DNA from: Spirochaetota bacterium
GTDB lineage: Bacteria; Spirochaetota; UBA4802; UB4802
Direction: 5' to 3'
Assembly: GCA_040756435.1 (NCBI GenBank)
Contig: JBFLZD010000035.1
Location: 1-39,512 of the forward strand
DNA: 39,512 nt
The notes below the pieces were generated by a model. That model was given only the letters and a program-made list of their open reading frames with translations. It was not told the DNA's origin and made no database searches. The translations under genes and the position numbers were made by a program. Shown here piece after piece: positions 1 to 39,512 of the stretch; positions within the stretch are counted from its first letter, which is position 1, and every line of letters begins with the position of its first letter.

Positions 1-3
1 TTC

Positions 4-41
4 GTGTACCCCCCCCCCGCCGAAGGCGGCGGGGGTGTACA
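4..41. repeat. GC-rich hairpin flanked by TGTAC
   Basis: A run of C, then CCGCC-GAA-GGCGG, then a run of G makes a strong GC-rich hairpin in otherwise AT-rich DNA. GTGTAC stands on its left (4-9) and TGTACA on its right (36-41). The right TGTACA is the centre of the 90-bp palindromic element found elsewhere in the window, so this hairpin appears to be inserted at that centre with a short target duplication. The window begins in it, so its true left end is unknown. Confidence 0.6.
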
Positions 42-87
42 CTATTTTATACTTTATTCAAATTTCCACATTTAGGAATAATTAGTG
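36..87. repeat. Right half of GTGTACAC-centred palindromic element
   Basis: From TGTACA through the AT-rich stretch to GGAATAATTAGTG this matches, in the same orientation, the half element at 35582-35633 and, reversed, 24431-24480, 26528-26574 and 39458-39509. The outer end (GGAATAATTA) is one arm of the element's terminal inverted repeat. A further 13-base scrap of the centre (AAAATAGTGTACA) sits at 264-276. Non-coding. Confidence 0.8.
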
Positions 88-354
88 ATTCTTCATATAA
101 ATATTTCCATTATTGTTATTATCGGTAACATGACGATGACAGAATACATAAAAAGAATTTATGTACATCAGCATGCAAAAACAGTAACAAAAAAGAACAG
201 CATCATTGCACAAAAAGCTACAATAAACCGTTTCCATTCAAAATTCATTGACACCTCCTATGTAAAATAGTGTACACCAAGTCATTCGTGATCTACATCC
301 GGTATCAACTGCAGGCAGCGATATTTCCAGTTTGACCTTAATCTACTCGCCTCG
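88..354. other. Non-coding AT-rich stretch
   Basis: No supported gene. A 61-codon open frame (85-270) overlaps the repeat half element, lacks a ribosome-binding site and has no recognisable features. A fragment of the GTGTACAC element centre occurs at 264-276. Confidence 0.5.
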
Positions 355-503
355 GCGTCATTCCTGGCTTGAGGCGGAATCTACTCCTCACCGCGTCATT
401 CCGGGCTTGACCCGGAATCTACTACTCACCACGTCATTCCGGGCTTGACCCGGAATCTACTCCTCACGCGTCATTCCGGGCTTGCCCCGGAATCTCTTAT
501 GAA
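355..503. repeat. Tandem REP-like palindromes, family A (4 copies)
   Basis: Four head-to-tail copies of a roughly 37-bp unit begin near 355, 393, 432 and 468. The core is a stem-loop: ATTCCGGG, loop CTTGA, CCCGGAAT. The first copy has decayed (TTCCTGGCTTGAGGCGGAA) and the last has CTTGCCCC. Spacers such as CTACTCCTCACC are also conserved. This kind of palindrome is scattered in intergenic DNA of many bacteria and belongs to REP-like, non-autonomous repeats. Confidence 0.85.
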
Positions 504-505
504 TT

Positions 506-651
506 GAGATCCTGAATCAAGTTCAGGATGACATTGTGTGACCGGATCCTGAATCAAGTTCAGGATGACATTGTATGACCGGATCCTGAATCAAGTTCAG
601 GACGACATTGTATGAACAGAACCTGAATCAATCCTGAAATAAATTCAGGAC
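506..651. repeat. Tandem REP-like palindromes, family B (3-4 copies)
   Basis: Copies of a 37-bp unit begin near 506, 544 and 581, with a degenerate one from 618. The core stem-loop is TCCTGAA, loop TCAAG, TTCAGGA, followed by TGACATTGTATGACC. It directly follows family A, so two unrelated REP-like families are stacked in one intergenic region. Each copy could fold in RNA or DNA, but no gene upstream in the window would use it as a terminator. Confidence 0.85.
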
Positions 652-745
652 AGAATTCAGGATTAATTATAAACATAGTCAGCCCAATAAAAATACTCAA
701 TTAAATGATACCTGTCAAGCAACACAAAAATAAAAAAATATACTG

Positions 746-774
746 TTGACATTTTAACAATATTGTTCTACATT
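746..774 (+). promoter_or_regulatory. Predicted sigma-70 type promoter of the DHH gene, with palindrome
   Basis: TTGACA (746-751) is followed after 17 bases by TACATT (769-774; 4 of 6 matches to TATAAT). Transcription would begin near 781, about 20 bases before the start codon. A perfect 12-bp palindrome AACAATATTGTT (756-767) fills the spacer and could be an operator, although short AT palindromes arise easily by chance. Inference from sequence only. Confidence 0.5.
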
Positions 775-800
775 TACTGCCAATATAACTGGAAATTCCC

Positions 801-1955
801 ATGCCTAAAGAAGGTTTTAAAACAGCAAGACAAAAGAATGATTGTATTGAAGCAATAATTCAGGAATTAGTAAACCGCAATGGTTTTCTTATAATAGGGC
901 ATACAAATCCTGATGAAGATTGTGTTGCTTCCATGATAGCATTTTCCCTGCTTGCAAAAAAATTTGATAAGCAGGTAAAAATATTTACATTAAAAAAAAT
1001 ACCGGAAAACTTCAAGTACCTTGTTGATATTGCTGTGTATAATCGCATTGATGTAGTAACGGCAATACCCCGGTCATTTGCTGTTGATACAATCGTGATT
1101 TGTGATACTGCCAAGCCTTCAATGATTGATGCTAACAGAACGGTACTGCAGCTACTTAAAAAACGCACTATTCGTAAAATAGAAATAGATCATCATATTG
1201 GTGCCGATAGTGACTATGCTGGTGATCCTGGATATAGGCTGGTGACCGAGGCATCAAGTGCAAGTGAGCTTGTAGGGCAGATTGTGCTGAAACTGAGGGC
1301 AAAAAAAGAAATCTTAAAAAAATATGTTATTCTGGATCCACTGTCTAGAAACCTGGTGCTTGCAATTTTAACAGGCATTATTGGCGATTCACAGATGGGA
1401 CGGTATTTGAAATCATCACGAGAAAAGCGGATGTACAGGATATTCAGTACACTTTTTAATGATATATTAAGTACAACCACCATTAAAGAATCAAATATCA
1501 CCAATATGAATCAGATCTTTGATCAGTTGAAACAGGCATCCCAAAAAGAAAAACAGTGTTTCCAGTATATTAAGAAAAAAAGCAAAGTGTATAAATCAGT
1601 TGGATATGCAATGCTGTCTGAAGATGATATGCGCTATCTGTATGAAAATTTTGATGATGATGATATTATTTCAACTACACGAACACTGGCAGATATGCTG
1701 GCTGAAGATTCAGGGAAGGTTGGTTTGGTAATATACTATGACATTCCTGAAAAATCAGATTTAGTGCAATTCCGTATGCGGCGCAGCCAGAATTACAAAA
1801 ACTATGATTTGCGTGAATTTCTCAATACAATGGGCATTGAAAATGGTGGAGGACATGAAGGAGCAATTGGGTTCAGGTTGCCAAAAAATGCCGTGGACGA
1901 TTATCAAAAGTTTGTGATGTCCCTGGTAAAAAAAGTAAATGCTCTTTTGCCATAA
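801..1955 (+). CDS. DHH-family phosphoesterase (NrnA-like)
   Basis: A 384-residue cytoplasmic protein of the DHH/DHHA1 phosphoesterase superfamily. It has the first metal-binding motif H-T-N-P-D-E-D (residues 34-40), the signature D-H-H (130-132), a G-D-S near residue 197, and the C-terminal DHHA1 motif G-G-G-H (349-352). Bacterial NrnA/Orn-like members degrade nanoRNA or 3'-phosphoadenosine 5'-phosphate; others act on cyclic dinucleotides, and the exact substrate cannot be read here. It is longer than typical NrnA (about 310-340) because of a lysine-rich segment around residues 240-270. The N-terminal motif has Glu-Asp where many have Gly-Asp. A weak ribosome-binding site precedes ATG 801. 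The next gene starts 80 bases downstream on the same strand. Confidence 0.88.
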   Translation: MPKEGFKTARQKNDCIEAIIQELVNRNGFLIIGHTNPDEDCVASMIAFSLLAKKFDKQVKIFTLKKIPENFKYLVDIAVYNRIDVVTAIPRSFAVDTIVICDTAKPSMIDANRTVLQLLKKRTIRKIEIDHHIGADSDYAGDPGYRLVTEASSASELVGQIVLKLRAKKEILKKYVILDPLSRNLVLAILTGIIGDSQMGRYLKSSREKRMYRIFSTLFNDILSTTTIKESNITNMNQIFDQLKQASQKEKQCFQYIKKKSKVYKSVGYAMLSEDDMRYLYENFDDDDIISTTRTLADMLAEDSGKVGLVIYYDIPEKSDLVQFRMRRSQNYKNYDLREFLNTMGIENGGGHEGAIGFRLPKNAVDDYQKFVMSLVKKVNALLP

Positions 1956-1960
1956 AAACA

Positions 1961-2020
1961 TAAGGAAACTTTTAAAAACTGATTTTTTGGATGTTCACTA
2001 CTGGGTACAATTTAAATATA
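1961..2020 (+). repeat. Partial copy of a palindromic element, forming the leader of the VWA gene
   Basis: From TAAGGAAACTTTTAAAAACTG to the AT-rich stretch before the ribosome-binding site, this matches the left arm of the inverted repeat at 26855-26950 over about 55 bases with few differences (shared landmarks TAAAAACTG, GGATGTTC, GGG-ACAAT). Only the left half is present here. It fills almost the whole gap between the DHH stop (1955) and the next gene's ribosome-binding site (2025-2030). Confidence 0.65.
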
Positions 2021-2035
2021 TTCCGGAGGAATACT

Positions 2036-3922
2036 ATGAAAAGAATTCTTATGGTATCATTCTATATGATTTTATCAGTCACAGTGGCAATGTTTTCGTT
2101 GCAATGTGCAGGGAAAGCAGTAAAGGAGGTTAAACCAGTAGAAAGCGATGACACCACACGTGACACTGCTTCAAAGGTTAAGGTTGATGAAATTGAAGTA
2201 ATAGAACCAAAAAAGATGAAATCTGAAGGGGCAGAAGAATCAAAAAGTCCAAAAGCTGAAATAATGAAAAAAGAATCATCTCCTGAAGCTTTAGCCAAAC
2301 CAAAAGGAACGACACTGAAAAAATTTGAATCCACGAAGGCTGTATCAGGATTAAAAGCAGGATTTGCTGACGATAATAAGCAATTCAATTATTTTGTTAA
2401 TTTTATTAAAGATTACAAAGATAAAGTACAGCATTATCCCATTAATATATCCGAAAGAATTATTTTTTATTGTAAGGATATAGCTGGCAAATCAATAACC
2501 AATGCTAAGGTTGGTGTTTATAGCGGAAAAAAACTTCTTGAAATTGGCAAAACGTATGCTGATGGATCGTTCATGTTTTATCCTTCAGAATATGATGCAA
2601 AATATACTACGTATACACTCACATTTGAAGCATTGAACACAAAGACAGATATTACGATAGACCGGCAGGGGAAGCGCGAACATACAGTAACACTCAATAC
2701 GCAGCGACCACAATATAAAAATGTCCCACTTGATATACTCTTTGTGTTTGATACCACCGGCAGTATGGGTGAAGAAATTGCCCGCCTTAAAAAAACAATA
2801 GAAATTATTAATCTTAATATTGCATCACTGAGCACAAAACCCGATGTTCGTTTTGGCATGGTGCTTTATAAAGATAAGGGCGATGAATATGTTACTAAGA
2901 TAATTCCCCTGACAGGTGACCTTGAAAAATTTCAGAAAGAGCTTGCACTGGTTAACGCAGCCGGCGGTGGTGACGGCCCTGAGGATTTGCAGTCGGCACT
3001 TGAGGATGCAGTGAAAAAAATACAATGGAATACTGGTGGTATACGGCTTGCGTTTATTATCACTGATGCAGAGGCACATTTAGATTATGGACAACAATAT
3101 ACGTATGTTGATGCAGCCCATGATGCAAAAAAACAAGCAATTAAATTTTATTCGATAGGCACCGGCGGGCTTCCCTTAATGGGCGAGTTTATATTACGTC
3201 AGATTTCACAGTATACCCAGGGCAGGTACATATTCTTAACGTATGGTGAACGTGGCGAAAGTGAGGGAGGCAAAGAGGGGAGTGTGAGTCATCACACTGG
3301 TGCAAATTTCCAGACAGACAAATTAGAGTCAATAATAATTCGTTTTGCAAAAGAAGAACTGGCATATCTTACCGACCAGCCACTGGAAGAGGGCGAGGCG
3401 TATTTTGATGCCAAAAAGGTTGAAGATGAAACAAATGAAGAAACCCTTCAAAAGCTTTTTGATATGGCAATAGCTCAATTAATTGACTACTCGGCTATCA
3501 ATATAAAGCAAGGTGAGCCAACTGCAGTGTTGCCCATACAATCAAGCGATGCTGCACTGAAAACAAATGCTGAATATTTCACCGAGCAGCTTTCAATGGC
3601 TCTTGGCAAAAACAAGGTATTCAAGCAGGTTGAGCGTAAAAACATGCAACAGATATTGAATGAAATTGGCCTGGGGCAAACTGGTATAGTGGATGAAACC
3701 GGTGCTGCAAAAGCGGGGAAGATGTTAGGAGCAAAAATGCTTATTACCGGTACCATATATGCAAAGAATAATAATTACGAACTATTCTTGAAGCTTATAC
3801 GGGTTGAAAGTGCTGAGGTACTATCGGCTACAAAGGCAATTGTTGACAAAAATTTAGGTGTTGCTGAAAGCGTAAAAAAGCCACAGCCAAAACAACCGGT
3901 AAAGAAGAAAAAATCACCTTAA
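2036..3922 (+). CDS. VWA-domain lipoprotein with C-terminal CsgG/FlgO-like domain
   Basis: A 628-residue exported protein. ATG 2036 is chosen over the upstream in-frame ATG 1991 because GGAGGA (2025-2030) lies 5 bases before it and a signal peptide then begins directly (MKRILM...). The likely lipidated residue is Cys24 in F-S-L-Q-C, a loose lipobox of the spirochaete type. A charged Lys/Glu/Ser-rich linker (about 25-110) precedes a beta-rich domain and a von Willebrand A domain whose MIDAS motif D-T-T-G-S is at 239-243, with D-G-P-E-D and I-I-T-D-A-E further on. Residues about 490-610 resemble the CsgG/FlgO/LpoB-like fold (Q-V-E-R-K-N-M-Q-Q-I-L, then G-A-K-M-L-I-T-G-T-I-Y). The end is a Lys/Pro tail. 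Probably periplasmic or surface-facing; partner unknown. The fused CsgG-like part is inferred from pattern. Confidence 0.85.
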   Translation: MKRILMVSFYMILSVTVAMFSLQCAGKAVKEVKPVESDDTTRDTASKVKVDEIEVIEPKKMKSEGAEESKSPKAEIMKKESSPEALAKPKGTTLKKFESTKAVSGLKAGFADDNKQFNYFVNFIKDYKDKVQHYPINISERIIFYCKDIAGKSITNAKVGVYSGKKLLEIGKTYADGSFMFYPSEYDAKYTTYTLTFEALNTKTDITIDRQGKREHTVTLNTQRPQYKNVPLDILFVFDTTGSMGEEIARLKKTIEIINLNIASLSTKPDVRFGMVLYKDKGDEYVTKIIPLTGDLEKFQKELALVNAAGGGDGPEDLQSALEDAVKKIQWNTGGIRLAFIITDAEAHLDYGQQYTYVDAAHDAKKQAIKFYSIGTGGLPLMGEFILRQISQYTQGRYIFLTYGERGESEGGKEGSVSHHTGANFQTDKLESIIIRFAKEELAYLTDQPLEEGEAYFDAKKVEDETNEETLQKLFDMAIAQLIDYSAINIKQGEPTAVLPIQSSDAALKTNAEYFTEQLSMALGKNKVFKQVERKNMQQILNEIGLGQTGIVDETGAAKAGKMLGAKMLITGTIYAKNNNYELFLKLIRVESAEVLSATKAIVDKNLGVAESVKKPQPKQPVKKKKSP

Positions 3923-3929
3923 AAAATAC

Positions 3930-3963
3930 TTGAATAATTAATCATAAAGATATAATTATTCAA
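3930..3963. other. AT-rich inverted repeat between two envelope genes
   Basis: Perfect 11-base arms TTGAATAATTA (3930-3940) and TAATTATTCAA (3953-3963) surround a 12-base loop, 8 bases after the VWA stop codon and 16 before the next ribosome-binding site. There is no GC core and no U-tract, so a classical intrinsic terminator is unlikely. It could be an RNA processing or stability element within a two-gene message, or a binding site. Confidence 0.5.
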
Positions 3964-3994
3964 ATCATATGCTGTACACAGGAGGTTTTATCTT

Positions 3995-6900
3995 ATGAAA
4001 AGATGGAGTTTCCTGATTATTGGTATTATAGTATGTATAGTATCTATCCCTTTCAGTGCTAAAGGTGCCATTCAAAATAAGAATTTTGAGCTTACCAATT
4101 GTCTAACCTGGAATTTTCAGGATAAACCTACTCCACAGACGTACTGGTCGCCGTATTTACCAATGCCAACCCAACAGGTTTTCAGGATGAAGATAGGGTT
4201 TAGGTTTTCTACAGGAACTATCGCCCTAAAAGATTCAGTAAAAGTTAATTTTAGCTGGGATGACAGCGAAGCGGTTGCCTTTAAAACACTTAAGCTTAAG
4301 GTTAAGGCCTCTTTAAAAGACGAAAATTTTAATGTCTTTGAAAGTGCATTTGGTGTGTATTTGCCTAACACCATTGAGGTTGGTTTTGTGGGTGTATCGG
4401 GATTACCGAATATTGCGCCGTGGTTTGAGCTCCCATACGATTTTTGGGATCTTGTTTCGTTTATACCAAAGGTTGGAAGCTATATTGCAAGCGCGCAGGA
4501 TCAGATTGGCGTAAATATGAGTTCAAAGAACAAGTTGCCATTAGGTGGTCAGGCAGAGTATCACGACACTCGCGATCTTATTAGTTTGAGTTTGGCAGAC
4601 TTTTTGACTGATGCAAAAAAAGAAAAGATAGCAACCAATATTTTCAACAAGATCCCTGCAAGTACTCGTACCGCATTGATTTCTGCTATTAAAATGGCAA
4701 AAAAGGTTAATGATGCAGGAGCAGAAAAAATTGTTAAAGATTTAATTGGAAAAGGTGTTGAAAAGCTTGGAGGTATGGCTTCAGTTACTGTGAAAGGTGA
4801 TCCAAGTTATACAATAAAAGGGAACTCTCTTGTGGTGCTGGTAAAATACTGGATACCAGGGAAAATGAGTGGCAATTATCCTATTACATTCACCAGGCCC
4901 GATGAGGAGTTTACTCTCAATATAAAAATGCCAGCATTTATAAAAGAAGATGATAAGCTGCACGTAGCTGTTGAAAGCGTTACGTATAATTTTATTCTTG
5001 AGCAAAATCTTAAGTTTAAAATAGCACTGGGTACTATTCCATTTGTGACTTCACCAGAATGGGATGTAGTAAATTCACGTAAGGTGGTAACCTATTCGCA
5101 GGTTACAAAGACATTTGCTGCCAATGATTATCTTGTAGAAATACCAATTGCAAAATCAAGCGATCCAATACTGGATTATAAAGTAAGGACGGGGACATCC
5201 ACCGCAACGGTATGGTGGGCTTCACCTAATGTGGCAATGAAAGGCACTGTAAAAGTGTTTCAAGGAAATACTCTCATTGCACAAAAAACCGAACCAACCT
5301 TTACGACATCGCATCAGGTTCAGTTTTCAGGGCTTTCAAAAAATACTGCATATAGATTTGTTACAACCTGTGTGGATACGCAAGGCGGAATATATCCCGA
5401 AATGATGATAGATGCAACTACAAAAGAAAAATCTTCTTATTATTTTATAAGTAAAACTGAATTGTATCAGCAAGGTTTAGGCACACTGCGTTTGTATGAT
5501 TATTCCATATCTGCAGATACCTCATCCATAACCTTCACCTGGAAGACTAATGTGCCTGCATCTACTGAAGTTTTTTTGGGGCTTGCGTCTGATTTTTCGG
5601 ATAACTATGTTGCCTATGTAAAAAAAGGAGTGCGTAATTCTGATGGAAGCTATTCCAATATTAGCATTGCAAAAGGGTATTATGATTCTTCACATCTTCC
5701 TGGCGATAGAGTACTGGAAACAAACCATTCTATTACAATAACTGGCCTTGATCCAGCTACCACCTATTATTATAGAATTGCATCCTGGATGTTTACTGAT
5801 ACACAACATATCAAGATAGTTGCTGATCCAACGGGAAATCCATTTGTTCCATTAGAATACGTTTCAACGGCTACTACCAAACAGGCGCCACTTCTTAATG
5901 TGCAATGCCTAAAAGCAGCGAACAGAGTGCCTGTAAAAAATCTTACTGTTACTATTGAAAAGCAGGGACAAAGTCAGCAATGTATTACCGATACCAATGG
6001 CTTTTTACCGCAATTAGTCCTTGAAAAAAATACAACGTATGTAATCTCACTGCAAAATCATCCCTACTATGCGGATACCAGTGTTACTGTTACCGTACCT
6101 GCAAATCAGGAAGGATTAATGCAGAATAAAGAACTATTGCTGGCTTACAAAACTATACCAGGTGGATATGTGTTCGATAGTAGTGGCAATCCAATTCAGG
6201 GAGTAATTATTAGCGCAACAAAAGGTACACAAACTAAAACAGCAACCACCGACGCAAAAGGCTTTTATGCATTTGATGGTGATTGGTTGCAGGAGGGCTC
6301 ATACACGCTTACTGCTACCAAAGATGGATTTATGCCAGGAACTATTAAGGCTACAGTGAATGCTGATGGAATATTTAGTGCAGCACCACTAAAGATGAAA
6401 TCTACTGTAATAATGTTCAATATACAGGCAAAGGATTTTAGAGGAAATCCTGTTTCCAATGCAGATGTTACCATAAAAGAGGGTAATACAATAAAATATA
6501 CCGGAAAAACAAATGCGCAGGGAAATGCACAGATTACATTACAGGGATATAGAGATAGCAATGAACACGCGTTTATTGTTGAGGTGGTTCACTGGCAAAA
6601 AGATTCATTTCTTAACCCCGACTATCTGCCAGTTATAATGCACATAACGTCATTTGCTGATGATGTAAATACATTACAAGCTGTATTTCAACCAAATCTT
6701 AATCCACCAGTTGTTATAAGCTCATCGCTATGGCGGGTGGTCAATACCTTTGAATTAGAGTGTAAACTAAATATTGCAACACGATATTGTATTGCGCATA
6801 CCAAACCGGATGGTACCACATCAACCTCAACTGAGATATGGTCAACACTTGTTGACAATAAACCTGTGATAAAAAGGACTTTTGATATGAATGGTCAACC

Positions 6901-8002
6901 GTATGGAATACATACATTTACGGTGTATGCACGTGATAAGTATAACACACAACTACACCCAATTATTACGTTAGAAAAAGAGTGGAAATTTATTGATGTG
7001 GCTAGCACACCTATTGTGTATCCACAAATACAACCTTCAAATACTTCGCTTACTTTTAAATGGAAAGCGTGGTATAAAGAAGCAGAGTTTGGCAAATATA
7101 TGATAATTTTAGAAAATCCAGCTAAAACCATAGAAGTGCCAAATTATGAAACAACACAGTATACAATAACAGGGCTTACACCAGGAACATTATATTGTGG
7201 CACCTATAAAGTGTTTGATAATAATGGGAATGTACTCTTTGCTATGCAGAGTCCCCAGCGCTTTTGTGTAAAAACTTCATCGCAGCCTCCTGTTATTTCA
7301 AATGTTCAGATTACACCTAACCCTGCAAACACTAATACGAAAATATTTTTACAGGCTCAGGTAAGTGATCCCGATACCAATTTATCCACAGTAAAGGTGC
7401 AATTGCAAAGGATAGAAGAGGTTAAAGATAGTAAGGGAAATGTAATAGATAAGAAAGTAGCTAGTTCAACTGAAATATACACTAATTCAAATGTGACTGC
7501 AAAATCAACAACCATTAATGCAAAATTTACAGTAAGCCAGCCAGGATCATATATACTCATTATACGTGCTGAAGGTGCTTCCACAAACGAATATGCTGAA
7601 TCAGAGCATCCAATTACCATAAATCAAGACAACACTTCCATACCTGTAATTTCAATTACAATCCCCAAACAGATATCGTTGAAAGATGCAGAAAAATTAA
7701 ATTATTCATTGGGCATTACTATTAATACAATACATTCGGAATCACGTGATATACGGGCATTTATAGATTGGGGGGATGGTACCAAGCAGGTAGTGGACAT
7801 TAAACCAGATATGCTTACCAAAACAACGATAGGTAAAGAAGGCTCAAAAGATTATAGTAGTATTTACACGGGCACAGTGACAGTCCCTTGCAAATATCAA
7901 AAGGCTGGAGTATACAGTGCGATAGTAACTGTAGAAGCAATTTTAGATGGAGAAAAGATAAACTCATTGCCAGCAAAAGCAACAGTGGAGGTGGTTGAGT
8001 AA
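3995..8002 (+). CDS. Large secreted multidomain protein (FN3, CarboxypepD_reg-like, PKD-like)
   Basis: A 1335-residue protein with a Sec signal peptide (MKRWSFLIIGIIVCI..., cleavage likely near A-K-G-A, about residue 26). AGGAGG (3980-3985) lies 9 bases before the ATG. Residues about 30-380 form a region I do not recognise. Then come two fibronectin-III-like domains (about 390-480 and 505-630, the second with L-D-P-A-T-T-Y-Y-Y-R), three carboxypeptidase-regulatory-like beta domains (about 630-720, 722-805 and 807-890, with G-N-P-I-Q-G-V and T-D-A-K-G-F-Y motifs), Ig-like segments (about 902-1005), another FN3-like domain (1007-1100), an Ig-like domain (1100-1210) and a PKD-like domain containing F-I-D-W-G-D-G-T (1215-1335). 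No lipobox, enzyme motif or sorting tail seen. Surface or periplasmic structural role, possibly with the VWA lipoprotein 72 bases upstream. Specific function unknown. Confidence 0.85.
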   Translation: MKRWSFLIIGIIVCIVSIPFSAKGAIQNKNFELTNCLTWNFQDKPTPQTYWSPYLPMPTQQVFRMKIGFRFSTGTIALKDSVKVNFSWDDSEAVAFKTLKLKVKASLKDENFNVFESAFGVYLPNTIEVGFVGVSGLPNIAPWFELPYDFWDLVSFIPKVGSYIASAQDQIGVNMSSKNKLPLGGQAEYHDTRDLISLSLADFLTDAKKEKIATNIFNKIPASTRTALISAIKMAKKVNDAGAEKIVKDLIGKGVEKLGGMASVTVKGDPSYTIKGNSLVVLVKYWIPGKMSGNYPITFTRPDEEFTLNIKMPAFIKEDDKLHVAVESVTYNFILEQNLKFKIALGTIPFVTSPEWDVVNSRKVVTYSQVTKTFAANDYLVEIPIAKSSDPILDYKVRTGTSTATVWWASPNVAMKGTVKVFQGNTLIAQKTEPTFTTSHQVQFSGLSKNTAYRFVTTCVDTQGGIYPEMMIDATTKEKSSYYFISKTELYQQGLGTLRLYDYSISADTSSITFTWKTNVPASTEVFLGLASDFSDNYVAYVKKGVRNSDGSYSNISIAKGYYDSSHLPGDRVLETNHSITITGLDPATTYYYRIASWMFTDTQHIKIVADPTGNPFVPLEYVSTATTKQAPLLNVQCLKAANRVPVKNLTVTIEKQGQSQQCITDTNGFLPQLVLEKNTTYVISLQNHPYYADTSVTVTVPANQEGLMQNKELLLAYKTIPGGYVFDSSGNPIQGVIISATKGTQTKTATTDAKGFYAFDGDWLQEGSYTLTATKDGFMPGTIKATVNADGIFSAAPLKMKSTVIMFNIQAKDFRGNPVSNADVTIKEGNTIKYTGKTNAQGNAQITLQGYRDSNEHAFIVEVVHWQKDSFLNPDYLPVIMHITSFADDVNTLQAVFQPNLNPPVVISSSLWRVVNTFELECKLNIATRYCIAHTKPDGTTSTSTEIWSTLVDNKPVIKRTFDMNGQPYGIHTFTVYARDKYNTQLHPIITLEKEWKFIDVASTPIVYPQIQPSNTSLTFKWKAWYKEAEFGKYMIILENPAKTIEVPNYETTQYTITGLTPGTLYCGTYKVFDNNGNVLFAMQSPQRFCVKTSSQPPVISNVQITPNPANTNTKIFLQAQVSDPDTNLSTVKVQLQRIEEVKDSKGNVIDKKVASSTEIYTNSNVTAKSTTINAKFTVSQPGSYILIIRAEGASTNEYAESEHPITINQDNTSIPVISITIPKQISLKDAEKLNYSLGITINTIHSESRDIRAFIDWGDGTKQVVDIKPDMLTKTTIGKEGSKDYSSIYTGTVTVPCKYQKAGVYSAIVTVEAILDGEKINSLPAKATVEVVE

Positions 8003-8583
8003 CGTAAAGCAGGCATACCTCCCCATTGCAGTAAATAATCCTCTGCCTTTTTATTCATAGTATCTTTTTGGTCAATTATCACTGATGGCTGTTGGCCCAG
8101 TAAAGAAAGCGGTGAATCGGATTCCAACAATTGTGCAAATAGGGGTTTTGCAGTATTTTTATCCATTTGTATCAATTCTTGTAACATAAATGGCCATAGC
8201 TCATAAATCCAGATTCTACCTGCAAGTGATTCACGAATGTTTTTTAATAAAAGAATTTGACTTGAGCCCAGTAGTAGAGAAAAATTAATTGATTGTTCAT
8301 CAAAACAATATTTAATTTTTTCAAATACTTCAGGTGCTTTTTGGACTTCATCAAGAATAGCTGTGCCAATATCCAGTGGCCAATTGGTAGTAGCAATTTT
8401 TTTTACCCGTAAGCGGATTTCTGGTGAATCAAAGTTGATATACTGTAGATGGGGGTAAGCCTTTTTGGCAAGGGTAGTTTTTCCTGTTTGACGTGCGCCG
8501 GTGATCAATACCAGTTTTCTTTCTGTATCGTGTGGAAGAATTGTGCTTAAACTTCTATGAATATACTGTAAATTTTCGCTCAT
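7897..8583 (-). pseudogene. 3'-truncated AAA ATPase (DUF4143-type family)
   Basis: Read from ATG 8583, the product has Walker A G-A-R-Q-T-G-K-T-T (residues 29-37), Walker B A-I-L-D-E-V-Q-K (75-82) and the sensor-like L-L-L-G-S-S-Q segment of the ATP-binding proteins that usually carry a C-terminal DUF4143 and total about 380-400 residues. Family-like sequence ends at W-G-G-M-P-A-L-R, encoded down to about 8002, where the stop codon of the convergent 1335-residue gene lies. The last 35 or so codons are antisense to that gene and have no family character. The C-terminal domain is therefore missing. An upstream in-frame ATG at 8619 would overlap the predicted -35 box, so 8583 is preferred. Such ATPases are often mobile and lineage-specific; this one is probably a decaying remnant. 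Confidence 0.75.
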
Positions 8584-8587
8584 AAGC

Positions 8588-8619
8588 GTAAAATTTACAG
8601 TATATTTTACGAATGTCAA
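8588..8619 (-). promoter_or_regulatory. Predicted promoter with overlapping inverted repeat, truncated ATPase gene
   Basis: On the minus strand TTGACA (8619-8614) is followed after 16 bases by TAAATT (8597-8592), ending only 8 bases before ATG 8583, which leaves essentially no leader. An inverted repeat GTAAAAT (8588-8594) / ATTTTAC (8604-8610) covers the -10 and the start region and could be an operator. The promoter strength call is uncertain because the -10 matches only 4 of 6. Confidence 0.4.
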
Positions 8620-8650
8620 GTTTTTTTTAGATTTGGGTTTATTTGGTAAA

Positions 8651-10177
8651 TTATTTTTCGCCTATTTTAGGAGCAGTAGGAACTGCAAAATTATATCTAA
8701 TTGCAAATGCCAATGCTAAAGGATTTTCATTGCCACTTGTCCACGCTTTGCCGGATACAAAATATGGGCCAACAGTAAATAAATCTACATTGGCAAGCCA
8801 ATCAAAGGTAAAATTATCAAGTTTATATGATACACCAATTGCAATGGATGTTTGCGATGATGTAATATCATCAAATGTAGTAGGGGTAGTGACAGTCCCC
8901 TGATTGGTTATATTTTTACCGTCGTATGAAATAGGGGTATAAATATGCTGGATCACACCAAATCGTCCTTTCCAGTTTTCGGAAAGATTAGCTTCCAGTC
9001 CAACAATTATTGGAACTTCAATTGCCTGGTATGTTAATTTATATGTATCGACATTGTTTGCAGGTGTTATTGCATCCTCACCACTGTAGTTATTAGATAG
9101 CATTGTAATTTTTGTAGCAAACCCCACAAAACCAGTTACATTATTTGCCATGGACATTTCGTCACTGACCCCTATCATTATTGTTTGCCCTTTTCTTTCA
9201 AAGGTATCATTGGCGTTTACATTATTTGTTGGAGTGCCGGTATCGTTTATCTTCATTACTCCTTGGGTACTTCTGTTAATCATGCTGTACTGACCATAAA
9301 AATGAAACCTGTGCGAGTTTGTTGCCTGATAATTTATGCGCATTGCACCACCAATATCCATTGCACCTTTTGATTTGTATGACATATCAAAATCAATACC
9401 TGGTTCATCCTTTGTGTAATTATTGTCCAGTACATACATGTAATAAAATGCACTTACATCCATGGTGACTTTGTTGTTAAATACAATGTTTGCAGCAAGG
9501 CGAGCAGAATAATCTGCATTTATTAAATTATATTCTTCGTGTTCGTTGGTAGCACTATTGGCATCTCGTTTATGTTTCCATGAAGTTCCATATCCAAAAT
9601 ATGCACCTATGGAAAACCTATTAAATTGATATGCAATCATTGCGCTAAAATTTTTCTGTGTTAATTTTTCACGTAAAGCAGGGGATGTGGTATTTGTTCC
9701 TACCAGTGCACTTGCATCTTCTGGGTCGGTTAAGTCAAGTATAGATGTATCTAAAAGCTCAACCTGGTATGCATTAAAATTTTGTGAACTTGATGAATGA
9801 ATATATTTTGATTTACCCTTTACCGAATAGACATCTTTATGGAAAAGACTATCAACCGATGTAGTATTCCATAGATCATTATCAACAGGAGCACCAAGGT
9901 CCATTCCAATAAATAATTTGCCAGTGGGATTGTAGAATATCCCACCTCTATTTTGCCCTGATATAACGCCTATACGTTCGGCATAGAGTGTATCAACAAG
10001 ATATTTTCCCAAATATGCCGGGTTGTCATAAATATATGACTGTAATCCATCAATAAACCAGGGATACTGGTATAGTCCCATTCCCATATCACGGGTGGTA
10101 GTGGCAAAGGCAAAAGGTGGGATAAAAAATAAAAGCATTGCAACTGCAAAAGCTTTAAATATTTTACTGATATTCAT
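8651..10177 (-). CDS. Predicted outer-membrane beta-barrel protein
   Basis: A 508-residue protein with a clear signal peptide (MNISKIFKAFAVAMLLFF..., cleavage likely after A-F-A, about residue 25). The mature part is rich in alternating hydrophobic/polar strands with aromatic girdles (for example M-I-A-Y-Q-F-N-R-F-S-I-G-A-Y-F-G-Y-G). The last strand is L-A-L-A-F-A-I-R-Y-N-F-A-V, followed by a short hydrophilic tail. The N-terminal Y-D-N-P-A-Y-L-G resembles the D-N-P-A motif of spirochaetal and other FadL/UPF0164-like barrels. An AAAAGGAGAG ribosome-binding site lies upstream. It is the last gene of the five-gene minus-strand run, 81 bases after the small barrel gene. Ligand and function are unknown. 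Confidence 0.8.
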   Translation of the reverse strand: MNISKIFKAFAVAMLLFFIPPFAFATTTRDMGMGLYQYPWFIDGLQSYIYDNPAYLGKYLVDTLYAERIGVISGQNRGGIFYNPTGKLFIGMDLGAPVDNDLWNTTSVDSLFHKDVYSVKGKSKYIHSSSSQNFNAYQVELLDTSILDLTDPEDASALVGTNTTSPALREKLTQKNFSAMIAYQFNRFSIGAYFGYGTSWKHKRDANSATNEHEEYNLINADYSARLAANIVFNNKVTMDVSAFYYMYVLDNNYTKDEPGIDFDMSYKSKGAMDIGGAMRINYQATNSHRFHFYGQYSMINRSTQGVMKINDTGTPTNNVNANDTFERKGQTIMIGVSDEMSMANNVTGFVGFATKITMLSNNYSGEDAITPANNVDTYKLTYQAIEVPIIVGLEANLSENWKGRFGVIQHIYTPISYDGKNITNQGTVTTPTTFDDITSSQTSIAIGVSYKLDNFTFDWLANVDLFTVGPYFVSGKAWTSGNENPLALAFAIRYNFAVPTAPKIGEK

Positions 10178-10258
10178 AAACAGCTCTCCTTTTATTTATT
10201 AAATTTTATATTTATTAATTTTTATTATTATAAAAAAATACTCTGCATTATTTTATAG

Positions 10259-10873
10259 TTAATATAAATACCCTATATATCCATACACACTTTTTGAGTT
10301 AGAACTATGAATTTGGAAATAGTAGTGATACATTCCTTCACATCCCATAATAAAGCTGTTTTTAATTAAAAAGAAAATACCACTCCCTCCACCTAATGTC
10401 ATTGATAAGGAACTATCGCTAGAATTGTTAATCTTTGATAACAGCACACTTAAACCCGGACCTGCTTTTGCCTGGAAATAGACTATCTTATTTAATGGCA
10501 AGGTAAATGTAACAACAGGTAACGCAGTGGTATAAGTTATTGATCCATTGTATTCTTTGTCGGCCAATTTGGTATATGAAAGATCAACACCCAAACCAAA
10601 TACTGTTTTTTGTATGTTATTTTGTTGTAGCATGACTTTAATAGCCCAATGAGGATTTAGCATTGCAGATTCATTTTTACCTGGTATAAAATAGCCACCA
10701 CCAATAAGCGCGGCTACCTTTGTATGAACCGTAACTGCATCTTCCAGTGGTATTATTTCTTCCTTTGGGTTAACCATAGGCGCAGGTTTTTTTTGTTGAA
10801 CCTGCGCATATACCACAATTGTTATCATCACAAAACACGGAATAATTAGAAAATATTTTTTCTTCAAAACCAC
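10259..10873 (-). CDS. Small predicted outer-membrane beta-barrel protein
   Basis: About 204 residues. I choose GTG 10873: GAGGG (10883-10879) lies 5 bases before it and a signal peptide follows at once (VVLKKKYFLIIPCFV..., ending near V-Y-A-Q). The longer frame from TTG 10921 would overlap the end of the upstream gene by 11 bases and add 16 basic residues before the signal peptide. After a Pro-rich linker (Q-Q-K-K-P-A-P), the rest alternates like a small 8-stranded barrel, with G-G-G-Y-F near the start and a C-terminal Y-G-Y-I-G-Y-L-Y strand. It probably sits in the outer membrane and is co-transcribed with the giant lipoprotein gene upstream. Family not recognised. Confidence 0.7.
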   Translation of the reverse strand: MVLKKKYFLIIPCFVMITIVVYAQVQQKKPAPMVNPKEEIIPLEDAVTVHTKVAALIGGGYFIPGKNESAMLNPHWAIKVMLQQNNIQKTVFGLGVDLSYTKLADKEYNGSITYTTALPVVTFTLPLNKIVYFQAKAGPGLSVLLSKINNSSDSSLSMTLGGGSGIFFLIKNSFIMGCEGMYHYYFQIHSSNSKSVYGYIGYLY

Positions 10874-10910
10874 GGTGTCCCTCTTTCTCTTTAAAGTATA
10901 AGTTTTATAC

Positions 10911-13900
10911 TTACCAATCAAATCCGGCTTTATTTCTATCTACCCCAGCATTGAAAAATACACCCTGTAATATACTTGGTACATAGATATACCGCTGTGA
11001 GCGCGAATTACCCTGAATAGTAATCTTACAAGCTTTCCAATCTCTGGTGGTATTCCCTGGATCATTTGCTCCTGTTGGCATAATAATTTCACGGACCATA
11101 CCTTGTGAATCATATATTCGGACTACAATATTTATACCACCAGCATACCAATCGGTACCTTCATAATTTCTTACAGTATAGGTGTAAATACCCCGTGCAT
11201 ACTGCACACCACCATACCGCCACAAGTTAATTGCCTCTGGACCATACCCTGCACCGGTAATGGGGTTGCCTGGATATACATCCTGCACCAGTGCAGTTGT
11301 TGATTTGGTACCTGTTCTATCTGGGACAGTGGTACTTCCGCCAGTTCCACGTTCGTACAAACCTGTTTGTTCATTATAATTATATTGCCATGCTGTAGAT
11401 GAATATCCTATATACCCAACATGGAATCTATTCTGGGGGTTATTATAATTTGTGTCTGCTTCGGTTACCGTTTGAGAAGTAGGTCCAACCACGTGTAAAT
11501 CTAAATCATTTGGGTATTGACCCCATAGCACTATTACACGTACCAAAGGTTCAACAAGGTATGCACATATTGCCTGTCTTCCCATGTTTTTATTACCATT
11601 TACTACCACATTGTCTACAACAAGGTCGTAATATCCTGTTTTTACAAATTTCACACTATATACACCGGGATTTAACGTTATAGTAGTAAATGTGCCATTT
11701 GAAGCTGTAGTTTTGGTATCTAATAAATTGTTTTGCCAATCATAAATTTGAACGCTTACTCCAGATAGCTTACTTGCATCATTTGCATCGATAACGGTTC
11801 CTGTTATAGTTCCACTGGTTGCGCTGGTGGGCACTAGATACAAGATACCTGCAGTAGTTTGTCCACCTAAGGTAATAGTAATATTTTGCTTTGTAGCACT
11901 GTAATAGCCTGTTTTTGTTGCTATTATTTTGTAATAATTGCTGCCAATGGGTACTCCACTAAATGCAAATTCACCATTTGAATCAGATTGCATCGATTGC
12001 ACTAAGGTATTATCCACCATTTTCCTTAATTCAATAGTAACACCTGATAATATAGTACCACTTATATCCTTTATTGTTCCATAAACTCCTCCTGTTACTG
12101 TGATACCATTGGAAGGTGTGCCCCATGCTTTCCAGCTTGGATCATTTATTGGTTTTCCAGTTTGGTCATTAACCGAAACTCGTGCAAAGTACGTTTGAAC
12201 TTCAGTGCTGGAAACTATATAGTTATAGAAGTCAACATTACCAATTATTGCTTCAAATAGTATATTGTTAAAATTTGTATCCGAAGCTATTTGAATTTTC
12301 ACGTCAGCCGTGCCATAAGGTCGTACCCAGCTAAATGTTAATGAGGCGGATGTTGCATAATCGCCCATATCAGCTGTTGCAGGTGATGTAAGTGGAGGAG
12401 GATTGATAGTCCATGAATATGATGTGGGAGCTATTTGCCAGTTACCAGCTAAATCCCGTGCAATTACATCTATTGTGTAATTACCCGGTGTCAGTCCACT
12501 CATTGTAATTGGAAAATCTTTAATAATTTCAGAAGATGCAGGAACCCATGCCCCATTATTAAGCCTGTACCTATAGGCAATAACCTGAGTGCCGGTTACA
12601 GAAATGTTCACTGTTGTTTGGGTTGTTGGATTAGAAGGTAGGTTATTTAATGTCGCAACGGGTGGTAGTGTATCAACCTCCCATGAATAGGTGGTAGCAT
12701 CACTTTCTGCCTGCTCAAAATACGGTGGTGTGTCACTTTTTCTACCGCATACATACATTGTATGCGTACCATCGGTAAGATTTGATAATATAATATGTTG
12801 TGAAACGTCTATCCAGTCACTCCATATACCATTGTTCAGTTTGTACTTATACTGTACAATACCAGTACCAGCTATGATGAATTCAGCTGATGTCTGGTTG
12901 GTGGGATTATCAGGCCTATTGGTAATTGCAGCAATAGGACTTGTTGTATCAATTCGCCATGTGTATGTTTTTGCATTCTCTACAGCAGTCCAGTTTCCAG
13001 CTTCATCGCGTGCAATGACATATAATATGTAGGTATTTTCAAGCAATCCATTTCTAACAATATTATTGCCCAATGCAATAGGATCACTCCAATCTTCAGC
13101 ATTTATTTTATACTTATAATGGGTAATCCCTGTACCACTCACGGTGATATTAATGCTTGTATCATTGGTAGGATTATTTGGTAAATTCCCTAAAATGATT
13201 TCTGGTGGTATGGGAGGAGTAATATCAATAACCCAGGTATACGATGTTGCAGCTGACTCAGCCTGCCATGTGCCAGCCTGGTTTTTCCCAATAACATAAA
13301 TACTATGACTCCCCTCTGTTAATCCTAATTTTGTAATTGGATATGCTATATCTATTTCACCACTCCATGAACCATTATCCAGCTTATATTTATATGCAAT
13401 GATATCACCCATGATTTTTATATTTATTCCCGTAGCATTTGTGATGCTTGCAGGTAATGTTGCTATATCAAACTGAGCAACGGGTGTTGAGGTATCAATG
13501 ATCCATGTATAGGTTGTAGCATTAGAAACTTGCTGCCAGTTACCCGCTTCATCACGAGCAATTACATATAATGTATGTGTACCTGTTGCAATATTATCCA
13601 CATTAATTGTATCATCATTTTGTACTAAAATTTCCTGGCTCCCTGTTGGATCGGGATTGTCAATTGAATATTTATATGCATACACACCAACTCCATACAC
13701 ACGTACAGTTATGCTCTGGTTATTTGTTGGACTTTGTGGTGTATTTTCAAGCTGCGCAGTTGGTGATATTGTATCTACAATCCATTCAATAGTAGTGGCG
13801 CTTTCAACTTCCTGCCATTGGCTAAGTGCATTTTTTCCAATTACTTTTAATATATGATATCCTTCGCTTATAGTATTAATAGAAATAGGATTTGAAGAAG

Positions 13901-16124
13901 GAATCTCATTAGTCCAATTATCATTATCAAATTTATATTTATATGAGTCTACACCACTTATAGAAATGTTTATTGAATTAATATTGGTATAATACGGTGG
14001 ACAACCACTAAGAATTGCTGTTGGCATTGATGTGTTGATATTCCACGAATATACTGTTGGTTGTTGCTGCCAGTTGCCCGCTTTATCAACTCCTATCACT
14101 TCTATTATGTGTGAGCCTTCGGATAAATTATTTAATGTAATATCAGGATATTCAATTCTATCATATTCCTGACTCCAATCGTTATTATCAAATTTATATC
14201 TATATTTTATAACTCCTACACCACCTATTACAAAATCGGCATTTAATACATTAGTTACTGCTGGAGGTTTATTTAATAGAACTATCGTAGGGGGTACTGT
14301 ATCAATTTCCCACACATATTCAGTAGGCATCTGAAAGCTTTGCCAATTACCGGCTAGATCCTTTGCAATAACCGATAAAGTATATATTCCATCAGCTATG
14401 TTTATTTTTTGAATATTGATGTTTTTTATAATTTCTGCAGACCATGGAGAACCGTTAAAACTATATCGGTATGCTACCACGTTGCTGTCACCAGGTGATA
14501 CTGCTATATCAATGGAATTAATATTGGTATTTGATGCTGGCAGATTGGTTAAGACAGCTGTGGGAGGGGTAATATCAACATTCCAGGTGTACTCTGTTGC
14601 TGCTGACTCACTTTGCATATTCCCCGCTGCATCAATGCCCATAACCTTAATGGTATACGTATTTTCTGCAAGTGCAGTTAATTCAATTGGAGTAGAAACG
14701 CTATACACACCACTGAGATCACCCGCAACTCCGTTTATAAAAAGTCGGTAGCGATACGCAACAACATCGCCATTTTGTGATGAAACCACAATAGCTGTCT
14801 TTTGTCTGTTGGTTGGATTGAGTGGCAGGTTACTTAAAGTACATTGTGGTGCTACAGTGTCTACGGTCCATGTATATGATAGCTCTTCTGTTTCGGTTGA
14901 GGTATCGCCAGGTATCAATGCACCTATTACTCGTATAGTGTAATCCCCATCATTAAGATTATTTAAAACAATTGGTTCATCTATAGATATGTAGCCGCTC
15001 CATACCTGATTATTAATTGAGTATTTATAAAAATAGATATTATTGCCTCCAAGTACAATTGAAACATTTTTCAATCGTGTATACCTATCTGGTTTACTTA
15101 CAAATGATATTACCGAACCACTTGCTATTTGCCATTCATATACTGTAGGGGTATTCTGTTCATTGCCAGCTTCATCAATTCCTTTTACTTCTAAGCGATA
15201 GTTACCGTCTAATAAATTATTACGCATGATAGGTGCAGTCACACTGATACGATTACTCCAGGGTTCATTGTTAATCCTATATGTATAATACACAACATCA
15301 GTACCACTTACCACTATAGCTATCTCTTTAGCGTTTGTGACACTTTCTGGTGTTTTACTTAATGTGGCTACAGGAGGTGTAATATCAACGATAAATTGCA
15401 CTTCTGTTGCTTGATTGATATCCTGTAAGGTTCCGTTACTGTTTTTACCAACAACCTTTAATACATGTATCCCTTCAGATAGATTTGTGAGCACCAGAGG
15501 TTCAGAACATTCTATTTCGCTACTGAACTGGGAATTATCTAATGAGTATGAATAATATCCATCCAGACTACCATTAACTTTTATTGTACATGTAATAGTG
15601 TTTGCATTGATATATGGATATGGTCCTGATTCTGTCATTTTTACTTCATTGCCATTAATGGTAGTAAAGACTTCAGATACTATCAATCCCCTTCCTAAAA
15701 ATTTTGCTATTGCATTCAAAATTTTGTTATTATTAATATCTTTCACATTCTGGACAAGTAATGTATATTCCCTGCCATGATACATGCCATATTGCAGTCC
15801 AGTACTTACTGATACTATAACCGATTTATTGTCTACATCAACATAAGGAGCTGGTGATGGTAATACATTTACTCTATTTGCACCCTGAATATAATAATTT
15901 TTGTAATCAACTGCACTTGCAGGATCTATTGGTTCATCAAAAGTGATTTTAATTTTATCGTTGGCAATTGCTTCAACTGAAACTATATGGGGAGGTGTGG
16001 TATCGGGAGTATAAGGTATACTCATTGCATCACGTTCTTTCTTATAGTTGTGGAATACATCACCACTGCATCCTATAAGTGTTAATAGAATTATCCCTGA
16101 TATTATTTTAATGATTCTTTCCAT
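10911..16124 (-). CDS. Giant repeat lipoprotein with DUF2135-like C-terminus
   Basis: 1737 residues from ATG 16124, which has GGGAGG (16136-16131) 6 bases upstream. The in-frame ATG 16169 adds 15 residues without a signal-peptide role. Signal peptide with lipobox L-I-G-C (Cys at about residue 19). Order: SbsA-type Ig-like domain (about 38-140); 12 tandem repeats of about 90 residues (165-1241), each running T-P-P-x-A-x-L, P-T-N, Y-K-Y-x-x-x-N-x-x-W-S, L-x-x-G-x-H-x-L-x-V-I-G, G-N-W-Q, T-Y-x-W-x-V-D-T; an FN3-like domain (1243-1340); two carboxypeptidase-regulatory-like domains (1343-1525); then L-W-G-Q-Y-P-N-D-L-D-L-H-V, the hallmark of DUF2135 (about 1530-1735). Likely a long rod anchored by lipid with a globular tip. 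Middle of a five-gene operon, 52 bases after the previous stop. Binding partner unknown. Confidence 0.85.
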   Translation of the reverse strand: MERIIKIISGIILLTLIGCSGDVFHNYKKERDAMSIPYTPDTTPPHIVSVEAIANDKIKITFDEPIDPASAVDYKNYYIQGANRVNVLPSPAPYVDVDNKSVIVSVSTGLQYGMYHGREYTLLVQNVKDINNNKILNAIAKFLGRGLIVSEVFTTINGNEVKMTESGPYPYINANTITCTIKVNGSLDGYYSYSLDNSQFSSEIECSEPLVLTNLSEGIHVLKVVGKNSNGTLQDINQATEVQFIVDITPPVATLSKTPESVTNAKEIAIVVSGTDVVYYTYRINNEPWSNRISVTAPIMRNNLLDGNYRLEVKGIDEAGNEQNTPTVYEWQIASGSVISFVSKPDRYTRLKNVSIVLGGNNIYFYKYSINNQVWSGYISIDEPIVLNNLNDGDYTIRVIGALIPGDTSTETEELSYTWTVDTVAPQCTLSNLPLNPTNRQKTAIVVSSQNGDVVAYRYRLFINGVAGDLSGVYSVSTPIELTALAENTYTIKVMGIDAAGNMQSESAATEYTWNVDITPPTAVLTNLPASNTNINSIDIAVSPGDSNVVAYRYSFNGSPWSAEIIKNINIQKINIADGIYTLSVIAKDLAGNWQSFQMPTEYVWEIDTVPPTIVLLNKPPAVTNVLNADFVIGGVGVIKYRYKFDNNDWSQEYDRIEYPDITLNNLSEGSHIIEVIGVDKAGNWQQQPTVYSWNINTSMPTAILSGCPPYYTNINSINISISGVDSYKYKFDNDNWTNEIPSSNPISINTISEGYHILKVIGKNALSQWQEVESATTIEWIVDTISPTAQLENTPQSPTNNQSITVRVYGVGVYAYKYSIDNPDPTGSQEILVQNDDTINVDNIATGTHTLYVIARDEAGNWQQVSNATTYTWIIDTSTPVAQFDIATLPASITNATGINIKIMGDIIAYKYKLDNGSWSGEIDIAYPITKLGLTEGSHSIYVIGKNQAGTWQAESAATSYTWVIDITPPIPPEIILGNLPNNPTNDTSINITVSGTGITHYKYKINAEDWSDPIALGNNIVRNGLLENTYILYVIARDEAGNWTAVENAKTYTWRIDTTSPIAAITNRPDNPTNQTSAEFIIAGTGIVQYKYKLNNGIWSDWIDVSQHIILSNLTDGTHTMYVCGRKSDTPPYFEQAESDATTYSWEVDTLPPVATLNNLPSNPTTQTTVNISVTGTQVIAYRYRLNNGAWVPASSEIIKDFPITMSGLTPGNYTIDVIARDLAGNWQIAPTSYSWTINPPPLTSPATADMGDYATSASLTFSWVRPYGTADVKIQIASDTNFNNILFEAIIGNVDFYNYIVSSTEVQTYFARVSVNDQTGKPINDPSWKAWGTPSNGITVTGGVYGTIKDISGTILSGVTIELRKMVDNTLVQSMQSDSNGEFAFSGVPIGSNYYKIIATKTGYYSATKQNITITLGGQTTAGILYLVPTSATSGTITGTVIDANDASKLSGVSVQIYDWQNNLLDTKTTASNGTFTTITLNPGVYSVKFVKTGYYDLVVDNVVVNGNKNMGRQAICAYLVEPLVRVIVLWGQYPNDLDLHVVGPTSQTVTEADTNYNNPQNRFHVGYIGYSSTAWQYNYNEQTGLYERGTGGSTTVPDRTGTKSTTALVQDVYPGNPITGAGYGPEAINLWRYGGVQYARGIYTYTVRNYEGTDWYAGGINIVVRIYDSQGMVREIIMPTGANDPGNTTRDWKACKITIQGNSRSQRYIYVPSILQGVFFNAGVDRNKAGFDW

Positions 16125-16176
16125 AATATGCCTCCCGCTGCCAATGAAAAATATCTCACCGTAACCCATATACTGT

Positions 16177-19100
16177 TTAATATTTTACCAATTTTACGTT
16201 ATCAATAATAACATTCATTCCCCGTTCTCCTGCCGAATAAGCTCTTAATTTAATCCATACTGTGCTATAACCACTGCCTGAGAATGAGGAAAGATCCACA
16301 TAATGGGTATGCCATACTGGATTGTTATCAGCAAAGGACCAATCATATCGGTAAATGTCCATAAACGCACCTGCCTGTACTGGATTAAAATTAACACCAT
16401 CCACACTTAGCAGCACTTCTATTCTATCAGCGGCATTGTATAAGCGTTCATGATACATGGTAAATTCTAATAGGTAACTACCAACTGTTGAAAGATCAAC
16501 ATAACCTGAAGAAACAATATTTGCATAGCTTGCATCATTCCATTCAAAACTGCTGGCTTTTGCAAAATAACTACCCTGTTGAGGGGATAAAGTAGTACCA
16601 TTTCCTGCACGTTCATTAGTTACTCGTTGCCAATCAGCATTATCAGTACTAATATTTTTAAATGACGTGAAATATGGGTTGTTGTAATCTTCAAATCCTT
16701 CAAAAATCAGGTTGGTTGAACCAGTTGAACTTCCCGTAGTAAATGTGCAAATTACTTGCCCGCTTGCCTGGGCATTATTACTGGCTAAATCCTGAAAACT
16801 ATTTGTTCCTGAGTTTAAAGTAACTGTATATGTGGTGTTTGCAGCCAATTGCGGAATAGTAAATACTACTGTTCTTCCACCTTCAATCCAGCCTTGCCGT
16901 GTAGCAGTAATACCTGGATTTAATGTAATTCTTGAATCTCTTGATTGATTCATCATTTCATTAAAACGAATTATAATTTTTCCAATATCTCTTCCAATAT
17001 TTGAGCTCCCATTATATGGTGTGGTTGCAATAACTAATGGTTGCTCGGCATCGGCACCGGTAGTAAAGTTTAGTATACCATCACTAACATACGCTGCTTT
17101 ACTTACCCTGTTCCCATCGGGGTCTTCAAAGCTGCCACCCCAACCGTATAATTTAAATTGATATTGAGTATTTGCTTTGCACTGTCCTATGAGAGTATAC
17201 GTAATCTGCGTATAATCAGCCGACCAGCTGTATCCATCGGGAGTAAGGGGAGATGGGGTGGTTGAACCTGAAGCGCCTTCATAAATCTCCAGCCATTGCT
17301 TTTGTGTATTCATTGGTCTATTGAAAGTAATGCGCACATTGGTAAGTTTTCTGTTAATTCCTGATGCCCCATCAGTTATAGCTGAATAGTTAGTACCGTT
17401 ATTTGTTGAGATTTGAATATTAGTAATTTGGGGCAAGCTATATGTGGTGAATTGCCAGGTAGTTAATGGCAACGCATTATTATATCTATCTTTGATAGTA
17501 TTGGATAAAGTTACTGTATAGGTAGCATTATTTTGTAATTCAGAACCAGGCGTTAATGTTGCTGTTCTTGTAGCTTCGTCGTACATCACATAACATGTTG
17601 GCACTCCACTACCGGTAAGCGTAAATGTGGTGTTAGTTACATTAATAACAGGCTCGCTAAAGGTTACTGTTATTACAGGCTTTAATGGAATATTGGTAGC
17701 TCCCGGGGCCGGATATCTGTAGATAATAGCTGGCGGGGTAATATCAGGTTGTGTGGTAAAGCTCCACTGATTGACACTGGAAGATTGCAAGTAGTTACCA
17801 GCACTGTCTAAAATTCCCGTTGGTCCATCAAGCACCATAACAGTATAATTAGTATTTTGCTCTAAATCATCAATAGGATCTAATGTTGCAACAAATGTTT
17901 GTGAATTATAGGTTATATTAATGGGTAGGTTTGAAGTGCCTTTCTTTAATTGAATCTTTGTTGTAGCATTAACCACATGTTCACTAAATTGTACTGATAT
18001 ATTTGTATTCAGAGCTACATTGGTGGCACCTGGTGCAGGGTAACGGCTACTTGCTACAACTTCGGGTGGTGTTGTGTCGGGCAATGGTTGAGTGGTAAAT
18101 TGCCATGTATATTCATTCAACATATGATTGGGTGTCTGTGCCTGATCGGTGATAGCAGTTGTGATATGAACTGTATAGGTGGTATTTCCCTGTAAATTGC
18201 CATTTGGCAGCAAGGTTAATGTTTTATTTTGATTATCGTATACTATTGATGCACTTATTGCTGGTTCCAAATAGAATGATGAACTGTTATAACCCTGTAT
18301 TGGTTCTGAAAATGTTGCTTGTATTTGCCCATTCACCGGATAGGATGATGTACCGTGAGGAGGATACACGCTCACAACCTGCGGTGGAATATTATCAGCC
18401 GGTGTATTAAAAGACCACGATAAAGGCACTAAAGAATTATTTGCTCTATCCTTAATAGCATTGGTTAAATATGCAGTATATGTTGTTTCATAGGGAAGAT
18501 CCTGTAATACTGTAAGCTCAGCAGTTTGCAGGCCCTGATTATAGGTAACAGCTGCTGGTATGGTGACGTTGTACTGATCCTTAATATAAAATGAGCTACC
18601 ACTTACACCCTTTACATCCTCGCTAAAAACCACCTGTACCACTTTGGTATTCCAGTTAGATGCACCCTGTGTAGGTGTTTTCAAAATTACAGTGGGAGCT
18701 TCCTCGTCTAATGCGGTAATGCTAAACGTCCATTCGGTGAGTGGTAATGGATTCTGTGATGGGGATATATCGGTAATGCCACTTGTTAAGCTAACCTTAT
18801 AGGTACCAGTTGTAGTAACATTACTCAAAGGTATTAAAGTAGCACTTGCAATATTATTCTGTGCATCATAGGAATACTGAACACTACATGGAACTTCATA
18901 GCTATCAGAAATACGTATTAATTTAAAAGTATTGTCATTTACATTTTGCACTCTCTCACTAAAAATAACCCGTACTTCAACAGCATTTCCAGGAATATCA
19001 GGAGTCCCTTCATCGGGTGTTTTGAATGTAACTGATGGCGGTGTAGTATCGGGCGTTGTCCTGAATGACCATATAACATCAGAAGCAAGTTTATTACCTG

Positions 19101-21138
19101 CAACATCCTTTATATCGGTAGTATCGCCACCTTTCACAATAATAGTATACAGTTGATCATATTTTAAATTGCTATTTGGCGTTATATTGGCTCTTTTTGC
19201 AATGGCGTCATAATTTATCATTGTCAAAATAAGTATGCCATTAGCATCACCTTCTTTTAGCTGTATGGTAGCAGTACCTGCACCGCTCACTGGCTCATTG
19301 AAATCTATCCTCATACTGGCCGAAACCGGAATATTCTGCTGTTGTAGGTTAAAATCTGGATATGAGCTAATGATATACGGAGGTGTCGTATCGGGTTGTG
19401 AGCTGGTTATGAATTGCCATTCGGTAAGATTGAGGGTATTATTGTTTAAATCTTTTATATCGCTTGTTAAAATTACTTTATACGTTGTTTCAAATAACAA
19501 CGCAGTTGATGGTGTAAATGTTGCTGTTTTTAGTGCATCGTTATAGGTAACAGTACCTGAAATATACGAATTATTCTCTGCATTTTGTAATGAAAATGAC
19601 AGCTCATTTACTCCTGTTACCCTTTCGCTAAATGTTACTGTTATAGATATATTTGTGCCCACATTTCCTTCATTAATAGAAGGATATCGATAAGTGACAC
19701 AAGGTTTGGTATTATCAGCAGTTTTAAACTGCCAGCTTGTTTCAGCAAGTGCATTATTGGCATTATCCTTTATTGCGGATGTTAATCGCACTCTATACCA
19801 CACCCCTTCAGATAGTGTTAAACTAGGGGTAAATGTAGCTTCCTGCATTGAAGGATTATATACTACAGTGCCTTGTACCGGTTCGTTGGTATCAACACGT
19901 TCTACGATAAAGCTAGTAGTGCCAACATTGATAACACCTTCACTGAATGTAACAGTAATGGTAGTGTCGGTTGGTATGTTTTCTGCACCATCATCAGGTG
20001 ACTTTGAGCTTATTGATGGTGGTGTAGTATCAGGATCATTTGCTGTTGTAAATTCCCATGATATTGGTGCACCATCCAATGGGTTATGAGCTAAATCCCT
20101 AATGTTATCAGATAATGTTACTCTATACTGGGTATTGCTTTCTAAAGTATTGGGATAACATAGTGCTGTTTTTGTGGTATCATTATAGGTAATAATAGAA
20201 TTTACAGCTTCCCATGTTGCACCAGTCCATTTTTCAAGTTTAAAATTATTTGTGTTGGTAACAGTATAACTTTTTATTGATTCACTAAATGTTACACTGA
20301 TGACAGCATTTGTAGATATGCCTGTTGCACCACTATCAGGGTATTGTGATACTATTGTAGGATTATGGGTATCGTTGGTTTTAAAGCTAAATTGATGTGC
20401 ATCTAAGGTATTTCCTGCATTATCAGTTATAGTATCAGTGCAATATACTGTATACGTAACCCATTCTTCAAGTGGTTGAGCAGGGGTAATTTGCACTTTA
20501 TGGGTATCAGGGTTATAATCAATTGTAGCATCTACCGTTTGCTGTCCTTCTTTTTTTATAAAGACAGTAGCATTGCTTATATTGTTTACTGGTTCGCTGA
20601 AGACAACATAGATTGGAGTTGTTATATCGACGTAATACTGCGCGTTTGGGCTTTTATCAATGATGGTTGGCTTTTCTACATCTGCTTCTATACCTGTTGC
20701 AAATGCCCACGATTCAGGTGATAGGGCAACCCCCGCTTTACTTCGTATATCATTTGTAATAGTTACATAATACACTGTATTATAATCAAGATCTACTAAA
20801 GGGTCTAACGTTACGGTTTTTGATGCATCGTCATACTGGATAGTTGCTGGCACCTTACCAGTGACACCTAATTTTTCTAAATATACGGTATTGGAATTAA
20901 CATTAATAATGCTTTTATTGAATGTAATAATAATGTTAGTATTTATAGGAATGTCGGTAGCACCGCGTTCGGGATAGATACTTATAATAGCAGGAGGCTG
21001 GGTATCAGCATTATTTGCCCCAGAGGAGCACATTACAAAAGGAAATAATACAAGAATGAACAGTAATAATGAAATACCATACTTTTGTTTTATAGTATTG
21101 CTTTGTAATATTCTCTTGTTCAATTGGTTACTTTTCAT
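16177..21138 (-). CDS. Giant SbsA/Big_5-type Ig-repeat lipoprotein
   Basis: 1653 residues from ATG 21138, with GGGAGG (21150-21145) 6 bases before it; the upstream ATG 21177 is not needed. The N-terminus has an unusually long polar stretch, then a hydrophobic core and a likely lipobox F-V-M-C (Cys37). From about residue 44 there are 13 tandem Ig-like domains of roughly 100-115 residues. A typical unit starts D-T-T-P-P, has I-P-x-N-T-x-I-x-V-T-F-S-E-P-V, T-A-T-F-T-P, Y-T-V-T-L, I-K-D, N-x-L and W-x-F-T-T; units 12 and 13 are divergent. The last 180 residues (about 1474-1653, starting F-E-G-F-E-D) look like a jelly-roll/MAM-like beta domain ending I-I-D-N-V-K-L-V-K-Y. It resembles bacterial surface adhesins and S-layer-associated proteins. 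Located 79 bases after the FecR-like gene. Confidence 0.85.
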   Translation of the reverse strand: MKSNQLNKRILQSNTIKQKYGISLLLFILVLFPFVMCSSGANNADTQPPAIISIYPERGATDIPINTNIIITFNKSIINVNSNTVYLEKLGVTGKVPATIQYDDASKTVTLDPLVDLDYNTVYYVTITNDIRSKAGVALSPESWAFATGIEADVEKPTIIDKSPNAQYYVDITTPIYVVFSEPVNNISNATVFIKKEGQQTVDATIDYNPDTHKVQITPAQPLEEWVTYTVYCTDTITDNAGNTLDAHQFSFKTNDTHNPTIVSQYPDSGATGISTNAVISVTFSESIKSYTVTNTNNFKLEKWTGATWEAVNSIITYNDTTKTALCYPNTLESNTQYRVTLSDNIRDLAHNPLDGAPISWEFTTANDPDTTPPSISSKSPDDGAENIPTDTTITVTFSEGVINVGTTSFIVERVDTNEPVQGTVVYNPSMQEATFTPSLTLSEGVWYRVRLTSAIKDNANNALAETSWQFKTADNTKPCVTYRYPSINEGNVGTNISITVTFSERVTGVNELSFSLQNAENNSYISGTVTYNDALKTATFTPSTALLFETTYKVILTSDIKDLNNNTLNLTEWQFITSSQPDTTPPYIISSYPDFNLQQQNIPVSASMRIDFNEPVSGAGTATIQLKEGDANGILILTMINYDAIAKRANITPNSNLKYDQLYTIIVKGGDTTDIKDVAGNKLASDVIWSFRTTPDTTPPSVTFKTPDEGTPDIPGNAVEVRVIFSERVQNVNDNTFKLIRISDSYEVPCSVQYSYDAQNNIASATLIPLSNVTTTGTYKVSLTSGITDISPSQNPLPLTEWTFSITALDEEAPTVILKTPTQGASNWNTKVVQVVFSEDVKGVSGSSFYIKDQYNVTIPAAVTYNQGLQTAELTVLQDLPYETTYTAYLTNAIKDRANNSLVPLSWSFNTPADNIPPQVVSVYPPHGTSSYPVNGQIQATFSEPIQGYNSSSFYLEPAISASIVYDNQNKTLTLLPNGNLQGNTTYTVHITTAITDQAQTPNHMLNEYTWQFTTQPLPDTTPPEVVASSRYPAPGATNVALNTNISVQFSEHVVNATTKIQLKKGTSNLPINITYNSQTFVATLDPIDDLEQNTNYTVMVLDGPTGILDSAGNYLQSSSVNQWSFTTQPDITPPAIIYRYPAPGATNIPLKPVITVTFSEPVINVTNTTFTLTGSGVPTCYVMYDEATRTATLTPGSELQNNATYTVTLSNTIKDRYNNALPLTTWQFTTYSLPQITNIQISTNNGTNYSAITDGASGINRKLTNVRITFNRPMNTQKQWLEIYEGASGSTTPSPLTPDGYSWSADYTQITYTLIGQCKANTQYQFKLYGWGGSFEDPDGNRVSKAAYVSDGILNFTTGADAEQPLVIATTPYNGSSNIGRDIGKIIIRFNEMMNQSRDSRITLNPGITATRQGWIEGGRTVVFTIPQLAANTTYTVTLNSGTNSFQDLASNNAQASGQVICTFTTGSSTGSTNLIFEGFEDYNNPYFTSFKNISTDNADWQRVTNERAGNGTTLSPQQGSYFAKASSFEWNDASYANIVSSGYVDLSTVGSYLLEFTMYHERLYNAADRIEVLLSVDGVNFNPVQAGAFMDIYRYDWSFADNNPVWHTHYVDLSSFSGSGYSTVWIKLRAYSAGERGMNVIIDNVKLVKY

Positions 21139-21217
21139 CTTGTGCCTCCCATAAAGGCATTTAATGTTTATAATCATTTCGTTTTAGCTATATTATTTCA
21201 TAACTCATTAATTGCTA

Positions 21218-22099
21218 CTATTGTTCATCCTCCAAAGGATTATACTGTAACACATGCTGCACCTGATTTTGGGGTATATGCACAATGCCTTTTGGCATAG
21301 TGATTTCTAATTCTTTTCCCTGTGCCTGAACATAACCTTTTATTACTTTTTTATTTTTTAATATAATTTTTTGCAATAATCCCTTGTTGTGTTCAAGTAT
21401 TCTGTATTGTATCATTTCTTCAAAATTAGTATTGCCACGGGTTATAAGATACGGTATATGAGAAGATAAAATATTTACTGCATGAATGTCAGAAGATGTA
21501 TTATTATTTTTAAGTTGTGTAATAAAATGTATACGTTGCAGTTCATTATCTTCTATTGGAGTTAGATCGGTAATATAATAAGATTCATACACTATGACTT
21601 TTTTATTGTTATCAATATGCTTTAATTCATTGTTGCGTGATAAATAGATTGTCCCATCACCGTTTTTTATCCAGAGTTCACCACAGTTGGTAGTTGCAAT
21701 AAAACGAGCCGTACTTATTTTCCCATCATATCGGTAAGCACTGGTTGTACACATCAAAGGCAAAATTTTAGCAGATAGTATATCAAAAATCCCATTATGC
21801 AGGAGTATAGAGAAATAATTATCGTGGAGGCCATCAAATTGTATAGTTGTGTTACTATATACAATACAATACACATCTTCAGATCGTAGTATGCAAAAAG
21901 AAGAGTTGTTGGTAACAAGTTGGGAGTATATTGAAATGTGGTCGCCAGTAAAAACTCTTTGCCCATTTACTAAAACAGTACCTGATGCAGCTTCCACAAT
22001 AAAATTGTCATGAATTTTTGTAGAACATGACACCAAAAACATGCTTATTTGGAAAAACACTGTAGCCATAATCAGGCTATATGGACTTATTTTACTCAT
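21218..22099 (-). CDS. FecR-like domain lipoprotein
   Basis: A 293-residue lipoprotein: MSKISPYSLIMATVFFQ... with lipobox L-V-S-C (Cys25). Residues about 33-110 follow the FecR-domain pattern: A-S-G-T-V-L-V-N-G-Q, then T-G-D-x-I, Q-L-V-T-N-N-S-S-F and T-T-I-Q-F. In classical FecR the domain is periplasmic and signals to an ECF sigma factor; in many diderm lineages stand-alone FecR lipoproteins have no sigma partner, and none is visible here. The C-terminus (about 250-293) has a small beta segment (L-K-N-K-K-V-I-K-G-Y-V) and an acidic end. It is the first gene of the minus-strand envelope operon and may be a sensor or scaffold for the giant lipoproteins. The ribosome-binding site is weak (AGAGGA, 15 bases upstream). 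Confidence 0.75.
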   Translation of the reverse strand: MSKISPYSLIMATVFFQISMFLVSCSTKIHDNFIVEAASGTVLVNGQRVFTGDHISIYSQLVTNNSSFCILRSEDVYCIVYSNTTIQFDGLHDNYFSILLHNGIFDILSAKILPLMCTTSAYRYDGKISTARFIATTNCGELWIKNGDGTIYLSRNNELKHIDNNKKVIVYESYYITDLTPIEDNELQRIHFITQLKNNNTSSDIHAVNILSSHIPYLITRGNTNFEEMIQYRILEHNKGLLQKIILKNKKVIKGYVQAQGKELEITMPKGIVHIPQNQVQHVLQYNPLEDEQ

Positions 22100-22463
22100 A
22101 ATTTAGTCTACTTGTCCTCTTAAAAGAGAGTGTAATATTAATTCAAGGGAATATCTATATTAATGTAAAAATAATTACCTATATTACTTATTAATATTCG
22201 ACTATATTAAGTATTATTTAATTAATAATTTTTCTTGTAATTTTATTTAAAATGTTAACCAGGTGATATTTTCTATTAAACTTTATATACATTTATTTCA
22301 ATAACAAATAAAAAACCGACCAGCATGTTTTTCAAAAAAATATATTGTAATAAAAAAGTCAACATATTTTCATTATTTTTTAGCAAAAATAATGAATAAA
22401 AAAGAGAAACGATTTTCAATGTAGCAAAATAAAAACTTTACTACCTAAAACCAAATTTTTTCC
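22100..22463. other. AT-rich divergent intergenic region
   Basis: This gap separates the minus-strand envelope operon from dinB and must carry the promoter for the operon, but I see no box pair I trust. It contains a perfect AT-rich inverted repeat at 22369-22396, listed separately. No open frame with coding character. Confidence 0.5.
22369..22396. other. Perfect AT-rich stem-loop
   Basis: Arms TTCATTATTTTT (22369-22380) and AAAAATAATGAA (22385-22396) are perfectly complementary around the four-base loop TAGC. It lies between two divergent genes, so no terminator is expected here. It could be a protein-binding site or a structure in a long 5' leader of the minus operon. Confidence 0.55.
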
Positions 22464-22492
22464 TTGACAGATATACTATATAAAAGTATAGT
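22464..22492 (+). promoter_or_regulatory. dinB promoter, consensus-like, predicted leaderless
   Basis: TTGACA (22464-22469), a 17-base spacer and TATAGT (22487-22492) make a near-consensus sigma-70 type promoter. The expected start, 7 bases past the -10, is the A of the ATG itself (22499). There is no ribosome-binding site before this ATG; the preceding bases belong to the promoter palindrome. The message is therefore predicted to be leaderless. Confidence 0.75.
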
Positions 22493-22498
22493 ATATCT
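22469..22498 (+). promoter_or_regulatory. Perfect palindromic operator candidate in the dinB promoter
   Basis: AGATATACTATA (22469-22480) and TATAGTATATCT (22487-22498) are exact reverse complements separated by TAAAAG. The palindrome runs from the last base of the -35 box across the spacer and -10 to the base before the ATG. A dimeric repressor here would block RNA polymerase. As dinB is commonly SOS-controlled, a LexA-type repressor is the obvious candidate, but the sequence is not the E. coli (CTG-N10-CAG) or Bacillus (GAAC-N4-GTTC) box. Confidence 0.65.
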
Positions 22499-23680
22499 AT
22501 GAGTCAGAGAATTATATTCCATGTAGATATGGATGCCTTTTTTACTTCGGTTGAGCAGGTGGATAATCCTTCGCTTAAAGGTAAACCTGTAGTAGTTGGG
22601 GCTAATCCTAAAGAAGGCAGGGGCCGCGGTGTAGTTTCAGCTGCAAGCTATGAGGCACGTAGGTTTGGCATTCATTCAGGTATGCCTATCTCTAAAGCAT
22701 ATAAACTATGCCCGGGGGCTATCTTTTTGCCCCCACGGTTTGACCGCTACGTTGAACTATCGCACACCATTATGAAAATTTTTGAACAGTATTCACCATG
22801 TATTGAGCAGATAAGCATTGATGAAGCATTTTTGGATTGTACGGGGACACTGAAGCTATTTGGAAGCGTGGAAACTATTGCCCATAATATTAAACGTGAT
22901 GTTTTTACACAAACGGGGCTTACCTGTAGCATTGGAATTGCAACAAATAAGTTAGTGGCTAAAATTGCATCGGATTTGCAAAAGCCTGATGGGCTTACCA
23001 TGTGCCCGCCGGGAATGGAAAAAGAATTTTTAGCACCACTGAGCATTTCAAAATTATATGGTGTTGGCACAAAAACACAGAAGTACCTGGAGTCATTGGG
23101 ATTCAAAACCATTGGTGATATTCAGCGTGCTAGTGAAAACTATTTGCAAAGCCTTCTTGGCAAATGGGGTGCAGTGTTACATCAGTTTGCATTAGGTATT
23201 GATAATCGCCCCGTTGAGCCATACTCTCAGGCAAAGTCGGTGAGTGAAGAAACAACCTTTGATGTTGATACTGATGATGAGGATGGTATAGTTTCTACGC
23301 TGACTGAGCTTTGTGATCGTGTAATACGAAGGGTTAGAGCCGCTGAATTTTCTTTCAAAACAGTAACATTAAAAATACGATTGGAAGGTTTTGAAACATA
23401 CACACGCAGTAAAACATTACAGCAGCATGCCCGTGATATGGCAATACTGCAAAAGGAGATTCTGCGGTTATACATTTCATTTGGAAGGGGTAAAAGAAAA
23501 GTACGGCTTTTAGGTGTCAGGGTTTCAAATTTGCTTTGTAACGCTGATGTGCAGATGAACCTTTTTGAGAACCAACAAAAGGTTGAAAAAATTGAGGAAG
23601 TTATTGATAGTATTCATAACAGGGGGCTTACTGTGCTGCGAGCTTCGGTAATAAAGCCACCAAAAAGAGGAAAGGGGTAA
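22499..23680 (+). CDS. dinB: DNA polymerase IV (Y-family)
   Basis: A 393-residue error-prone translesion polymerase. It has the N-terminal H-V-D-M-D-A-F-F (catalytic Asp10), Y-E-A-R-R-F-G-I, the second catalytic motif S-I-D-E-A-F (Asp108, Glu109), then C-S-I-G-I-A-T-N-K and K-P-D-G-L of the palm. A helix-hairpin-helix L-Y-G-V-G-T-K-T follows near residue 188, and then the little-finger domain. Q-M-N-L-F (352-356) fits the QxxLF sliding-clamp binding motif, placed within the last 45 residues as in other Pol IV. The start at 22499 matches the family's usual N-terminus exactly. The downstream gene begins 2 bases after the stop and should be co-expressed. Confidence 0.97.
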   Translation: MSQRIIFHVDMDAFFTSVEQVDNPSLKGKPVVVGANPKEGRGRGVVSAASYEARRFGIHSGMPISKAYKLCPGAIFLPPRFDRYVELSHTIMKIFEQYSPCIEQISIDEAFLDCTGTLKLFGSVETIAHNIKRDVFTQTGLTCSIGIATNKLVAKIASDLQKPDGLTMCPPGMEKEFLAPLSISKLYGVGTKTQKYLESLGFKTIGDIQRASENYLQSLLGKWGAVLHQFALGIDNRPVEPYSQAKSVSEETTFDVDTDDEDGIVSTLTELCDRVIRRVRAAEFSFKTVTLKIRLEGFETYTRSKTLQQHARDMAILQKEILRLYISFGRGKRKVRLLGVRVSNLLCNADVQMNLFENQQKVEKIEEVIDSIHNRGLTVLRASVIKPPKRGKG

Positions 23681-23681
23681 T

Positions 23682-24095
23682 ATGGCTCAACGTTTGTATG
23701 AGTATGTACAAAATATGGTTGCACAGTGGGGTGTGGATAATCCTTTTTTTGGCGATAGTAACCAGGGACAGCTGGTTGAGCAATGGACTACTGATTTAGA
23801 GGGGCTTGAGATATTCTATTCGTATGTACGTAACAGCAGGTGGGTTACTATCACCGTATTGCCTACAAAGACAGGCATACGTCCTGAAAAAGAAGTATAT
23901 CGGTGGAAAGGGTATATAAATGAATACATTGCTGAAACGGCAGTGTGGTGGGCATTTGAACTGTTAACAGAGAGCGAAGCACGGAAATTTATGATACAAC
24001 ATAAACCAAAAGTTGTATTTTCATTTATACGATTAGGCCATCCCTATGAATTGATTGTAAAATTTAACGGGTATTGTTGGGTTGTTGAAGATTGA
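23682..24095 (+). CDS. Hypothetical protein coupled to dinB
   Basis: A 137-residue soluble protein that I do not recognise. It has no signal peptide or transmembrane segment. It is rich in aromatic residues, with Trp/Tyr clusters (W-V-T-I-T-V-L-P, A-V-W-W-A-F-E-L-L) and an alternating beta/helix look; the end is N-G-Y-C-W-V-V-E-D. The start codon lies 2 bases after the dinB stop and the purine-rich end of dinB (GAGGAAAGGGG) supplies its ribosome-binding site, so the two are almost certainly translated from one message. By context it could be an accessory of the DNA-damage response, but nothing in the sequence proves that. Confidence 0.75.
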   Translation: MAQRLYEYVQNMVAQWGVDNPFFGDSNQGQLVEQWTTDLEGLEIFYSYVRNSRWVTITVLPTKTGIRPEKEVYRWKGYINEYIAETAVWWAFELLTESEARKFMIQHKPKVVFSFIRLGHPYELIVKFNGYCWVVED

Positions 24096-24337
24096 TGCAA
24101 TTCTACAATCTCTTCTTTTGATAATCCTGATTGTAGAGCCTTTTTTGCATGAAACCATGCACAGTAGGGGCAACTGTTTACTGCTGTGACAACCAGCATG
24201 ATTTTTTCAATAAAGCTCTTATTAATTTTAGTGTCTATAAATAATCCAATTATTGAAGGAATATGTAAGAGAAGATATGCAATATCTTTACAAAGGAGTG
24301 AAAAATTATACATTCGTTTATCAAAATTATATTTCAT
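24044..24337 (-). pseudogene. 3'-truncated AhpD-like / carboxymuconolactone decarboxylase family gene
   Basis: The frame from ATG 24337 encodes 97 residues with the AhpD core N-S-C-P-Y-C-A-W-F-H (Cys56, Cys59, His63), followed by A-x-x-x-G-L-S-K-E-E-I. In this family the Cys-X-X-Cys and His act in peroxidase-related redox chemistry. Family-like sequence stops at E-I-V-E-L, encoded down to about 24098, where the stop codon of the convergent gene (24093-24095) lies. The last 17 codons are antisense to that gene. Relatives continue with further helices, so the C-terminus is missing. The helical fragment up to the catalytic motif is intact, so a short active protein cannot be excluded. Confidence 0.65.
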
Positions 24338-24430
24338 TGGTACATGTCATTGAAGAAGAGTGATGCTGTAAATGTAGCACATGCAGAATGGATGAAAAAT
24401 TATTTTTTTAAAAGCAATGTAGTATCAAAC

Positions 24431-24522
24431 CATTAATTATTCTTAAATGTGGAAATTTGAACAAAATATAAAATAGTGTACACTATATTCATTATTATAT
24501 TTTTTAAGGAATTATTACTGAT
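24431..24522. repeat. Uninterrupted GTGTACAC-centred palindromic element (about 90 bp)
   Basis: The only complete, uninterrupted copy in the window. The ends are TAATTATTCTTAA and TTAAGGAATTATTA, an imperfect terminal inverted repeat, and the centre is AAATAGTGTACACTAT. It shows what the interrupted copies at 26528-26799 and 35332-35633 looked like before insertion. It carries no open frame, so it is a MITE-like or structural repeat. Confidence 0.8.
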
Positions 24523-24550
24523 AATTTTTTATAAAACCCCAAATAAAAAA

Positions 24551-24891
24551 GGTGTCCCAAAAGACACCTCTTTGCAATGACTTTTGCCTTCCCGTCATTG
24601 CAAGGAACGAAGTGCTGAAGCAATCTCGCCTTTCGCACCATGGGATTGCTTCACTTCGTTCGCAATGACACATCGGCCAATCCCGTCATTGCGAGGAACG
24701 AAGTGACGAAGCAATCTCATAGTTGCGAGCGCCGCAGGCGCGTGGCAATCTCATCTTCTGCATCATTGAGATTGCTTCACTTCGAAATGCTAAGTGCAAG
24801 CACTTCGACATGCTCAGCACAGGCGCTACACTCGCAATGACATTGCACTCACGCCATTGCATGCCCTACCGTTTCTTTTGAGACGACCCCA
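24551..24891 (-). repeat. MITE-like element of GTCATTGCGAGGAACG type, with terminal repeats
   Basis: The left end GGTGTCCCAAAAGACACC (24551-24568, itself a 6-bp stem) and the right end TTTTGAGACGACCCCA are related to the ends of the 35372-35581 copy in the opposite orientation. Between them are several copies of the REP-like unit GTCATTGCGAGGAACGAAG...GCAATCTC and its reverse complement. The right end stops 6 bases from the CoA-transferase stop codon. Open frames in it encode the well-known artefact V-I-A-R-N-E-V-T-K-Q-S and are not genes. Confidence 0.8.
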
Positions 24892-24897
24892 TCTTTA

Positions 24898-26319
24898 TTA
24901 TACAGGAATTTGTTTGTTAGTGCGCGTCCATATCTTCATCTTTTCAGCCTGTTTCACAAGATCATCCTGGAATTTTGGATGAGCAATGCTTATAAGCTTT
25001 TCTGCACGCATCCAGGTTGGGCAGGCAACAAGTTTAACTGCACCAAATTCAGTCACTATGTAGTCAACCATCTGGCGGGGGATAGTTACTGTTGAAGCAA
25101 GGGGAAGCTGAGGGACTATTCGTGACTGAAGCTCGCCTTTGGAATCTGTGTATGTTGATGCCAGACATATAAAGCTTTTGCCGCGTTTTGACCACTGCGA
25201 ACCAAGAACAAAATCCCACATTCCACCGTTGCCACTAACCTGGCCAGAACCTAAGCTTTCAGCATTTACCTGTGAAAACAGGTCAACCTGTATTGCATTA
25301 CATATACTTACCATGTCATCATTCTGTGCAATGATACGTGGGTCATTGGTATAATCAACGGGATACGACGCTAATGCCTGGTTATTGTGCATAAAATCGT
25401 ACATGCGCTGGGAACCTATTGCAAAGGTGTACACGCATTTAAATTTATCAATATTTTTCTTTGCACCATTCATCCTTCCTGATTCTATCATATCAACGTA
25501 TGCGTCCACAAACATTTCGGTGTGACCACCTAAGTTTTTAAGGTCAGACTGGGCAATAAGTTTGCCAACCATGTTGGGCATACCGCCAATGCCTAACTGT
25601 ATGCAGCATCCATCGTACAAAAATTTCATGACATGCTCAGCAATTTTTTTGTCGGTTTCGGTTGGGGGAACATCAGGTGCTGCAAAAAGCATCTGTGTTT
25701 CAGGTGCTTCCACAATAAAATCAACACGTGATATATGAATGGCTTCCTCAGATCCACCCAAACATCGGGGCATGTTTTTATTAACTTCTACCAGCACATA
25801 ATCAGCTGCATCCACCTTGGCTGATGTTTCTGAATTTTGTGGACCAATGTTAAAAAATCCCTGATCATCCATGGGCCCAACCTGTAAAATGGCAATCCAT
25901 TTAACATTTTTACTTTTTTCAGGTCTATTGTAGTAGTATGAACGGTAACCCGGATCAATATGTTCATGCGGATCCTGGTTTAGCAGATAGCGATAGTAGA
26001 ATGGTGCCCTGTGGTACAATATTGGGCAATAGTAAGCAGCTTCAACCTGAGTGTGAAGAAGACGTGTTAGCTTACTCCATTGCCAGTCAATATACGTAAA
26101 GCTTTGAGGATATTTTATAACCTCAGGTACTGGGGGCAAAGTTACTGCTGTATAGATTAAGACGTCCTTTAATTCAGGAGCTCTTCGTGCCAGTGCCTGG
26201 TCAAGGATAACTGGTTTTCCATTGAAAAAACCATAATCCACAACGTCCCCACATTCAACAACTTTTACCGCTTCATCTGGTGTTGTTAACTTGGCTTTGT
26301 ATTCATTCCAGTAATTCAT
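24898..26319 (-). CDS. Acetyl-CoA hydrolase/transferase family protein (CoA-transferase)
   Basis: 473 residues from ATG 26319, preceded by GGAGG (26329-26325); the longer frame from 26373 would begin upstream of the predicted transcription start. It belongs to the family including 4-hydroxybutyrate, butyrate:acetate and succinyl-CoA:acetate CoA-transferases. Visible: L-G-I-G-G-M-P-N near residue 240, G-G-H-T-E-M-F with Glu268 at the place of the catalytic glutamate that forms the CoA thioester, G-S-G-Q-V-S-G-N-G-G-M-W-D-F for CoA binding, and the closing Y-I-V-T-E-F-G and I-A-H-P-K-F-Q. The acyl substrate cannot be told from motifs. Likely cytoplasmic, moving CoA between acetate and another acid; the ADP-forming acetyl-CoA synthetase at 35705 fits the same metabolism. 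Confidence 0.9.
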   Translation of the reverse strand: MNYWNEYKAKLTTPDEAVKVVECGDVVDYGFFNGKPVILDQALARRAPELKDVLIYTAVTLPPVPEVIKYPQSFTYIDWQWSKLTRLLHTQVEAAYYCPILYHRAPFYYRYLLNQDPHEHIDPGYRSYYYNRPEKSKNVKWIAILQVGPMDDQGFFNIGPQNSETSAKVDAADYVLVEVNKNMPRCLGGSEEAIHISRVDFIVEAPETQMLFAAPDVPPTETDKKIAEHVMKFLYDGCCIQLGIGGMPNMVGKLIAQSDLKNLGGHTEMFVDAYVDMIESGRMNGAKKNIDKFKCVYTFAIGSQRMYDFMHNNQALASYPVDYTNDPRIIAQNDDMVSICNAIQVDLFSQVNAESLGSGQVSGNGGMWDFVLGSQWSKRGKSFICLASTYTDSKGELQSRIVPQLPLASTVTIPRQMVDYIVTEFGAVKLVACPTWMRAEKLISIAHPKFQDDLVKQAEKMKIWTRTNKQIPV

Positions 26320-26358
26320 ATGTTTTCCTCCATATAGAAAAATAATCTCATCAAAAAT

Positions 26359-26387
26359 ATTATAATAATACAATCTTATAATGTCAA
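26359..26387 (-). promoter_or_regulatory. Consensus sigma-70 promoter of the CoA-transferase gene
   Basis: On the minus strand TTGACA (26387-26382), exactly 17 bases, then TATAAT (26364-26359): both boxes are perfect. Transcription should begin near 26352, leaving a leader of about 32 bases with GGAGG before ATG 26319. This is the strongest promoter visible in the window and suggests high, little-regulated expression. Confidence 0.85.
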
Positions 26388-26527
26388 TGAAAATATTTAT
26401 TATTATTTATAATTTTTAAGATAGTTAATAATATATATACATAATATATAATATGTAATATTAGAACAAAGCAATTACAGGTATTGAGTGATGATACTCA
26501 ATATTTGTCATATATGATAAGTTTAAT
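26388..26527. other. AT-rich intergenic DNA
   Basis: Upstream of the CoA-transferase promoter, extremely AT-rich with runs of ATAT and no supported gene. It ends at the interrupted repeat that starts at 26528. Confidence 0.5.
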
Positions 26528-26799
26528 CATTAATTATTCCTAAAATATGGAAATTTGAACAAAATATAAAATAGCAATCTCGCCTTTCGCACCATGGGAT
26601 TGCTTCACTTCGTTCGCAATGACACATAGGCTAATCCCGTCATTGCGAGGAACGAAGTGACGAAGCAATCTTGTCTTCTGCTGCATTGAGATTGCTTCGC
26701 TACGCTCGCAATGACTTTCTACCTGCGTCATTACAAGTCCCACTGTTTGTTTTGGGACACCCCCATTAATTATGAAATTTTTTAAGGAATTATTATTGA
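26528..26799. repeat. Interrupted palindromic element with nested MITE-like insertion (decayed)
   Basis: 26528-26574 is the left half of the 90-bp element (TAATTATTCC to AAATAG), and 26765-26799 is the outer part of its right half (TATGAAATTTTTTAAGGAATTATTATTGA). Between them, 26575-26764 is GTCATTGCGAGGAACG-type sequence, nearly identical to 24622-24719 over about 100 bases, ending in a terminal repeat with TTTTGGGACACCCCC. The GTGTACAC centre and one end of the insert are lost, so this is a nested insertion followed by a deletion. Confidence 0.75.
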
Positions 26800-26854
26800 A
26801 GTTTAATTATGACTTTACTTTCTTGATTATAGAGATTTAATATAAGAAGATATA

Positions 26855-26950
26855 AAGGAACTTCTAAAAACTGTTTTTTAGGATGTTCGATAGTGGGCAC
26901 AATATATATGAATGATTTCATAAGAAATCAGTTTTTAAGAGGTGTCCATA
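26855..26950. repeat. Imperfect long inverted repeat, second palindromic element family
   Basis: Left arm (about 26855-26884, core CTTCTAAAAACTGTTTTTT) and right arm (about 26921-26950, whose reverse complement has CTCTTAAAAACTGATTT) form an imperfect inverted repeat of nearly 30 bases around a 35-base middle with GATGTTCGATAGTGGGCAC. The left half recurs at 1961-2020 in front of the VWA lipoprotein gene. MITE-like; no open frame. Confidence 0.65.
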
Positions 26951-27357
26951 CTATATAGTCAATTGTGCTACAGTTTAGAAAAATAATATCATGAGTTAAA
27001 AAATAGAAATATCATTATACCAGAGTAAGGCAATATTACGGGTGAATCACTTTTAATAAAGTTCTCATTTTCAGGTAAAGAGGCTAATACTAATTTTGTT
27101 TTGAGTAGTTGAAAAATCCTTGACAATTGAAAAGTTGCATAATGATATAACAATAACATTATTATATAAATAAATCATTTGCCAGTTCAAATAAATAGCT
27201 TAAAGAAATTTTTTTCAGATGCTGTTGTATCATAAAAATATAAAATTGTAATACTTTATAAAGAAATTGTGTACCAAAGTGAATATATAAAAATTATTTT
27301 AAATAAAAAAATTTATGGCTGAAATATTTTTTTATCATTGATAATATATATAAAATC
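26951..27357. other. Non-coding AT-rich leader region upstream of the alpha-2-macroglobulin gene
   Basis: No supported open frame. TTGACA at 27120-27125 is followed by AT-rich sequence (TGATAT at 27143 with 17 spacing, TATAAC three bases later), which may be the promoter of the 27372 gene; if so the 5' leader is over 200 bases long. The -10 assignment is weak. Confidence 0.4.
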
Positions 27358-27371
27358 AGGAGGTTAATGTA

Positions 27372-30300
27372 ATGATGGGCTCACCAAAAATAATAGCGGT
27401 TATAATTATTGGTATTATCCTGTTAGGTACTATAGTTGCCACTGCAATTTTGGTTGGTGATAATAAAATAGAGTTATCCATTGATTATTCTTTATCAATA
27501 CCATATACTGAGATGGCTCTGCAAAGCTCAAAGGATATTTTTATCTTCTCAGATATTGATTCAATGAATAAGGATGTGGCTCAAAAGCTCATTATTACTT
27601 TTACACCAAAAATTGAGTATCGCATAAAGCCACTTGATGCACGTAACTGTATAATAGAAATATTTAATCCACTTCCAGCAAATGAATATCATTTTACTGT
27701 AGATCTTAAAAATGTTGATAAGCAAGATTTAAAAATAACATTGAATAATAGAGAAATTGAACTGGGAAAAGAATATTATTTTGTCACTCCGCTTCTTGAA
27801 GTCAGTAGCTGGCATCGTGATAGTAAATTGTTAAATGCACCTATTACATTTAAATTTAATTTCCCTGTAGCTTTGGAGATATTGAAAAAAAATATCAGCA
27901 TAAGTCCACACGTTGATTATGACCTTGTGTATGATGCTAATGATTCAAAAAAAACGATAGTGATTTTAAAGCCAAAAGATGAAAAAAAAGCAACTCAATA
28001 CAAGTTAACAATATCCAGTGAAATGACACCAATTGGCGGTGTTAAAGGTATGGAGTCAAAGTTCACCTGCCATTATGAAACCTTTTATCCTTTTGAGTTG
28101 ATGGAGGTGCAATCCACATACAATAGATATGGTGAAAACTCAACCTTTTATCCCGATTATCCAGTTGAATTTAACTTTAACAATCCTGTTGAATTAAAAG
28201 AAGGTGAATCAATTGCTTCATATATTACGGTTTCCCCTGATCCTGGCGGTGTTCAGATAAGTCAATATGGATCAACAATTTCAATTAGTGGCAATTTCAT
28301 TGGTAAAAATAAATACACAGTAACTATCGCCAAAAATTTAAAGGATGTATATGGCCAATCACTTGAGGAAGATATTAGTGAAACAATTACATTTGAACAT
28401 GCCTTTTCATATTTTTCATGTCCAACAGGTAACATGATTATTGAAAGTTATCTTGATGCAATCATCCCAATACGGATGATTAACGTTTCTTCATTTACGT
28501 GTAGATATTTATCGCTGGTGAATGAATCTGACATTGCAAAATACGTAATAAATCCAACTGAATATTTTGACAAACATGCAAAAGAAAAAAAATATTCAAT
28601 AAAATGGTCGTGGGATGTGTATAAAACTATTAAATATGATTTTTCAAAACTGCATAATGCAAAGTATGGCTTTTTTGTGTATCAGATAATACCGGAAGAA
28701 GAAAATCCATATAGTAAAACAAAAGCAAAATACAGTGGCGTAATACAAATTTCGGATATTGGGGTAACGGTTAAAGAAACTAAGAATCAAATGCTTTTTC
28801 ACGTTAGATCGCTTCTTGATAATAAACCGATTGAAGGTGCTTCTGTGTTTTACAGTGATAGTACCAGTCCAGCTAGCATAACCGATAGTAAAGGTGTTGC
28901 TATCATACCCAATAATAAGTGCCAGTTTTATCAGGTGAAATATTCTGATAGCAAGTTCTATTACACAAAAGCCCAAGAAATGTATGATGAAGATGAGTAT
29001 AGTGATTACAGCATAAATACATTTTCTATACCACAAAGGCACTGGGGAACAAATTACCATATAAACAGACCAAAGATGCTCCTTTTTACGGATAGATATT
29101 TGTATAAACCTGGCGATGTAGTTCATGTAAAAGGAATTTTTAGATATAGAAACAATGATGAGTGGAGCCTTAAACCACCATTCTCACCCATTAGCAATAT
29201 TGTAATAAAGGTGTTTGATTCTAAAGACAATGAAATGTATTCATTTAAAAAAGCTATAACCGAGGATGGTGATATTTCATTGGATATTGACTTAAAGAAG
29301 AATTGCCCCACAGGATATTACAGGCTTGAGGCAACTGCCAATAATAAAGAATATAATTTTGATGAGAGTATTAAATTTCAGGTGGAGGAATTTAAACCTG
29401 CTAAAGCTGAAATGAAGATAAATCCTGATAAGTTAAAATATATATGGAATGAAGTATTAGGGGTGGACCTTTTGGGATGGTACTTATTTGGTGCACCTGT
29501 TATGAACGATATTGAGTATACAATATCCATAACCCCAATTGTGTATAAAAGCCAGCGATTCCCTGAATATTCATTTTCAACTCAGCTCTATGACTATTAT
29601 GATGAGTATGACGAGTATAGATCATCACCTACGTTGATAGCAAGTGGTAAAGTAAAGACAAACGAAAATGGAGTGGGCAAAGTGTATGTTCCGTTGAGGG
29701 CAAAAAATGATATAACAAATTGTGAAGTACTAATTACAGCAAAGACGTATCTTTCAGATGATTCACCGGTATTTGGTGCAAAGTCAGGTATACAGGTATT
29801 GCAGCCGGTTCACTTTGGAATAAGGGTGCCTCAGTACTTCAACTATGCAGGCAATACTATGACTGTGCAGTTGGTTGCGGTGAATAGCAATGATGCAGTA
29901 GTTGAAAATAATAACGTTTTGCTGGTAATTAAGCAACACAAATGGGTATCCTATCAGTTAGCCGGTGTGAATGGGCGATTGCAGTGGGGATATAAAAATA
30001 TTGAAACGAATGTGTATTCGCAGGTGCACAACATAGGGAAAAAGGATATAACTATTGTTATTAATGAACCTGGCTACTTTACGGCTGAGCTGTATGATAT
30101 CCAAAATCAGCAGAAATATGCGGTAAAGGACTTTTATGTATTGGGTAAGGGTGAAGCTGGATGGCGAATGAATGATGATGAGACAGTTGATGTAGAAATG
30201 GATAAGAAGAACTATGTAGTTGGCGATACTGCAACGCTGCTTGTAAAAAATCCGTTTGAGAATGCAACAGCATTTGTAACAATAGAACGGGAAAAGTTTT

Positions 30301-32951
30301 TTGACTACTTTGAAGTTCCAGCTACATCCAGCATTGTAACAATCCCCATTAAGATAACTGAGGAGTATATACCCAACGTTCATGTAAGTGTGATGCTCTA
30401 TACTGGAAGAAGTGGTTTTGATAAAGTAAAAGATGGTGAAGATCTTGCCAAGCCAAAATGCTATATTGGCTATGCAAATATAAAAGTTATCCCACGACAG
30501 AAAAAATTAGATATCATAGTAAATACCGATAAAAAACAGTACAAACCTGGTGATAACGTAACACTGAATATGATCATAACCGATAACAAGGGACAACCTG
30601 TAAATGGTAAAGCTACAATCTCAGTAGCTGACAGAGGGGTTCTTAATCTTGTAAACTATATTTTACCTGATCCAATAGACTTTTTTTATCAGCCCCGCCC
30701 GCTTGCTGTTACAACTTTTGATGTACGTCAAATAATATTGGGACAGCGTTATTTAAAAGAAAAAGGTGAACTTATTGGTGGTGATGGGGGCATAGCTTCA
30801 ATGGGGATGATTGTTCCAAGATCTAATATTAAGTATACTGCATATTACCGGGCAACTGTCAATGTTGAAAACGGTCATGCACAGGTATCATTTAAGTTAC
30901 CTGATAACATTACAAGTTTTAAGACAATGGTTGTTGTTCATACCCCGGAATCAAAGTTTGGTTATGGAGAAACAACGTTTGATGTTAAAAAACCTTTGAT
31001 GGTTTTACCAACTTTTACGCGATTTGTTCGTGTTGGTGATGTTTTCAATGCCGGTGGACTTATATTTAACTATACCGGCAATAAACAAAAGATAAATGTA
31101 GGAATTGAGCTAAAAGGTGGAATGAAGCTTAAAGATGGTAAATCATCACAATTAAAAGAGATAACATTGAAAAATGGACAATCAATAGAGGTGCTTTTCC
31201 CCATAGTGGCGGGAAATGATAGAACTGCCACATATATACTTACGGCAAAAGCAGGAGCATATACCGATGGTGTTATAGATACAATTCCTGTAAAAGCACC
31301 CAATATTTATGAAACCGTTGCAGTATATGGAAGGATCACAAAAGAGGATGAGACAAAAAAATATAAATTAGATATTTCTAAAAATATTATCCCCAATCTT
31401 TCTTTTGTAAATGTATATGTAAGCCCTTCTCAATTTGCAGAATTGAAGGGAAGCCTGGATTATCTTGTTGAATATCCGTATGGTTGCTTAGAACAAAAAG
31501 CGTCAAAGATACTTCCGTTGGTTCTTGGTCAGGATATCATATTGCAAAAAAATTTGCTGAAAGTTAAATCACAGCAAGATTTGCGTTCTACTGTACAAAC
31601 AGTACTGGATAAGTTCCCTGATTATTTTAAAAATGACGGCTTTTCATATTGGAGTTCGGATTATGGTGAACCTTCAAGTTATTTGACAGTATATGCAACT
31701 TTTGTTTTAACCATGTCAAAAAAACGCGGCTATGCTATTGATGAAACAGTTTTCAGAAAATCTTTGGAAACAATAAAAAGATTTGTAACAAAAGGTATTA
31801 TTTTCAAACACGAGGAAAAATGGTTCTCATCAAGTTATAAATATCTTACATTATCGTTTGCCCATTATGTTGCTGCCCTAAATGGTATCACAAGTAAGAG
31901 TGATTTGGAGCTTGTCTACAATTCACTCAACAAAGAAAAATCAGTTATGTGTACAGGGTATGCATTTTTGCTCAAAGCAGTATCCCTGCATCCTGATTCA
32001 GCATTTAAGCAATCAATGATTAATGATGTGTCCAGGAAACTATTTTCAACAATGCGCACTGAGTCAGGTTACGTGTATTTTCAAGATGGTGCCGATTGGG
32101 ATCGCTTTTACTATGATAATGACATCACAACTGCACTTGTTTTACAAGCTTTGCTGGAATCGGGAGTGCATTTTGAAAATGATTTTAAAGCGGTAAATTA
32201 CCTGTTAAAACAACGTAAAGGAGCGGCGTGGAGAAATACGCATTCAAATGCGTTGATATGGTGGGCATTGAATACATATTTGCAAAAGTATGAAAACGAA
32301 AAGCCAAATTTTGCCATAAAAGTTTTGTATAATGAAAAAGAATTAATTTCACAATTGATGCAAAATCAAAATGTTTCATACACAACTAACTATTACATCA
32401 CCAATGCTGATTTTGGTACTCAATCATTACAGTTTATAAAAAATGGTACTGGTATTCTATATTATATATTTAGGTACCAGTATGTGCCAATTTTTGATTC
32501 AATAACATCCAGGGATATGGGGTTTGAGGTATCAAAAGTATATAGAGATGTTAAAACCAAAGATGAAGTGAATGTCTTTAAAAAAGGTGCGGAATATATT
32601 GTTGACATTGAAGTGTATACTACAAAAGAAAGAGGCGTAACAGTGCTTGATGACCAGCTCCCAGCAGGGCTTGAGCCAGTTAATGTTTCATTTACAACCG
32701 AGGAAAAGCTTAACATTTCAAAAGATAATAAAACCTATGACACATGGGGGACATTTAATCACTATGAACAATACAATGATCATGTTATATATTACGCTGA
32801 TTTCCTTCGCAAGGGTAAGCACACTATTACGTATAAAGTACGAGCAACCAATACAGGAACGTTTGCTTTGCCTGCATGTAAAGTTGAAGAGATGTACAAT
32901 CCTGAGGTTTTTGGGATACAGTACTACGGTAGTAAAGTGAAAGTGCAGTAA
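27372..32951 (+). CDS. Bacterial alpha-2-macroglobulin family protein
   Basis: 1859 residues; AGGAGG (27358-27363) lies 8 bases before ATG 27372. An N-terminal hydrophobic helix (about 6-29) without lipobox cysteine suggests a membrane anchor, unlike the lipoprotein anchor of E. coli YfhM. A string of MG-type beta domains follows, with T-D-R-Y-L-Y-K-P-G-D-V-V-H-V-K-G near residue 573, Y-K-P-G-D-N-V near 1054 and K-L-P-D-N-I-T-S-F-K near 1175. The thioester motif G-C-L-E-Q is intact (Cys1372, Gln1375), followed by the helical toroid domain and C-terminal beta domains. Such proteins trap proteases through the thioester and protect the periplasm. The PBP1C gene begins 5 bases after the stop, the classical pairing of protease trap and cell-wall repair enzyme. 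Confidence 0.95.
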   Translation: MMGSPKIIAVIIIGIILLGTIVATAILVGDNKIELSIDYSLSIPYTEMALQSSKDIFIFSDIDSMNKDVAQKLIITFTPKIEYRIKPLDARNCIIEIFNPLPANEYHFTVDLKNVDKQDLKITLNNREIELGKEYYFVTPLLEVSSWHRDSKLLNAPITFKFNFPVALEILKKNISISPHVDYDLVYDANDSKKTIVILKPKDEKKATQYKLTISSEMTPIGGVKGMESKFTCHYETFYPFELMEVQSTYNRYGENSTFYPDYPVEFNFNNPVELKEGESIASYITVSPDPGGVQISQYGSTISISGNFIGKNKYTVTIAKNLKDVYGQSLEEDISETITFEHAFSYFSCPTGNMIIESYLDAIIPIRMINVSSFTCRYLSLVNESDIAKYVINPTEYFDKHAKEKKYSIKWSWDVYKTIKYDFSKLHNAKYGFFVYQIIPEEENPYSKTKAKYSGVIQISDIGVTVKETKNQMLFHVRSLLDNKPIEGASVFYSDSTSPASITDSKGVAIIPNNKCQFYQVKYSDSKFYYTKAQEMYDEDEYSDYSINTFSIPQRHWGTNYHINRPKMLLFTDRYLYKPGDVVHVKGIFRYRNNDEWSLKPPFSPISNIVIKVFDSKDNEMYSFKKAITEDGDISLDIDLKKNCPTGYYRLEATANNKEYNFDESIKFQVEEFKPAKAEMKINPDKLKYIWNEVLGVDLLGWYLFGAPVMNDIEYTISITPIVYKSQRFPEYSFSTQLYDYYDEYDEYRSSPTLIASGKVKTNENGVGKVYVPLRAKNDITNCEVLITAKTYLSDDSPVFGAKSGIQVLQPVHFGIRVPQYFNYAGNTMTVQLVAVNSNDAVVENNNVLLVIKQHKWVSYQLAGVNGRLQWGYKNIETNVYSQVHNIGKKDITIVINEPGYFTAELYDIQNQQKYAVKDFYVLGKGEAGWRMNDDETVDVEMDKKNYVVGDTATLLVKNPFENATAFVTIEREKFFDYFEVPATSSIVTIPIKITEEYIPNVHVSVMLYTGRSGFDKVKDGEDLAKPKCYIGYANIKVIPRQKKLDIIVNTDKKQYKPGDNVTLNMIITDNKGQPVNGKATISVADRGVLNLVNYILPDPIDFFYQPRPLAVTTFDVRQIILGQRYLKEKGELIGGDGGIASMGMIVPRSNIKYTAYYRATVNVENGHAQVSFKLPDNITSFKTMVVVHTPESKFGYGETTFDVKKPLMVLPTFTRFVRVGDVFNAGGLIFNYTGNKQKINVGIELKGGMKLKDGKSSQLKEITLKNGQSIEVLFPIVAGNDRTATYILTAKAGAYTDGVIDTIPVKAPNIYETVAVYGRITKEDETKKYKLDISKNIIPNLSFVNVYVSPSQFAELKGSLDYLVEYPYGCLEQKASKILPLVLGQDIILQKNLLKVKSQQDLRSTVQTVLDKFPDYFKNDGFSYWSSDYGEPSSYLTVYATFVLTMSKKRGYAIDETVFRKSLETIKRFVTKGIIFKHEEKWFSSSYKYLTLSFAHYVAALNGITSKSDLELVYNSLNKEKSVMCTGYAFLLKAVSLHPDSAFKQSMINDVSRKLFSTMRTESGYVYFQDGADWDRFYYDNDITTALVLQALLESGVHFENDFKAVNYLLKQRKGAAWRNTHSNALIWWALNTYLQKYENEKPNFAIKVLYNEKELISQLMQNQNVSYTTNYYITNADFGTQSLQFIKNGTGILYYIFRYQYVPIFDSITSRDMGFEVSKVYRDVKTKDEVNVFKKGAEYIVDIEVYTTKERGVTVLDDQLPAGLEPVNVSFTTEEKLNISKDNKTYDTWGTFNHYEQYNDHVIYYADFLRKGKHTITYKVRATNTGTFALPACKVEEMYNPEVFGIQYYGSKVKVQ

Positions 32952-32956
32952 ATATC

Positions 32957-35236
32957 ATGCAATGGTGTACTATATTCAGTAACTATCGCCCATACTATAT
33001 TATACAGGTTATTGCTTGCTTTTTTTGCGTGGCGATAGTTACTTATATAGCAATCCCATATAGACAATCCTACCTTGCCACACATACACGAGTGCCAATT
33101 ACTATCTATGACAGAAACGGCACAGTGCTGATGGAGATAGCAAGGGATAAAAGTGGCCTTGCACAGTATATAGATTTAAAAAAAATTCCTGAAGAATTTA
33201 TTGCACTGTTATTGTTTTCTGAAGATAGAAAATTTTATACACACATTGGTGTTTCACCTTCTGCAATTGCCAGAGCGATTTATCAAAACATCAAAGCTAT
33301 GCGTGTTGTATCCGGTGGCTCTACCATTACCCAGCAGCTTGTAAAATCAAAAAAAGAAATCCTGAGGAATACCATTTTAACAAAGATATTAGAAATAATA
33401 GAAGCAATACGATTGGAAATGCATTTTACAAAAAAGGAGATTCTTGCTGCATATATAAATGAGGTGTATTTGGGGAACAATATATATGGGTTTGAAAAAG
33501 CAAGCCAGTGTTATTTTGGTAAGTCATTTACCGATTGCAATCTTCTTGAAGTGGCCTTTCTTATATCCATTGTAAAAGCACCAGGACGATATAATCCTTA
33601 TAAAAAACCCGAAATAATTGTGCAGAATGCAAAAAGCCTTTTGCAAAAAGCAAATGAATCAGGCTTTTTGCATATATCCCCTGCTGAATTAAATACTTAT
33701 ATGCAAAAAAAAATTTCATTGCAGTATACTGATCAAAACATTACTGCACCACTTTTTTGCTTATATGTGCTGTCACAGGCCAGGAAGCTTTTTCCCGATA
33801 AAGATATTGTAGATACATATACCACGCTTGATGTACATCTTTATAAAAATATCTTATCTGTTATGAAAAACTCATTGGATATTATACGAGATAGCAATGC
33901 ATCGCATGCAGCCATGGTGATGATTGATAATTCTACCATGGAAATTTTAGTAATGATTGGCTCAGTTGATTTTTTTGACTATGAAAAAGGTCAGGTAGAT
34001 GCTACGCTGATCAGACGGCAGACCGCTTCAACCATGAAGCCATTTGCTTATGCGCTTGCTCTTGATAAAGAAATATTCCATACTTCAAGTATTTTACCTG
34101 ATGTGTATACACAGTTTTATTCAAAGGTTGGTACATATATACCAAAAAACTTCAGTCAGAGTTATCATGGACCCGTTCGTCTGGCAAAAGCATTGGGATG
34201 TTCGTATAATATACCTGCAGTATATGTGGTTAATGCAGTAGGCCTTGTACCATTTTATAATTTCCTGAAAGAAATAGGTTTTGATTCCATAACCCGTTCG
34301 CCTTCACATTATGGATTAGGGATAGTGCTGGGTAATGCTGATGTCAGCTTGATAGAGCTTGCAAATGCATATACTATATTTCCACGAAATGGTATATTTT
34401 CAAAAGCTGTAGCTGTTACCAGAATAAAGGATGCTAAAGGCACTATCTATAATGTACAAAAAACTACCCCAAAACGTTTGTTGAAATCATCAACCTGTTT
34501 TTTAATATCACATATTCTATCTGACTATTCATATAAAGTAGATGCATTTGGAGTACAATCAGCAATTAATTTTCCCTTTCCTTTTGCTGTTAAGACAGGT
34601 ACCTCAAAGGATTTTCATGATAATTTTATTGTCGGTTATAATAATAGATATACCATTGGGATATGGGTAGGTAACCTTTATAATAAGCCCATGTACAACC
34701 TACCCGCAGTATCAGGAGCAGGGATAGTATTAAAAGATGTACTTTTGTATTTATGGAATACAGGATATGAGTTCCCACCATTTAAACCTATAAGCAAGAT
34801 TAAAGAAACAATGATATGTAAATTATCAGGAATGGTTGCAGGTAAATTTTGCCATGATACGTATACCGAATATTATGATGAGGATAACTTCCCCACTTGT
34901 AAGTGCACATGGCACTCCAATAATACAACTGTTGTGCCTGTTGAATATACAGAATGGGCAAAAGAGAAAAAAATGCTTTGTGAACAATCAAAAGAATTAA
35001 AAATTATCTTTCCTCTCAATGGTTCAGTATTTAAAATAGAAAAGGCTGTACGGAAAAATATTCAGGCTATACCGTTAAAAGCTCAAACACCTGGAAAGAA
35101 TATTAGGTGGTATGTGAATGGGAATCTGGTAGGAACTGGTAATGAAGTAATATGGAGGCTTATAAAAGGTGAACATACTATTACAATTAACAACAATGGG
35201 CAAATGGATAGTGTAAGAATCAGAGTGATAGAATAG
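32957..35236 (+). CDS. pbpC: Penicillin-binding protein 1C (bifunctional class A PBP)
   Basis: 759 residues. A transmembrane anchor (about 13-33) is followed by the GT51 glycosyltransferase domain, with F-S-E-D-R-K-F-Y (catalytic Glu89) and G-G-S-T-I-T-Q-Q-L-V. The transpeptidase domain has S-T-M-K (Ser358, Lys361), S-Y-N (416-418) and K-T-G (546-548), so all catalytic triads are present, and a C-terminal BiPBP_C-like domain (about 670-759, W-Y-V-N-G to R-I-R-V-I-E) is typical of PBP1C. It polymerises and crosslinks peptidoglycan. The usual Pro-Gly before the active Ser is Thr-Ala here. No good ribosome-binding site precedes ATG 32957; it is 5 bases after the macroglobulin stop, so translational coupling is likely. 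Confidence 0.95.
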   Translation: MQWCTIFSNYRPYYIIQVIACFFCVAIVTYIAIPYRQSYLATHTRVPITIYDRNGTVLMEIARDKSGLAQYIDLKKIPEEFIALLLFSEDRKFYTHIGVSPSAIARAIYQNIKAMRVVSGGSTITQQLVKSKKEILRNTILTKILEIIEAIRLEMHFTKKEILAAYINEVYLGNNIYGFEKASQCYFGKSFTDCNLLEVAFLISIVKAPGRYNPYKKPEIIVQNAKSLLQKANESGFLHISPAELNTYMQKKISLQYTDQNITAPLFCLYVLSQARKLFPDKDIVDTYTTLDVHLYKNILSVMKNSLDIIRDSNASHAAMVMIDNSTMEILVMIGSVDFFDYEKGQVDATLIRRQTASTMKPFAYALALDKEIFHTSSILPDVYTQFYSKVGTYIPKNFSQSYHGPVRLAKALGCSYNIPAVYVVNAVGLVPFYNFLKEIGFDSITRSPSHYGLGIVLGNADVSLIELANAYTIFPRNGIFSKAVAVTRIKDAKGTIYNVQKTTPKRLLKSSTCFLISHILSDYSYKVDAFGVQSAINFPFPFAVKTGTSKDFHDNFIVGYNNRYTIGIWVGNLYNKPMYNLPAVSGAGIVLKDVLLYLWNTGYEFPPFKPISKIKETMICKLSGMVAGKFCHDTYTEYYDEDNFPTCKCTWHSNNTTVVPVEYTEWAKEKKMLCEQSKELKIIFPLNGSVFKIEKAVRKNIQAIPLKAQTPGKNIRWYVNGNLVGTGNEVIWRLIKGEHTITINNNGQMDSVRIRVIE

Positions 35237-35331
35237 CATAGCGTTCTGCCAGGTGCCAGTGTTCAGTATAATACACATAATTGTATAACGAATATGGATA
35301 GTAACAAGAAAATATAATAAAATTAATAAGC

Positions 35332-35633
35332 AATAATTCTTTAAAAAATTTCATAATGAATATAGTGTACATTGGGGTCGTCTCAAAAGAAACGGTAGGG
35401 CATGCAATGGCGTGAGTGCAATGTCATTGCGAACGAAGTGAAGCAATCTCAATGATGCAGAAGATGAGATTGCCACGCGCCTGCGGCGCTTGCAACTAGG
35501 AGATTGCTTCGTCACTTCGTTCCTCGCAATGACGGGAAGGCAAAAGTCATTGCAAAGAGGTGTCTTTTGGGATACACCCAATGTACACTATTTTATATTT
35601 TATCCAAATTTCGACATTTAGGAATAATTAGTG
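35332..35633. repeat. GTGTACAC element split by a nested insertion
   Basis: Left half 35332-35371 (AATAATTCTTTAAAAAA to AGTGTACA) and right half 35582-35633 (TGTACACTATTTT to GGAATAATTAGTG) rejoin into the same element as 24431-24522 when the insert is removed. The six bases TGTACA are present on both sides of the insert (35366-35371 and 35582-35587), as expected for a target-site duplication at the palindrome's centre. Confidence 0.85.
35372..35581 (+). mobile_element. 210-bp MITE-like element with terminal inverted repeats
   Basis: Bounded by TTGGGGTCGTCTCAAAAGA and the reverse complement of TTGGGTGTATCCCAAAAGA (14 of 19 positions match) and flanked by TGTACA duplications. Inside are inverted copies of the GTCATTGCGAGGAACGAAG unit and a GC-rich stem (CGCGCCTGCGGCGC). 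It is non-autonomous, with no transposase. A nearly identical end occurs at 24852-24891 in reverse orientation. Open frames across it are artefacts. Confidence 0.75.
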
Positions 35634-35704
35634 AAAATTAATTGTCTTTATTCAAATTATTTACTAAGTTGTAAAAAAATCTACAAAAACAATGGAGTGA
35701 TACT

Positions 35705-37798
35705 ATGATGCACAAACTATTTTATCCTGAATCAGTTGCAATTGTTGGCTTATCTTCACGACAAAACAATATACCACGTCTCACACTGGAAAATATGCTG
35801 CGCTGGGGATATAGAGGGCGCATTTTTGGCGTAAACCCAAAAAGCGATGACGAACAGGTAGATGGCATACAGATGTATAAATCCATAGAAGCATTACCTG
35901 AGATTCCGGATTTAGTATATGCACTGGTACCAGCAAAGTTTGTGCCCGGAATTGTTGAGGAGTGTGGTAAGAAAGGTGTGAAATGGATGGCCATACCCAG
36001 TGGTGGTTTTTCAGAATACAGTGAAGAAGGGAAAAAGTTAGCTGAGCAAACTGTTGCTGCTGCAAAGGAATACGGAATACATTTTGTAGGACCCAATGGA
36101 TTAACGGTTGCCAACGTAGAAAATGGTTTGTGTCTGCCATTTGTCCCTTTACTGCGCCCTGAGTTTGGTGGCATGTCAATTATTTCACAGAGTGGTGGTG
36201 TTGCCATTATGATGTGGAATGTTATTATGGATGAAAATATTGGTATAGCAAAGTTTGCAAGTATTGGAAATAAATTAGATTTAGATGAAGTTGACTTCCT
36301 TGAATATCTGGGCAATGATCCGGCAACCTCAATTATTTGTATGTATTTAGAAAGTGTGCCACGAGGAGCTGATTTAATAAAAGTGGCTGAAAAAATAAAT
36401 AAGCCTATTGTTGTGTATAAATCCAACACCACCCAGGCTGGCAAAAAGGCTGCCATGAGTCATACCGCTGCCATGAGCAATGATGAAGAAATACTCAATG
36501 CAGCATTTGAAAAGGCTGGAATTATTAGAATATACAATTATCATGACTTCTTTGCTGTGGCAAAAGCATTCAAGCTTCCTCCTATGCGTGGCAGGCGCAT
36601 AATGGTTATGAGCCCTGCAGGAGGTTTTGCGGTAATGACTGCCGACCTGTGTGAACAGGCAGGTTTTGAATTTGCTGATCCGGGAAAAGAATTTTATGAA
36701 GGTTTGCAAAAATTTTCAAATGCGGGAGTAATCCACTTTTCAAATCCTCTTGATTTAGGTGATATCTATGACCCGGCATTTACTGCCCATGTTGTGTATT
36801 CAGTTATGCACAATCAAAATGTGGATGGCGCTGTGTATGTAAGCCAGCGCCCCCAGATGCCTGACCGCGAGAATGTATTTTCCCGAATGTTTTTAGCCGA
36901 CCTTTCAAAAGAAACGTGGGGTGCCATAGTATCTTCAGGAAAGCCATTGGGGATTTGTTTACTTGGTTTATCGCGTGTTATGGCGCAGATAAAACGTACT
37001 GTTAATTTCCCCATTTTCAATTCGCCTGAAGAAATGGTGCGGGCACTAGCCTATCAGATGAAATTTTATACACGGCATCTTGGGAAAAAGAAAGATGAAC
37101 CATGCACTGTATCGTTTGGCAGTGCATTAGAGTGGATTAAACGCAATACCGGTGAAATTGGCGAAGATGCAATGGAGCTTCTTGCAACAATAGATGTGTC
37201 AATACCATCATCAGGTATAGCAACAACAGAAAAAGAAGCTGTGGCCTTAGCAGGGCGCATTGGCTATCCGGTGGTATGTAAACTGGTATCAAAAGAGATA
37301 TTGCACAAATCAGATGTTGGCGGTGTGATGGTTAATGTAACCGGTGATGATGAGGTCAAGCAGGCTTTTGCAACGATTCATGCAAATGTACTATCGCACA
37401 AACCTGACGCAACAATAGAAGGAGTGCGAATTTCAAAGATGGCAGAAAGTGGCATTGATATGTTTGTGGGAAGCAAATATGATGATTCGTTTGGACAGGT
37501 AATACTATATGGTTTTGGTGGCATCTATGTTGAGGTATTTAAGGATGTTGCCTGCTCGTTATGCCCTGCAGCAAAAGAGGAAATAAAAGAAAAAATTTCA
37601 CGGCTTAAATCATTTGCACTCTTGAAGGGAGCACGCGGGCAAAAACCAAAAGACATTGATGCATATGTGGATGTAATATGGAAGCTTTCACATCTTTTAG
37701 CAAGGGCACCTCAAATAAAAGAACTGGACTTAAATCCTGTACGCGTATTTGATAAGGGCTGTCAGGTGCTTGATATCAGGCTGAAGATTGTGCAATAA
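35705..37798 (+). CDS. ADP-forming acetyl-CoA synthetase (acetate--CoA ligase), fused alpha-beta
   Basis: 697 residues. Order: CoA-binding Rossmann domain (about 6-100; S-V-A-I-V-G-L-S, then G-V-N-P-K), succinyl-CoA-synthetase-like flavodoxin domain (about 145-285; S-Q-S-G-G-V, S-I-G-N-K-L-D-L-D) with the expected phosphohistidine in S-H-T-A-A-M-S (His253), then the ATP-grasp domain (about 485-697; K-E-A-V-A-L-A-G-R-I-G-Y-P-V-V-C-K, H-K-S-D-V-G-G-V, and the closing E-L-D-L-N-P-V). It makes ATP from acyl-CoA, ADP and phosphate, a route for energy conservation in anaerobes; the acyl preference is not readable. GGAG (35694-35697) lies 7 bases before ATG 35705. It is immediately downstream of the repeat cluster at 35332-35633, which may separate it from the pbpC unit. 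Confidence 0.93.
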   Translation: MMHKLFYPESVAIVGLSSRQNNIPRLTLENMLRWGYRGRIFGVNPKSDDEQVDGIQMYKSIEALPEIPDLVYALVPAKFVPGIVEECGKKGVKWMAIPSGGFSEYSEEGKKLAEQTVAAAKEYGIHFVGPNGLTVANVENGLCLPFVPLLRPEFGGMSIISQSGGVAIMMWNVIMDENIGIAKFASIGNKLDLDEVDFLEYLGNDPATSIICMYLESVPRGADLIKVAEKINKPIVVYKSNTTQAGKKAAMSHTAAMSNDEEILNAAFEKAGIIRIYNYHDFFAVAKAFKLPPMRGRRIMVMSPAGGFAVMTADLCEQAGFEFADPGKEFYEGLQKFSNAGVIHFSNPLDLGDIYDPAFTAHVVYSVMHNQNVDGAVYVSQRPQMPDRENVFSRMFLADLSKETWGAIVSSGKPLGICLLGLSRVMAQIKRTVNFPIFNSPEEMVRALAYQMKFYTRHLGKKKDEPCTVSFGSALEWIKRNTGEIGEDAMELLATIDVSIPSSGIATTEKEAVALAGRIGYPVVCKLVSKEILHKSDVGGVMVNVTGDDEVKQAFATIHANVLSHKPDATIEGVRISKMAESGIDMFVGSKYDDSFGQVILYGFGGIYVEVFKDVACSLCPAAKEEIKEKISRLKSFALLKGARGQKPKDIDAYVDVIWKLSHLLARAPQIKELDLNPVRVFDKGCQVLDIRLKIVQ

Positions 37799-37833
37799 TT
37801 GAAATGTGCATTACATGGTGCTACGCTTTAGAT

Positions 37834-38976
37834 ATGATTTACTTAGATAATGCTGCTACTAGTTTTCCTAAGCCTGAGCCGGTAATAAAAGCAATAACAC
37901 AATGTTTGCAGGACTATTGTGCTAACCCCGGCCGTTCAGGACACAGGCTTGCAATTGAGGCTGCACGAAAGGTTTTTGAGGCACGGGAGACAGTTGCACA
38001 ATTTTTTAATGTAAAAGATTCCCGAAATGTCATCTTTACTGCCAACGCAACAGTTGCTATTAACACTGTTTTTCATGTGTTACTGGAAGATGGTGACCAT
38101 GTAGTAGTGTCCTCTATGGAACACAATGCTGTGATGCGGCCATTGCGGTATCTGGAAAAAGAAGGAAAAATTACAGTATCATTTATTCAATCAGGTAGTA
38201 ACGGTAAAATTACAGGCGATATTACACAAGTATTACAACCCAACACTAAGCTTGTTGTCATAAATCATGCATCCAATGTCAATGGTGTGGTACAGGATAT
38301 TGCTCTGATTACCGCAAAGGTTAAAGCATATAGTCTTTCTATTGCGGTGCTCATTGATGCATCACAGAGCGCTGGAGTACTGACAATTGATGTACAAAGT
38401 ATTGGTTGTGATTTTTTAGCGTTCACCGGACACAAAGCGTTGTATGGCCCACAGGGGATTGGTGGATTAATTATCAATACAACAAGGCCATTAAAACCTT
38501 TTATTATGGGTGGAACAGGAAGCAAATCCGAAAGTCAGTACCAACCTGAATTTTTTCCCGATAAGTTTGAAAGCGGTACACTCAACCTGCCCGGTATTGT
38601 GGGATTGGAGTTTGGGATAAAATATATTGGGCCACAAATGGAAAAAATACAAGCTGAAGAGTTGCAACATATCAAACGGGTGATTGAGTGTTTGTCAGGA
38701 ATTAAAGGTGTAACCACGTACTGGAGTAATTCTTTTGAGCATCAAATTGGTGTTGTATCATTTGCTCATGAATCAATTTCTTGTAGTGAAATAGGTCAGC
38801 GGCTTAATGATGAATATTCAATATGTGTTCGTGTGGGGTTGCACTGTGCACCGCTGGCTCATGAAACTATAGGCAGTTATCCGGATGGAACCGTGCGGGT
38901 TTCTGTAGGTGCATTTACAAAGAATAACGAAATTGATACGTTTTGCAAAGCTATCGAACGTATAGCAAAGGTATAA
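37834..38976 (+). CDS. Cysteine desulfurase family protein (PLP-dependent, class V aminotransferase fold)
   Basis: 380 residues from ATG 37834, matching the family's usual start M-I-Y-L-D-N-A-A-T-S-F-P-K-P. An upstream in-frame ATG (37804) would add ten residues with no family character. PLP lysine Lys201 is in T-G-H-K-A-L-Y-G-P-Q-G, preceded by D-A-S-Q-S-A-G. The conserved cysteine that takes up sulfur is Cys338 in V-G-L-H-C-A-P-L-A-H. It mobilises sulfur or selenium from cysteine or selenocysteine. It follows the acetyl-CoA synthetase by 35 bases and directly precedes a DUF3343 gene, a pairing known from bacteria with selenium-related sulfur transfer, so selenium supply is a reasonable inference. 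Confidence 0.92.
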   Translation: MIYLDNAATSFPKPEPVIKAITQCLQDYCANPGRSGHRLAIEAARKVFEARETVAQFFNVKDSRNVIFTANATVAINTVFHVLLEDGDHVVVSSMEHNAVMRPLRYLEKEGKITVSFIQSGSNGKITGDITQVLQPNTKLVVINHASNVNGVVQDIALITAKVKAYSLSIAVLIDASQSAGVLTIDVQSIGCDFLAFTGHKALYGPQGIGGLIINTTRPLKPFIMGGTGSKSESQYQPEFFPDKFESGTLNLPGIVGLEFGIKYIGPQMEKIQAEELQHIKRVIECLSGIKGVTTYWSNSFEHQIGVVSFAHESISCSEIGQRLNDEYSICVRVGLHCAPLAHETIGSYPDGTVRVSVGAFTKNNEIDTFCKAIERIAKV

Positions 38977-38978
38977 CG

Positions 38979-39230
38979 ATGAATTATTGTATACTATTAT
39001 TGCCATCTGTGCATGATGTAATGAAGGCCGAAAAGATTTTACTTAAAGCAGGTGTTAACATAAATGTAATAGCCACCCCACGGGAACTATCGCATAACTG
39101 TGGGGTGGTAATATGCTTTGAATGCAGCAGTTACAAAAAGGTAGTATCCTTGCTTGAGGAACTAATAGTAGAAAAAAAGATATTTAGAAAATCTGATGAC
39201 ACTACATACTTAGAAGTTACTCAAGAGTAG
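38979..39230 (+). CDS. DUF3343 protein (putative sulfur/selenium carrier)
   Basis: 83 residues from ATG 38979, 2 bases after the desulfurase stop; the frame open from 38943 overlaps that gene and is not needed. N-terminal pattern S-V-H-D-V-M-K-A-E-K-I-L, then T-P-R-E-L-S-H-N-C-G-V-V-I with Cys41, is the DUF3343 signature; the Cys is the candidate carrier residue. The family has been proposed to carry sulfur or selenium handed over by the neighbouring cysteine desulfurase. Small, soluble and cytoplasmic. Its last 14 bases overlap the convergent small gene. Confidence 0.88.
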   Translation: MNYCILLLPSVHDVMKAEKILLKAGVNINVIATPRELSHNCGVVICFECSSYKKVVSLLEELIVEKKIFRKSDDTTYLEVTQE

Positions 39231-39363
39231 ATTCTAACTTTTTAATGCTCTCATCAAGTATTTTGTATTCTTTTGAATTCTTTGGAAATGTACTCTGATA
39301 CTTTTTAAAGTACTTTATCTGCTCCAATTTCCAGCGCTTCATGTCAAAATTATTTTGGATCAT
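39217..39363 (-). CDS. Small hypothetical protein, 48 residues
   Basis: ATG 39363 has GGGGG 6 bases upstream (AACATT spacer), a stronger site than many genes here. The product (MIQNNFDMKRWKLEQIKYF..., ending K-L-E-S-T-L-E) is highly charged, lysine-rich and probably one or two amphipathic helices. It has no signal peptide and I do not recognise it. The 3' end overlaps the last 14 bases of the DUF3343 gene in the opposite orientation. It is probably real because of the start context, but conservation is needed to be sure. Confidence 0.55.
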   Translation of the reverse strand: MIQNNFDMKRWKLEQIKYFKKYQSTFPKNSKEYKILDESIKKLESTLE

Positions 39364-39375
39364 AATGTTACCCCC

Positions 39376-39398
39376 GTTTAGTAAACTGTTGTAGTATA
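39376..39398 (-). promoter_or_regulatory. Possible -10 box and palindrome for the 48-residue gene
   Basis: TATACT on the minus strand (39398-39393) is a good -10 box; I see no equally good -35 at standard spacing. The predicted start falls at the edge of the palindrome GTTTAGTAAAC (39376-39386), which could be an operator. Tentative. Confidence 0.35.
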
Positions 39399-39457
39399 AT
39401 TTTCGTAAAAAATGTAAAATAATTTCATTAATTTATTGTAAAAACTTTGATGATTTA

Positions 39458-39509
39458 CACTAATTATTCCTAAATGTGGAAATTTGAATAAAATATAAAA
39501 TAGTGTACA
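39458..39509. repeat. Left half of GTGTACAC element at window end
   Basis: CACTAATTATTCCTAAATG through AAATAGTGTACA matches 24431-24480 and is the reverse complement of 36-87 with few differences. Sequence identity to the element stops right after TGTACA, where three other bases (GCC) end the window, so another insertion at the same central site is likely. Confidence 0.8.
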
Positions 39510-39512
39510 GCC

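Follow-up and report, generated by a model that had tools for sequence, protein, structure and literature searches.

The window analyzed here is a 39,512-nt stretch of DNA from an uncultured Spirochaetota bacterium, and it carries dinB downstream of a promoter that is overlapped by an inverted repeat. The features of the locus are as follows.

Positions 22464-22469, plus strand: the -35 hexamer TTGACA, identified from the sequence and by promoter scan and kept in 5/5 genomes of the genus.
Positions 22469-22498, no strand: a perfect inverted repeat with 12-bp arms and a 6-bp spacer, AGATATACTATA-TAAAAG-TATAGTATATCT.
Positions 22474-22493, no strand: the proposed LexA operator, ranked top by models trained on other families.
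Positions 22487-22492, plus strand: the -10 hexamer TATAGT, within the right half of the proposed operator.
Positions 22499-22501, plus strand: the ATG of dinB, at which transcription is predicted to begin, 7 nt downstream of the -10, a distance kept in the genus, f3, and f7.
Positions 22499-23680, plus strand: dinB, encoding DNA polymerase IV, 393 aa (Pfam IMS and IMS_C; NCBIfam NF002677, above cut-off).
Positions 23682-24095, plus strand: a 137-aa open reading frame of unknown function, separated from dinB by a 1-nt gap.

The dinB frame offers no alternative usable start, as the next in-frame ATG would lose the conserved N-terminal FHVD, and the protein is 91% identical to its counterpart in a metagenome-assembled genome named Spirochaetota bacterium (JARYLT010000003.1), the nearest named relatives being metagenome assemblies. 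The 137-aa open reading frame follows dinB in 4/5 genomes of the genus and has no match in Pfam or NCBIfam; it is probably co-transcribed with dinB and is a candidate for an SOS co-regulated protein.

Ahead of dinB, TTGACA is followed by 17 nt, TATAGT, and a further 6 nt before the ATG at 22499, and this promoter, with 11 of 12 hexamer bases, is the only sigma-70-like promoter that the scan found on the plus strand in 22100-22560. The first-pass annotation had described both the promoter and a perfect palindrome with 12-bp arms and a 6-base spacer, and both are exact in the sequence. It had also placed the spacer, the -10, and the start under the palindrome, which is correct for the first two but not for the start, as the repeat begins at the final base of the -35, runs through the spacer, -10, and discriminator, and stops one base short of the ATG. 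When the window was dinucleotide-shuffled, repeats of this kind (12-bp arms, spacer of up to 12 nt) turned up at a mean of 0.23 per shuffle; shuffling the 300-nt upstream region produced one in 27 of 3000 trials, and comparable repeats are found at ~12 distinct loci in a 400-kb sample of the same genome. By itself the dinB palindrome is unremarkable; it is set apart by where it lies and by how well its core is conserved, and the case made here rests on these two properties because palindromes of this size are not rare in the genome. When sequences from four sister species were compared, the six outer pairs of the repeat were only partly kept (4 in G003, 3 in G004, and 2 each in G002 and G001), and the full 12-bp-arm palindrome was rejected as the binding unit, given that just two to four of these pairs survive. 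Since the outer arms diverge, the operator is to be sought in the inner part of the repeat, and on this comparison the functional unit is the inner ~16 to 20 bp. The core of the proposed operator is CTATATAAAAGTATAG at 22476-22491, and the operator overlaps the promoter, covering the -10 and some of the spacer. Another 12-bp-arm inverted repeat, TTCATTATTTTT-TAGC-AAAAATAATGAA, lies at 22369-22396, ~100 nt upstream of the dinB promoter.

The first-pass annotation had further noted that dinB lacks a ribosome-binding site, and indeed there is no Shine-Dalgarno-like tetramer between -20 and -4. With the -10 placed ~6 to 7 nt before the start codon, dinB thus has the layout of a leaderless mRNA. 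The arrangement TTGACA-N17-TATAGT-N6/7-ATG recurs in 5/5 members of the genus, and among 25 dinB promoters, 11 from three families have 28 to 30 nt between the end of TTGACA and the start and lack a Shine-Dalgarno tetramer, where the start codons of relatives are those we chose as consistent with the conserved N-terminus. This distance class comprises f1, f3, and two f7 genomes. Within the genome itself, an exact TTGACA lies 28 to 30 nt before the start in only 2 of 229 genes, dinB included, the common distance being 45 to 64 nt. Shine-Dalgarno starts are the norm in this genome, with a tetramer ahead of 133 of 224 starts versus 27 when a control window is used. A pattern search for the leaderless layout returned 34 places versus 12 in a reversed control, and 5 of 20 that were examined open a frame of more than 200 aa; from these counts, leaderless genes are present here but form a minority. 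Other families keep the box described below yet add a leader, and leaderlessness therefore varies between lineages.

Elsewhere in the window, an inverted repeat with 17-bp arms and a 13-nt spacer (AATATACTGTAAATTTT ... AAAATTTACAGTATATT, 8560-8606) lies across the start codon of an ATPase-like gene (minus strand, starting at 8583, with a GARQTGKTT motif) that has TTGACA ~30 nt before its ATG. Two more ATPase-like genes have the leaderless layout (L253 at G000:C8:49442 and L257 at G000:C11:51250, with GPRQSGKTT and GPRQSGKST, respectively), so that leaderless starts may be typical of the gene family in this genome.

The source assembly, of 3.6 Mb in 126 contigs, of which the window is C35, encodes LexA (201 aa, G000:C4:90673-91275; TIGR00498, 202 bits against a cut-off of 111; PF01726, E 6e-21) as well as RecA, DinB, and a UmuDC pair. 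The LexA sequence carries an AAG cleavage site and the GDSM and LK catalytic motifs, and the protein combines the helix-turn-helix and self-cleaving domain of a canonical LexA. Its recognition region, ITVKGAYDH(L/V/I)KAIEKKG (ITVKGAYDHLKAIEKKG), hardly varies among families f1, f2, f3, f5, and f7, which is in line with one box serving all five; the LexA of f6 is divergent.

To characterize such a box, promoters of lexA, dinB, and recA were gathered from this genome and from relatives of the same order (39 genomes searched), together with umuD regions from the genus; the genome itself was covered by genome-wide searches and the 400-kb sample, and 440 kb were scanned in the motif runs. The dinB-derived consensus ACTATAY-N4-RTATAGT, allowing up to two mismatches, is not enriched genome-wide (117 sites versus 204 in the control), so that sequence alone defines no regulon, and trained models were adopted for this reason. 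An initial unseeded, unmasked run settled on a register that included the -35, and TTGACA was masked in the rerun. Unseeded discovery on both strands of the masked lexA promoters of f2 to f7 only then yielded TAGCATACATCAGTATAG, whose best site in 440 kb of the genome's own DNA is 22474-22491, within the dinB palindrome (14.6 bits). With the same motif, the lexA promoter of this genome reaches 18.2 bits, and the umuD box was unscorable in this run because masking took out part of it. The unseeded run matters because the seed of a palindromic model, built on lexA and recA promoters of other families, was picked after all promoters had been viewed. With that seeded model, umuD scores 17.5, dinB 16.1, lexA 12.5, and recA 9.8 bits, scores that are reached by 0, 0, 1, and 5 of 201 control promoters from the same genome, respectively. 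A further model, R2, trained on lexA, recA, and dinB sites of other families only, gives two matches genome-wide at E<=10 (the best 150 of 3671 candidates were scored), and these are the umuDC and dinB promoters. The R2 E-values of 0.3 and 2.5 are modest because the site is short, and short models overall gave 0.3 to 3; the argument is one of rank and gene identity rather than E-value, as both R2 matches are promoters of Y-family polymerases. Because the box overlaps the -10 and is rich in A and T, its conservation is in part that of the promoter. From these sites we infer that the LexA box is CTAWAC-N4-GTWTAG. The check proposed in the first-pass annotation, whether the repeat recurs ahead of lexA, recA, or other repair genes, comes out positive for the core box, which dinB shares with the umuDC and lexA promoters and weakly with recA, but not for the exact palindrome, whose 24 arm bases have no second match in the genome with up to three mismatches.

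The second-best site in the 440-kb sample precedes a YoaA/DinG-type helicase gene (L202 13215, minus strand, G000:C7). This gene is not counted as a confirmed target, because G000 is the only genome with the full box and G001 has it in part. In 5/5 genomes of the genus it has a TATAG-like -10 just before the ATG and no Shine-Dalgarno sequence, and its start looks leaderless in all five.

Across the order, the position of the box is fixed relative to the promoter and not to the start codon. The dinB core ACTATAtaaaagTATAGT or a close variant is present in 5/5 members of the genus, and the box is in register at dinB in f1, f2, f4, and f5, whatever the length of the leader; in f2, f4, and f5, where sites such as CTATATATTTGTATAG or CTATATATATGTTAAG are found, leader lengths vary and some include a Shine-Dalgarno sequence. 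The dinB promoters of f3 and f7 have a weak box or one located upstream of the -35. The recA promoters of many families carry the box, in most families 150 to 206 nt upstream of the start (recA loci L162-L191), which suggests a long leader on the recA mRNA in most of them, and the recA site is weak in the genus of the window. A recA site closer to the gene, at -37, scores no better than controls and was not retained. The lexA promoters of f7 (e.g., L113) apparently carry two adjacent boxes, ATAAACTAATGTATGC and CTTATTTTATGTTTAG, and this suggests paired LexA dimers.

Taken as a whole, we consider it probable that a LexA operator lies over the dinB promoter, that its repression is relieved by DNA damage, and that the resulting dinB mRNA is leaderless. 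In the undamaged cell, a LexA dimer on CTATATAAAAGTATAG, within the proposed operator at 22474-22493, would cover the spacer and the -10 and exclude RNA polymerase. Upon DNA damage, RecA filaments would prompt the self-cleavage of LexA and the site would be freed, transcription would begin at the A of the dinB ATG, and ribosomes would engage the leaderless mRNA without a Shine-Dalgarno sequence. The identity of LexA as the binder, the induction of dinB by damage, the 5' end at the ATG, and the mode of ribosome engagement are all inferred from sequence.

Several alternatives to this mechanism can be weighed against the same data. The LexA operator might be real and dinB transcription might start slightly upstream, producing a leader of a few to ~15 nt that lacks a Shine-Dalgarno sequence. 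Longer leaders do occur under the same box in f2, f4, and f5 (distance 32 to 62, some with a Shine-Dalgarno sequence), and promoter spacing predicts a start only to within 1 to 2 nt. However, TTGACA-17-TATAGT puts the start ~7 nt after the -10, which is the ATG, this spacing is kept in 5/5 genus members, in f3, and in two f7 genomes, and no other plus-strand promoter lies in 22100-22560, and we therefore regard a short leader as unlikely. It is more doubtful still that the site belongs to another dimeric repressor, distinct from LexA, that controls both Y-family polymerases. The best sites in the genus are those of dinB and umuD, with recA weak, as such a regulator would have it, but the motif learned from the lexA promoters of other families still ranks dinB first, recA promoters in many families have the box, autorepression is common for LexA, and conservation of the box goes together with that of the LexA recognition region. 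As for the possibility that the inverted repeat has no regulatory function and arose by chance in an AT-rich -10 region, the presence of other 12-bp-arm repeats in the genome and the lack of conservation of the outer arms in sister species are what would be expected, yet the conservation of the inner 16 to 20 bp across families and its standing as the top site of independently trained models make this scarcely credible.

The favored reading, a LexA operator over a leaderless dinB promoter, can be set beside known systems. The E. coli LexA box has the consensus CTG-N10-CAG, which the dinB core, CTA-N10-TAG, does not match, and the Bacillus consensus GAAC-N4-GTTC is absent from 22464-22501, as is the Leptospira box TTTG-N5-CAAA. 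The proposal in the first-pass annotation of a repressor site distinct from all three, combined with leaderless translation, is supported by the sequence comparisons presented here. In Leptospira interrogans, the LexA1 box is TTTG-N5-CAAA and the LexA2 box TTGTA-N10-TACAA, LexA regulates recA, recN, dinP, and lexA, and the dinP site is the degenerate TTCGaaattGAAA (PMC3789691). Leptospira is thus likewise a case of a spirochaete LexA acting on SOS genes, but with a different box; its recA box, TTTGCTATACAAA, includes CTATAC, possibly by coincidence. A total of 17 distinct LexA-box motifs have been counted (PMC8565304). The system described here resembles other lineage-specific LexA/SOS regulons in having a canonical LexA and a palindromic operator at dinB, umuDC, and lexA, whereas CTAWAC-N4-GTWTAG is unlike GTTC-N7-GTTC, TTAC-N3-GTAA, GGTT-N10-AACC, and the CTAA-N5-TTAG of Bacteroidetes, which belongs to a non-canonical LexA. 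The lexA gene of Mycobacterium tuberculosis is leaderless, with transcription starting at the start codon (PMC2897130), and offers a precedent for a leaderless SOS gene; here the gene is dinB, the start is predicted, and the proposed operator and the leaderless promoter overlap. L. interrogans commonly has leaderless mRNAs (PMC5243855), whereas Shine-Dalgarno starts are the rule in the genome studied here. Neither CTAWAC-N4-GTWTAG nor a leaderless dinB under LexA was found reported in a search confined largely to open literature, and the novelty of both is therefore provisional.

More broadly, we lean toward the view that a whole order of Spirochaetota uses CTAWAC-N4-GTWTAG as a previously undescribed LexA box and that dinB has stayed leaderless under it in several lineages, so that damage-induced polymerase IV would be made independently of Shine-Dalgarno sequences while most other genes use them. 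LexA boxes differ markedly from one bacterial group to the next, and every additional box helps to trace how repressor and site change together; with a recognition region that scarcely varies and a box present in six families of a single order, a clean comparative set is available for this purpose. A leaderless SOS polymerase also makes it testable whether Shine-Dalgarno-independent translation favors damage-response genes when normal initiation is compromised.
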